Assembly: GCA_963930775.1 (NCBI GenBank)
Contig: OZ005705.1
Coordinates: 2,976,001-3,040,000, forward strand
Length of the DNA stretch: 64,000 nt
Direction: 5' to 3'
From: Cliona cf. orientalis
Taxonomy: Eukaryota > Porifera > Demospongiae > Clionaida > Clionaidae
The notes under the pieces were generated by a model. It searched no databases, was not told where the DNA came from, and was given only the letters and a program-made list of their open reading frames with translations. The stretch's first letter is position 1. Each line of letters starts with the position of its first letter. This document shows positions 1 to 64,000 of the stretch, in pieces. The translations under genes were made by a program, and so were the position numbers.

Positions 1-3000
1 GCAGACCTGTCTCAGTCACATCAAGTGTATACTCGGCTGACGCTAGCTCTATCTCTCTCAATTCCAGTCGGAGCAGCAGTAAGCTGACTCTGCCTAAAGA
101 TGAAGAATATGAACACTCGAAAGTTCGTGCCAGTGGACTTATTTCACAGTCTAGTTTTGAACAGCAACTGGAAATTATTGACCACTTGGTGGATGATGTT
201 GCAGAACAGAATGCATCCAAGCGAAATAAATCCAGTGGAAAAATAGAGGAGAGTAGCAGCTCTGGTGATGGGTATGAGTTGCCAACGCTTGGCAAGGTAG
301 CGAGCGCTCGCTCAAGTAACAGTGAGGGCTCCTCTCACAGTGATAGCCAGGACAACTTGGGAGTGTGGGACGATGTCAACTATGAGGAAGAAGACAGTGA
401 TGATCTGGAAGGTAACAGTAGGTACTATAGATAGAGGGAGCAGAGGGTGAGAGGGAGAGGGGGCTAGAAAGTGAGAGAGAGGGTGAGGGTTGGGAGGAAA
501 TGAGCAGGGGAGAAAACAGAGGGAGAGAGGAGGAGCTAGAAACTCAACGAATTGTCTACATGTATCTGTGCTTGCTAATGCCCTTAAGGTGCCAGATGGT
601 AGTATACATGTACTAGTTATAAGAGTCCATGCCAGTCCAAAATCCTGTACGTGTAGGCATGCTTTTGAATGTGTTGTGGTACAAATATCTATTTTACCAG
701 CGAGACAGGGAAATACTTCTAACAATGTAATACATCTGTAAGCAGTCACATTAACTTCATTTTGCAGCTGTTGTGCAAATTGAGCTTCTCAGTGCACACT
801 GACAGGAGCGCATAATGAGAAGAGGAGGGAGAGGGGAGGAGTGTGACATTACCACACATTTGATTAAAAATTCAAGTTTTTACCCACACTAGTCACGTTA
901 CTAAATTTAGCATGTTTATTTTCAAGACAAAGCAGACAAGCTTGGAGTTCCAACTTGTACAGCCAGATGATAAGGCTTTGGGAGCTTTTCCATGGATCTG
1001 AGAGCATGTCAAACTTGACCGAAGGTCCAATGAGCAGACCTGAAGCTCTGTGGAGCCTTGCGATTGCTAGCCGTGCCGATTCAGCCATTTGCCTTGATCG
1101 GCCAGAAATAATGCTTGATTGTTTTTCTAGCATAGCCTCAACCCTTTGCTACCTTGAAAGATAGCTTAGAGTCATCAAACTACTAGAATTGACCATTAAC
1201 CATCGTTTCTCTGGCCGATCGACGCGAATGGCTGAACTGGCGCAGCTAGAACAACTCACAGACGATCTCAAAGCTCCACAAAAAGCTTCAGGTCTGTTCT
1301 TTGGACTTCAGTAACGAGCTAGAGCGTTTTGCACCACATCCATAATCTCAGACCCACGGAAAGGTTCCCCAAAGCCTTGTCATCTGGTCATATAACTCCA
1401 AGCTTCTCTAGTCTCGTGCCCAGCCCCTCCTACGCACTCTGGGTGCATAGCATAGGAGGGGCTGGGCACGAGACTAAAGCTTAAAATAAATGTGCTAAAT
1501 AATATAGTAACACAACTAGCATGGGTAAAAGAACTTGAATTTTAATTAAGTGCATGGTTATTTCATGCTCCTCCCCTCTCCCTCCTCTTCTCATTATGCA
1601 CTCCTGACACTGATACTGTACTAAGCTGTGGAGACTGCTGTCAATAACACTATAGTCATCCTCTCTTTCCTCGAAGTCAGTCTATGCCTGTCTCCATTTA
1701 AAGTAGAACTCTGAAGCTCATACATGTACCACGCGCTATGTGCTAGTTCATACCGTTAGCTTATCACTTCATGACCCTTGAACTTGAGTATGCGCAGTTG
1801 AAGCAGCACATGGCATGGCTAGGTATGGTCAAGAGGTGTTATCACTATTTATTATGATGATGAGATGAAATCATTTGAGGATAGGCCAGATAACTGCTGA
1901 CAGACTAAGGATTAGCTGGGTATAGTATTAGTCAACAAAATTATATTTAGATGAGTACAAGTGATACGAATGGATGTTCTTTGGATCAAAGTGAGTTTGG
2001 AAGTGGCTCCATAAGAAGTTCAAACACGTACTTTGATAGATAGAGGTAGGTCTATCAGGTAGTTAGGAAATGCATTCCAAAGCCTTGCTACGCAGTTGAA
2101 GTAAAAATGCCTTGCTGTGGTGGTTCGACTGAAATAATGGTGGAGCTTGTTGACTTATGTTTGATGTTACAAATGTATTATTTTATTTTGTGGCTTTTAT
2201 TTGCTGTTCCTCTTGGTCATTTGCAGGAGGTGAGGTGGATGTGAAGGGTTCTCCAGGTGAACAAGATGAGAGTCTCTTGGACAACTGGATTAAGGAGCTC
2301 GAGTCTGGTATTAAGGGAATGGCCGACTTGACTGGAGCTCCAGCTGAGGTAATCAACACACACACACTAATAAGGCACATATGGACTGAGTGAGTCAGAG
2401 TGTTAGTGTATATTGTTATATCAAGAATATAGTAACTGTGTCTATTGTGTGTGTTTATATATACATACATGTGGTAGTTATGGGTAGGAATGTACATTAT
2501 TCCGTCTATTTTAATGCTGACAAGTAGGCATCGGGCCAATAATTATTTATGTGGTTCTTGTAATTGTGTATGCACGCGACAAGCTAGAGGCTGCGAATAC
2601 CACCCATTTTGGAATGGCTGCCCATTATTTACTTGATTCCACATCAGCAAAAATCAGTATACAAGATCAAGACTAAGAGTGATTTGTGTGCTTGGAAGGT
2701 TACTTATCGATTATCTATGTGATTATTGAGCAAGGAACTGAAAATTAAGGACAATGAGAATCATGATATAAGAGCTTTGAACTACACTAGCTCCTAATAT
2801 TACTAGGGCAACTTGTTACAGTGAAAGAAGCCTGGCAAGAAAAGGTTATTTTAGAAATGCAGAATAACGTCCAAGTTTAGGCATATTTTCTCAGTTTTTT
2901 TATAGTTTTGTATTGCTAGAGCCAGAGGGCAAAATTTGTAGGCGACTATAAAAATCTTATAGGTGACTATCACACATAGATACCTGTCAGTAGCCAATCA

Positions 3001-6000
3001 AATTGCAGTATTTATTACAGCTATGATCAAAATACCCACATGAATGGGTTGTACATGTATTTGTATCTATGCTTGAGGTTTGACGTGGAAACTGTCCTGG
3101 AGAAGACCAGGCTAGATGTATAATAGTGTGTGTGTGTGTGTGTGTGCTTATCCACTAGCAAGTCAATTAGTGCATACAAATTGCATGTAACACCTGTTGG
3201 TTCTCTGGCTAATTATTTTATTGGCAAGCAATTGCATTAGCTTCCATGTTGTACTGTAGAATGTAAGTAATCATTAATTATCCTGTTTGTGGCAGTCATG
3301 CTCTCTACCTCTCCTGCTCCCTGCAGTGTTTTGTGTGCAAGCTGCTAGTGCCAGCCCATAGCTAGTCAATCTGGTAGTAGATAGAATGACTGTGCAACTA
3401 TAATAATAATCATTATTTACATGTGTATGTACACGTATGCAATACCATGTCTTCTCCCTCTCCCTCTGTCGCTCTCCGTTCAGTCCCTCTCCCTCTTACT
3501 ACAACCCCCAAGGTCTAGAGTTTAATCACAGTGAAATATCATATTCCCCAATTCCATGGATTGCATGTACATGTACCTATATCAAAATTTATGCCACCCT
3601 CAGCTGTGAATGATACCCATAACAGTGATGATGTGTTGTTGGTTGTCTCCAGGGAGTCAGCCTCTCCCTACCCTTCCCCCTCTCTAACTAATGAATAATA
3701 ATAGTGTGTGTACACAATAGTGGAGAGGGAAGAAAGAAAATTGTAGGCTTCTCTCTCTCTCTCTCTCAATTATTTGTGCAGTAGATTCTGAATGTTCAAT
3801 AAATGTAGAGATGTAGTTCATATCTTGTTCAATAGATGTAGAAATGTAGTTCATATCTTGTATCCTAACATTAATTGTGCCCTAGCCTTTCCTGCTGCAG
3901 GTACACATATCTATTATGCACATAGTTACCAAGTATCCCAGAATGACCAGGACAGTCCTGGCCATGTCCCAAACGTTTCTGCTGTTGTCCTGCATTATGA
4001 TTTTGGCTTGGAGTCACAATGATGACATAGGAGTTTAAGGAAAATTAGGGTAGAACTATCTGCTAAGAGATATGTTACCCCACACAGGCGTAGAATTCTG
4101 TTCTCTAGCACTGATAGCACTACACGATGCGTTTATTTGTGGGTATGTCCTCAAGGGCATCAATGGGCTGGCCTGCATGCGAGACTGCAGCACAAAGTTT
4201 GGAAGGTATACTGCGCTGTCGAGTTCATCTCTGTGATTGAAGCATCGAAACTTGTTGCTATTGAGGTTGAGAGTCGGTCTTAGATTTTCATCTCTGTGAT
4301 TTCTGGTGCCAGTATCAATATGTACGCATTCTATTGATGACCTTGTAGCTACTACATGCACCTTTACACTATGCATCTACTGGGGATATAAAGTATTCAT
4401 ACTTATTCCAGATTATACATTCGAAACTTGGCAACTATTGTAATTGCAGTTTATTTCTGTATTAGTAATATAATCAAAGGAAGTTAGGAATAATAACCTG
4501 GAACGAGCCTGAGTTAGTCCTGAGAAAATGAAAGTGGTGTGTATTTGTGTGATATTGTGCCTGATGTGCATGCTCCTAACACCACTTGTTGAATGTAGTG
4601 GTGAAGGTCATCAATGTTGCAATCATTTGTAGTCTGCTGAGACCAGTTGGTAACTAAATCGAGGCTGATAGGGACAGTATTGACTCTTTTTATAGCCTGA
4701 TGCATACGTGGACTTTAATCATGATAGGGTAGCACCAACTGAGCCTGACACTAAGCGTTGCAGACATAACAGTTGATTTAAGTTGGCATGAAGCTGCACA
4801 AGATCCATGTGCTTATGATATTTCTTACTCTGCTTTAGACTCGTGCATTCAGTTATGCCATTGTGACTATATGTAGATCTAAGACTCACTCTGCCTAAAC
4901 AATTTCAGTGCATATCATAGGCAAAAACTTTACAATACCATACAGGCTTACCCACTGTCTTTCTGGCAGTGAGTAGAAGTAATAGAGCTAGCGAAAAGAA
5001 GGCTTGATAGTCTAACCACGTGGATACTCAATATTGACCAGTCATGAAACGAGGAATGACCATGAAAGTACGCTTTATCTCTTCTCTTTCCCTCCATGCA
5101 GGAGCCTGCTCCATCATCCTTGGATCAGCTTAGCTCTGGTGATCAGCAGTCTGCAGGGATCACCCTGACAGAGCTGAATGAGAAGGAAGTGGCCCAGCTG
5201 CAGCAGGACAGCAAGCCAGAGTCCTCTGCAGGTGTAGTTAAAAGGAGGATATCTCGTACAGAGAAAGAGAAGGTACAACAAAGCGGTGGCTTTGGGTTTA
5301 TTGACTGCATGTGCATGACTAAACTGTTGTTTTCCTTATAGTCTCGTCTGGCTTCTGTTCGGCTGTCTAGGAAATTCTTGGAAGGTAAGCTAGCTTAGTC
5401 ATAATCAATCTAATAATTAATATAACTAGGAAGAGCGCACATATGGGGAGAGGCACAGGCACATGGTAATGGTCGTCATGAAGTTAGGTTATTACATGGT
5501 AATGGTCGTCAAGAAATCATGTCGAACATGTAGATACAGACACCTTCAAATTTTGACACCTAACATAACATACAATGTTATGTGTATACACTGCACTTAT
5601 TGCAATAGTAGACTGCATGATAAGTAGCTTTAGTGGCTTTTGTGTCAATTGGCAACTGCCACAGGCACCAAAGAGGCTTTGCTGAAGGATAAAGCATGTG
5701 GCTGTGTGTGGCAGCACCTTGGCTTATTTATCTAACTTAGGCAACTGTCAAACCAAAGCACTGCCCGAGTTTTATCTAGAAATTTTCTGAGGTGGGGGGG
5801 GGGGGGGAAGATGGATCAAAAGGTATGCTCTAGACGTCAACCTCACAAATATACATTATGGGATTACTTTGAAAAAATTATGGACGTTGGTTGCTTATGT
5901 AGATGCATACAAACTTTGAAAGGGGGAGGGAAAAGTTCCCCCTCTGGTCCTGCATGTATGTAGAAAAACCCTGACTGCTGTCATGTGACCAACACATGTA

Positions 6001-9000
6001 CAACTGGTATGACTTAACAGGCAAATCTCATGCATGTTGCCACCAACGCATATCGCACGTTCCCATAAAATATGTGGCTGGATTTGGGAAAACCATAGAT
6101 TTTTCTATTATAGAGCTATAACTATTGCCAAGCTTTACATTAGGAGCTAGAGCGTTTTGCACCACATCCATAAAATGTATGGCATTTCGAAAAGCTAGGT
6201 TCGAACTTTGACGTGGATAATCAAGGGCTGCTTCTTTAATGCCTAAGAAGTTTAATAAAAATTAATGGTGAGTCTGTGTTAACTAGTTCTATGAATCCAG
6301 CTGCACCTAGTTAGCACCGCGTGCATAAGTTGTTACACTTTGTTATACATGCTCTGTACATTATAGACTAGGTAGATCAGCATAAAGGTTTGTTTCACCT
6401 TTTATTTCATGACTAGCCTCTGTAGACAACGGTAGCAATTTAAACAAAGGTTGTTTGATATGGATGTGGACTTTGGCGTACCGTATTTATTCAAATAGAA
6501 GCCACACCCCGAATAGTAGTGCCACACGCATGCGTGAACACAATTAAGTGGGAGTGGCCACGTTCATACGCCATGAATGATCGTCAGTTCGAGGCAAAAG
6601 CATGACAGAAGATGTCCCTGGCTTGGTTCTGCTTCTGTTTTTTGATCGTAATAACTCGACTGTTCGAAAGGTACCGTATAGTGGGAAACTTTTGAGGGAG
6701 AAAACTTTCACGAATTTCGCGATTTTTCCGCCATCCGCGAAAGTTTTCTCCATGAAATTCTAGGCATGCCACACCCATTATGCGACCAGTTTTAGCATTC
6801 CGTGAAAGATTTCTCCGCGAAATGCTCCTTTCCTACCGATCTGTGAAAATTTTCTCCCTCAAAAATTTCCCGCTATACGGTAGTCCTGAAAACTAGTCTA
6901 TCACAAGAAGATACCACCGGATCGGTGCAAAGGTATCCCTCCAAAATGAATAAAAGCCAAGAGCCGCCCTCGACTAGTAGCTGCACTCCAGCAAGGCTGA
7001 AATTAATAGTAGCCGCGGCTACTATTCGAATAAATACGATATTTCATTTTGACCTGAGGTACTAAAAATGGCGTATTGCACAAATTGTACGTTAGTCCAT
7101 ACATGTACAAAGGGTTTTCCCAAAGCCCGTCATATGTGTGCATTGCAGGTTAAAGTTTAATATATGCATGATTGCACAATAGGTGGGACATACCAATCCT
7201 GGTTTGATCTACATTAGGGCCGAGTCCATCTACCCGGTTTAAAAAGTGTTTGGCGTTTATAAAATTTTTGGTCTGTAATATGCCAAGCTCTATAGAGGCT
7301 CAGATTACCCTTTACTGTACCAGCTAGTGTAATGATTCTGAAACATGATGAAGTAGCTTAGTGCATATGCATACGACTGTATGTGCTGTTACTGAAAGTA
7401 CCCTTTGCCTGTGTTGTCACAAACAGCAAGTGCACATGCTGTTCATGAGTTGTGAAGTAACCAGTATATGCATGCATAGATTCTGAAGCGGTGATATGTT
7501 TGTCTTCTCCATAGTTATAATAAACACATGGCGTGGAATGATTCTTTTAGCTTCTTTCTTGCATTCTAGTCTCCGCAGATCCCAACATAGATGATCCTGT
7601 ACTACCCAGTAGTATTTTCGTTGGGGAGGTATCTAAGAAAGGCAGTGAGGGAAGCCTTTGGTCTAGTGCTACGTGTACGAAGAAGTAGTTTGTGAGGGAT
7701 AGTCTTTGACATCACTACTATTGTGATTCCATATATAACATTATTTACTACAACGAAATACAGCTACACGTTTACTGTATGCATCAATGCTCGGTGTCTT
7801 GAAATTAGTCGCAACAGTTACCAGTGCTTCAGTCTAGTAGCTCTATTTACAGTCTAGAATTGAATTGTTAGCTATCATTTGTCCGTTGATTCTGGCCAGA
7901 CAGAAATTATAGTATAGCAGACGAGTATGTGGAAAGATTCGACAGACAAGTTTTGAATTGAAAAGCTCTGCCTTTGGAGGACTGGCATTAAAAAGTGGTG
8001 TCTCTACACGTTCGCTGAGAATTGGCAGTGATTATACTCACAATAGTGCCAGAGAGTGTAAATATTCTCCGTGGGATAGTGCTTCTTTGGCCAGCACCAG
8101 TCTCCTCTATATAGCTGTACAGCTGAGCAGTTTTGTAGCTATCCCTAGAAGTAAGTTGTTGCAGCAGTGACTCCGAGCAGTGAGTGGGCTTGATCAACAG
8201 TCTTAAGATTGTTATGGCGTTCTTTGAAGGAACTCATCCTGAAATGACTGAGGCTGTGTTTGTGGAGACACTATTGGATAGCAAAAAAGACATGGAGAGC
8301 TCTCCTGTATCTCTTACCTCTGATATTGGCACCCAGTGTTTCACTGATGATAGGGAAACTTGCTATGGGCTCAAACACCTGGATGGTGAAGAAAGCTGTG
8401 GGCCCTCCAACTGGGACCTGGACCTTACCAGTCTAGAGGCAAAGGAGCTTGAAACTGTTTTTGAAGATGACATTCTGAGTGATTCTTCTAGCTACCGTGA
8501 ACGATCTGGTAGTACTTGTAGTATACCACCTGTCATCCGTGATCGTTCTGGTAGCACTTGGAGTACAATGACGCTGTATGATCGTGAAAGATCCAGTAGC
8601 AGTACTTCTGGTTATCGAGAGCGTTCCTACAGCAGTACATCTGCCTATCAGGAGACTGGCGTCAGCGGCACTTCTACTCACCGCCAACGTTCTTATAGTA
8701 TTGCTTGTGGCTATCGCCAACGCTCTGCCAGCATAGGCAGTGTTATACCGAATCCTCTACAGCAAAGCCACCGCCTCTCCATTCAGTATATGAAGAGTGC
8801 GTTTACTTTTTTAGATCCAAAAGGTAAGTCATCTATAGCACAGAGTTAGGATCCCCCTGTGGTGCATGCATACAGTGTATGTACAACAGCAATACTGAGT
8901 TGTTTGTTGGCGTGCTTTTGTAGCTGTATTTTCTTATTCAGGCATTCACAGCAAGCAGCCCAGTTGATATTATAGCCATTGTTCTAACCAGTTATTTGAA

Positions 9001-12000
9001 CATGGTTGCAGTGTAGTAATTGACCACTTCAATGGGATTAAATGTCCACCATATGCATTGAACTGTCAAGTAGGATAGTATTTCACCTTCTGTCTTGTCA
9101 ATGACAACCAAGTTAATTCCCTTTGCTTTTCTCAGTCAGCTGGGATAACTGTGTAGGTGGGAGTTGATGACTTGAAGTTGGTCCAAGTTTTATCCATGCT
9201 TGGCAATCCTGCCATTGCTGCGTGTCTGTCTCTCATTTGGTAGCCACCTGTACGTACATACCCCACTAATTACACATGACATGTAGACATGCCATATGCC
9301 AATGGATATACATCTCTCCCCTACCCCCCTTTCATACACTCTACACTGGTATACATGGACTCTTTTGTTAAGTCTTTCCTACAAATTTATTTAATTGGAT
9401 AAGTACAAATCCATAGACCTTGTACCTAATGTCTTACCCTCCCTCTCAGATGCCGAGGACCCGGACTTGGACTCCCTTTTAGCTGATCTCTGTCAATTAG
9501 AAGAAGATACTAAAACTCAGTTGGCCAATGCCACAAATGCACTGGAGTCAGAAAAGCCCAATGCTCAACCTCCACCCAGGTATGTATCAGAGCTGTGTAT
9601 AGGTATATACCATATTTCCTCAATCAGATGCCGCAGCTACTATTTTTTTACCTTCTGCTGAAACTAGCGGTGATTACTCGAGGGTGGCAACGAAACTTTC
9701 ATAGTTTGGTTACTGCTTGCATATATGTCATGCGTGAATAATGAAAAAAAATTGTGCAGCAACTGTTCGCCATCTTTTCGGTATCTTCCACTGCCGCTAG
9801 CTTGAACGCAGCATCGTACGATCTCTTCCTCGCAGACATGATTGCATACAGTAACGCCACTCCACACCGTTTAAGGGCGTGGCAAGTGGGCTCTAATTAG
9901 AAACTGTAGTGACAGTTTGAGGGTGGCGACAATATCGAAAGCTCAGACACGTGAAGCTAGTGGTGACTATTCGACTGATAGAGGAAGTACAGCTAAGTTA
10001 ATTACTTGGTATAGTGGTAGTAATTATAAGTTGATGCGACAACAAAATTAATGCAGCCCCTCCAGTCAAGGTGGGAAAGGTATGTCCAGTGACGACTTTG
10101 TCCAGTTCATGGAGTCACTGCAGACAACCAAGAACCTCATCATGGACCCCTCCAGGAGTGTATCCACCTCAACGTATGCAAAGATCACCATACGTACGTT
10201 CACAATAGCAGACTTAGTAATAATTATGTGGACACTCTCACACTATATGCATATTCTTAATCCACAGCTCCCAAAGAGCAGAGTCCTGAGAGACAGGTGG
10301 AACCTGAACCGAGTGAAGAGAATCCCGCTGACTTCTTCTCTAGGGAATCTCAGCTCATTCGCTCCAACTCTCAGGGCAGTAATATGCTCTCAACAAAAAG
10401 AAACTCTTCACTTCGAAGGAGCAAGCGACCAGGAGACTTGGCAAACTCCAGCTCTCAGTTGAACTATGATGTGAAGGAAAGTGTCAGGTCACCAGAACAT
10501 GTAAGAGTTATAGATACGAGGGGTCAATGGAGTGTACTTTCATGTTAATTAGTGGTCATGGATGACTAATTGACTTCTGAATTATAGGATGCTGTGCGCA
10601 AACAGCTGGATGAATTTGCTGAGCAGCTGACTGTGGATGAATCACTGACACCTGTAAGCATCCTGCATGCTGTGAAAAAGGGGATTAAATTTTTAAACCT
10701 TTTTCTTTTACTTTTAGGAGCAGCAAGCCAGTAAACTTAAAAACGAGAAGCTTAAGATAGCCATGTTGAAACTCAAAGAGGCATCTGTGCAAAAGGTGGG
10801 ATATATTGTATACATTGTACAGTAGTGTACTCCAATTGGGTATACTTAACTATTGTGCGTGTACGTGTACGTGTACGTGTAGATGGTGCTGAAAGTGCAC
10901 AATGTAGATGGGAGCACTAAGATGGTGGCCATCCATGAAGTAATGAATGCTCGTGATGTGTGCATCTTGCTAGCGGAGAGGAACCACCAGGAGATTGGAC
11001 CCAACTGGACACTGGTTGAAAAGCTTACTGATCTATACCTAGGTATGAGTGCCATGTACTGGTCCGATTCAACTATGATTACGTTCGTATGCATAGCTGC
11101 TCGTGCAGCCATGTGTGAGTTGACTTTGGGGATCATTTGACCTTATATTATGCATGTATGGTATTTAATCAGTACTGTTGATATACTAATGCTTGAGCGC
11201 TTAATGCAAAAACAAATTATAGCTGTGAAGTCTACATGCAGCAAATAGCAAATACCCACTGCCTGGTATGTTTGACTGATAATCGATTTGCTTCCTTATA
11301 GAGCGCACCATTGAAGACCATGAGAAGGTGCTCCAGTGTCTGACCCACTGGCCTCGTACACACAACAACCATGTTCTCTTTAAGAACAATCCAGAGAAGT
11401 ACTACCTCCTAAAGAGGCCTCAACTACTGATGCCCTCTTCCCATGTCTACTCGAGTGTCAATACCTCCAGAACTGCCTTCTCAGAGGAACAAAAGAAGAA
11501 TATCATTCTAAAGGTAAGCTACAACTCTGGTAGACATGAACCATGTATGTGGATCTAATGACAGACAGTAACTCTCTTTATATAAATGTGCAGGAATTAT
11601 TTCAGAGCAAAATTCTTCCAAAGCTGGAAGGAGAGCTGCAAATCAGAGATGGAAAGAAGAGTGGATGGAAGAAATACATGTTCTCCTTGAGAGCTTCTGG
11701 CCTGTACTACTCTAAAGCAGGAAAATCACTCGCTAGCAAAGATATCAGCAGACTAGTGGAGTGGAAGGATGTCGAGTGTTACACTGGAAATCAGTACAAG
11801 AAGTTTTACAGGGCACCTGGCCCCTTCTGCTTCTCCCTTGTAGTGAGTAAAGTATTGCTTTATTCTGGACTGTGTTGCATTGCTGTCCAACAATGTAATT
11901 CATATTTAATGATCGTGTTTGTTCTTTCAGCCCGATGGTCCTCTGCACAAGGTAGAGAAACAAATTATTCACCTATGTGTGCCATCAAGGCATGATCTGC

Positions 12001-15000
12001 TAGCATGGATGACTGGAATCAGACTGGCCAAGGTAAACCTAAAACGTAATCTAGCTAATGCATAAATGTAGCAATAATTAGGTGAGCCAACCAAGAGGAT
12101 ATAACTGAGGACAAAAGTACTCATAGAAAGTATGACCAGTAGTGTTCACAATTCGTAAAATTGGCATTCATAAATCTTTGCTTATCACAGTGATCACTGC
12201 AGTGGCACATTTAGAGGATTTTTTATTGAAACCTCTTTGTGCTGATGATTATCCTAGATCTCAGTATGGATCAGGAGAGGCTTGTTGGTTTCTATGGAAT
12301 CTTCTTCCTAGATAAAAAAAAACTTGCTATGGCTCACCTCGGAATAATTTTGGATTGAAAATGGATTGATAGACCTTCAGATCTGCCGTTTTATTTTGGA
12401 TATTGCCTGGGATGGGCATGGTGTAGTGAAGGTGGGCGTGGTTTGCTAATTTTTCGTACACGTGATGCAAAAACAAAAATAAAACTACAGGATCCCAATA
12501 CAGCCCACTCACTAGCGGCTACATAATTATAACTAGAGCTCTCTCGAGCACAAAACCCTCGGCACGCTGCATGGCATTAGCTACATGCTTCAACAGTTGC
12601 ATGCAGAAAAGGGGGTAGCTAATTATAAAGGGCTGAGGCCAGGGCGAGACAGGGATGAGGCTAATGTTATACTTGCACAGCAGTGTTATTCAAGACGGTT
12701 CAACAGCTCATAGCAGCAACAACCCTATAGCGTATTACGGTATCGAACTCCACACTGTGGTGTTGACATCAACTCACCTTCCTCACTGTAGCCTAACCTC
12801 CAATTCTTGGTGACTTAGCTAGCTACATCTTAACTTGAAGGACTATGATGCAAAGCCTTGGCACAAATGCAAGACTGAAGTACACTGAGCAATATTGCAT
12901 GTCCAATATTAACTCAACTCACTTGGTTTCAAGCACTTTAATTCCATGCATGCATACAAGCCAGAGAGTCAAAGGCTAGCTACCACAAGAATACAGGCAG
13001 CTAAACCTTAGAATTGAAAAGAAGCCACGATCATCAAAAGCTCGCTGGTTGACTGAGCGGCGGGATTGATGCAACCGCGCATGCGCTGAGGGTTTTAGAC
13101 GTACATACCGTATATAGCGCGCAACCTATTTATACGTTAAGTCAGTGCTATCGCTAGCTCAAAGTCAAGAAGCTTAGAATTGGCAAATGACGCCAAAACT
13201 GGCGAACAAAGCGTTTTCGGAGAAATCCACACAAATCATGAATTGGGAACGCCATAAGGAACCTTGCAACACAGCAAATTGGACTCACAAACGAGGTATG
13301 TAGCAGCTAGCGTGGTAACAGACAGACAGACAGACAAACCAACTACCGCAACCCTCGCGCATGCGCCGAGGGTTAATAATATATTATAGTACCTGTATGT
13401 TAGATACCAAGTCCGAGGGATCTACAGTAGGAGACATAAAAACGGTGATATTTCCGTCCCGTCCCGTTCCGTTAACAAAAAATGGGAACTGAGTGGGAGG
13501 TGGAGCAGGCGACAAATGGTGCAACCAATTACGCAAACCGTAGCTAGGTCGAACTACACGCCAGAGGAGTCCAAGAAAGCCGAAAGGAGTACTACTTCAG
13601 TCGATCTGCTAGTTGTAGATGCGATTTGAATCGATCAGTGATCCGAGGTCGATCGATTAACGATAGCGAAAATCTTTCGCAGTCGAGCGGCAATCGCAAA
13701 ACATGCTCAAATCAGAAGAGCGGCAGCAGCACAGTGTCCCACGGAAGTTTAAAAGACAGTGGCAGTGTAAAACCATCAATTCTAGGTCCACAAGACGTTG
13801 GTAAGACACGCCCAACGTGTTAATTGATTGCCTGCGCGCACGAAACGGGAACTGAACAGCGAACGGCATGGACGTATTCCGTTTAGATGGAACGGTACGG
13901 AATGGAAACGTCACCATTTTTATGCCTCCTACTCTACATGATTTATAGACCTATAGGCCCGAGGCTGTAGCATCCTGAGTGGAACAAGGGTGTTACTAAG
14001 GGCCTGAGGGTCTCTAAAGAGCGTAGATCCTGTTGGATGAGGTATCTAACTTATTTTGAACATAGCGACTTGAACCATGGCAGCAAATAGGATAAAACAT
14101 AGAGTCAAAGCTAGTTAGAAGAACTACGAGTTAGCGACAAACCCTAGTGCCTAAACAGCTCTCAGTCACCAACACTAACACTCAACAATGCCTCTGGGTG
14201 TGGCCAAACGTGTCAGCTCCATGAATCCAGTGCGAGCATGCATGTTGTTTCCTAGATCATTATCATAGTGATCACATGAAGATCATAAAAAATACGGAGC
14301 TCAAGCTAGTGCCTGGAGCACTAAGTACATGTAGGTTAGTAGCACTGTTTTAACCAATGGGATAGCAGGATTCTCAATAGCTATATTCTAAGAATGGGTC
14401 GTGAGGATTCTGCACTCCAGTGCTTTATTATTGCACTGTCATAATAATATGGTTACATGATCAGTGCATCAAGGTTTCGTGACAGGCACAGGATTCCACA
14501 GACAAGTTATGTTAGTGTGACACAATGGAATAGTATGAGTACTGCAAAATCAGAGGGCATAATGAACATTGAATGGTATCACATTTGCTGGCATTAACAT
14601 GAATTGCTAATCCATACAGCACTCGGTCCAACTACAACAAGACTACGAAGACACCAAGGCGGAAATGCCATGGTTACAGTTAGAAGAAGAGAACTTGGAT
14701 GAAGTTAAACCATCTCCACCAGCTGCTAAGGCAAAGAAGCCAGAAATTGAACAACCGGCAACTGTGGTGAGAGAAGGAAGGGATGGAGGGGGAGAGGGAG
14801 AAAATGAGGGAGTGGTGAGGGGTGGAGAGGGAGGGAGGGAGGGAAATAGGAATAATTATCAATAGCTGATTGAATTCTTTCATTCTACAGTCTAATGGAA
14901 AGGAAGCAAGTTCACAGGACCTCAGTAAGAAGCCCAAGACATTCAGGGGTTCCATCCAGACAAAAACGGACAGTTATGTTGGGTCTGTCAGGGGATCAAT

Positions 15001-16305
15001 CTTGCGTAAGTTGATTACTGATTAAGAATCCTGTGATTGTGTCACTCCTTAGTTCCTTATTTATGTGCATGCATGGATAGACCTCCAATAATTATTGCTG
15101 ATGCTACCAAACATTGACTCAAAGCTCAGTACACACATAACCCCACTGGTGGCTTAATAAAGCCATTTTTGTGCTTCCTGTTTCAGTACATGTGGCTTTT
15201 GCATGTCCCTATATAGCCCCATTACAGTGTGTTAGTGTTTGTGCATCACTATGATCCAACGTATAATAGCTGTAGCAACATCGCTGAAAAGTTAGTCTGC
15301 TGGTAGCCAGTCATCTTGGAAGTGACCCTGAGTATGTCTAGGCGAAGATCACTGCTTTCTCTTTTCCATGTAGCACCCGAGTCTCAGCCACTGAATGAGA
15401 GGAGTCATATTATTAGTGGTCCCTTGAGTGAGGGGGGATCGGGAGCTGGACGCAGGAACAGAGCCAACCAGAGCATGCTGGCCAATGCCTTCCAGAATGC
15501 ATGGAAGCAGGGCAACCTGGCTGCTGAGGTAAGATGAACTACTATCAGAGTACTAGCAACTATTGACCAGGTGGTTGTCAAGTGCTATCTGATAATTTAG
15601 TAGCTAACGTTTCTTAATCTAGTGGGAGTATTGGCAATGATACGGTTAAAGTATCATCCAGGTTGTATGACATTGTGTGTACAAGTCTCAAATCTCCACC
15701 CTGAGCATGTACACAGGTGTGATGCCTTTACAACAGTGTAGGCACTTGCAAATTGGATTGTGTTATGTAATATTACTGTAAACTTGGTGAGGTAAAGTGT
15801 GTAGCAGCTTGATATCTGGAGGCTTGTTATAATTGCATCAATGATCATGATTGTATTACTTGTTTATTGTGAGGTGATCTGCATGTGTTGGTGGTTGTGG
15901 TTACTAATTGAGATATTTAGGTAGATACAACAGCATAATTATTATCTAAAGCTTTTTGATCTATGTTATAAGCTTGTGTTGTGATATACACTCTAGGGCC
16001 CACCTGACAAGTTTCCATTTTTATGTCCATAGATGAACCAGGATGCAGAAAAGTGGCCGATTTTCAACCAAACCTCCAAATCTAGTACCAAGAATAAGTC
16101 ACATGAACCGCTCCAAACGTCAGGGTCTCTCCCGTATGTGTTGGAGGGAGGGGATACTGAAAACAGTGGTATGTACACTCTCAGAAAGAAAAAGAAAGAT
16201 AAAGAATCACAAAACAATGGAGAGATCCCTCAAACTGCTTCTACTCCAGAAGGCAGAAATGAAATTACAAGAACTTTAAATAGTAGTTTTGAAGCAGTAT
16301 CATAA
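1..16305 (+). CDS. RAPH1/APBB1IP-like: MRL-family adaptor (RIAM/lamellipodin-like), 5' end outside window
   Basis: MRL proteins link Ras/Rap GTPases and membrane phosphoinositides to actin and to talin/integrin activation at the plasma membrane. Exons read by splice sites and matching phase: <1-411, 2227-2348, 5102-5272, 5342-5384, 9450-9579, 10057-about 10157, 10268-10500, 10588-10653, 10718-10795, 10883-11042, 11302-11513, 11594-11842, 11931-12032, 14620-14766, 14891-15005, 15374-15528, 16033-16305 (TAA). Exon 9450-9579 encodes DLDSLLADLCQLEED, resembling the RIAM talin-binding segment. Exons 10588-10795 give a helix; 10883-11513 an RA domain (VLKVHNVDGSTK to HVLFKNNPEKYYLLKRP); 11594 to about 14650 a PH domain (LEGELQIRDGKKSGWKKYMF to LLAWMTGIRLAK). 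The 5' exons are Ser/Asp/Glu rich. The tail after PH is short (about 200 residues) and lacks the long proline-rich, Ena/VASP-binding region of vertebrate lamellipodin. The donor of the 10057 exon is uncertain: 10079 and 10157 both preserve phase. Family call is strong; individual small exons less so. Confidence 0.88.
766..1630. mobile_element. Fold-back element with long diverged inverted arms
   Basis: The left arm (about 766-1170) is repeated in reverse at about 1190-1630. Matching landmarks are GCATAATGAGAAGAGGAGGG at 811 against its reverse complement near 1580, AAGGCTTTGGG at 970 against its partner near 1375, and GATCGGCCAGA at 1095 against its partner near 1215. The arms differ by many substitutions, so the insertion is old. 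The right arm is interrupted by the 68-bp palindrome at 1409-1476. Confidence 0.7.
1409..1476. mobile_element. 68-bp TAGTCTCG fold-back MITE
   Basis: Near-perfect palindrome beginning TAGTCTCGTGCCCAGCC and ending with its reverse complement. Flanks AAGCTTCTC (1400-1408) and AAGCTTAAA (1477-1485) share six of nine bases, consistent with a decayed 9-bp target duplication. The same ends occur at 37816 and 45834. Confidence 0.75.
2349..5101 (+). other. MRL intron: dispersed-repeat copy and simple repeats
   Basis: Contains a (TG)n run at 3127-3146, a CT run at about 3753-3768, pyrimidine-rich stretches, and a diverged copy of the 55 kb repeat at about 4105-4400. No exon with splice sites and compatible phase is visible. 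Confidence 0.6.
4105..4400 (+). repeat. Partial copy of dispersed repeat (31.6 kb / 55.1 kb family)
   Basis: Shares the order of landmarks with 55262-55530: GGGCTGGCC, GACTGCAGCA, TCTGTGATTGAAGCATCGAA, GTTGAGAGTCG and GTACGCATTCTATTGA. It lacks the 5' part seen in the other copies. Confidence 0.7.
6481..7039. mobile_element. TA-flanked CCGTATTTATTC MITE
   Basis: Starts CCGTATTTATTCAAATAG after TA (6479-6480) and ends with the inverted CTATTCGAATAAATACGA before TA. The interior is non-coding. It is interrupted by another element of the same terminal type at 6674-6880. Confidence 0.75.
6674..6880. mobile_element. TA-flanked CCGTATAG MITE nested in the 6481 element
   Basis: TA at 6672-6673, then CCGTATAGTGGGAAACTTTT, a GAGGGAGAAAACTTTC motif, and the inverted end CCCGCTATACGG at 6869-6880 followed by TA. 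A close relative is at 32139-32346. Confidence 0.8.
8214..8823 (+). CDS. Alternative first coding exon of the MRL gene (Arg-Ser repeat N-terminus)
   Basis: An ATG at 8214 opens a 203-residue frame that ends in a good donor (GGTAAGTC, cut after 8823) in phase 1. That is exactly the phase accepted by the common exon at 9450, so joining gives DPK then DAEDPD. The upstream exon 5342-5384 also ends in phase 1, so the two are interchangeable 5' ends. The frame starts MAFFEGTHPEMTEAVF, is acidic in the middle, then carries about seven imperfect repeats of the type YRERSxSSTSG with RERS, RDRS, RQRS cores (about 8490-8735), which look like basophilic-kinase or 14-3-3 sites. The GC and codon texture match the neighbouring exons. 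I infer a second promoter just upstream. A separate short gene using the donor for another purpose cannot be excluded. Confidence 0.65.
8824..9449 (+). other. Intron with no recognisable content
   Basis: Intron from the alternative MRL first exon to the common exon at 9450, ending in a pyrimidine-rich acceptor (CCCTCCCTCTCAG). No repeat or ORF of note. Confidence 0.6.
9610..9990. mobile_element. Degenerate TA-type MITE in MRL intron
   Basis: The left end CCATATTTCCTCAATCAGAT after TA is matched by a diverged inverted end at about 9962-9990 (GACTATTCGACTGATAGAGG). The termini resemble those of the 6481 element. Confidence 0.5.
12033..14619 (+). other. MRL intron containing a TIR element
   Basis: Intron inside the PH-domain coding part. 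It holds a repeat at about 13070-13370 bounded by GCGCATGCGC motifs followed by GAGGGTT, and the 507-bp TIR element at 13426-13932. The remainder is unremarkable. Confidence 0.6.
13426..13932. mobile_element. 507-bp TIR element with exon-like interior
   Basis: The left end GTAGGAGACATAAAAACGGT (13426) is matched by inverted ACCATTTTTATGCCTCCTAC (13913-13932). Inside, a plus-strand open frame running to 13800 is Ser-rich (for example SQSSGNRKTCSNQKSGSS) and ends at a consensus donor G|GTAAGA. This is what a captured host exon would look like. No transposase is visible. Confidence 0.65.
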
Positions 16306-16822
16306 ACATCAGATTCATTTGGTATGATAATTTTCCTTGAGTGCTATTAATTTTGTAGATCATAGACCTTACCAACGGTAAACAATTATCATGTTGCATT
16401 AATAATTATTATTATACTGTGTGCAGATTAACAGTGTCTTGTTTATGCTCTTAAACTTGTTCAGAAATTCCATTGATGGTACCAACTGAGAATAATAAAT
16501 TAGTGTGACTTTGGTCTTAAAAATCCTTAATTTTTGGTATTTAATATTGGGGGGGGGGGGGCTACAATCTGCGTAGCGCCTCAGTGGTGTAACTTCACAG
16601 ATCTCGATCAGGTGCGCGTACGTGACATGCCACGTAGAGATCAGTGATCAGAACTGTACAATCTTAACAACTAGTGCAGCTATGCATGTATGTGCATGCA
16701 TGCGCTATTAAAGTTCCGAATTCGCGAGCCGCATAAAAGGGCAGCTCATTGTGCGCGCCTATTTCAACTGGCGACGGGCTTATAATTAATAGCACATAAT
16801 ATTATTATTGCAATCACTAAGA
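16306..16822 (+). promoter_or_regulatory. MRL 3' UTR and TRPA promoter region
   Basis: After the MRL stop there is an AATAAA at 16494-16499, a G-run at about 16549-16561, and a more GC-rich block up to the TRPA start. GCATAAAAGGGC at about 16731 is a TATA-like box about 90 bp upstream of the ATG at 16823. This is inference from spacing only. Confidence 0.45.
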
Positions 16823-19800
16823 ATGTCGAGCGGATCTACAGCAGAGCAAAGCAGTAAAACTTACTTCAGTTTTAAGTCGGTAACGTTAGCAGCTGTTGCG
16901 GTCAACCACATTTCCAGTAATGGAAGCACGACCGTGCGACGCGGTGCTAAAGGAAGGAAGCTAGCTCAGAAATACAGCCTTGAAGACCTGCCACTGATCG
17001 AGGGCGGTAGCACCATCCTTCCCCAGATACTTGCATCCGAAGGAAAATTGGAAGAACTGAAAAATTCAATAGAAAGCTATGGCCTTACTCTCAAAGAAAT
17101 CGACAGAAATGAGTGCACACTTCTTCATCATTCAGCTGCAACAAACCAGGTTGCAGTTATGCAGTACTTAATTGAAAGCGGTATTAGCCTGGATGCAACG
17201 AATAAAGATGGAAACACAGCTTTGCATGTGGCTACTATCAATGGTAGTATTGAAGCCATCCATCTTTTGCTACGCAGTGGAGCCAGTGATACAATTCTCA
17301 ATTCAAAAAAAGAAGCTCCACTGCACATTGCAGCCATTGGAACAGACAAAGCCCTAGTTCCGGCCTTCCTTGAACATAATTCAATAGATCTCGTCGTTTG
17401 TGGTTATCGAAATCGCACTCCTCTTCACATCATTGCAGAAAACGACAACTTAGAAGGTTGTAAGGTCTTCCATCAAGTGATAATGGCACAGGAACAGAAG
17501 GGTGATACCGATACAAAGTTCAAGCTTTGTGCAACAGATGATGATGGCTTGACTCCAATCCACCTGGCTGCTCGCTGCAACTCACATCTTATGCTCGATT
17601 TCTGCATCACAAAATCAAAAGAACATGGGTACCCTATTGAAACGGTTCTGGGATTTTTAGACGAAGAGAACAGCACACCCCTCCATGCTGCAGTTGATGG
17701 TGGGAATTCTGATGTTGTACGTGTGTTGCTCAAACATGGAGCAGATCCTCTGGCATTGGTAGAGGATATGACACCTCCTTTGCATCTAGCTTGCTCCCAA
17801 GGAAAGCTGGAAATGGTTAAGTGGATGGTTGAAGCATGTGGCAAAGATATTTTGGGCCACCTTGATCAGTATAGCCGTACACCTCTTCATCATAGTGCAC
17901 TTTCAATTCACAGTGCATGCATTATAGCTTACATCTTCCAAGAAGGCGGCAGTTTCATAGACCTCAATCCTCAGGATTCTCGTGGACACACACCTCTACA
18001 AACTGCAATTACATCAGGTAATCTCTCCGGTGTGAAAGAGTTGCTTCAGCGTGGTGCAGACCCTCTTATTTGTGACAACAAGGGATGCAATGCACTCCAC
18101 TTTGCTGTATGGCGAAAGCGCAAAGCCATCGTAGAGCTTCTTCTTCAACTTCACTGTTCTTTAGAGCTGGTCACAACCAAAAGTAATGATGGATATAATC
18201 CAATCCACTTGGCATTGAAGTTGGGATATGGAGATCTAGTTGCACCAATGATCTCGTCAATCAGATTCCAACTTCAGAATATCAAAGATAGCAATGGCAA
18301 CAACTACCTTCACTTAGCTGCCAAAAGTGGTAACTGGAAGGCTCTTGCTACACTTCTTGACATTCCAGACACTCTTAAACTACTCAATGAAACAGCCAAA
18401 AACGGCATCACTCCACTTCATTGTGCAGCAAAGGCTGGGCACATTCGCTGTGTTGAGCTCCTCCTACAAAGTGGAGCAATGATACATAAATGTTTCTGTG
18501 GAGTAACACCATTCATGTTAGCTTGTAAGGAGGGGCACCCAGAGTGTGCTAAGCTTCTCTACGAAGCACATCCATTCCAGGTTGATTGGCAGGATGACTG
18601 TGGCAACACTGCACTGCACTATGCTGCTAGGAGTCACAACCCAAAGATGGTGAAGCAGCTTCTGGAAACTGGATGCCGCTTGCTGCTCAACAATGACTTG
18701 GAGAGCTTTCTTGATATCATTATCACCGACAGAGATAACGACTCTGCAATGGTTGTGGTTAAGAGTGCTCGCTGGCAAGAGTGTCTTGATTTTAACTCAC
18801 CAACTGGCACTGAAGCAATGATTCAATTGATTGAACAGATGCCCGATGTTTCTATGGCTGTCCTTGACCGCTGTTATAAGAAGTCACCACTGAATAAGAC
18901 ACATCCAGACTACTGGGAGAAGTTCAATTTCAAATACATTTCACCACGACAAGGCACACAAGACAAAGAGCGATCACCATCAATCTCAAGGGATGAATCA
19001 TCAGATCAGCTGAATGCAGGCATGCAAATACGATACAAAGGAAGTTTAAAGAGCAACATGCCACCAGTTGCAAGCAAAGAACAAAAGTTCAAGTGCACAT
19101 CTTCACCAACCACAGCAACTCTGTTGACCATGATGGACTGCAAGAGGGTAGACCTACTAATCCACCCAGTAGTCACAGCATATCTTGGAATGAAGTGGAG
19201 AAACTATGGACAGATTGTCTATTCCCTGTTTTGTCTCTTGTTCTTACTTTTGGTGATATTACTAACAGCATTCATCACATTGGTACCTCACCCAGCAATG
19301 CGCTATTCCTTGGATTCAAGTAACCAATCTTTGACAGACAATGGTTCTGATCTCTCGGTGCCACCTTTACCCATACTGGGTCAGGTGATACGTGTGCTCA
19401 CCTTAGTCATCAATACCATAATTGCCCCCATATTGATCATCAGATTGATCAATGCAGAGTGGCGGACCCTCAATTTTGTGCAACATATTCCACAATGGAT
19501 ATTTGTACTGACAGTTATATTCAATTATATTTTCATGCTTGTTCCAAATCCTCTTACAATTTGGCCTTTTGCAGCAGTGGTCTGCTTCTTCTCGTGGCTT
19601 TCAGCTGGCTTTCTGCTAGAGCTCTTCACAGTGTTTGGTATCTATGTACAAATGTTTATTGCCATTACACGTACCGCCTTTCAGGTGCTTATAGTCTGCA
19701 TTTTTCTTCTGATGGCATTTGCTTGTGCATTCTATGTCCTAGCTGGATTTAGATTTCTAGCTTTCTCTTCCATAGGCTACTCCCTCTTTACAATGTTCGG

Positions 19801-20389
19801 GTACATGCTTGGAGAAATTCAGTATGATATGTTTATAGTGGGAGATGATTCAGGAAAGTTTCAATCTAGCGACTTGATTCTCATCTTTGTAGTGCTTGTT
19901 GCAATCCTGATGAGCATTGTCATGGCTAACTTGCTCATTGGCTTGGCTGTTGGAGATATTGAGAGAGTCAAACTCAATGCTATACTAGAGAAGAGGAGAG
20001 TTGAGATTCATTATTACAGTGATTTGGATAAAGTGTTTCCTAAACGGTTTTTTCACCGTTATAATCCACCTGGCTTGAAGAGGTACCCAAATGCCCCAGT
20101 ATCCCTGATAAGGCGAATATGGAGAGAATTCTGGCGATCAGTCAAAGAAGACGTCCTAGTTAATGATCATGAAACTGCTGATGCAACCTCGCCTACCCAC
20201 AGTGACATTTTTACTGACCTTGAATTAATCAAGAGACGCCTTGCCGAGATGAGTGACATGCTCAGCCAACTGCAAGATGCTAATCAGTTGCACTGCAGAA
20301 GAAAAGGCCTCAGAGCAAGCTCTATTCTGAGCTTTGATTCAGCTAATTCAGAAACAGCTTCAGACAGTGATTCCTTTTTACAAGCTTAG
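16823..20389 (+). CDS. TRPA1-like: TRPA1-like ankyrin-repeat cation channel, copy 1
   Basis: Intronless 1188-residue frame from the ATG at 16823; upstream in-frame codons have no ATG. Residues about 60-630 form roughly 16 ankyrin repeats (repeated TPLHxAA-type cores, such as NSTPLHAAVDGG). A pre-S1 linker with HPVVTAYLGMKWRNYG near residue 780 matches the TRPA1 signature. Six hydrophobic segments follow: S1 about 798-821, S2 855-876, S3 892-908, S4 915-944, S5 952-976 and S6 1018-1040. The pore helix/filter is MLGEIQY (G997-Y1001) and S6 ends NLLIGLAVGDIE. A C-terminal coiled coil (about 1128-1156) is as expected for the tetramerising TRPA tail. The S1-S2 loop has NQS and NGS sequons. TRPA channels are plasma-membrane, Ca-permeable chemo/thermosensors; agonists here are unknown. 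The filter carries Glu where vertebrate TRPA1 has Asp. Confidence 0.95.
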   Translation: MSSGSTAEQSSKTYFSFKSVTLAAVAVNHISSNGSTTVRRGAKGRKLAQKYSLEDLPLIEGGSTILPQILASEGKLEELKNSIESYGLTLKEIDRNECTLLHHSAATNQVAVMQYLIESGISLDATNKDGNTALHVATINGSIEAIHLLLRSGASDTILNSKKEAPLHIAAIGTDKALVPAFLEHNSIDLVVCGYRNRTPLHIIAENDNLEGCKVFHQVIMAQEQKGDTDTKFKLCATDDDGLTPIHLAARCNSHLMLDFCITKSKEHGYPIETVLGFLDEENSTPLHAAVDGGNSDVVRVLLKHGADPLALVEDMTPPLHLACSQGKLEMVKWMVEACGKDILGHLDQYSRTPLHHSALSIHSACIIAYIFQEGGSFIDLNPQDSRGHTPLQTAITSGNLSGVKELLQRGADPLICDNKGCNALHFAVWRKRKAIVELLLQLHCSLELVTTKSNDGYNPIHLALKLGYGDLVAPMISSIRFQLQNIKDSNGNNYLHLAAKSGNWKALATLLDIPDTLKLLNETAKNGITPLHCAAKAGHIRCVELLLQSGAMIHKCFCGVTPFMLACKEGHPECAKLLYEAHPFQVDWQDDCGNTALHYAARSHNPKMVKQLLETGCRLLLNNDLESFLDIIITDRDNDSAMVVVKSARWQECLDFNSPTGTEAMIQLIEQMPDVSMAVLDRCYKKSPLNKTHPDYWEKFNFKYISPRQGTQDKERSPSISRDESSDQLNAGMQIRYKGSLKSNMPPVASKEQKFKCTSSPTTATLLTMMDCKRVDLLIHPVVTAYLGMKWRNYGQIVYSLFCLLFLLLVILLTAFITLVPHPAMRYSLDSSNQSLTDNGSDLSVPPLPILGQVIRVLTLVINTIIAPILIIRLINAEWRTLNFVQHIPQWIFVLTVIFNYIFMLVPNPLTIWPFAAVVCFFSWLSAGFLLELFTVFGIYVQMFIAITRTAFQVLIVCIFLLMAFACAFYVLAGFRFLAFSSIGYSLFTMFGYMLGEIQYDMFIVGDDSGKFQSSDLILIFVVLVAILMSIVMANLLIGLAVGDIERVKLNAILEKRRVEIHYYSDLDKVFPKRFFHRYNPPGLKRYPNAPVSLIRRIWREFWRSVKEDVLVNDHETADATSPTHSDIFTDLELIKRRLAEMSDMLSQLQDANQLHCRRKGLRASSILSFDSANSETASDSDSFLQA

Positions 20390-21927
20390 GCTGATGTAAC
20401 TAGCTAGTTTGCAACAAACAAACACAACCATAGAATCTGATAGTAATAATTCTTATCTTAATATTGGTGCATCTGCTGACACTGATATATTATTATAGCA
20501 ATACCTATGATAACGAGTAACAATAATAATATTATGATGTTCATAATTAATTTTTATAATATTATCATACATGTACAGTTAGCTAAATTTCATTTGTGCA
20601 TGCCTGTATATATAGCAATTGCACATTGGATGCATCTGCCATTGCTGCATGCACTCATTCATGTACACGTATAGTTAATAAACATTGACAGTCACCTCCT
20701 ACATAAACAGTGCATATAATAGCCGTTATGATTATTTAATAGGTTCTGCAATGAATTATTTCCACAAGGTCATGAGACCATAAATATTGTCCACTAGCTA
20801 ACCATAAAAGTGGGTGTGTTACAGGCAGATCGTTATACTATTGCTTATAGTGTGGACACTGATCAAAAGATTTAGCTACCTGGAATTCAACCAAATCAGT
20901 TCAATAGGTGAGTACAAATTTCATCAGCCAATAGCCAACCATAAATATTTATTATACTATAACTACTTGTTATAAGTAATGCATGAAGAGTTCTATCGTG
21001 TTCACATCCGCTGTGTGCATGTTGCACGCTGATACCGTCTGTAGACTGTGTAGTATCCCGCGCAAGCGCCCACTCCCATTGCCGGGTTAGCACCCAGGTG
21101 TACTACGTGATCCTTGAAAACAAGCATCGATCCAAGCAAAAGGCTGCGCGCTAAAGAGTATTTGCGTCAATAAAATTTTAATTATGATAGCTATGCGCGG
21201 AATAGACACCAGCTGACTTATAGCAGCACTAATACTGCTATGCATAAGTATAACTACCGTGGGAACGAGACTAGATAGTAATCGTTCACATTTCCTCAAC
21301 CGTCTCCTCCCCCCGCCCCCCACCCGACGTACGCGCGTACGCGGCCGCGGCCCCGCGATCGGTTGACTCCACCCACTATTTTTGCGCACCGTTTACCACG
21401 CATGCGCCCAGGTACATAGCGGGACACCAGCTTGGGGACACTACGCGTAGTAGCACGGTATTAATAAAAGTTAATGCCATTGTTGTGGCAGAATATATAT
21501 ACCATGGCCAGATACATAATAATGCTTACCATAACCTGACGATAAAATTTATGAATGTGACCCTGTAATAAGTTTCATTATAGATTGATCTCAATAGTGC
21601 CTATGGTTGCACATGAAACCAGTATTGATCATATTAAAGTGGAGTTATATTGCATGTCCATGTGTGTCCGAGCAAATACTTAAGCCTACAACATAGTTTA
21701 CATGATGGTCTATTTTCTCATAGCTGATTACAAAGGCGATGGCAGGTGAGCTTCTGGCTCTACATGTAGTTCCGAGCCAAGAAAATTGGATCCTACTACC
21801 ATCACTCCCTGTAGATTAGAGTTTTTATACAGAGTGCATTACTATTAACCTGTAAACCATGATACTGGTGTGATATTGTAATAATTAATTATTATTATTA
21901 TTATTATGCAGAATCTGATATAGAAAA
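20390..21927 (+). promoter_or_regulatory. Intergenic between TRPA copies
   Basis: Contains a polyadenylation signal AATAAA at 20677-20682 for the first TRPA gene and a CpG-rich block at about 21295-21420 (GTACGCGCGTACGCGGCC) that could be the second gene's promoter. There is an acceptor-like TTATTATGCAG just before the second ATG, so a 5' UTR intron is possible. No other ORF is credible. Confidence 0.5.
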
Positions 21928-24900
21928 ATGGCTACAAAAACTTCTGAAGCAACTGACATGAAAGTAGCTGTGGCAGCTATCTCTGCTTTCACAAATGCAG
22001 AAGCCAGCGCAAAGCGAGCAAGAAAAAAGCGACAAACCAAGCAACAGATAAGCTTGGAAGTGTTCAAAAATCTCTCTAGTGAAGAATATCAGTCACCATT
22101 TCAGCTAGCTGCAGAAGGCAAGTTGGAAGAACTAAAAACATTCATTGAAGCAATTGGATCAGCCAAGGAGATAGATGAGAATGGAGCAACATTCATCCAT
22201 CATGCAGCTGCTTCCAATCAAATAGCTATCATGCAATATTTGATTCAAAGCACCAGTATCAATATCAATGCTAAGGATAATGATGGTAACACAGCCTTGC
22301 ATTTGGCAGCAAAAAACGGGCACTCTGATGCCATTCACCTCCTTCTTCATAATGGAGCTAAAGATGCCATCCTCAATTCAGATGAAGATGCTTCTCTGCA
22401 TATTGCCACTCGTGCTAATAATGCTCAAGTCGTAGAAGCATTCTTGCAGCACCCAACCGTGGATGTTGTGATTGCTGGCAAGCGCAAACGTACACCTCTG
22501 CACATTGTATCAGAACTAGATCATATCGAAACCCTTCAAGTGTTCCACAGCTACATTATAGCTCAGGAGACATTTAAGAAAGTCAATGGGTTTCGTCTCT
22601 GTGCTAAAGATGAGGATGAGCTCACCCCACTTCACCTTGCAGCTCGGTCTGGTTCTCATCGTGTATTGGAATTCTTGATTTCCAATTGTATGAAACATAA
22701 TTATCGGCCTGAAATAATCTTGTCATTTCTCGATGAAGAAAACAGCACTCCTCTACACGCTGCAATCGATGGAGGTCATCTGGCAGTGGTCAAGGTACTA
22801 CTGCGGCATGGTGCCAAAGCAGACATAATCAAAGACCAGCAGCCACCTCCATTTATTCTTGCTAGCTCACAAGGCAAGCTTGAGATGATGAAAGCCATGC
22901 TCGAACTTGGCGGCAGTGAAGTAGTGTCCTGCAAGGATATATATGGCCAAACCGCGCTTCATCGATGTACCCAATCCCTCAATTGTGCAGAAATCATGTG
23001 TTTTCTCATTGAAAACAAAGCAGAAGTTGATGCAATTGATAACAAGGGACGCACTCCTTTGATGATGGCAATTACTGCTGGAAGTCTCACTGGTGTTAAG
23101 GTGCTATTGTGTAAAGGGGCCAATGCCTGCATCAAGGATTTTGAGGGCTGCAATGCTCTACATTATGCTGTCACTTGCAACCGGAAGCTGATCACACAGC
23201 ACCTCCTTGGGCTTCCCTGTGCCTCAAGTCTGGTCACAGATGTGGAAAACAACTCACTCTCTCCTATCCATTATGCTCTCAAGGAAAGCAGAAGCACTCT
23301 AGTTGCTCTAATGGTATCTGTGATCAAAAATCAACTGAAAAATATCAAGGATTCCCTTGGAAATAATTATCTCCACCTAGCAGCTCAAAGTGGGGACACA
23401 AAAGCATTGTCAATCCTTCTTGACATTCCTGAGTGCCACAAGCTTCTCAATGAGACCAACAATTATGGTGGAACTCCACTTCATGTCGCAGCCTCAAAAG
23501 GACATATACGATCAACAGAGATCCTTCTAGCTCATGGAGCAATGGTCCATAAATGTAACTTGGGCCACACACCATTCATGTTTGCCTGCTACAAAGGACA
23601 GCTTGGCACAGCGAAACTGGTGTACAAATCTCACCCTTATCAGTTGAATTGGGCTGATGACAAGAAAAACACCCCACTTCATGTTGGAGCGCTCAGTGGT
23701 AACCCACAAATGATTACCTTCCTGCTTGACATAGGAGCAAAACTTGAACTCAATTTTGCAAATGAGAGCTTCTTTGATAACATTGTCGAAAGCAATGATG
23801 AAAAGTGTGCAATGGCAGTTGTCAACCATGAGCGTTGGCAGGAGTGTCTGGATTTTACTTCCCCATGTCACCCTCACCCCATGATCAGCCTCATAAATCG
23901 GATGCCAAAGGTGGCAAAGGTGGTACTGGATCGTTCACACACCAAAGCTGAGTGTGATAAAGAGCATGCCGAATACTGGGAGAGGTATGATTTCAAGTAT
24001 CTGCAAGTGGCCGAAATACCATGCTTGGAAAAAATACATGATGATTCCAATACTAGTGAAATGACGCCACTGATACATTATGATGATACGCACATGATGG
24101 TATCACCTCAAATTCACTACAAGGGTAGTATCAAGAAGACATTAGCACTCCCACCACTTAAGCAAAATAAGAGAGCCAGTCATTTGGATGTCCTCAAGGG
24201 AATGATCAGGTACAACAGAGCCTCCCTTCTAGCACATCCAGTCACTGAAAATTATCTAAAAGCAAAATGGCGAAATTATGGCAAGTGGATTCATCTAACT
24301 GGTACCCTGTTGACACTACTTCAAGTAATTCTTCTCTTTGCGTTCACATTGCTTGCTCCTCGACCATATATTGATAGCATTACTGTCCAAATAGATAACT
24401 GTACCAATAACATCACCCTTAACGGTAATGTAAATGAGACTGCCATCTTTGGAGATTGCACAGAGGAGATACCAGTCACGTTTAGCCTAAAAACGAATAT
24501 AGTGCGCTTTGTCACCCTTGCAGTTACACTTCTCAATCTGATCCAGTGGTTGATTGTAGTTCTAAAAATTAGGCTAGAGGCTCTCAACTTCGTCAGAAAT
24601 ACATTCGTTTTAGTCGATGGCTTGGCTGTTGCATTCACAGCAATATACCTCATTCCCTGGTCTGCAGGTGGACTCCATAGTGCCATCTGGGAGGCTGGTG
24701 CCATTGCCTCCTTCTTCGTTTGGTTTAGCCTTATTTTGAAAGTACAATTATTCGATCTTTTTGGAGTCTACGTCACAATGTTCATCACTATCACTCGTTC
24801 TGTCTTTCAAGTTTTAGTAATCTTTTTCCTTTTCATATGTGCTTTTGCGTTGTCATTCTATATTCTAGCTGGAAATCTTCATCCATTTTCAACTATTGGA

Positions 24901-25479
24901 TACTCCTTCTTCACTAATTTTGCACATCTTCTTGGTGAGATTGACTACAATCAGTTCATTGAGGCAAGCGCTGAAGGCATCTTACAGTTCGACACATTGA
25001 CCTTTTTCTTTGTTATCCTCCTGGCTATAGTCATGAGCATTGTGGTCATGAATTTGCTGATTGGCATAGCAGTAGGCGACATTGAACAGATCAGACAACA
25101 TGCCCTTACTGAGAAGCGGATACTGGAAGTAAAAGTATTCCATCGACTTGACAGTTTAATGCCAGGTCAACTTCTTCATCAATTCTCCCCTGATTTTTAC
25201 ATTAAGTACCCAAATAAAGGAGTATCTTGCATCAAGTATGTCTGGCGATTTTTCTGGCACACTATCAAGGGACAAGATCCATCCATAGGCGATACAGAAG
25301 ACGATGAGTCAGCAAATTTTGGTGATAGTCAGACTGCAGAACTCTCTCAGCTGAGACAGAAAGTGGAGGAACTAAGTGAAGCCCAAGACAAAATGATTGA
25401 GCTCATCAATCAGATTCATGTCATGCAGCAAGAGTTTATGAAGAAAATAACCAAGACTGAAGATGAAGAAAAAACATAG
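21928..25479 (+). CDS. TRPA1-like: TRPA1-like ankyrin-repeat cation channel, copy 2
   Basis: Intronless 1183-residue frame in tandem with the first copy, same orientation, about 1.5 kb downstream. It has the same order of parts: ankyrin repeats from about residue 45 to 620 (EENSTPLHAAIDGG, NYLHLAAQSGD), pre-S1 HPVTENYLKAKWRNYGK, six TM segments, filter LLGEIDY (G1003-Y1007), S6 MNLLIGIAVGDIEQ and a C-terminal coiled coil (about 1135-1175). The S1-S2 loop is longer than in copy 1 and has three N-glycosylation sequons (NCT, NIT, NET). The filter has Glu after Gly, as in copy 1, but Asp in place of Gln two residues on, adding a negative charge at the pore mouth. A local tandem duplication followed by divergence is the simplest origin; retroposition of an ancestor would explain the lack of introns. 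Confidence 0.95.
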   Translation: MATKTSEATDMKVAVAAISAFTNAEASAKRARKKRQTKQQISLEVFKNLSSEEYQSPFQLAAEGKLEELKTFIEAIGSAKEIDENGATFIHHAAASNQIAIMQYLIQSTSININAKDNDGNTALHLAAKNGHSDAIHLLLHNGAKDAILNSDEDASLHIATRANNAQVVEAFLQHPTVDVVIAGKRKRTPLHIVSELDHIETLQVFHSYIIAQETFKKVNGFRLCAKDEDELTPLHLAARSGSHRVLEFLISNCMKHNYRPEIILSFLDEENSTPLHAAIDGGHLAVVKVLLRHGAKADIIKDQQPPPFILASSQGKLEMMKAMLELGGSEVVSCKDIYGQTALHRCTQSLNCAEIMCFLIENKAEVDAIDNKGRTPLMMAITAGSLTGVKVLLCKGANACIKDFEGCNALHYAVTCNRKLITQHLLGLPCASSLVTDVENNSLSPIHYALKESRSTLVALMVSVIKNQLKNIKDSLGNNYLHLAAQSGDTKALSILLDIPECHKLLNETNNYGGTPLHVAASKGHIRSTEILLAHGAMVHKCNLGHTPFMFACYKGQLGTAKLVYKSHPYQLNWADDKKNTPLHVGALSGNPQMITFLLDIGAKLELNFANESFFDNIVESNDEKCAMAVVNHERWQECLDFTSPCHPHPMISLINRMPKVAKVVLDRSHTKAECDKEHAEYWERYDFKYLQVAEIPCLEKIHDDSNTSEMTPLIHYDDTHMMVSPQIHYKGSIKKTLALPPLKQNKRASHLDVLKGMIRYNRASLLAHPVTENYLKAKWRNYGKWIHLTGTLLTLLQVILLFAFTLLAPRPYIDSITVQIDNCTNNITLNGNVNETAIFGDCTEEIPVTFSLKTNIVRFVTLAVTLLNLIQWLIVVLKIRLEALNFVRNTFVLVDGLAVAFTAIYLIPWSAGGLHSAIWEAGAIASFFVWFSLILKVQLFDLFGVYVTMFITITRSVFQVLVIFFLFICAFALSFYILAGNLHPFSTIGYSFFTNFAHLLGEIDYNQFIEASAEGILQFDTLTFFFVILLAIVMSIVVMNLLIGIAVGDIEQIRQHALTEKRILEVKVFHRLDSLMPGQLLHQFSPDFYIKYPNKGVSCIKYVWRFFWHTIKGQDPSIGDTEDDESANFGDSQTAELSQLRQKVEELSEAQDKMIELINQIHVMQQEFMKKITKTEDEEKT

Positions 25480-25657
25480 TTCACCATAATAATATTATTA
25501 TATCACTGTACAGTAGTTAAATTATATTAACACAATGTCATATACCGGTATACACACATCATTGTATATCACATAATAAATTTAAGTACCATGATTGTTC
25601 ATTGGCTGACAGTTTAATACATTATTAAAAAGAATATTATGCAGAAAAAATTTAATA
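25480..25657. terminator. Convergent 3' ends of TRPA copy 2 and the O-methyltransferase
   Basis: Only 178 bp separate the two stop codons. AATAAA at 25575-25580 serves the plus strand. On the minus strand ATTAAA (complement of 25611-25616) is a candidate. The 3' UTRs probably overlap. Confidence 0.5.
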
Positions 25658-28286
25658 TCACTGTGGAGAGGGAAACGATTCAATAATAGCATAGCTGGCT
25701 CGAGTAGGGTACGTCTGGGCATCCACAAACCCAGACTGCTCTAAAAGGAAATATATCTCTTCTTCGGTTCTTAGACGTGAATGTGCTGGATTGAAGGCCA
25801 TCATGGTTAGATCCATCAGTGACTTGAACTGTGGAATATTAAAACATGAACAACTATTATTGGTACCAATTAGGTGAATTTCTTACTCGCTCCTCAGAAA
25901 AACTGCCAGTGTGCATCACTGTCTCAATGATCAATACTCTCTGACCGGGCTTCACTGTTTCATACAGGTTGTTCAATATGAGGGAAGCATCTTCGTCAGA
26001 CCAGTTTTGGAGGATATCCTTCAAGATATAGCAATCACAACTAGAAAAAAAGAATATTAGCAATGAAGGTAAGGCATTACATCTTGAAGCAGCTTACTCA
26101 AATCTAGGGAGGTTCTCTGTAAAGTTTCCAGCTACCAGCTTGATCAGTTTTCCGTCCTTTTTATCTCGCAAAAATTCCCTGCATCCATTCATTTTGTTAT
26201 AAAATAGTGTCATACCATGACTATTATTGCAATATTGAGCAACATTTAATGTTATCAAGAGTGTTATATTATCCTTCTGGATTTGTTGTGCTCAGGGTGG
26301 TACTACTGGCAGACAGTGATAGATATGTATCAAATCCAGAGGGACACGTTGCTACTGATATTGCATACGTATGTTGCATACTCTCCATCCAAGCTGAGAT
26401 CTATACATAATTTTTACCCCTCAGCATAATATGCGCCATACAGTTATAGCAATCATCTTGCATGTGTGTGTTACCACACTAGCTGCCGTAGAGTTCCCTT
26501 TGGAGACAAAACGACTACATCTTGGATTCTTTTCATTAAAAACACACACACATACAGCGTGATTTACCATGATCCCATTAAAAATGATGACTCATTGTAT
26601 ATTGTGCAATCTATAGCCACAGAGACAGCAATTCTGGAAATTTCAGCCAGTACGTCACGAGCATACATTTCAACAATCTTTACCAGTGCATATTATTATT
26701 AGGATAGTTAGTTGTGCGCATGAGCAGAAAGCACATGGGCTGTATGAACTATGAGACAGAACTACAGTGGCCAATAAAAAGCCATAATTTTGTGATGCTT
26801 GTGGATTGTATCTCTCGATTAATTTTGCAACATACTGAAGACCCAAAGTCGTTGTGCTTATGAGTTGATCAGGTGCCTAGATCTCTAGATATGACGATTT
26901 TTGTGCTCAAAACAACAACGATAATGACAACATAATCGATTACTTTACCCCTTGTGCATGTGTGCAGGGTATTAGTACGGACTGTAATTGCATCACCACT
27001 GAGCTTCTGGCAGTGGTGGTTGTTAATATCATGGGGAATGTTTGCGGCGTGTTCTGTATTGCAGCTATGCCTCAATGCCCGATAACTGAATTGGATAGTT
27101 CGGCTTACAAGGGTATGCCTTGATGATGGTCTGGCTTGTGGCCAGTTCGTGAAACATGTGGTGGATTTCATCACAATGTTTGGTAAAAAATATAGCACAC
27201 GCCAAACAAGGTTTAGTGGTCAATTTGGGTTTGGTTTGCACATTATCAAGTGCTCCAAGTAAGCTGAACAGGTAGTGATGTGCAATGCAATACCAGCATG
27301 GGATCTGGGAACAAAACAACACACTGAGTGAAGAGTGCACTCAGTCTATACCTAGTAACATTTAATATCAGGATTTTATAATACACTAACCTAGCATCAT
27401 TGATGACATCCGGTAGATCGAAGTTTGTTCCCTTAATGCCCTGGGCGTAGTATTGCAGCACACTGTATAAGAAAGAACCCACACCTCCTCCTATGTCACA
27501 GATATGCTTGCATGAACTAAAGGGTGGGTAATCAGAGATAATTGCAGGTGCATGAAGCTGGGAGCTGTCCCGTTGTCCGGAGTTGTAGATTTGCTGAAAG
27601 TAGGGGTCAGCTTTCAAGTGCTCCAATAGCTCTGTTCTGTATGTTTCTCTGAAACCAGATTTACCACTGAAGATGCTTCTAGAAAGGGAGGTGCTAATAA
27701 CCAAAGCTTCATCTCCAGAGTAGAGTTGAACAAAGTGCTTTAGGCTCCTTGGGTGGCTAGAGAGAAGGTACTCACTGAGAGGAGTCAAGGAATACCGCTC
27801 CTCTGCATCACCAGAAAGAAGATCAAAGTGTGCAGAAGCATGCAACATCCTGCACAGGAAAGGCAAGTTGACAGGATCATAGCCAGACTGCTCATCAACA
27901 ATTGACTTGATCTCTTCACATGTGAGTGGTTTGTCAGCTTTGTGTAGAATGTCTGGAATTTCCAGATAAGCTAGGACGTAGAGTGCCCGTGATTCCAGGT
28001 GCTGTAGAGCAGTTGTCATGACTCGGACATGGTATGGTTTGACATGCTGGCCCCAACGCTCAAACGACTGCCATACTTTAGAGTTGAGACGGTAGAGTGG
28101 CCAGTTGGGCAGGTCACTGGGGGGAGCAACGCTGATGTATCCCAGTAAGACCGAAAACAGTCCGATCACGGCTACAATATGAAGTGCCTTGATTTTGGAG
28201 GGAAGTGACTTGATTGCGCTAATCACATTGCCCTTTGGACTTGGTTCTACAGTTTTAGCTTTTACTGCACCTCCGTTTGCAATCAT
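25658..28286 (-). CDS. Membrane-anchored SAM O-methyltransferase (COMT/ASMT-like), 4 exons
   Basis: Exons on the minus strand: 28286-27391, 26178-26098, 26040-25887 and 25828-25658. Lengths sum to 434 codons with consistent phases and GT-AG borders. The first in-frame ATG is at 28286; the frame is open 5' of it to a stop. Residues about 34-53 form one transmembrane helix (IVAVIGLFSVLLGYISVAP), unusual for this mostly soluble family, followed by a dimerisation-type winged-helix part (ALYVLAYLEIPDILHKADKPL). The SAM motif is CDIGGGVGSF with D264. Then come LVAGNFTENLP, LKDILQNWSDEDASLIL and GQRVLIIETVMHTG, the standard order. The residue that is the catalytic His in COMT and ASMT (ILHDWSDE type) is Gln here (codon 26009-26007). 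The substrate cannot be named; the enzyme may be inactive or use altered chemistry. Confidence 0.88.
26179..27390 (-). other. Long intron of the O-methyltransferase
   Basis: Donor AG|GTTAGTG (complement at 27390) and acceptor TGCAG|G (complement at 26179). No additional OMT exon is needed, since the phases on either side fit and the protein is collinear with the family. An 80-residue minus frame near 27100-27340 shows nothing recognisable. Confidence 0.6.
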
Positions 28287-28749
28287 AGCCCAGTTGATAT
28301 CCGATCTACTCCTCTGTAATACAGCTGCTAGATTCTTTACGTCGATCGTACGAATGATGATTGGTGAGGCAGCGCAGACAAAGGAACAATAGGATTCCAA
28401 TTATTGTGCACCACATCGTGCATTACGTCATAGCTGGACTGGGAATTCCCGGGGGATCCTGGCCTTACTCCAAAACAGCGCTGTCAGCAGTTGTGGATCT
28501 CGTTTAAACACTGGTTTTCTTCCAACAGGATCAATAAAGAGAGCGACAACTTGTAAGTTCTGCTGTGTTAGGCGTCTGACCATATTTAATACAGTGTAGG
28601 TCTGCGTATTATTAATACGTGGCTAGCCTCTCACCTTGCTTGACTTTCGGGGGGTGGGGAAACTTTCTCCTCGTCAAAGGGCCCGAGTGTCATGAGTATG
28701 AAGCTAGCCTGTAGCGGGATACGAACTTATCCTTTAAGTTTTGTGCAGG
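28287..28749. promoter_or_regulatory. Bidirectional promoter region with 5' UTR intron
   Basis: The OMT ATG (minus, 28286) and the coiled-coil gene ATG (plus, 28750) are only 463 bp apart. On the plus strand a perfect donor TTG|TAAGT type site at 28553 and acceptor TTTTGTGCAG ending at 28748 define a likely 196-bp 5' UTR intron. The core promoters must lie within about 270 bp (28287-28552). Confidence 0.55.
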
Positions 28750-31700
28750 ATGTCAGACTCAGAAGATACAGCTGTGTGTCCGCTGTGTCAAGTGAGAGTA
28801 TCAGCAGTGGGAGGTGGAGATGCGCTTCAGCTCCATTACCTTACCAGTTGCTCCGGTTATGACAAAGGTAAAATATTAGTCTGCAGGATGATCGATTTTT
28901 TATATGCTAATTTTACAGTGTCAAGTGAGTCAGCTCGACCAAAGGCTGCAGCCAAAACTGGATACTCGAGCTCGGCAAACATCTACTCCACAAATGATAC
29001 AGTGGGGCTATCCTCTAGTGCTGCAGCTGTTGGAGGTGCTTCACCCTATGGTATGGGATCCACCACAGCCACTGGGTCAACTTCCGTAGAGGCGTCTGCA
29101 GGACCTAGCAGCTCCAGTGGGGGGCCTAGCGATGACACTACTAGTAGTGTACAGTTCATGTGGCAGCCACTGTCGGATATAAACTACCCCACTATCACTC
29201 TCTTAGCCTCCTTTAAGGTGAGTGGCTCCAGACATAGCTAATGTGTAGTGAATAGCAACAAAACTGGTGTCAATGCTACAGATGGTTTTGTTTGATGGTA
29301 TGCCGTGTGTACGTGCTGTTTCGACATGCACATGATTAAGTTGTACATGTAGGTCATTCTGGAAACCATTGTGTGCATGGTTAAAATTTTGTGAATACCG
29401 AATTTTGCTGGGTTGCTATTATAACATATAAACAAGTATAAAAACAATTGAATAAAATTGAAGAATGAAGTAGGGATGGCAGGATCAAAAAGCACACAAA
29501 CAAGAGATAATCGCATCTACTATACATCCCTACGTTTGCTTTTCTTGACTATTGTACACCTATTAATCATGGTTGACGTATTTGTTGAGTGCGGCATGTG
29601 GGAGATATTTGTGCAGGTTGTTCCCTAGTTGTCACGATGGTTTGGGTTTATCAGTTTGATTCAATCGCATTATTACTGGCTATTTTTGCACCCCTCAAAA
29701 AGCAAGCGTAGGGATGTATAGTAGATGCGATTGTCTCTTGTTTGTGTGCTTTTTGATCCTGCCATCCCTACTTCATTCTTCAATTTTATTCAATTGTTTT
29801 TATACTTGTTTCTGTTCTTTTTTATTGTAATTTATCAATGCCATCTTACATGGTTTGCTCATTAAGCGGAAGATGGGAGGTGCGCAAAATTCTTTGGCCA
29901 CGCCCCTCATTAACTTGCGTTCATAAAAATATTATTGAGATGATGAACAGGATATTAAAAGTTCTACTGTTGGCAGCAGCTAGCTACCCGGCATAATTTT
30001 ATGATCTGTACGTTTAATACCGCTGTTCGAACCTTGTACCTTCGTATCAGGTATGATGATATCTATGATCGATCTAGCGTAGCACTAGCGCTGTAAGCGC
30101 TAGCGAGTAGCTCGTCTATGCCTAGCGCCTTACCGCTCCTCGAGCCTTGAACCTTTATATCCATGATCGGTCCAGCGCGCCGTTGCACGCGCTAGCGATG
30201 TACGAGCTGAGCTAGCTCGCCTAGCGCCTAGCAGAGCGCCTAGGGCCAGGCGCTGTCACATGACTTCACCATGGCAACACATTCCGAGCATGCGCATTAT
30301 ATCACAAAAATGGCGTATCAGACACACCCATTCGATAATGCGCCGTACACACCCACTATTACGTAACTGTCGAGATAATGCCAAACTAGCGTACCACTGC
30401 ACTGCGCGCTACAAAATAGAGTGGATTTATATGAGAACTAAGGTGAGAGGTCCAGACAGTCTTGAGTTAGTCCTGGAAATGAGAAAGAAAGAAAGAAAGA
30501 AGAAAGAATGAGAAATGGCCTATTTTTTGAACATCTGGTTCTGACGTGTACAATTGTTTTGATGAATGATCTTGGTCTTGTTAGATGCACAATTTGCTGG
30601 AGATTCTGATTTTCACACTTAGAAATTTCACAAAATTACCCGTTTTGAGATATTTGGGTATTTGTAATGTATTACATATATGGCATATCCGGGCCATCCC
30701 TACTTATAGAGTCTACCAACTCTATGATATAAACACAGATTCGAATGAAGTGACAGCATCAATTATTAATCATGAAGGTGTTGATTCAGTGGGACCACAT
30801 TTATGGAGTACTAACCCCCCAACCATGAACTTGAATTACGTATAATAGCCACCCACCATTTCATTTTTGAACAAGCCACAACTGCCATGTGGTGATGAGT
30901 TCTCACAAAAATGGGCGTAATTCAAGCCCCCCCCCCACCCCCCACTACGAAAAGCTGTCTACACCCCTGATTTGTGCTAATGATTACACTTAGGAATTAT
31001 ATTAGTTGACCACATCCCCAGTAACTGCATACCGTAAACTCTGGTTATTAAGCGCACCTCGCTATTAAGCGCATATTATTTATTAAGCGCATGCCCTCTT
31101 CTTGTCATAAGCTATTGTTTATTAAGCGCATGCGCTTAATAGGCGTGGCGTTCTATGAACCTGACCTTGACCGGCTGGAAAGTATTTGGAGTCCAGCTAT
31201 CTTTGGAGAAATGATAACGTTATCATGCAAAAAGATCGACAAATCGCCAGCACTCATCATCTTGAGCGGCAACTGTAAACGTTAAAGTGCTCGATCGATC
31301 GATCGAGCGTTGGTACAGTGCTAGCGGGCCTCGCATCCATCACGTGCCCAAACGTTAGTGGGCGTGGTTATGTGCCTTATAAGCGCATATCCTTTATTAA
31401 GCGCATACTGTCATTCCGTTTACCGCTATAAGCGCATGCGCTTATTAACCAGAGTCTACGGTATAATTATACAATGTCATGTAGTTCTAATGGTGTATAT
31501 GGTAAAAGGTCGTCAATATAGTACACGCCACATCGATTGCTGGCACCTCAATCGCAGAGATGGAGTCTGAGATCAACTTTCGACCTCGATAGGGACTAGT
31601 TTCAATGCTTCAATCACAGTAGATGAACTCAACAGCGCAGTACAACTTCTGAACTTCGGATCAGTCGTGGCATGATGCGTGCTATATATAGCGCAAGGCT

Positions 31701-34700
31701 AATTTTATTTATCCACGGGATTACGTCAGCCAAGAGAACGCGTGAAATTTGGCCAGCGGTACTTATCGGAGAAAGTAGCACTCAGCTTTTAATGTATTCG
31801 CTGGATACAGGCATCAGATACTCTACATACTTACCGATTTTCAAGTCTCAGAAAGGCTCCATTGAGGCCCTAGAATAAAATGGGCATAATGCTGGAAGGC
31901 CGGGAGGCCTCACTGGCAGGTACAATGTGAATTGTTACCCACACCCTCCCTGATTTGTGTATTGCTTCAGTGATGATGATCTGCGCTTTTTCTCATTTGC
32001 TCTGACAGTGGGAGAGGTTGTGCTCGCCCTACACAGGCCTTGCATGACACTAGTAATAATATTATGTGTAATATTTCATTCAAAGATCATATTCCTTACT
32101 CAAGACCCTCCTTTCAATTAGAGCTGGTCAAGTAAGTACCGTATAGCAGAAGCTGTTGAGGGAGAAAACTTACACAAATTTCACGGTTTGGGAACCACCT
32201 GTGAAATTTTTTCTCCACAAAATTTAGGCATGCCACACCCACCTACAACCCTGTATGTATGTAGCATTCTGCAAAGTTTCTCCACAAAATACTCATTTCC
32301 TACTCATCCATGAAAGTTTTCTCCCTCGAAAATTCCCGCTATATGGTACCAATGCAGATTGCATGCAGTACTACTACCTATCATCCATGGGTATTACCAC
32401 ACTTAGGGTGGGAGTGTGAACCTCAAGATTGATGCAGATGGAGGTCACTATGCCTCAGAATTTACATCCATTCCTAAAGGGACATATGAGGGACAGCTGG
32501 TCATAGGAGACAGCTTTATGCATCCAGTGAAGAAGTTTACCATTGAAAAGGATGATGATATAGTGGTACTGCAGTTTGAGGTTCACGGTTCAGCTGCTCA
32601 AACCAGCAGTGGAGGTCAGCTACCTTATTAAGAATCTAGAAGGACTGTTAAAAGTTTTGTATATTAGATTTTGATAACAGCAGTTATGGTGGTCAATATG
32701 GTTCTGGTTATATGCAAAAGAATCCCAGTTATAACCAAGCTTCAACACACAGCTCTTACTCATATCACAATCCTGCCTTTGGTCATGGCACATCCTCTGC
32801 ACAGAGAAGTTATCCAGAGGACAGGACCAACTCAGGTTAGAATCCTATGTGCAAGGTTTCATCTAGATACTGGTGAGGGTCTTTAATCTTTCTCTCTCTT
32901 CCTGAGTTATGGGGAGGAGGGCAAGAAGAATAAGTGATACTATGGTAGTGGGCTTCCCCTGCCTACATCTGACTCTGCGTCATTGGATTCATAGTTAGTG
33001 CAGGATTGCATACAGGATTTTTTTCTGGGGGGGGGGGGGGGGGGGGGGGGTGGGGGGGGGGGGAGAGTATATACGCTGCTGCCATGTGTATACTAGTAAA
33101 TAATGCAGTGATGAACAAACGATGCCTTCTTGCTTGTGTATGTAATCATATTATTTGTGCTGTATACATATAATAATTACTATTATTATGGAATTCTGAG
33201 GGCGGGGGGACTCCCAGTGCGCCCCCCCCCCCCCCCCCCCCCCGTATGCAACCTTGTAGTGTGCTTGTATTAAAAATTCTTGCTCTGTTTTTATTTAGCC
33301 TATGGCCAGCCAACATTGGAGAGTGTATCTGGAAATTCATATGGGCAAAAAAGAAAATCTACACCTGCTACTTATTCAAGCTCATCTACAAAGAACAGGA
33401 GTTCAGAATCTGAGCTTAGTGGTAGTGTAAACGCATCCAAATCAAAGGATTTAGTTCATGACATCAACATTCCGCTGGGATCTGATTCACGGCTTAGCGG
33501 GCGTGAAGGTGTTTCCAAGTCGAAAGATAGGGAGAGTGGGTTCAGTGCCCAGCAGTTGCAGCAAGAAGGGAGTGTGGGGGATCAACAGCTACATGAAATG
33601 AAGGCCCAGCTGGAGGCTGTGACACAAGAGAGGAATGAGCTTTTGCAGAACCAGGAGCGAGTGAATGCTCAGTGGGAGGGCAGAGTGAGGCGTCTGGAAC
33701 GCCAACTTCAGGCTTACCAGAAAGGAGACAAACCTACTGAAGTAAGAGGCTTATTTCATAGGCAGCATTGTGACCCAAACAGTTTTGGTTGCAGAGTGAC
33801 GTTGAAGCATCTTTAAGAGATGCTCATAGCACTATTGCTGAACTTGAGAGGCAGATGGCCACTCTCAGGAAGCAAAAGTTGGAGGAGTCACATGCCACCA
33901 AGGAAACCCAAGATCTACGCAAGCAGTTGGATGAAATGAAGGACCGAAACACTGCTCTTGAACAGCAGATGATGGAGTATTCCACCACAGTTCAAGACCA
34001 AGCTAAGGTGGGTTTTATCTACACAGAGGACTATTAGCAAGGTACCGTATTACACATACATGAATGTGCAAGTGTCTATCCCAAAATAGACATTTACAGC
34101 TGAAATGGTACTCGAGGTAAACAATCCATAGTATGTCTCCTGAAATATTGTTTAAGTGACAGTGCTTTAGCTTTCTGTACATTGTGTGTGTGTGCGTGGG
34201 GGGAGGACGTTTCCTCCCATATTCCGTCCCATCCCTTTGATCATCTTGGCTTATTCGCCACAAAGCTGTAATTCACACCAAGTCACACCTTACCTAGTTG
34301 ATAAGATCGTGCAATTTTACGTGCATATGGCAGAAGAAGAATGTGAAAGAATGCCTGCTCTGCTACAATTTTTCTGCTGCATAACGGACGTGAACCATCA
34401 TAGCGCTTGAGATCACATCTATCCTCAAACATGTAGATGTCTGTACATTCTTGCCAGTTGGGGAAGGCACGACTTGTGAATCTTGCCTTAGCGATAGGTG
34501 CAAATGAGACACTCTCACTGATGATAGTGTGTGCATGGTGTAAATATGGCAGTTTGGCAGTCAGCCTTCATGACCGCTAAACTAAAATGTACATGTATAT
34601 TTCTTAATCACATAATATACCGTAGGACGGCTTTTAATTGCGTAGTTTAATGATTGCGTTCTAGTCAAGTCGGGCCAAATTGCGAATCCAATAATTGCGA

Positions 34701-37078
34701 TGGACGACCCCGTACCGTACTGTAGTATACGTGCACGTTTATGTTTGCGAATCTATTATAATTGCAAAGCGTAGAAAAACTCGCAATTCGCAATTAATAG
34801 ATACTCGCAATTAAAATCCGACCTATGGTACATGTATGTAAGTCATACCAATATTCTTCCAAACGTAATGAAATTAATTCCCATGATTACTTGGTAGTAC
34901 CTCAACCATACCGTATAGCGGGTAATTTTCGTGGGTCGTTATTTTCATGACTGCTCTAACAGTCACGAAAATTTGCCATAGTAGGTAAAGGTCGTCTGGT
35001 AAAGTTGCCGCAAGTGTGTACGTGATCGGCCCATCGCGCATGGCATCTGCCTCCAATCTGTTGAGTCTCTGCAATCACATGGCAAGTGCAATCATCAAGA
35101 GTCACGAAATTTAGACCCACGAAAATTAAATCTGGAGGCTAAATCTTACTTTTCACAAAAATTAATACCCTTGAAAATTTCCTGCTATACGGTATTCCCC
35201 ACTCACAGATAAAAAATTGCATGTAATGTATAAGGGTATTTTCTGAATGCAGCTCATTCAGAGCTTGAAGGGTGGTGGTGGCTCAGCGGAATTGCATCAG
35301 ATGCATAAGCAGCAGGTTGAATACTCAGAAGCTATTGAGAGTCTACGTAAGAAGATGGAGTATACAGAAAAAGTAGCCCTAGAGAACAAAGAAACGCTTC
35401 AAGTCAATATCAAGCTAGCTGGAGAGTTGGAGGATTACCGAAGCCAAACAAAAAGACTTATCCATGATATCCAACAAAAAGATCAAGAGTTAATTGCATT
35501 AAGACAAGCCGTTGCTCAGAAACCTACTAACACTAATGAGGTGAGTTTGCCAAATTTTTTATCCCTATGGTGGAGATGTTTGATAGTATTTCACTCTTTC
35601 ATTCCAGGTTGCTTCACTGGAGCTAGCTACAATGAAACAGAAGCTGTGTGCATGGCAGGAGGAGGTGGAGAAGCTTGCTCCTTTACAGGAAAGGGTGGAC
35701 CAACTGGAAGGTGAACTTGCTCAAATACAAGACACCAACAGGCACTTGCATCAGCAGATTCAACAGCTTGAAAGTGACCTTGAGAAGAGTCATACTGAGT
35801 TATCCAAGAAGACTTTGGACTACAACACCTTGAATGAACGCTTTGCTGAACTTCAAGAGACTAGAGTTAATTTAGAGAATGAGCTGCAGCCACTTCTTGA
35901 AGAAAGAGCTTCCATTTTGAGAGAGAATGCTCAGCTTTTGGAAGGCTCTGACCCAAAGAAACATGCTAACCTCAAAAAGGAACATGAAGCTCTTCAAACA
36001 CACTGTCAGCAGCTACAGCAGGCTTTAGATGAGCAGAGTAGTCTCTTGAGTGCTCATCAAGAATCAAATGCTGAAATGCAACAGCAGTTGGATAAAGCCA
36101 CTGATCCAGAGCGTTTGCAGTCCATACGTACACGAATGGAAAGGTATAAGCAGGAGCGTGATACAGCCAGGAGTCGTATCGAGGATGTTGAGAAAGAGTT
36201 AGTGATGTACCAGTCAGAACAAGAAATGCTAACAAAGCAACTACAAGAAGCAAGTCACCAGTCAGAGATACGCCTTATTGAGCTTCAGCTGAAGATGACT
36301 CAGCAAGAAAAGAGCTTAGCAAAAACTGCTGACTATGAAACAAGAATGCGACGTTATCGTGACGAACGTAACAAGGCTATGAGTGATAATCATGCTTTAA
36401 GAAAACAACTTACAACACTTGAGGGTGCTATAAACGATTTACTTGTTCAAAGTGGGCATCAAGATACGTCTGGGTACCTAGAAGCTCTCACAGGAGACTT
36501 TGAGACCATGAACATGGATGCTGAAATAGAGCAGTCTGTTGAGCACAATCAGGGATACCCGCCAGGCTCCCCTCATGAAGATTATCAACCACAGCTCTAT
36601 AGCACGGACGACGACTGTGGGGAAAGAGCCAATCATCAGACCCCTCTAGACCAAGAGCCACAGTACCAGGATGGAGCAGTAGGTGGAGATGGGGATGACA
36701 GACATGGTTCTGGATCCAAAGGATCTCTGGAGAGACCAAAAACTAAGACTGTTGAGGTCCGTACAAAGGAGGGAGTGGTGCATGCAACCATTCAAAAACC
36801 ACAAGCCCCACTGAGTGCGAAGGACAGACCTACTGTGATTGTGAAGAGGGGTAATGAGTACGAGGCTGGGACATTGATGTATATTGGGACTATTGGTGGG
36901 AAGGAAATTGCTGGTTTGCAAATGAGCATACGTCAGCCGAGTAAGTCTAAATATGCATAGTTGACCTGACGTTATCCCTTGACATATATTAGGACCTAGT
37001 GGTTCCAATTCATCCTCTAGCTTGACTGCTTACAGTGATGGCACATATATAGATGGAAAAAGATATTTCAGATGGTAA
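28750..37078 (+). CDS. Coiled-coil protein with N-terminal zinc knuckle and C-terminal CAP-Gly-like segment
   Basis: Nine exons: 28750-28867, 28919-29217, 32407-32614, 32668-32835, 33299-33741, 33795-34007, 35253-35540, 35608-36940 and 36993-37078 (TAA), totalling 1052 codons with matching phases. Residues about 11-35 (CPLC...LHYLTSC) form a C2HC knuckle like ubiquitin-binding UBZ fingers. A beta-rich block follows (SVNLKIDADGGHY to DIVVLQFEVHG), then a Ser/Tyr/Gln-rich low-complexity part. About 550 residues of heptad-rich coiled coil run from exon 5 to exon 8. The end, GTLMYIGTIGGKEIAGLQM then SDGTYIDGKRYFRW, reads as a divergent CAP-Gly domain without the GKNDG loop. I do not recognise an orthologue. 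The parts suggest a ubiquitin- and microtubule- or EB-tail-binding scaffold, which is inference. It shares its promoter region with the OMT gene. Confidence 0.85.
29428..29815. mobile_element. Fold-back element with near-identical 115-bp arms
   Basis: The left arm, about 29428-29545 (AAACAAGTATAAAAACAATT through CATCCCTACGTTTGCTTTT), recurs inverted at about 29697-29815 with very few differences, around a loop of about 150 bp. The low divergence suggests recent insertion or arm conversion. Confidence 0.8.
31032..31461. mobile_element. TA-flanked CCGTAAACTCTGG MITE
   Basis: TA, then CCGTAAACTCTGGTTATTAA at the left and the inverted TTAATAACCAGAGTCTACGG at the right, then TA (31462-31463). The interior carries repeated TTAAGCGCAT motifs, about six copies in both orientations. 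Confidence 0.82.
31560..31875 (-). repeat. Dispersed repeat, reverse copy
   Basis: The reverse complement matches 55085-55410 almost throughout (TGTATCCAGCGAATACATTA, GTGGATAAATAAA, CTTGCGCTATATATAGC). Non-coding in all frames. Confidence 0.8.
32139..32346. mobile_element. TA-flanked CCGTATAG MITE
   Basis: Same family as 6674-6880: CCGTATAGCAG, GAGGGAGAAAACTT and the inverted end CCCGCTATATGG, flanked by TA. It lies 60 bp upstream of exon 3 of the coiled-coil gene. Confidence 0.8.
33027..33243. repeat. Paired G-tract and C-tract in one intron
   Basis: A 37-nt G-run broken by one T and ending in GGG (33027-33063) and a 22-nt C-run (33222-33243) lie in the 463-bp intron between 32836 and 33298. 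The GGATTGCATAC and GTATGCAACC motifs beside them suggest inverted ends of one old element. Confidence 0.6.
34620..34828. mobile_element. TA-flanked CCGTAGGACGG MITE
   Basis: The left CCGTAGGACGGCTTTTAATT and the inverted right AATTAAAATCCGACCTATGG are flanked by TA. It is related to the inner part of the 46-48 kb palindrome (CCGCAGGTCGGGTTTTGAAT). Confidence 0.78.
34911..35192. mobile_element. TA-flanked CCGTATAGCGGG MITE
   Basis: The left CCGTATAGCGGGTAATTTTC is matched by inverted GAAAATTTCCTGCTATACGG, flanked by TA. The interior has several CACGAAAATT motifs in alternating orientation. Confidence 0.78.
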
Positions 37079-37806
37079 GAGGCCAAAGAAGCCACTATCG
37101 TGAATGGAATTTAATTTTCACTCAGTCTGTTTTAGCCTGTATTCTTGCTAAGGTGGCACGATTAAAATTTTGTTATATGCCCATATATTGTCCACACTAC
37201 AAACATGATTGAGTATAGTGGGTATTTCACTGAGAAAAATATTCAGGGCCTAAAGGGTTGGGGGTGGGGGCATGTACGAGAATTAATTTTCTTTCAATTC
37301 CCAGCGCTGTAGGTTTCGGTGTGTATGTTCCAGTATCCAAGATATTTATTGAAAGTACCATTTAACTGGAATGATTACTATATAATAGTGGTGTATAATC
37401 AGTGGCAGTATCCTGGTTGTGTACAGTATTAAAATTTACATTGTAAATTATTGTGATGTTTTTTGTACAAATCTTGTTTTAAAGGCTAGGTGCCAGAATA
37501 ATATTATTACTATCATGCTTGCATAATAGCTAGATGTTATGCCATGTTCAATAATTAAGATTCTTGTTGCCCCTATATACTCCTGGGTAAGTGCCCCTGC
37601 ATGCACTTCAAGGGGTCAATGTAGCAGCTTCTATACAAAGTATGGAAATTATATCCTGGGTAAGTACCCATGCTGGTGTTTAAGCATCCATGGGCACTTA
37701 CCCTTACCCGGGACACTACAGTAAACAAAGGTCAAAGTGCAGTTATAAGACCAATAGTTACAGCCAAACACTTCCACTTTGCTTGCATCTAAGACTTCCT
37801 GCTCAT
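37079..37806 (+). other. 3' UTR / intergenic with a short inverted motif
   Basis: Likely 3' UTR of the coiled-coil gene. A loose inverted pair GGGTAAGTGCCC (about 37586) and GGGCACTTACCC (about 37692) encloses about 100 bp. No coding frame of note. Confidence 0.4.
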
Positions 37807-37815
37807 GGATTATGA

Positions 37816-37912
37816 TAGTCTCGTGAACCAGACCACTCCCTCCACAGCGCTGGATGTATTGCATCACCAGACATCCAGCGCTGTGGAGGGAGTGGTCTGG
37901 TTCACGAGACTA
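37816..37912. mobile_element. 97-bp TAGTCTCG fold-back MITE with 9-bp duplication
   Basis: Perfect palindrome arms of about 42 bp (TAGTCTCGTGAACCAGACC and its complement) around a 13-nt loop. It is flanked by an exact direct repeat GGATTATGA at 37807-37815 and 37913-37921. Confidence 0.88.
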
Positions 37913-38005
37913 GGATTATGATCACTGGGCAGTGAGGCATGGTAACACATGCAGCATTGAATCCTGCCTATATTATAGCTACAATGTCATGACATTATAT
38001 TATAA

Positions 38006-38145
38006 TAGTTAGACACTGTTTTGGAGGTTTCTACGTGATTTAGAAGACCGAAAGGCTCTATGTAGAATCCCGAGCGCAGCGAGGGTTCTACTGAGCCCTG
38101 AGGTCTTCTAAATCATGTAGAAACCAACTAAACAGTGTCTAACTA
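38006..38145. mobile_element. Fold-back element TAGTTAGACACTGTTT
   Basis: The left end TAGTTAGACACTGTTTTGGA and inverted right AACAGTGTCTAACTA have inner arms GGTTTCTACGTGATTTAGAA against its partner. A shortened relative is at about 38604-38640. Confidence 0.7.
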
Positions 38146-38538
38146 CTTTAGATCCTAGCAACAAAGCCCAACGTGACAGCTTTGTAGCTATGTAAACAAC
38201 TGCCTAGCAACAAACTAGCCATAGGCAAATAACATTTAGCTACCAGGTTTTTTATGGTGCTTACAAGGTTTTTTATGGGGCTTACAAGGTTTTTTTATGA
38301 GGGATAGATACTGCAGTTCAACCAATCAGATCACTGTATTTGTTACAAGTAGGATCTAAGTATAGGTACTATGTCAGGTCGTTAACCAGAATATAATATA
38401 CAACGAAAAATATTTTTCAGAGCAACAATTTTCTTATAATTATTATAGTCCGTGTCATTACATGACATTATTATTATTATTATTATTTTTTTTTTTTTCA
38501 CACACCACTTGTATAATACTTAATTTAGAGTAATATTT

Positions 38539-39240
38539 CGGGGCGAGCCTGAGCGAGTCCTGAATACACGAGAAACCGGAAGCGGTGTATATATATAATA
38601 GTTAGACACTGTTCAGGAGGTTTCTACGTGTCTAACTATTACATATTATATTTATTCGGGGCGAGCCTGAGCGAGCCCCGAATACACGAGAAACCGGAAG
38701 CGGTGTATATATATATATATATATATTTATTTATTTATTTATTTATTTATTTATTTGTGCGTGATCTTGCAGGGCAACGACTCAATGCGCATGCTCAGAC
38801 ACCACGTGGTAGACCTTACCGTGAGAGGTAAAGGTCGTCACCAATGCAGATCGAAGGTCAAATCCGCGGAATCGTGGCAGTGCAGTGTGGTGGGTTGAGA
38901 GGACCTTAGGCGGATACAAATCTGCGTCGTGGAGCGTGCTATTTGGTAACTTTTGACCTTATTCATCTCGAGTTGTAGCCATGGCAGTCATTCACGGTTG
39001 GCACAGTTTCAGTTGTACTGTGGCTATATTTTACAGGTAGAGCTGTACCTTTCTCTACTGTACTCAAGGATGTCATGAATGATGGCCAAACTGAGAGCCT
39101 GGCTGCTTCAATTCGATCATTTGGTTGTGCCAAATGTATATAGCCTGCCCAGTTAGTGACTCAAAACCAAGGTATTTTATTGACACTACAAATAAAAACT
39201 GTGGAATACAGCTGATCCACGAGCGAAGGCTCGCCCCGCC
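38539..39240. repeat. GGGGCGAGCC repeat, first copy
   Basis: Two GGGGCGAGCCTGAGCGAG ends (38539, 38658) face inverted GGCTCGCCCC at 39228-39238. The body 38830-39220 is a direct repeat of 41168-41600 (GGATACAAATCTG, GTGGAGCGTGCTATT, ATTCACGGTTGGCAC). A (TA)n(TTTA)n microsatellite occupies 38706-38757. Confidence 0.65.
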
Positions 39241-39278
39241 TGATGATATCATCTTCCTAGTATGCGAAGGCTCGCCCC

Positions 39279-40166
39279 TATGGCAAGCCAAATGTAACAA
39301 TATTAAAACGTACGTATGTACGTATTAAACCCAACGTTTAAATGTCTCAAAGGTACCTTCGATCACTAAAACGTACGTGTGTGCTCGGACGTACGTACGT
39401 ACAAGCTCCTTTCCCCCATTATATAATGGGCGTGGTCAATGTCTTCCTGGCCGGGCCGGCCAGTTCTCGTGCCCAGACCCCACCCACGTGCATGCGCGCG
39501 GGCGAGAATCCGGACGTCCGGCTATGCTGGCGCAGCGCGCATGCATTTCCGCATGCGCATGCCAATAGCCGGCCAAGCTCTAAGCCAAAGCCATAGATAT
39601 TCTCCATAATATTATTATAAATAGTGAGGATGGCTAGTGTGTCTGATGAATACGAGGGATGGAGCGCCTTCTTTGAGGAACTGAGCAGATTAATAGAGCA
39701 AGCTGAGCACCAGTAAGGTCTTGCCAACCGAAGTTTGACGGAGTATATCATTGACAGGCTCGAATACGCAATAACAAAGCATCTCGGATTGCTTGGAGGA
39801 GGCTAGACTTTTCTTCTGAGGGATCGTTAGACACTTGAAATTTTACTGGCCTCCTTCTATCCCGAAACACCACCAGAACCTCTTTAAAGCTCTCATTTTG
39901 AGCCATGGCTACGTCGCGTGGAGTATCAATACACATGCGCACTAAGCGCATGCCACGCCCACTTTACGGTTCCGCTTAAACCACGCCTACGTAATTCCTT
40001 GTCGGCGCAGCGCAATGCGCAGACCATAATCACACCCATTAATTACAAAACTTCCGCAGTGATACGTGCGTACCTATGTGCCATAAAGGTACCTTTGAGA
40101 CACTTAAACGTTGGGTTTAATACGTACATACGTACATTTTAATATTGTTACATTTGGCTTGCCATA
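39279..40166. mobile_element. 888-bp TIR element with convergent mini-ORFs and 6-bp duplication
   Basis: About 78-bp inverted ends begin TATGGCAAGCCAAATGTAAC (39279) and end with the complement at 40166. CGCCCC flanks both sides (39273-39278, 40167-40172), inside the GGCTCGCCCC repeat. The interior has a plus exon-like frame, 39629 to about 39713 (MASVSDEYEGWSAFFEELS), ending at GTAAGG, and a minus frame, 39906-39748 (MAQNESFKEVLVVFRD, 52 codons). Neither resembles a transposase. Confidence 0.72.
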
Positions 40167-40172
40167 CGCCCC

Positions 40173-41640
40173 GCACAGATAATTTTCATCACTACTCAAT
40201 GCGCATGCTCAGACACCACGTGGTCGACCTTACCGTGACCGGTGTAAGAGCGATATGGTACCCCCCGTACCCCCATATCGCTAGCGGTATGGGTCCCCCA
40301 GGGGCTCTATACCGGTATATCTAGAGGTTTGGACCCTCCCAGTGATATGGACCCCCCTAGCCCTATGTGTGACGAAGCGCCTTAGGAAGGCGTAGTAACA
40401 GCGTCCATGGCTGTCCTCGTACTCGCTTCGTCGCCTACAGCACGAGCGCCACGATCGTGGCCATAACTTGCACAATTCACTGTAGCAAACCTTCGATCAT
40501 CTTTGATGTAGTCATGGATAATATAATACGCTTACGTGTACATATATATTATCCATGATGTAGTCTAGTGTACGTCCACTTCGACCGTTCTGCCACGCCC
40601 CATTTGCACGAATGAATTGGCTGTAATGCCTTTAATCGTGAGCCAGAACGAGCCAGAGTCGATGGTAGTCTACTAAATTATTTGATGTGCAATAATTTTT
40701 AATTTATGTACGCTGCGCAAAGCAATCGAGATAATAATTGTTATAATTGTAGCGTTTTTACGAGACTGTATAGAGTCCAGATACTCGAATAGGGGTCTGA
40801 CTTCATGGGATTAGAAAAGAAGCTCTACTTCACAATGGGAACTGACTTCTCCGAGTTATCGTATGTCGAAGGGGTGTGGCTTGATTCAATCACCGTGCGG
40901 CGGAGAGGCGACGATCATCATTGTAACTGAGTAGCTAACATTACCTGCTAGAGTCATCAGGAACTAGCTGATCCGCAAACAAGTGACAAGAAGCAGCAAT
41001 AATATGATTCTGGAGCTGGGGGAAGGGGGGTGCATATCCCTACGCGGGCCCTATATTACTAGTGATATAGTACCTGGTACGGGGTCGCATCGATATGAGG
41101 CCTGGGGCGTGTATCATGGGACCGGGGGGACCCAAAACTATGGGGGGCCCATTTCTCTACTACACCGGTAAAGGTCGTCATCAACGCAGATCGAAGGTCA
41201 AATCCGCAGAGTCGTGGCGGTGCAGTGTGGCTCGAGCTCAAGGGCCTTAGGCGGATACAAATCTGTGTCGTGGAGCGTGCTATTGGGTAACTTTCGACCT
41301 TATTCATTTCGAGTTGTGGCCATGGCAGTGGCAGTTATTCACGGTTGGCACTGTTTTCAGTTGTACTGTAGCTACAGGTCACTGTACCTTTCTCCAGCTC
41401 TAATACCGTACTCAAGGATGTCAAGAATGATAGCCAAACTGAGAGCCTGGCTCAGTCCTCCAATTTGGTCATTTGGTTGTGCTTTATAGCTTGCCCAGTT
41501 AGTGACTCAAAACCAAGGTATGATTTTATTATTAAACACTTTACAAACAAAAACCTGGAGTACAGCTGATGCCACGAGTGAAGGCTCGCCCCGCCTGGTG
41601 ATATCGTCTTCTTAGTATAAATTGTTAGTGATTTAGATTA
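40173..41640. repeat. GGGGCGAGCC repeat, second copy, split by a GC-rich insert
   Basis: 40192-40237 and 41170-41620 together match the 38.8-39.2 kb repeat. Between them, ACCGGTGTA (40238) and inverted TACACCGGT (ending 41169) bound an insert of about 930 bp with several TATGGGTCCCCC-like motifs in both orientations near its ends. Confidence 0.6.
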
Positions 41641-43364
41641 AGTACAGCACATATAGTTTATGTCCTCCATAAGATGATGATTCATATCAGGATTCAATCT
41701 GGCATCACGGATGACAAAGCTTATCACACTGAATAGGATTTCCAGTGGTGGGCAGCGTTACGACGGTTGTACCCAAAACTAGTGTACATTAGTGTTGAGG
41801 CTTCAGTGAAGACCTCAGCCAGAAGACAAGACCCAGCTTTTTGAGCAGAAGAAATTAGCTTGTTAGATCTGGTGATAACAATATTGTGTATTCCTTGAAG
41901 ACCACCAACACAATGAAGAATGGCAGTGTGACAGCGACGGGGAAGGCTCCAGATTTTCCTTAATATGTTGTTAAAAGAAACTGCCAGGGAGTGTAGTTCT
42001 GAAGAAGAAGCCGCCCACAGTGCTGAACCATACAGAGAGAGACAGAAACTGCATGAGTTTGCTTTTAGTGTGAGGATCACAAGACCCAAAAACAGTCAGC
42101 ATATGGTTAGCCTTACGACACATGGATTGCTTAACAGCAATGATGTCTGGATTGTCAGATAAGTCGTTACTTAAGATGTGACCAAGATGCTTTACAGTTT
42201 TCGAGTATCTCAATTTCTCTCCATTAAAGCTGAAGTCAGCAAGACCACACCGGGATGAGGGACAGCAGGAGAATTCGATGAGCTGTGTCTTAGATGTATT
42301 AAAGATAAGAGAGTGAGAGCTGGCAAACTCAGAGCATGTTCGAAGCATGAGCCGAAGAGCAGATTGCGAAGGGGCTATAAGAGCAATATCATCTGCGTAG
42401 CAGACTGCACCAACAAAGAAATGTCTCCAAAAACAACCAATGCCTTGCTTTTCAAGCTCTATGAGCAGGTCATCAATATAGATCGTGAACAAAATAGGAG
42501 AGAGAACACCACCCTGGCGAACCCCATTAGGGATGGAAAACTTATGCGAAAGGGAACCATTCCAGAGCACAGTAGCCCGTTGATTCATATACCAAGATAA
42601 GAGGATTCTCACTACTACTGGTGAAAGGTGCCTTTGTAACAGTTTCCTAAAAAGAAGTGAGTGATCTACACGGTCAAAAGCTTAACTGGCGTCTAAAAAA
42701 CATCCATGCACTGTTGAGCCATTATTACAATATCGAGCGATAACATTTTTAATCAGACCAGTGCACAAATCTGCAGAAAAACCCCTCTTGAAACCAAACT
42801 GAAGTGAGGAAGTTGTAAAAGATGCTCTGTATTCATTTAGTAAGCATAGCTCAAACACTTTACTAAGAGTCGGAGCAAGAGCAATTGGCCTATAGTTATC
42901 AGAACTGGAAGCGTCCTTACCAGGTTTAGGAATTGGTTGAAGAATGCAGTCCCTGAGAGAGTTAGGCACATAACCATGCCTCAGCATCGCAGTGAAAAGA
43001 TCACTGAGAAAATTGGACAGTACAGGAGAAGCATAGACAAAATGATTGGATAAAAGATTTGTGCCTTCAGACTTTCCTAACTTCAGATGAGACAGAGACT
43101 CGGCAGTGATCGAAGGAGAGATAAACGTATCTTTAAGGTCAGATGCAAAGAGAACTATCAAGGGAGGAAAAAAGATCAGAACAGATTGCACCCAGAACTG
43201 AGAATGTTATTCAGCTTTGTCGAAAAAAGGTTAGACACTTCATCATCTTCAGAAAATCCATCAATAACAGGAGCATCAGCCCTATGACCTTGGGTCGACT
43301 TGGTTAGTTTCCGTACCTCCTTCCAGAAGTCCCTATTCCTAGATTGGGACAATCCTTTCACATT

Positions 43365-44108
43365 TTAAGGTACCATTAAATTGCGTGGGCGTGAGGTGGG
43401 GGATATGACACCTAAACCACATCAAAGTCATTAGTGAGGTGCATGTTGTGTAACCACGCCCTTTTAATTGCACAGGTCTCAGGGGTGTGGCTGCTAGAGC
43501 CGGAAGTGTTCGTTTAATATCCTCCATGGACCGGAAGCCGAGCCGGAAGGGAGGGGCCAGGCCACGCCCAAAACAGCCCCACCCTGTTCCCCAAGGACCA
43601 CCATTCTCAATCAAGTGCCTACTAACCACCGGATGTCCACCGGAAGCCCACAATCAATCCCAATTAAAACACACAGCTTCCTCAAGGCCAAAACACACAC
43701 AAACACTCGGAGGCCGTTCTGCCACACCGCCCACGCAAGAGCTCACCTCATTTCCTGTGTGGGCGGAGTAACAACACGTCATCGCAACCACATCCGCTTC
43801 AAACCATCGTCAGCTTCCGTCCAGCCGTACAGGCCCCTCGATCGCACCGCCGTACAGTGCCTCATTAACAGACATGGCCTCACCTTTGACCTCCTGCCAC
43901 GCCCCCAAAGCCTCCTCGCGGGGTTCAAAGGTCACCACCGCTTCCGGGACACGCCCACCTATCGCCGAGGCCAAGTCCCAGGCGCCGATGTCCAAGCACT
44001 GGCCCGTGAAGCCACGCCCAATCGGAAGCAATAAAACCTGCATTAACGCACACGCACACACTCCACACAGTGCCAGGAACACGCCCACACGCTTAATTAG
44101 GCCTAATA

Positions 44109-44142
<34 letters not shown>

Positions 44143-44389
44143 TCGTTGCGGTTAATAGTTAAGAAAGAATGCTTTGATCTTGCTTTGATGTGGGCAATTA
44201 CCGGCCTTTTCTTCAGGGGCCACTTCCGGTCGCTAATTACACGCGCATAATCATCCCTGGCCGATTCTGGACACGCCCACCTTCGACCAAAAGCACTCGT
44301 ATGGCCTCTTCGGCCACGCCCCTTCACGATTCGCTAATTGAATTAGCCATTCCTGACGCTCACGCCCACGCAATTAAATGGTACCTTAA
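43365..44389. mobile_element. TTAA element, copy 1
   Basis: Body 43369-44385 (1017 bp) begins GGTACCATTAAATTGCGTGG and ends with the inverted sequence, flanked by TTAA (43365-43368, 44386-44389). It has a T-run at about 44113-44138. Overlapping frames on both strands recur in all copies but show no protein-like composition. Non-autonomous. Confidence 0.92.
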
Positions 44390-44429
44390 GCTTTTTACTG
44401 TGCCATATACTGTGTACAGTAGATAAGTT
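44390..44429. other. 40-bp spacer between TTAA copies 1 and 2
   Basis: Unique sequence (GCTTTTTACTGTGCC...) that belongs neither to the element nor, by reading frame, to the surrounding LINE. Confidence 0.7.
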
Positions 44430-45173
44430 TTAAGGTACCATTAAATTGCGTGGGCGTGAGGTGGGGGATATGACACCTAAACCACATCAAAGTCATTAGT
44501 GAGGTGCATGTTGTGTAACCACGCCCTTTTAATTGCACAGGTCTCAGGGGTGTGGCTGCTAGAGCCGGAAGTGTTCGTTTAATATCCTCCATGGACCGGA
44601 AGCCGAGCCGGAAGGGAGGGGCCAGGCCACGCCCAAAACAGCCCCACCCTGTTCCCCAAGGACCACCATTCTCAATCAAGTGCCTACTAACCACCGGATG
44701 TCCACCGGAAGCCCACAATCAATCCCAATTAAAACACACAGCTTCCTCAAGGCCAAAACACACACAAACACTCGGAGGCCGTTCTGCCACACCGCCCACG
44801 CAAGAGCTCACCTCATTTCCTGTGTGGGCGGAGTAACAACACGTCATCGCAACCACATCCGCTTCAAACCATCGTCAGCTTCCGTCCAGCCGTACAGGCC
44901 CCTCGATCGCACCGCCGTACAGTGCCTCATTAACAGACATGGCCTCACCTTTGACCTCCTGCCACGCCCCCAAAGCCTCCTCGCGGGGTTCAAAGGTCAC
45001 CACCGCTTCCGGGACACGCCCACCTATCGCCGAGGCCAAGTCCCAGGCGCCGATGTCCAAGCACTGGCCCGTGAAGCCACGCCCAATCGGAAGCAATAAA
45101 ACCTGCATTAACGCACACGCACACACTCCACACAGTGCCAGGAACACGCCCACACGCTTAATTAGGCCTAATA

Positions 45174-45208
<35 letters not shown>

Positions 45209-45455
45209 TCGTTGCGGTTAATAGTTAAGAAAGAATGCTTTGATCTTGCTTTGATGTGGGCAATTACCGGCCTTTTCTTCAGGGGCCACTTCCGGTCGCT
45301 AATTACACGCGCATAATCATCCCTGGCCGATTCTGGACACGCCCACCTTCGACCAAAAGCACTCGTATGGCCTCTTCGGCCACGCCCCTTCACGATTCGC
45401 TAATTGAATTAGCCATTCCTGACGCTCACGCCCACGCAATTAAATGGTACCTTAA
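44430..45455. mobile_element. TTAA element, copy 2
   Basis: Body 44434-45451 (1018 bp), practically identical to copy 1 apart from the length of the T-run. TTAA lies at 44430-44433 and 45452-45455. Same orientation as copy 1. Confidence 0.92.
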
Positions 45456-45575
45456 GTGCTCTTTCTGTCTCTTAAGCCTACGAACTTCATATTTATACCG
45501 CCTCTTCGTTTTCTTTTTAATTTGGAATAGGATACCTGAGGTGGGGCAACCACAATCGTTTATGCCAAAAATTAA

Positions 45576-46390
45576 AGCATGAGGGCATGGATACGCGTCT
45601 TGGAAGCGCCCGGTTGCTATGAACGCGCGACGCGGGTGGAGAGAAAGTCTGCACTACAAGGCTCAGGATTGGTCAGAACTATAGGCCTGTGTGCACAAAG
45701 AAGAGTGGCCTTAATGCCTCGGGCCATAGCTACAGCTAGAGACGCATATTTTGTCGATCGAACGATCGGCGCGAAAGCGCCGCGCGTTTCGAGCGGCCGG
45801 CCTGCTAAGCAGGCGCTGGCGCTAGCCACAGAGTAGTCTCGCAAGCCACACCCTTCAATCTCCGCACGCGAGAAAGAGGGTCTGGTAACTTCGCGTACAT
45901 GGAGTTATACACGCTCCAAGATCTTGGAGCGACCAATCAGATTGCAGCTTTTCAGCGCTACCGGTACCATAGCCCAATAACCGCGCATTGATAGGCAAGC
46001 GCGCGCCGCGCAATCTAAACTTAACGTGACGTCACGTAAAACGGTCCATTATTGCATTCCAGCAGCACAACTCTATGTACGCGAAGTTACCAGACCCTCT
46101 TTCTCTCGGAGATTGAAGGGTGTGGCTTGCGAGACTAGCCACAGAGCCTCGAGCGAAGCGAGAGGCATGGTGTGGTCTTTGTCATACCTGTCAGTAGTCC
46201 GGTAACAACGTTCGTGCAGAGCGAGAACGTCGCCATTGCACACTTAGTTGGAGGGGTGTGGCCTCTGCAACGCTTCCATCTGCGCATGCGCACGGTACTA
46301 ATGGCTATGTTTGTGAGCAGGTATATACTGTTATTAAATACATGATCAGCCACATTATCCCATGATTGTGACATTAAACATACTTGTAAA
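45576..46390 (+). repeat. Repeat B (ATGAGGGCATGGATACGCG), copy a
   Basis: Shared with 55738-57100 and 61345-63300: GGGCATGGATACGCGTCTTG, GTGCACAAAGAAGAG, GCTAAGCAGGCGCTGGCGCT, CCTGTCAGTAGTCCGGTA and CATTATCCCATGATTGTGAC. From the TTAA at 45711 rightwards it is also the outer part of the large palindrome. Non-coding. Confidence 0.75.
45834..46137. mobile_element. 304-bp TAGTCTCG fold-back MITE in left palindrome arm
   Basis: TAGTCTCGCAAGCCACACCC at the left with inverted arms of over 70 bp. Exact 9-bp duplication GCCACAGAG at 45825-45833 and 46138-46146. The opposite arm (about 49560-49575) and the copy at 56853 read straight through the site. Confidence 0.93.
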
Positions 46391-48378
46391 CAGAGTAAAA
46401 GGATATATCGAGCAGGCAAATCATTCGTCTGCACATTACTAGATGCTCCACAATTTTCAAAAGAAATTAATAATCCTGTTAATTTTGTTGAAATAATAAT
46501 CCAATAGTTCCATTACACTTAATAGTAGTACTCGAATTTGAATTTACAGATCTGAATGCGAACTTAGTTCGAGGCATTTTCAAATGTAAATGTAGTTTAT
46601 TGCATAATAATATTATATGAATCCCATCAGACACGTGGATAGTAGCTCATCATTAAATGCTGTGAGACTAGCAGTTAGCTATTAATTGGACATCGGCATC
46701 AGGAAGCACATAAATGACCCTTTGTTGGGTAGCCGTGAATATGGCTAATTAGACTGAAGAACTTTAACACTTGATAATGTACCATTAATTTATTTTTCTA
46801 ATACCGCAGGTCGGGTTTTGAATGCGTAGTTAAACGATTGCGAATGGTGCTATATAAGCCAGATTGCGATTCTAATGATTGCGACTTGCCAAACGGGAGA
46901 AACGGATGTTGGTAGGTCGACAGCGATCAATTGTGACACGGCGATCGTCAGTCTTGCTTGCAAACTGCTTGGAGGTTTCGCCAGAAACACCAGTGTGAGA
47001 CAGCGCTGAGCCAGATATCGGAGCAACGCTGCTGGTTGGAGAAGATAAGCGCTATCCGAAAAATCATTTCCTTCACTCCAAGCTCTAAGATCGACGATCG
47101 CTATTTCCGTTCATTGGTGTCCGTATAGCGGGACAATGTGAAAGTTTGAACGTACGATCTATACGCCAACCACGGCCACACGCGGTCGCTAGCGTGCGAT
47201 TCTGGCGTCTCGTAAAACTCGCTAGCGGAACCGCGAAGAGCAATACCGTAGGTCGGGTTTTGAATGCGATATTCTTTTGATTACGAATAATTGCGAGTTT
47301 TACGAGACGCAATCAAAAGAATCGCACGAAAAAGAAAACGCAATGAATATTACACATGCCAGATTAGTCTGACTCCGTGGTTAGCCTTGCGTTCCGCTAG
47401 CGACCGCGTGTGGCCATGGTAGGCGTATAGATCGTACGTTCAAACTTTCACATTGTCCCGCTATACGGACACTAATGAACGGTAATAGCGATCGTCGATC
47501 GCGGGACAATGTGAAAGTTTGAACGTACGATCTATACGCCTACCACGGCCACACGCGGTCGCTAGCGGAACGCAAGGCTAACCACGGAGTCAGACTAATC
47601 TGGCATGTGTAATATTCATTGCGTTTTCTTTTTCGTGCGATTCTTTTCGTAAAACTCGCAATTATTCGTAATCAAAAGAATATCGCATTCAAAACCCGAC
47701 CTACGGTATTGCTCTTCGCGGTTCCGCGCTAGCGAGTTTTACGAGACGCCAGAATCGCACGCTAGCGACCGCGTGTGGCCGTGGTTGGCGTATAGATCGT
47801 ACGTTCAAACTTTCACATTGTCCCGCTATACGGACACCAATGAACGGAAATAGCGATCGTCGATCTTAGAGCTTGGAGTGAAGGAAATGATTTTTCGGAT
47901 AGCGCTTATCTTCTCCAACCAGCAGCGTTGTTCCGATATCTGGCTCAGCGCTGTCTCACACTGGTGTGTCTGGCGAAACCTCCAAGCAGTTTGCAAGCAA
48001 GACTGACGATCGCCGTGTCACAATTGATCGCTGTCAACCTACCTTTCTCCCGTTTGGCAAGTCGCAATCATTAGAATCGCAATCTGGCTTATATAGCACC
48101 ATTCGCAATCGTTTAACTACGCATTCAAAACCCGACCTGCGGTATTAGAAAAATTAATGGTACATTATCAAGTGTTAAAGTTCTTCAGTCTAATTAGCCA
48201 TATTCACGGCTACCCAACAAAGGGTCATTTATGTGCTTCCTGATGCCGATGTCCAATTAATAGCTAACTGCTAGTCTCACAGCATTTAATGATGAGCTAC
48301 TATCCACGTGTCTGATGGGATTCATATAATATTATTATGCAATAAACTACATTTACATTTGAAAATGCCTCGAACTAA

Positions 48379-48643
48379 GGCCAAGCAAAATTGATTATTA
48401 GTTTCTCATCCTATGTTCAGGAATTTCCCCAGGCGGGAGGGTGGCTTTTTATTTTATTTTTTGTCATGAATATCATTAAATGTCATCATGAATTTCATTA
48501 AAAAAATGGGCGAGTCTATGACGTAATGCCTCCGTGCATTTTTATGATAGTTTTAATGATATTCATGAATTAAAATATGGTCAGGCAGAGGAAAAACTAG
48601 AGGCGGGCGGGGATGAGAAACTAATATTCAATTTTATTTGGCC
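48379..48643. mobile_element. 265-bp Harbinger-like MITE in right palindrome arm
   Basis: The ends GGCCAAGCAAAATTGATTAT and inverted ATTCAATTTTATTTGGCC are flanked by TAA (48376-48378, 48644-48646). The opposite arm has the single TAA empty site (reverse complement near 46565). A 3-bp TWA duplication is typical of PIF/Harbinger elements. Confidence 0.85.
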
Positions 48644-48806
48644 TAAGTTCGCATTCAGATCTGTAAATTCAAATTCGAGTACTACTATTAAGTGTAATGG
48701 AACTATTGGATTCTTATTTCAACAAAATTAACAGGATTATTAATTTCTTTTGAAAATTGTGGAGCATCTAGTAATGTGCAGACGAATGATTTGCCTGCTC
48801 GATATA

Positions 48807-49312
48807 CCGTATGGCCGGAAATTTTCGAGGGATCCAATTTTCGCGGAAGGCCCATCTTCAAAGATTTCGCGATCTAATTTTCGCGGATGGAAGTTCCAGG
48901 GTTGCTCCACCCACAATATCCGTCCGGCTCCACCTAGTATAATTATTATACCTCTTACTGCGCGCGCGCCGCGGCTCAAATCTCGTTGGAACCGGCCGGA
49001 AAAAATAGCAAGAGATCAATCGATTGTACTTGTACTTAGCAGATATCGAGAAATGGTACGAGAGTAGCATATGATCGAGGCTAGAGACACTTATGCAGAA
49101 GAAGCTCAACAATAATGAACTGATGTGAAGTAAACCAGCTGTTAGATCAATCCAGCTGAGCAGCGGCATGCACCACGATGGCCACGCCCCCCGTTATCGC
49201 GCGTGCGCGCGTGCGTTTAGGCTTTTTATTTCGCGGATTTAATTTTCGTGGATCGCCAGTCAACCGCGAAAATCGCGAAAATTGGCTCCCTCGAAAATTT
49301 CCGGCCATACGG
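48807..49312. mobile_element. 506-bp TA-flanked CCGTATGGCCGG MITE in right palindrome arm
   Basis: CCGTATGGCCGGAAATTTTC and the inverted end at 49293-49312, flanked by TA (48805-48806, 49313-49314). The opposite arm shows the uninterrupted site near 46402 (GGATATATCG). Confidence 0.9.
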
Positions 49313-49691
49313 TATCCTTTTAATCTGTTTACAAGTATGTTTAATGTCACAATCATGGGATAATGAGGCTGATCATGTATTTAATAACAGTATATACCTG
49401 TTCACAAACATAGCCCATTAATACCGTGCGCATGCGCAGATGGAAGCGTTGCAGAGGCCACACCCCTCCAACTAAGTGTGCAATGGCGACGTTCTCGCTC
49501 TGCACGAACGTTGTTACCGGACTACAGGTATGACAAAGACCACACCATGCCTCTCGCTTCGCTCGAGGCTCTGTGGCTAGCGCCAGCGCCTGCTTAGCAG
49601 GCCGGCCTCTCGAAACGTGCGGCGCTTTCGCGCCGATCGTTCGATCGACAAAATATGCGTCTCTAGCTATAGCTATGGCCCGAGGCATTAA

Positions 49692-49780
49692 AGATTTCAA
49701 TTTATAAACTGCCAGGATGATCTGTACAAAATTCAGTGTGTAGTGGTATTCAGTGTCAGATGTATGTATTTTCTCTGTAG
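49692..49780 (+). other. Upstream intron end of the two-ORF gene
   Basis: Unique sequence between the palindrome and an acceptor TTTTCTCTGTAG at 49780. The first exon(s) of the following gene must lie further left, outside or among the repeats, or be missing. Confidence 0.5.
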
Positions 49781-51496
49781 CCATCAACTTCGGCATTGGC
49801 CACTTCGATAGTGACTAGTTCAGATGTAGTAATATCTGATGTGGTGATTCTAGCTACGTCAGAGGTTCCAGTGTCGACAGCACTCAGCACAGCTGCAGCT
49901 GGTGGATTATCAACCGCTGGACCTCGAAAACAGCTGAAACTAAAAGTGGACAACTCAGGTGTTGGGTTGGTGAACGTGAAAGAACCATCAACTAGTGAGG
50001 TAAGGCACCCGACATTGTGATACACACACACTCAACAGTAGTGCAAGTTAATCTTAGCCTCATCCCCAGGCTATCCTGGGGGAAGGGAAAGGAGAGCCTG
50101 GTATTTAATAACTACATGTACATGTGTGAACAACAAAATAGCTGGATAAAATATTTTAATGTTTGCACGATCTAAAACCTCCTGGACACACACCATCACT
50201 AGCTCCAATGGCCCATGGACAGGACATTTTGGTGCATGAGCATGTGGTGGTTACCAGTTTCCCTGCCCAAGAGACAAGGCTCAAGTTATTAACCCAGCCT
50301 TTGCATGTTTATGCCTGCCAGGAGAGGCTGTGTGGTTGTCAGAATCTCTTAATTACATTGAGAGCTCTAATTGCATGCTCAGCTGGCCACTGCTGCACAG
50401 CTGTGTAAACTATGACTGCACCCTTAACCTCATAAAGGTACTTAGTAAACATGGACCCTTTGAGCTTATGCTTCCTCATTTGGTGTTGCAGTTGTGTATC
50501 ATGATTAGTATTTGTATTCTCCAGGAAAGTAATCCTGACATGGATCAAGAGGAAATAAAAAGAGAAGCGATCATTTTCAAGAAAGAGCCACTTTCGACTT
50601 ATTCTCTTCGAGTAAATGAAGCAGCACAAGAGATTTGTTTATGCAAACCCAGCTTATTACGGAATAGGGGGAAGCTGCTTGAACTTTCCAAAGAGCGAGT
50701 TCATAATGATGGATATGTATACCGGAAAGGAAAGTCTAGATCCAAATCTTATGGTAGTGGCATAGAGGAGGAAACTCACACCAAGCGTCCAAAGACGAAT
50801 GTTCAAGAACGCACCAGCCGTATGAAGATGATCAAAGAAGAACTTTCTGATTTGAAGGATCGTGTATCATTTAAGCGTAAAAGGCTAGATGCAGCAGAAT
50901 TGTCCAAGAACTACAAGCTATGTGATCAGCTGAGTGAAAAAGTGGCAGAGCTGAACAAGAGCAAACGGTTACTTGAATTAGAAATGGGTATATTACGTGA
51001 GAAAGAAAGCAGATCACAACGTTATTATAAACGTAAAACTAAAAGGGAAAGCGACAGTGACAGTAGTTCTTCCACTTCCAGTGCACTATCAGTACGTAAC
51101 AAGAGCCCGTTATTCAGACCTCCCATGATGAGTCCTCCAGTGAAAGGTGTTACTCCTCGATTAATAAGTCCTCCTCCTATCACTGTAAGTGCTCCAAGCA
51201 CATCAAGCCGAGCTCATACACTTGAGTCCACTTTTTTGTCTGAACCAATGGAACTACAGCAGCCTGCCAGATCGCAAGTGACTCAGGAGTGCATCGATCT
51301 CACACTCACTGAGCAAGCTCAGCAAGGTTTCTTGCATGAGTGCAAAGTTGTATCCAGTGAGCACCATGACCCCTTGCTTGAGGAAATTGAGACCCCCTTC
51401 ACTCAGCATAGTGTCTCGAGCGGTGATGACCAGACTCGACAAGAGCATGTACATGAGACTGAGTCATCAATCGATGAAGATAATCAATCTTTTTGA
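49781..51496 (+). CDS. ORF A of two-ORF transposon-like gene: coiled-coil, SIM-bearing protein
   Basis: Exons 49781-49999 (no ATG; begins at an acceptor) and 50525-51496 (TGA), joined in phase 0. The first in-frame ATG is at 50540 in exon 2, so either an upstream exon supplies the start or translation begins there. The first exon is Ser/Thr/Val rich. Exon 2 holds a basic stretch (THTKRPKTNVQERTSRMKM) and a long charged helix (EELSDLKDRVSFKRKRL through LELEMGILREKE) with a UvrB/UVR-like look. An Arg/Ser-Asp tract is followed by Pro-rich SPPP segments and ECIDLTLTE, a typical SUMO-interaction motif. I do not recognise the protein. The stop lies next to a T-run and hairpin that could allow continuation into ORF B. 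Confidence 0.72.
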
Positions 51497-51533
51497 TCTG
51501 GCCTCCCTGTAAACAAAGTTATACAGGGAGGCC
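51490..51533 (+). promoter_or_regulatory. Candidate -1 frameshift signal (T-run, stop, hairpin)
   Basis: TTTTTGA (51490-51496) carries the ORF A stop. The Phe codon TTT at 51491-51493 can re-pair one base back on 51490-51492. Three bases after the stop begins a 12-bp perfect stem GGCCTCCCTGTA (51500-51511) with its complement at 51522-51533 and a 10-nt loop. A -1 shift enters the ORF B frame, which is open across the hairpin. The geometry resembles programmed frameshift signals; not proven. Confidence 0.45.
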
Positions 51534-51546
51534 TATTGCTGAACTG

Positions 51547-54500
51547 ATGCACATATTCACCGCACACCTTAAGAATAGTCCAAGTAACTACGAATACATT
51601 TCCGAAACCGTTTCCGTTAGTAAGCTAAATAATATGTCCCTTGAAGAATATATATATGTTTCTACCGAATACTGTCGAAATAGGCATGCTGGTTCTTGTA
51701 AGCGATGCTTGCCATTGATATCTGCCGCAAAAGTCGTTCAAGAACGAGGAATTTGTCCTCTCTCCCATGTGTACCGGCAAGTGTTCCCTACAGCTAAATA
51801 TAACACCTCAGCTGCAAGACGAAGACTGTTGCAACTCCCCCTAGCTGCTATTAGGTGTGGCAGTCTGGAGAGTGGTACATCTCAAATATTTCTAATGGAG
51901 ATCCTGCCAGAGTGCAGCCACCTTTATCAAAAGGTTATTGATTTCTATCATGAGACTTTGCAACAAGCATCTGTGACTGCTTGCCCCTGTATGACGAAAG
52001 ATCAACTCAGACAGTTACTTACTCTCGCACAAAATGATAGAGAGCGTGAATGTATCAAGTATGCTGTATACAAATCTTCTGGACTGACACCCTCAGCAGC
52101 TCGAAGATTATATGGATTTGAAGAGATGTCTCGAAGAGAGGATGTGGTTGAAAAGGCTATTGAGGATGCAGAAGATATCCGTGAAAGTATTGACATGCTA
52201 GTAAAAGCTAAGGACAAAGCTATTTTGCTTTCGCATGGTATTACGCCAGGTTCAAGCAGTAGTAGTTCTGAAGACGACGCATCCGATGAACACAGCAGTG
52301 ATGTCTCTTTGGACAGTTTCGTTGCACCTGAGGAGACCCCGACTTTAGTGGCTATTGACTACTCTACCCTTCCACTCAGGGACATTGTCGAAAAGAGTAA
52401 ATCTAATATGTTTCAGGTGGTTGAGGAGATAGAAGCTCATTTGCAGAGATCGCTTACAAGCGAAGAGCTGGACAATCTGTTAGAGAAGACCTTATCTTTC
52501 CAAGAATATGATTCCTACCTAATCCACCAGTCTTACCGAGCACTGCTGGCTAGTGGTGCACAGTCAGTGTCAGATGATCAGAGTGCTGATTTGGTGAATG
52601 GGCTCATTATCACTGATTCTGAGAGTGAAGATCCAGAAATGTGGTCCCAAGCTAAGTCCCTAGAAGAAGAAAAGAAAAAACTAGTTGAAAAGCAAAGAGC
52701 AATTATGAGACGCAAGTTACGCAGACAGCGTGCCAAACGTATCGCCTCTGCGAGGTTTTTGTCGAGAAAAATTTCAAAAAAAATGCGTGGTATTGTGAAA
52801 AAATTCCCTAATATCGGGAAGGATATTGAAAATTTTGTGACTGAACGTAATGTCGGTGCTGACTATTGGAGGAGGACAGGGGTATTGACCTTCGATGGTA
52901 ATCGTCACGTCAAGGAGAAAGTTACTTACAACAGAATAAGAGAGCATCTGCAGCAGCTATATGGCCAACACTTTTCGTACGGTACTGTGGTACAGTTATG
53001 TGTTGCCAGGAACAAAAGGAGAAAAAGTGCAAGCAACTATCGTGGTCTCGCAAAAGTTACAACGAGAAGGGCTCGCAAAGGATTCACGCTAAAATTCAAC
53101 CCTGACAATCATTGGTCAGGTGCCTTTTATCGTGGCTTGAATTGGCTGCAGTATACCGATGGTCGTGACATTTTGAACATTAACCGTGATGATGCGGCTG
53201 GTTATCGTTTGGACACCCTTGCCACACATGGCAAACATGCAACACCTGTTGTTACAGCAAGAGAAACATTAACAACACGAACAGACTATGTGAACAAATA
53301 TGCCAGCACTTTGCAGACCACTTCTTACAATTTCACTGCTAGTGGTACTACTAGTGAAATGTGTGCAGGACTAGTAAAGCCATCCAAAATATTTCCTAAG
53401 AACCCAGCTCAACATGCTGCGGACTTGAAGATGCTCACTAAAACACCAGAATTTCAACAAGTATTTCAAAATGATCTCACTGGACTCCCTAAGAGTGTAG
53501 CATGTATTCGTGTTGATGGAGCTGGAGATGAGGGCCCAGGCCATTTAGAGGTCCAGTACTGGTGGACATTACATCATATTGAAACCCCAACACAAGCCAC
53601 ACTTGTGACTTCAAGAAACAGTGGCAGTAGTTACTTAAACCGTGTCGAGTTACAGAATGGCTGTCTGTCATTGGCACATACCAACCTGTTTATTCCCTCC
53701 ACACTTAATGGATCGTGCTATGTTGGTGGTCACATTGATGAACTGAAACTAAAAGAGAATCTCATGTCTGCAGCTGAAGTTTATATCCAGCGATGCAACC
53801 GTGCACCTTGCGGTGATGCCGAAATTCACCTATACATTGGAGCAGACTCCTCAGAATTCCAAGACAAGAGGGAAATGTTGCTAAAATTTCTCAAAGGCTC
53901 TCGCAAGGACAAACAGAAGTTACAAGCGGAACATCCTCATGATTATTCTAATTTTGAGAAGGTGTGGAGTATTAGAGAACGACACATGGTAAAAGATGTA
54001 CCAACTCAGTACATTTTCTTCCTCCTACCTTGTTATCGTCCAGAGTGTGCACACCCCATTTGTGTGAATGGAAGACCATCATCCGAGCCAACCTGGTTTG
54101 AGAATGGCCCTCCATTGTCGTATTTGCCATTTCCAGTTCCTGACACTAGTAAAAGTTGGGGTCTTGAGACATGTGAAAGGTGCACAGGACATTGTGCTGG
54201 TCATTTCTTGCTACCAGAAGACGCATACATCCATCGCTCTCAGAGTGTCTGTGAACCACCATCGCAAAGTTTGCTGAAAGTGCACAAGTCATCAAGAGGA
54301 TGTGTATCTGATGATACGGTTTCTACAATAGCTAAACAATTACTTCTGCAGGTTAGTGACGTCAATTTGTGGCTGCAGCACCTAGACACTGTTCAGCAAA
54401 ACCGCCAGGAGGGGGCTAGAAAGGCAGCAGAGACACGTCAGAAGAAAAAGGATGCAGTGAAGGCTACTGAATGCCGTTGTGGGATCTGCGGATATTTGTA

Positions 54501-54630
54501 TGAGGAGGAAACAGAAGAAGAAGAATTGTGGGTAGCGTGTGACAAATGTCAGGCATGGTATCATGCTCTTTGTGTGCATTTACTACCAGACAGTATCCCA
54601 GATGAGTTTTTTTGTCCTAAATGCTTGTAG
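51547..54630 (+). CDS. ORF B: large transposase-like protein with C-terminal PHD finger
   Basis: Single-exon frame, open from 51493, first ATG at 51547, 1027 residues. In order it has a Cys-rich N-terminal part (CRNRHAGSCKRC, ACPC), acidic Ser tracts (SSSSSEDDASDEHSSD), and a very basic patch (RRKLRRQRAKRIASARFLSRK). A core follows with RVDGAGDEGPGHLEVQYWW, TLVTSRNSGSSYLNRVELQN and LFIPSTLNGSCYVGGH, which I take to be an RNase-H/DDE-type catalytic fold of a multicopy transposon family seen in sponges and cnidarians. A second Cys cluster (CYRPECAHPICV, CERCTGHCAGH) precedes a C4HC3 PHD finger at the end (CGIC, CDKC, WYHALC, FFCPKC). PHD fingers usually read histone tails, so chromatin-guided integration or a domesticated role is possible. 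No terminal repeats were found. Confidence 0.75.
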   Translation: MHIFTAHLKNSPSNYEYISETVSVSKLNNMSLEEYIYVSTEYCRNRHAGSCKRCLPLISAAKVVQERGICPLSHVYRQVFPTAKYNTSAARRRLLQLPLAAIRCGSLESGTSQIFLMEILPECSHLYQKVIDFYHETLQQASVTACPCMTKDQLRQLLTLAQNDRERECIKYAVYKSSGLTPSAARRLYGFEEMSRREDVVEKAIEDAEDIRESIDMLVKAKDKAILLSHGITPGSSSSSSEDDASDEHSSDVSLDSFVAPEETPTLVAIDYSTLPLRDIVEKSKSNMFQVVEEIEAHLQRSLTSEELDNLLEKTLSFQEYDSYLIHQSYRALLASGAQSVSDDQSADLVNGLIITDSESEDPEMWSQAKSLEEEKKKLVEKQRAIMRRKLRRQRAKRIASARFLSRKISKKMRGIVKKFPNIGKDIENFVTERNVGADYWRRTGVLTFDGNRHVKEKVTYNRIREHLQQLYGQHFSYGTVVQLCVARNKRRKSASNYRGLAKVTTRRARKGFTLKFNPDNHWSGAFYRGLNWLQYTDGRDILNINRDDAAGYRLDTLATHGKHATPVVTARETLTTRTDYVNKYASTLQTTSYNFTASGTTSEMCAGLVKPSKIFPKNPAQHAADLKMLTKTPEFQQVFQNDLTGLPKSVACIRVDGAGDEGPGHLEVQYWWTLHHIETPTQATLVTSRNSGSSYLNRVELQNGCLSLAHTNLFIPSTLNGSCYVGGHIDELKLKENLMSAAEVYIQRCNRAPCGDAEIHLYIGADSSEFQDKREMLLKFLKGSRKDKQKLQAEHPHDYSNFEKVWSIRERHMVKDVPTQYIFFLLPCYRPECAHPICVNGRPSSEPTWFENGPPLSYLPFPVPDTSKSWGLETCERCTGHCAGHFLLPEDAYIHRSQSVCEPPSQSLLKVHKSSRGCVSDDTVSTIAKQLLLQVSDVNLWLQHLDTVQQNRQEGARKAAETRQKKKDAVKATECRCGICGYLYEEETEEEELWVACDKCQAWYHALCVHLLPDSIPDEFFCPKCL

Positions 54631-55080
54631 ACTATGTAAACTGTACATTACGTTCATGCAAGAATTTTGTCTATTAGTTTTGGTTAGCTGTAGTATCTAT
54701 CTAGTATTATATTATTATATATAGTGCATATTTTCTTTGACTTTATATCTTGTTTGGTATCTTGAATTGCTCCACCTGTTAGAAAAAGAGGAGGGGATTT
54801 GATCAGGTGGGATGGACTCATGGGTGGGGCAATTTTTAATTAATTGGTCAAATCCCCACCTATGCCCCACCATGGCCCTGACTAGGGTAGGTGGGGCTTA
54901 ACATTGATAGGTGCATTACTTTCAATGAACGGCGATATTTTTGGCCGTTCGGATAATTAGAGCGAGTACGGTATAATATTATCTCCCCAGTAGCAATTTA
55001 CTTTTCTGTGGTTATGAGGTAATTGTAGTGTAATCTATGATGAAATTATGATGCAACCTATGAGGTAATTATGAAAAAAT
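54631..55080 (+). other. 3' flank of ORF B, imperfect inverted GGTGGGG motifs
   Basis: AT-rich 3' flank, then GGATTTGATCAGGTGGG (about 54795) and GGTCAAATCCCCACC (about 54845) forming a loose inverted pair, and a TACGGTATA right-end motif near 54967 without a clear partner. Confidence 0.4.
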
Positions 55081-55530
55081 CTAGGGCCTCGCTGGAGCCT
55101 TTCTGGGACTTGAAAATCAGTAAATATGTAGAGTATCTTACGCGTGTATCCAGCGAATACATTACAAGCTGAGCGCTACTTTCTCTGAGAAGTACTGTTG
55201 GTTGAACTTCACGTGTTTTCTTGGCTTACGTAATGCCGTGGATAAATAAAGCTAGCCTTGCGCTATATATAGCACGCATCAACTGTCACAAGGGGCTGGC
55301 CCGCGCGCGACTGCAGCAGCGTGACCAACCTGAAGTTCAGAAGGAATACTGTGCTATCGAGTTCGTCTCTGTGATTGAAGCATCGAAACTTGCCGCTATC
55401 AAGGTTGAGAGTCGATCTTAGACGCCATCTCCATGATTTCTGGGGCGAGCATCGATCGATGTGTACGCATTCTATTGACGACCTTTTACCACATGCACCA
55501 TTACACTATACAGCTACTGGGGAGATGGTC
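55081..55530 (+). repeat. Dispersed repeat, longest copy
   Basis: Plus-strand copy of the family also at 31560-31875 (inverted) and 4105-4400 (partial). It has a TATATATAGC motif at about 55264. No ORF is conserved between copies. Confidence 0.75.
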
Positions 55531-55679
55531 AAGGGTTCATTATATCACAATACCACTGGTTACTTTTGAATATTTCAAGCAAACTCATTGTTTAAGGATC
55601 ATTTGTATATAAAAATAACAAAGGTGGAATCCAGATAGCTACCAATTAAGCATTGAGAATGTCTTAACAGCCAATTATA

Positions 55680-57100
55680 ATATATACAACGAAAAATATT
55701 TTTCAGAGCGACAATTTTATTATAGTCCTGTCATTACATGAGGGCATGGATACGCGTCTTGGAAGCGCCCGGTTGCTATGAACGCGCGGCGCAGGCGGAG
55801 AGACTACAAGGCTCAGGATTGTGAACTATCCCGCAGCTGTTTTTCAAACCCTTCCATACAAAACCCTATATATATATATACCGTAGAATCCCGCGATTAC
55901 GCCCCCCCCCCTTTGTGCATGCTAGGATTGGGCAAAAGTGGGGAGGGGGCTTATACGCGGGATCCTTACATTTCCGTGTGACGACCATTACCGACCGTCG
56001 AATGCCACGTGGGCGCGCGATCTCTGTACTTTCGCTGGCTGTTTGGTGGGCAAAACTCGAGAAAAACGATGAAGTAAGACATAATATGACACAAATAGCT
56101 AGTTTGCTGGCTGTAGCTACTGTTTTTGTTGATTTATGGGCTCCATTTTACAGTCAGGGAGGGGGGGGGCTTATATGCGAGACAAAAGTACCTATGCAGG
56201 AACTTGAGCTAAAAATGGAGGGGGGGCTTATGCGCGAGGGGGGGGGCGTAATCGCGGGATTCTACGGTATATATACACCAAACCCAAACCCCGCCCCTTC
56301 ACGTGACCAATTTTAGCCTGTTTGACCAATCAGAAGCGACCTTCGAAATGAGCTGCCTGTTTGACCAATCAGAAGCGACCTTCGAAATGAGCTGCGGTAT
56401 TATACCATAGATTCTAGCCCGTTGCTATGTGGTTACTAAGGTATACAAGGTACTGTATATGTGATACAGTCCCTCCTTGTAGGGCTCATGTCCATATGTT
56501 TACTATTATACAGTTCCTGAGGGCCAGGGCAAACATTCATACAGTTCTTGGGGGCTAAAAATATGTTTATTGTATCCATGGAAACAATGGGCTAGAAAAT
56601 ACCAATCCCCCGCTTTGTATGCAGTATAGAAGCACTCATCCCTCGGGCTTTGCCCTCGGGATTTGTGCTTCTATACTGCATACAAACCTCGGGAGTTGGT
56701 CAATAACTATTACTTATATATCATAATCTATGATTATACAGGATTGTCAGAACTGTAGGCCGTGTGCACAAAGAAGAGCGGCCTTAAGAACGATTGGTGC
56801 GAAAGCGCCGCACGTTTCGAGAGGCCGGCCTGCTAAGCAGGCGCTGGCGCTAGCCACAGAGCCTCGAGCGAAGCTAGAGGCAAGGTCTGTTCTTTGTCAT
56901 ACCTGTCAGTAGTCCGGTAACAACGTTCGAGCAGAGCGATAACGTCGCCATTCCACACTAAGTTGGAGGGGTGTGGCCTCTGCGACCGCTTCCATATGCG
57001 GGTACTAATGGGCTATGTTTGTGACGTGTACTGTTATTAAATACATGATCATGCATGCTAGCCACATTATCCCATGATTGTGACATTAAACATACTTGTT
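55680..57100 (+). repeat. Repeat B, copy b, with internal TA element and deletion
   Basis: Starts TATACAACGAAAAATATTTT, then GAGGGCATGGATACGCGTCT. It is broken by the 55881 element and unrelated sequence and resumes at about 56740 (GATTGTCAGAACTGTAGGCC), ending CATTATCCCATGATTGTGAC near 57080. Relative to copies a and c it lacks the segment right after GGCCTTAA. Confidence 0.65.
55881..56267. mobile_element. TA-flanked CCGTAGAATCCCGCG MITE with G/C-rich subterminal blocks
   Basis: CCGTAGAATCCCGCGATTAC plus a C-run at the left; a G-run plus the inverted end at the right (56248-56267), flanked by TA. The inner GGGGGGGCTTATACGCG and GGGGGGCTTATGCGCG motifs repeat. Confidence 0.82.
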
Positions 57101-57341
57101 TATAGCTGATAATTATCTTCCTAATGTGGATGCACCTCTAGTTTCTCTTCATTCCAATCTCATAATTAAAGAGTCTAAAATCATCTTTGAAAATAACATT
57201 GGGAGAAAAAGTGGAGGATCAAATACTCCTCTTAAAATGAAATGTTACTTTCATGGGAATTTCATCACCATCAAGTTTCATAACACTAGTGTGAGCAGAG
57301 ATGGTGCACTAGCTCTATATGGGTTATCAATATTGATGTAC

Positions 57342-58337
57342 TTAAGGTACCATTAAATTGCGTGGGCGTGAGGTGGGGGATATGACACCTAAACCACATC
57401 AAAGTCATTAGTGAGGTGCATGTTGTGTAACCACGCCCTTTTAATTGCACAGGTCTCAGGGGTGTGGCTGCTAGAGCCGGAAGTGTTCATTTAACATCCT
57501 CCATGGACCGGAAGCCGAGCCGGAAGGGAGGGGCCATGCCACGCCCAAAACAGCCCCACCCTGTTCCCCAAGGACCACCATTCTCAATCAAGTGCCTACT
57601 AACCACCGGATGTCCACCGGAAGCCCACAATCAATCCCAATTAAAACACACAGCTTCCTCAAGGCCAAAACACACACGAACACTTGGAGGCCGTTCTGCC
57701 ACACCGTCCACGCAAGAGCTCACCTCATTTCCTGTGTGGGCGGAGTAACAACACGTCATCGCAACCACATCCGCTTCAAACCATCGTCAGCTTCCGTCCA
57801 GCCGTACAGGCCCCTCGATCGCACCGCCGTACAGTGCCTCATTAACAGACATGGCCTCACCTTTGACCTCCTGCCACGCCCCCAAAGCCTCCTGGACGGG
57901 TTCAAAGGTCACCACCGCATCCGGGACACGCCCACCTATCGCCGCAGCCAAGTCCCCGGCCCCGATGTCCAAGCACTGGCCTGTGAAGCCACGCCCAATC
58001 GGAAGCAATAAAACCTGCATTAACGCACACGCACACACTCCCAGGAACTCGCCCACATGCTTAATTAGGCCTAATTAGCTTTTTTTTTTGTCGTTGCGGT
58101 TAATAGTTAAGCAAGAATGCTTTGATCTTGCTTTGATGTGGGCAATTACCGGCCTTTTCTTCAGGGGCCACTTCCGGTTGCTAATTACACGCGCATAATC
58201 ATCCCTGGCCGATTCTGGACACGCCCACCTTCGACCAAAAGCACTCGTATGGCCTCTTCGGCCACGCCCCTTCACGATTCGCTAATTGAATTAGCCATTC
58301 CTGACGCTCACGCCCACGCAATTAAATTGTACCTTAA
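57342..58337. mobile_element. TTAA element, copy 3
   Basis: Body 57346-58333 (988 bp), TTAA on both sides. It has several substitutions and a short T-run (58081-58089), and one change in the right terminal repeat (AATTGTACC instead of AATGGTACC). Confidence 0.9.
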
Positions 58338-59172
58338 TACAAATATTAGAAAGTTCTTGGAAATCATGCAAGTATTGTAGGAGGGCAATTTTTGTCGAAG
58401 ATTCTGACTACATGCATCACATTAGATGATTAGTGCAGCTGATAAGGTCTATTCTGTTTTTTATCAAAGCGATCGCTGACTTGGGAACTTTTCTAACAAA
58501 ACAGCCTTGCAAGCAGGAAGTGCAATATATTATGGTGGCTGATTTCAGAAATTGCCTACATCTTCAGTTTGATAAAACTTCTAGAATTACAGAAGGTATG
58601 GAGGGAACAACACCAAACGTTTGGCCAACAGCTACAGTTTCAATTTCAAATGACTGTCCAGGGATGAGTTCACTTCACTGGTTTTACGTACAGTCTGGTT
58701 TGGATATACTGCTGCACATGCAGATCCTGGTTGGGTTAGATAATTCTAGAGAAAGATCACTATGATAGTGTCAGTAGTGATAGCATAACTAACATTGAAC
58801 AACTTCAGTATGTACTAACTGTACAAAGGCAGTGCACAAAACTTACTTTCACAATAGGCACTTCAAGTAGTTCTGTTATCTTGAACCTAACAAGCAGTAT
58901 AGAGTGTTCCTTTTGATGAATTGCAACTTTAAGCAAGTCAGAATCAAGAATTGATTTGCTGTACACACAACTTCAAATAATTTTTACATGATGAAATGTC
59001 CACCAGCTGGCCACAAAACGTGAATGCCAACAGACTCTAGTAGATCATGGTATTCACTGTGACCTTCTATCAGTGAAAGTGATGAGAATGAGTCAAAAAT
59101 GAGTCCAAGCTACAACATGTACTGATGAACATTTTCTGCAAACCCAAGAATCAGGGGTATTTGTTCATGAAG
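58338..59172 (+). other. Middle part of the membrane-protein pseudogene
   Basis: Unique sequence between TTAA copies 3 and 4. Short frames (for example 58433-58765) contain beta-helix-like pieces in more than one frame with stops between them. Confidence 0.5.
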
Positions 59173-60186
59173 TTAAGGTACCATTAAATTGCGTGGGCGT
59201 GAGGTGGGGGATATGACACCTAAACCACATCAAAGTCATTAGTGAGGTGCATGTTGTGTAACCACGCCCTTTTAATTGCACAGGTCTCAGGGGTGTGGCT
59301 GCTAGAGCCGGAAGTGTTCATTTAATATCCTCCATGGACCGGAAGCCGAGCCGGAAGGGAGGGGCCAGACCACGCCCAAAACAGCCCCACCCTGTTCCCC
59401 AAGGACCACCATTCTCAATCAAGTGCCTACTAACCACCGGATGTCCACCGGAAGCCCACAATCAATCCCAATTAAAACACACAGCTTCCTCAAGGCCAAA
59501 ACACACACAAACACTTGGAGGCCGTTCTGCCACACCGCCCACACAAGAGCTCACCTCATTTCCTGTGTGGGCGGAGTAACAACACGTCATCGCAACCACA
59601 TCCGCTTCAAACCATCGTCAGCTTCCGTCCAGCCTTACGGTCCCCTCCATCGCACCGGCGTACAGTGCCTCATTAACAGACATGGCCTCACCTTTGACCT
59701 CCTGCCACGCCCCCAAATCCTCCTCGCGGGGTTCAAAGGTCACCACCGCTTCCCGGACACGCCCACCTATCGCCCAGGCCAAGTCCCAGGCGCCGATATC
59801 CAAGCACTGGCCCGTGAAGCCACGCCCAATCGGAAGCAATAAAACCTGCATTAACGCACACGCACACACTCCACACAGTGCCAGGAACACGCCCACATGC
59901 TTAATTAGGCCTAGTAAGGCTTTTTTTTTTTTTTTTTTGTCGTTGCGGTTAATAGTTAAGCAAGAATGCTTTGATCTCGCTTTGATGTGGGCAATTACCG
60001 GCCTTTTCTTCAGGGGCCACTTCCGGTCGCTAATTACACGCGCATAATCATCCCTGGCCGATTCTGGACACGCCCACCTTCGACCAAAAGCACTCGTATG
60101 GCCTCTTCGGCCACGCCCCTTCACGATTCGCTAATTGAATTAGCCATTCCTGACGCTCACGCCCACGCAATTAAATGGTACCTTAA
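59173..60186. mobile_element. TTAA element, copy 4
   Basis: Body 59177-60182 (1006 bp), TTAA at 59173-59176 and 60183-60186. Same ends and orientation as the others; T-run at about 59921-59938. Confidence 0.92.
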
Positions 60187-60497
60187 CATTGCCCATTAAA
60201 TTTTGATAATTATGTACCTACAAATAGAGTTCACCCTGGGTGCTATGGTGCTCAATTTGACTGTCTCATGCAGTTGGCACTATCAATGGACTGATATGCT
60301 AATAATATTATTAGGGCCAACCGTGCTACTTTCTTCCCTCACCAAGCATCTAACTCTTTTCTGAGCATATTTACAGCGTGGCTAAACCCGGACATTGGAA
60401 TGGAAATATGTTTCTATGATGAATTTGATGCTTACACAAAAGTTTGGTTTCAATTTATATTTCCTCTCTACATTTGGTTTATGGTCATAATTACCCC

Positions 60498-60555
60498 GCG
60501 CGCATGCGCAAGGGGTAAAGCAATCGGTTTATCTGTCTGTCGTTGTTGTTGTTGT

Positions 60556-60586
<31 letters not shown>

Positions 60587-61285
60587 ACGAAAATTGCCAG
60601 ATCTCGAGTTCTAGGTGTCTGTGCGTGTTGTAAGCACAACCAATCGGTAGATATCGGTGAAAAACTGGTTTGTGGCTAGCCACTACTCCACTTACATATC
60701 CAGGCTAAGTGGGAACAATACCGTAGCCACCCTCTTCCTAGTGATTACAGACTTCCAAATTTCACCAGTTTTTCTGCGGAACCTCTCCCAGTGAGATATC
60801 GATGTTCAAGTATTAGAAAGTAGCTCTCCGCGAGCTCTAGCCAACCATAGATTATATAATATATAATCTATGATCCAACGGCGCTTGTAACGCGATCGTA
60901 GGCAAAACCGTTACGAAGCCACGCCCACCTAAATTTTCTCCATAGAAATGAAGCTAGTGGCGATTCCGCGGGACCGATTTGCAAGGTTAAGGCCTCAGTA
61001 GATAGCTTTTCCATTGAGCTATCTACTGCAATTTGTTTCATGAGAGTACTCCTGGCCAGAGCCGAGATATTCACGATCTACTGCAGGCCCTTGGAGGTCT
61101 ATAATCGCTACTCTTCCTTCTTTCCTATGCTAAGCTGCTCAGAATCATCATCACAGTTCTGTCCTCCACACAGTTTATCCAGACGGTTATCTCAAGAGGG
61201 TCTGGCTCTATGATGACAATATGGACTATACCCAAGGAAAGTACATACCCTTATTTATAGCTGCTCCTTTTTTCTTGTTATTATA
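60498..61285. other. Repeat-derived sequence with trinucleotide microsatellite
   Basis: A GTT/GTC/GGC trinucleotide run (about 60541-60587) next to a GCGCATGCGC motif, then a stretch with a small inverted pair (GTAGATAGCTTTTCC at about 60999 and AGCTATCTACTG at about 61017). Arg- or Cys-rich frames here are microsatellite artefacts. Confidence 0.5.
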
Positions 61286-61453
61286 CTATATACAACGAAA
61301 AATATTTTCAGACGGTCATTTTTCTTATGTCCGTGTCATTACATGAGGGCATGGATACGCGTCTTGGATGCGCCCGGTTGCTATGAACGAGCCGCACTAC
61401 AAGGCTCAGGATTGGTCAGAACTGTAGGGCCGTGTGCACAAAGAAGAGTGGCC

Positions 61454-62888
61454 TTAAGGTACCATTAAATTGCGTGGGCGTGAGGTGGGGGATATGACAC
61501 CTAAACCACATCAAAGTCATTAGTGAGGTGCATGTTGTGTAACCACGCCCTTTTAATTGCACAGGTCTCAGGGGTGTGGCTGCTAGAGCCGGAAGTGTTC
61601 ATTTAATATCCTCCATGGACCGGAAGCCGAGCCGGAAGGGAGGGGCCAGGCCACGCCCAAAACAGCCCCACCCTGTTCCCCAAGGACCACCATTCTCAAT
61701 CAAGTGCCTACTAACCACCGGATGTCCACCGGAAGCCCACAATCAATCCCAATTAAAACACACAGCTTCCTCAAGGCCAAAACACACACAAACACTTGGA
61801 GGCCGTTCTGCCACACCGCCCACGCAAGAGCTCACCTCATTTCCTGTGTGGGCGGAGTAACAACACGTCATCGCAACCACATCCGCTTCAAACCATCGTC
61901 AGCTTCCGTCCAGCCGTACGGTCCCCTCGATCGCACCAGCGTACAGTGCCTCATTAACTGACATGGCCTCACCTTTGACCTCCTGCCACGCCCCCAAAGC
62001 CTCCTCGCGGGGTTCAAAGGTCACCACCGCTTCCGGGACACGCCCACCTATCGCCGAGGCCAAGTCCCAGGCGCCGATGTCCAAGCACTGGCCCGTGAAG
62101 CCACGCCCAATCGGAAGCAATAAAACCTGCATTAACGCACACGCACACAGTCCACACAGTGCCAGGAACACGCCCACATGCTTAATTAGGCCTAATAAGC
62201 TTTTTTTTTTTTTTTTTTTTTCAAGGCGACCAGAACACTAAGCAGAAAAAAAAATTGTCCAAAAACCAAGCTGGGTGCATAGCTGGGTACATAGTGGAAC
62301 CATACAATGCAAGCAGGCAGCCTAAATTTCAATTTTGTCAAAAAGTTGGTAAAGGTCGTCACGTTTATGTGCGCGCGTGGCCCCGCCCCTCACGTAGCGC
62401 GTGGGCGGAAACATTGCAAACGCATGGCTTCCCTGTACAAACATATGGGGAAACTTCAAAGGGCCGTAACTTTGATTCTAAGGCGTGAATCAAAATTCCT
62501 GAAGGTCAAATCTCTGCATTCGATCCATTCTGCGCGCCGGTGCAAAAATTATGTCCCCAAGTGCTCCCAGTTCCCCCCTGAATTAATTAATTAAAAATAT
62601 TTTTTTTTTTTCTACTTAGTGTTTAATTAGTGTTTAATAAGTCGTTGCGGTTAATAGTTAAGAAAGAATGCTTTGATCTTGCTTTGATGTGGGCAATTAC
62701 CGGCCTTTTCTTCAAGGGCCACTTCCGGTCGCTAATTACACGCGCATAATCATCCCTGGCCGATTCTGGACACGCCCACCTTCGACCAAAAGCACTCGTA
62801 TGGCCTCTTCGGCCACGCCCCTTCACGATTCGCTAATTGAATTAGCCATTCCTGACGCTCACGCCCACGCAATTAAATGGTACCTTAA
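61454..62888. mobile_element. TTAA element, copy 5, with nested insertion
   Basis: Body 61458-62884 with standard ends and TTAA duplications at 61454-61457 and 62885-62888. About 415 bp of extra sequence starts at the internal T-run (62222) and ends near 62634. Confidence 0.92.
62234..62623. mobile_element. MITE nested in TTAA copy 5
   Basis: AACACTAAGCAGAAAAAAAA at the left and inverted TTTTTTTTTTCTACTTAGTG (about 62602-62621) at the right bound about 390 bp of non-coding sequence absent from the other four TTAA copies. The exact target duplication is blurred by the T-run. Confidence 0.7.
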
Positions 62889-63300
62889 TGCTTCGGGCCA
62901 TAGCTACAGCTAGAGACGCGCGCGCGTTGTCGAACGATCGGCGCGAAAGCGCCGCGCGTTTCGAAAGGCCTGCTAAGCAGGCGCTGGCGCTAGCCACCGA
63001 GCCTCGAGCGAAGCGAGAGGCGAGGTCTATTCATACCTGTCAGTAGTCCGGTAGCAACGTTCGAGCAGAGCGAGAACGTTGCCATTGCACACTTTAACAG
63101 TTGGAGCTGCTTTGCGCCTGCTTGCCAAGGGGTGTGGCCTCTGCAACCGCTTCCATCTGCGCATGCGCACGGTACTAGTGGGCAATGTTCAGGATACTGT
63201 TTGTGCATGAACTATGTCTCTATGTTTTGTGAGCATGATACTGTTAATAGGTGATCATGCATGCTAGCCACATTATCCCATGATTGTGACATACTTGTGA

Positions 63301-64000
63301 CTATAATAATATCATTATCTGTAATGCATAAAATCCTGACTGTGTGGCAGTGAGAAAACAGTGAAGACCAATTAGAAGCTGAATACACAAACATACCTAC
63401 CGTAATAATATTATGTAACTTGCAGTGCATGCGGTCACAGAGTGTATGAGTGCAATACGCAACTAATAAATCAACATACTATGTACAAATGTAGAAAGGA
63501 AATACACAGTAGGACTTTCAGATATTATCATGACAGTGTAGTGACCAGTACGTCATCTTTTGGGACGGTCACAAAATTCACACCTTGTCATGAGTGGGTG
63601 GTTGAGAAATTTGCAGTATTGACAGTTCCATCTAGGTCCTGCAGTGTCAACAAGCATGTCAGTCTTGGATTAAACAGTACATTCACGCACTAACCTTCTT
63701 CTGTGTATATGTCACGTCGGTTCTTCATTTCAACTGTTGTCATGTATAATGTACACGTATAATTATTATACTCTGTATATGTGGTAATTTTTGCCAGGAG
63801 AAATTTTGCCAATTTCACCATCTGCTCTCATTGGTGAAAATTATATTTTATTGTCCTCTATTAATGATCGTATAGATTATTATAGCGATCTTTACCACAT
63901 GGGTGAAAATTTTCATTTCACAAAATTTGGCTATACCTTCATGTAAGAATCATAAAGCATGAATATCATTAAATATAATATTGCATATGGTTGCCTAGAG
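63301..64000. other. Unassigned AT-rich end of window
   Basis: AT-rich sequence. GTGGTAATTTTTGCC (about 63782) and TCTTTACCACATGGG (about 63889) form a loose inverted pair enclosing repeated GGTGAAAATT motifs, perhaps a degenerate MITE. The plus frame 63442-63693 is short and not recognisable. Confidence 0.35.

Follow-up and report, generated by a model that had tools for sequence, protein, structure and literature searches.

A young, high-copy family of non-autonomous TTAA-bounded elements with Kolobok-like ends in the genome of the sponge Cliona cf. orientalis

The window analysed here is a stretch of 64,000 nucleotides from Cliona cf. orientalis (G000:C17:2976001-3040000), and the genome searched comprised 217 Mb in 149 contigs. 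The locus at window positions 61454-62888 raises the question of what kind of element it contains and which enzyme moves it. A sequence-only reading had taken it to be one of five copies of a TTAA-specific element, and the coordinates were borne out: a TTAA (61454-61457) is followed by an element of 1427 bp on the forward strand (copy 5, 61458-62884) and by a second TTAA (62885-62888). The 27-bp terminal inverted repeat of copy 5, GGTACCATTAAATTGCGTGGGCGTGAG, lies at 61458-61484 on the forward strand and, as the right end, at 62858-62884 on the reverse strand. The remaining copies, all on the forward strand, are copy 1 (1017 bp, 43369-44385), copy 2 (1018 bp, 44434-45451), copy 3 (988 bp, 57346-58333) and copy 4 (1006 bp, 59177-60182), with a TTAA-bounded spacer of 48 bp between copies 1 and 2 (44386-44433). 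As had been claimed, all five (988-1427 bp) share their ends, starting with the 27-bp sequence and finishing with its inverted form, and all five are flanked by TTAA on both sides.

When up to three mismatches were allowed, the first 17 bases of the end occurred 10 times in the window, relative to 0.08 occurrences expected from shuffling. The left ends carry this 17-base end exactly in five of five copies; the right ends differ from it by a single base (T instead of A at base 10) in four copies and by two bases in copy 3. The inverted repeats match at 26 of 27 bases, or 25 in copy 3, and the copies are 96.9-100% identical to each other where aligned. The ~1-kb copies contain a T run near position 757-775, and it is there that internal units of ~400 bp are found in longer copies. 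Copy 5 has one such unit at its central T run (62222-62640, forward strand), absent from copies 1-4. Elsewhere in the genome the longer copies have one to six units in tandem: one each in loci L006, L017 and L019, two in L013 and L024, about three in L016 and six in L014, with ~71-95% likeness to the unit of copy 5. Element length is therefore ~1.0 kb, and up to ~3 kb where the internal repeats are expanded.

The left end of the element seems conserved. In a comparison of 18 ~1-kb copies, two of the 109 variable sites lay in the first 100 bases. Because the search itself selected for bases 1-17, this impression rests on the small number of variable sites in the unselected bases 18-100. Such conservation is as expected for a putative binding region.

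The family is abundant, and its association with TTAA is not peculiar to the window. The search of the whole genome for the repeat end, which the sequence-only reading had proposed, gave 1,290 exact occurrences of the 17-base end (635 + 655), of which 1,251 (612 + 639; 97.0%) were directly preceded by TTAA, and the reversed control patterns gave none. The figure of 1,290 is not a copy count, because this 17-base form, although it is that of the left end and most of its occurrences are left ends, is also carried by some right ends: of 70 collected ends, 45 had A at base 10, whereas 37-38 of the 70 are left ends. These 70 ends were drawn from the window, L001, L006, L007 and L009-L028 and were selected by having at most three mismatches to the 17-mer, and within this selected set the first two bases were GG in all 70. 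Base 24 was T in 70 of 70 ends, and a genome pattern with any other base at 24 together with G at 27 gave no matches; this fixed T may reflect constraint, the youth of the family or an effect of the tool.

TTAA was present on both sides in 28 of the 31 complete copies read (from the window, L001, L007, L009-L028, L061 and L064), among which degenerate copies are under-represented because the copies were located by way of the exact end. The three exceptions were in L001 (TCAA on the right), L017 (CTAA on the left) and L028 (a fused end). A duplication of TA with ends reading AGGTACC was considered as an alternative to TTAA and gives the same letters; TTAA was favoured because the outermost T is present in 97% of the ends.

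To find unoccupied targets, 80 + 80 bases of flank were joined across one TTAA and matched against the sequences read, and empty counterparts with a single TTAA were found for three independent targets. For copy 5, it had been claimed that the flanks join across one TTAA exactly as in a paralogue at 45705-45730. The empty site is real (forward strand, by flank alignment; GTGGCC-TTAA-TGCCTCGGGCC, with the one TTAA at 45711-45714), so that the TTAA on either side of copy 5 reads as a target duplication, but the agreement is not exact: TGCTTCGGGCC and TGCCTCGGGCC differ by one base, and the joined flanks of copy 5 were 90.8% identical to this site over 142 bases. The target of a copy at L009:1379-2380 has one single-TTAA counterpart in the window (60978-61070, forward strand, by flank alignment) and another in L023 (2695-2785). 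The third target is within the family itself, where the copy at L013:1010 is nested at a TTAA inside a ~400-bp unit of another copy, and the empty counterpart is in L024. Two other candidates were set aside, namely L032, where the paralogue of the copy 5 target has lost nine bases including the TTAA, and L015:6024, in which the match (69%) was too poor for use.

The empty site of copy 5 adjoins a further structure in the window, a nested palindrome of ~4 kb (45711-49691) with arms of up to 317 bases that are mostly 97-100% complementary. Both of its outer ends start at TTAATGCCTCGGGCC, and the target of copy 5 is the same TTAA in a paralogue. Beyond it, at 50240-54627, are two overlapping frames (418 and 1,048 codons), the second with a PHD finger at its C terminus; parts of these frames may resemble Sola-like transposases. 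The gene content also includes ankyrin/ion-channel proteins, which points to an animal genome.

The copies are similar to each other and appear to lack coding capacity. Mean identity was 98.06% over the 153 pairs formed by the 18 ~1-kb copies, a hand-picked subset of the ~1-kb copies among the 31 complete ones. A Pfam scan of two frames, from copies 2 and 4, gave no match, and the variable sites of the longest frame in the 18 copies were spread over codon positions 1, 2 and 3 as 20, 20 and 27, with 28 gap positions summed over copies. From the Pfam result and this even variation, the element very probably encodes no protein. The family is young, high-copy and non-autonomous.

Three superfamilies known to use TTAA are piggyBac, Kolobok and Sola3, and the TTAA duplication found here is a character shared by Kolobok and piggyBac. 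According to a published account, Kolobok elements make TTAA duplications and, unlike piggyBac, have ends of the form 5'-RR and YY-3' (PMC9587614). The GG...CC termini of the present family obey this 5'-RR...YY-3' rule together with the TTAA duplication, and Kolobok is thus the natural assignment. The class is already known, as this is a non-autonomous TTAA element with Kolobok-like ends. On the strength of termini and target, which are an indirect guide to class, we consider it likely that this is a MITE-like, non-autonomous cut-and-paste family mobilised by a Kolobok-superfamily transposase supplied in trans; the moving enzyme is, in other words, probably of Kolobok type. Such a transposase would bind the 27-bp ends, and perhaps also the conserved left ~100 bp, would excise the element and would then join it to a TTAA at a new place. 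The sequence-only reading had named Kolobok beside piggyBac without drawing on the RR/YY ends and had left the mobiliser unclear; we prefer Kolobok, even though no transposase with these ends was found in the loci read.

Kolobok-related sequences are present in the genome. The profile of the KolX domain (P2RX7_C) gave 25 rows of matches, PF20700 gave 55, and a Kolobok transposase query taken from L061, which itself matches PF20700 at 4e-8, gave 89, often as several exons per locus. Among these PF20700 and Kolobok loci is a family with open frames of ~1,150 codons (C2:7837468, C2:8930589, C11:5986658 and C1:29598080). Ends could be inferred for two lineages. In that at C17:3182400-3188700, the best TTAA-anchored pair was AGGGAGGGTGCCATCA/AGAAAGGGTGACATGG, with AG on both sides and 11 of 16 bases matching, at one locus. 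In the other, beside KolX matches on contigs C2 and C8, the end was AGGTGCTCTGAAACGG (one end, in two copies); the two copies align over 494 bp at 99.8% identity, the homology beginning precisely at TTAA-AGGTGC, which suggests that a Kolobok has recently been mobile in this genome. In neither of the two lineages compared do the inferred ends match GGTACCATTWAATTGCG. The Kol0 lineage, reached by way of the KolX/P2RX7_C profile, was also tried as a partner. In L061, a family copy lies ~0.9 kb from a KolX match and 1.6 kb from transposase matches, but the copy is independent and complete, with TTAA on both sides, and this candidate was rejected.

A longer relative with the same ends that encodes a transposase, which the sequence-only reading had proposed to look for, did not emerge: neither the loci read nor the pattern searches yielded an element that combines TTAA-flanked GGTACCATTWAATTGCGTGGG termini with a transposase gene. 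Candidates for autonomous elements were the long copies of L013-L017, L019, L020, L024, L026 and L027, but these contain ~400-bp units or unrelated sequence and were rejected. Six of seven frames of at least 110 codons from long copies and from gaps between copies were scanned with Pfam and contained no transposase; a frame between two copies in L015 had a weak match to a collagen C-terminal domain (E 0.002). L064, chosen for its odd subterminal sequence, was found to be an ordinary copy with a short deletion. Patterns for divergent ends, assessed on the letters displayed for the matches, gave 4 rows with Y at base 32, all like ordinary copies; 29 rows (control 5) with Y at base 27, comprising changed copies, unrelated sequence and one end of a second family described below; and 1 row with YY at bases 33-34, a search of lower power since both bases were required. 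A partner would escape these searches if it had the tested base in common with the family, or if it matched the family at fewer than nine bases following the TTAA.

Comparison with described systems places the family close to known Kolobok-type elements. As in the Xenopus T2-MITE and Xmix elements, the target is TTAA, the inverted ends begin with two purines, copy number is high and copies are young (PMC6004289). Xmix, a Kolobok-type MITE of Xenopus, has an amplified internal segment, and amplification in tandem, described there for Xmix/Xstir, is paralleled here by the ~400-bp unit (PMC6004289). The difference lies in the ends, which are AGGRR in the Xenopus T2-MITE as given there and GGTACC in the present family, with ~1 kb of length and a 27-bp inverted repeat (PMC6004289). 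The solo LTDRs and multimers of KolobokP are similar in that TIR-ended units with Kolobok-type ends occur singly and in direct pairs (PMC9587614). KolobokP is there described as being without strong target specificity, whereas 97% of the ends of the present family are at TTAA (PMC9587614). A KolobokP element would have direct long terminal repeats around an internal region with a transposase and a His-Me nuclease. In the loci read, which include the 31 complete copies, no coding internal region was seen between direct copies, and what separates copies 1 and 2 is a ~44-bp repeat unrelated to such a region. Three end strings of 13-17 bases were found in no paper of the literature searched, which covered few subscription journals and not Repbase, and this is not proof of an undescribed family. 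This young family inserts at a strict target, has left empty sites that can be read and numbers about a thousand TTAA insertions or more, which suits it to the study of TTAA integration outside piggyBac. Should the partner enzyme be found and prove active, it would add to TTAA-specific insertion a second system whose ends are different.

The element could instead be moved by a Sola3-type transposase or by an undescribed TTAA-specific one, which we regard as unlikely. Sola3 duplicates TTAA, the ends inferred for the Kolobok lineages and those of the piggyBac loci read differ from the family ends, and none of the four queries matched within 6 kb of the ends of a second family, described below, that begins with the same 21 bases. 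Set against this are the RR/YY ends, which already fit Kolobok, and the span of the Kolobok end comparison, in which two lineages represent a minority of the Kolobok/PF20700 loci of the genome.

The second family (family 2) was exposed by the pattern TTAAGGTACCATT with A at base 27, which gave 61 rows relative to 6 for the control; six of the seven rows displayed are or resemble TTAAGGTACCATTTAATTGCGTGGGTGGATA. Its end, also written GGTACCATTTAATTGCGTGGG, shares the first 21 bases with the 1-kb family and then diverges. A 30-base family-2 pattern, TTAAGGTACCATTWAATTGCGTGGGTGGAT, had 35 matches genome-wide, 31 of which were on contig C1 between 19.76 and 37.37 Mb, ~8% of the genome; C1:20329638 and C1:34153763 are examples of family-2 ends there. 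Judged by the common end, family 2 may be a sibling or the autonomous partner of the 1-kb family. Its surroundings were evaluated using 40 ends, the 31 exact ends on C1 plus nine C1 rows of the base-27 search (most of the nine known by position alone), and lists of places on C1 beyond 18 Mb: 96 places for piggyBac (102 of the 122 rows are there, and six second pieces of loci were omitted) and about one place per locus for PF20700, the Kolobok transposase and P2RX7_C. Up to 6 kb inward of the 40 ends there were no listed matches to any of the four, where chance would give 1.07 for PF13843, 0.29 for PF20700, 0.17 for the Kolobok transposase and 0.14 for P2RX7_C. Up to 12 kb inward there were three piggyBac matches against 2.21 expected and one PF20700 match against 0.58 expected, the latter 6.6 kb inward of C1:34153763. 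This test points to no partner and rejects none, given that a large element, a match outside the lists or another type of transposase may be involved. It is quite unlikely, in our assessment, that both families depend on a TTAA-specific transposase outside piggyBac and the described Kolobok lineages, with family 2, concentrated in one 18-Mb half of the chromosome-sized C1, marking that enzyme's own element.

The region of C1 at ~18-37.5 Mb, on the longest contig seen, holds 102 of 122 piggyBac rows as well as 31 of 35 exact family-2 ends, and it resembles either a chromosome arm rich in transposons or a set of repeat-rich pieces joined in assembly. The 1-kb family is also frequent outside this region: the first 11.5 Mb of C1 contain 100 of its listed ends, and the window itself is on C17.

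That the genome's own piggyBac transposase accepts GG ends and moves the element is very unlikely. piggyBac makes TTAA duplications, and the family resembles piggyBac and its MITEs in its TTAA target and in the single TTAA of its empty sites; moreover, piggyBac is abundant here, with at least 122 PF13843 rows (116 of 414 candidates scored), many without an internal stop. The ends argue the other way. As a general rule piggyBac ends start with CC, whereas the present element begins with GG. Twelve of the 30 piggyBac loci read gave a recognisable TTAA-bounded pair of ends, and all 12 start with C (11 pairs have CC at either end, and that of L037 has CC at one and CT at the other), reading CCCTTT, CCCCTT, CTCTTT or CCGATT. 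None resembles GGTACC, as the sequence-only reading had anticipated. Seventeen loci had no recognisable end pair, and the pair in L041 starts with TA and is probably unrelated. Furthermore, within 6 kb inward of the 40 family-2 ends there was no listed PF13843 match, and the three within 12 kb compare with 2.2 by chance. Family copies do occur close to piggyBac elements, one sharing a TTAA with such an element (L044) and one having its end near another (L031), and in none of the 30 loci did a GGTACC end belong to a piggyBac element.

The last alternative, that the copies multiplied without transposition, through segmental or tandem duplications that carried the TTAA along, is extremely improbable and, as the only mode, is refuted by the unlike near flanks of the window copies, the single-TTAA empty sites at three unrelated targets, the nesting of one copy in another at TTAA (L013) and the 1,251 ends preceded by TTAA. 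Within the nearest 150 bases, the window flanks match each other only through the spacer of copies 1 and 2 and one 24-base piece, which lies more than 120 bases from copy 2 and belongs to the dispersed repeat that surrounds copy 5. When the flanks are extended to 400 bases, pieces of one dispersed repeat are common to those of copies 2, 3 and 5. The 48-bp spacer is an independent repeat with a TTAA in each ~44-bp unit, a unit that is partial and without an adjoining copy in L002 and is in tandem in L011 and L013. The sequence-only reading had named copies without TTAA, or spread by duplication only, as grounds against itself, and neither proved to be the rule.

Duplication does account for pairs. 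Copies 1 and 2 had no mismatches over 1,017 aligned bases and are a local duplicate, and a pair in L011 had one mismatch in 1,016 (99.9% alike, relative to the pair mean of 98.06%). The neighbouring end pairs C2:6023984/6025039 and C16:6494957/6496020, 1,055 and 1,063 bases apart, each share a rare variant that recurs at a few other places in the listed matches. For such near-identical neighbours, local duplication is a better explanation than transposition. In addition, the copy at L012:1708 occupies the same TTAA of a paralogous repeat as copy 5, which may mean two separate insertions or a single one that was duplicated along with the repeat around it.

Neighbouring copies are in some cases fused, which we likewise take as local duplication. 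At L028:1180-1240, two are joined head to tail through the palindromic GGTACC, one GGTACC being common to both, and at L014:7375-7430 the joint is slightly shortened. The L014 arrangement was considered as a self-insertion and was read instead as a fusion of neighbours, because no piece of the second copy precedes the first. In L010 (1500-3030), the 48-bp spacer has a full copy on one side and on the other a 353-base piece that reads as the left part of the element, inverted; beyond them, the outer flanks form an inverted repeat of ~60 bases. Finally, pattern matches pointed to minimal elements with little beyond both ends between TTAA sites, at G000:C6:7075748-7075785 (~30 bases) and G000:C1:15179214-15179244 (~24 bases).
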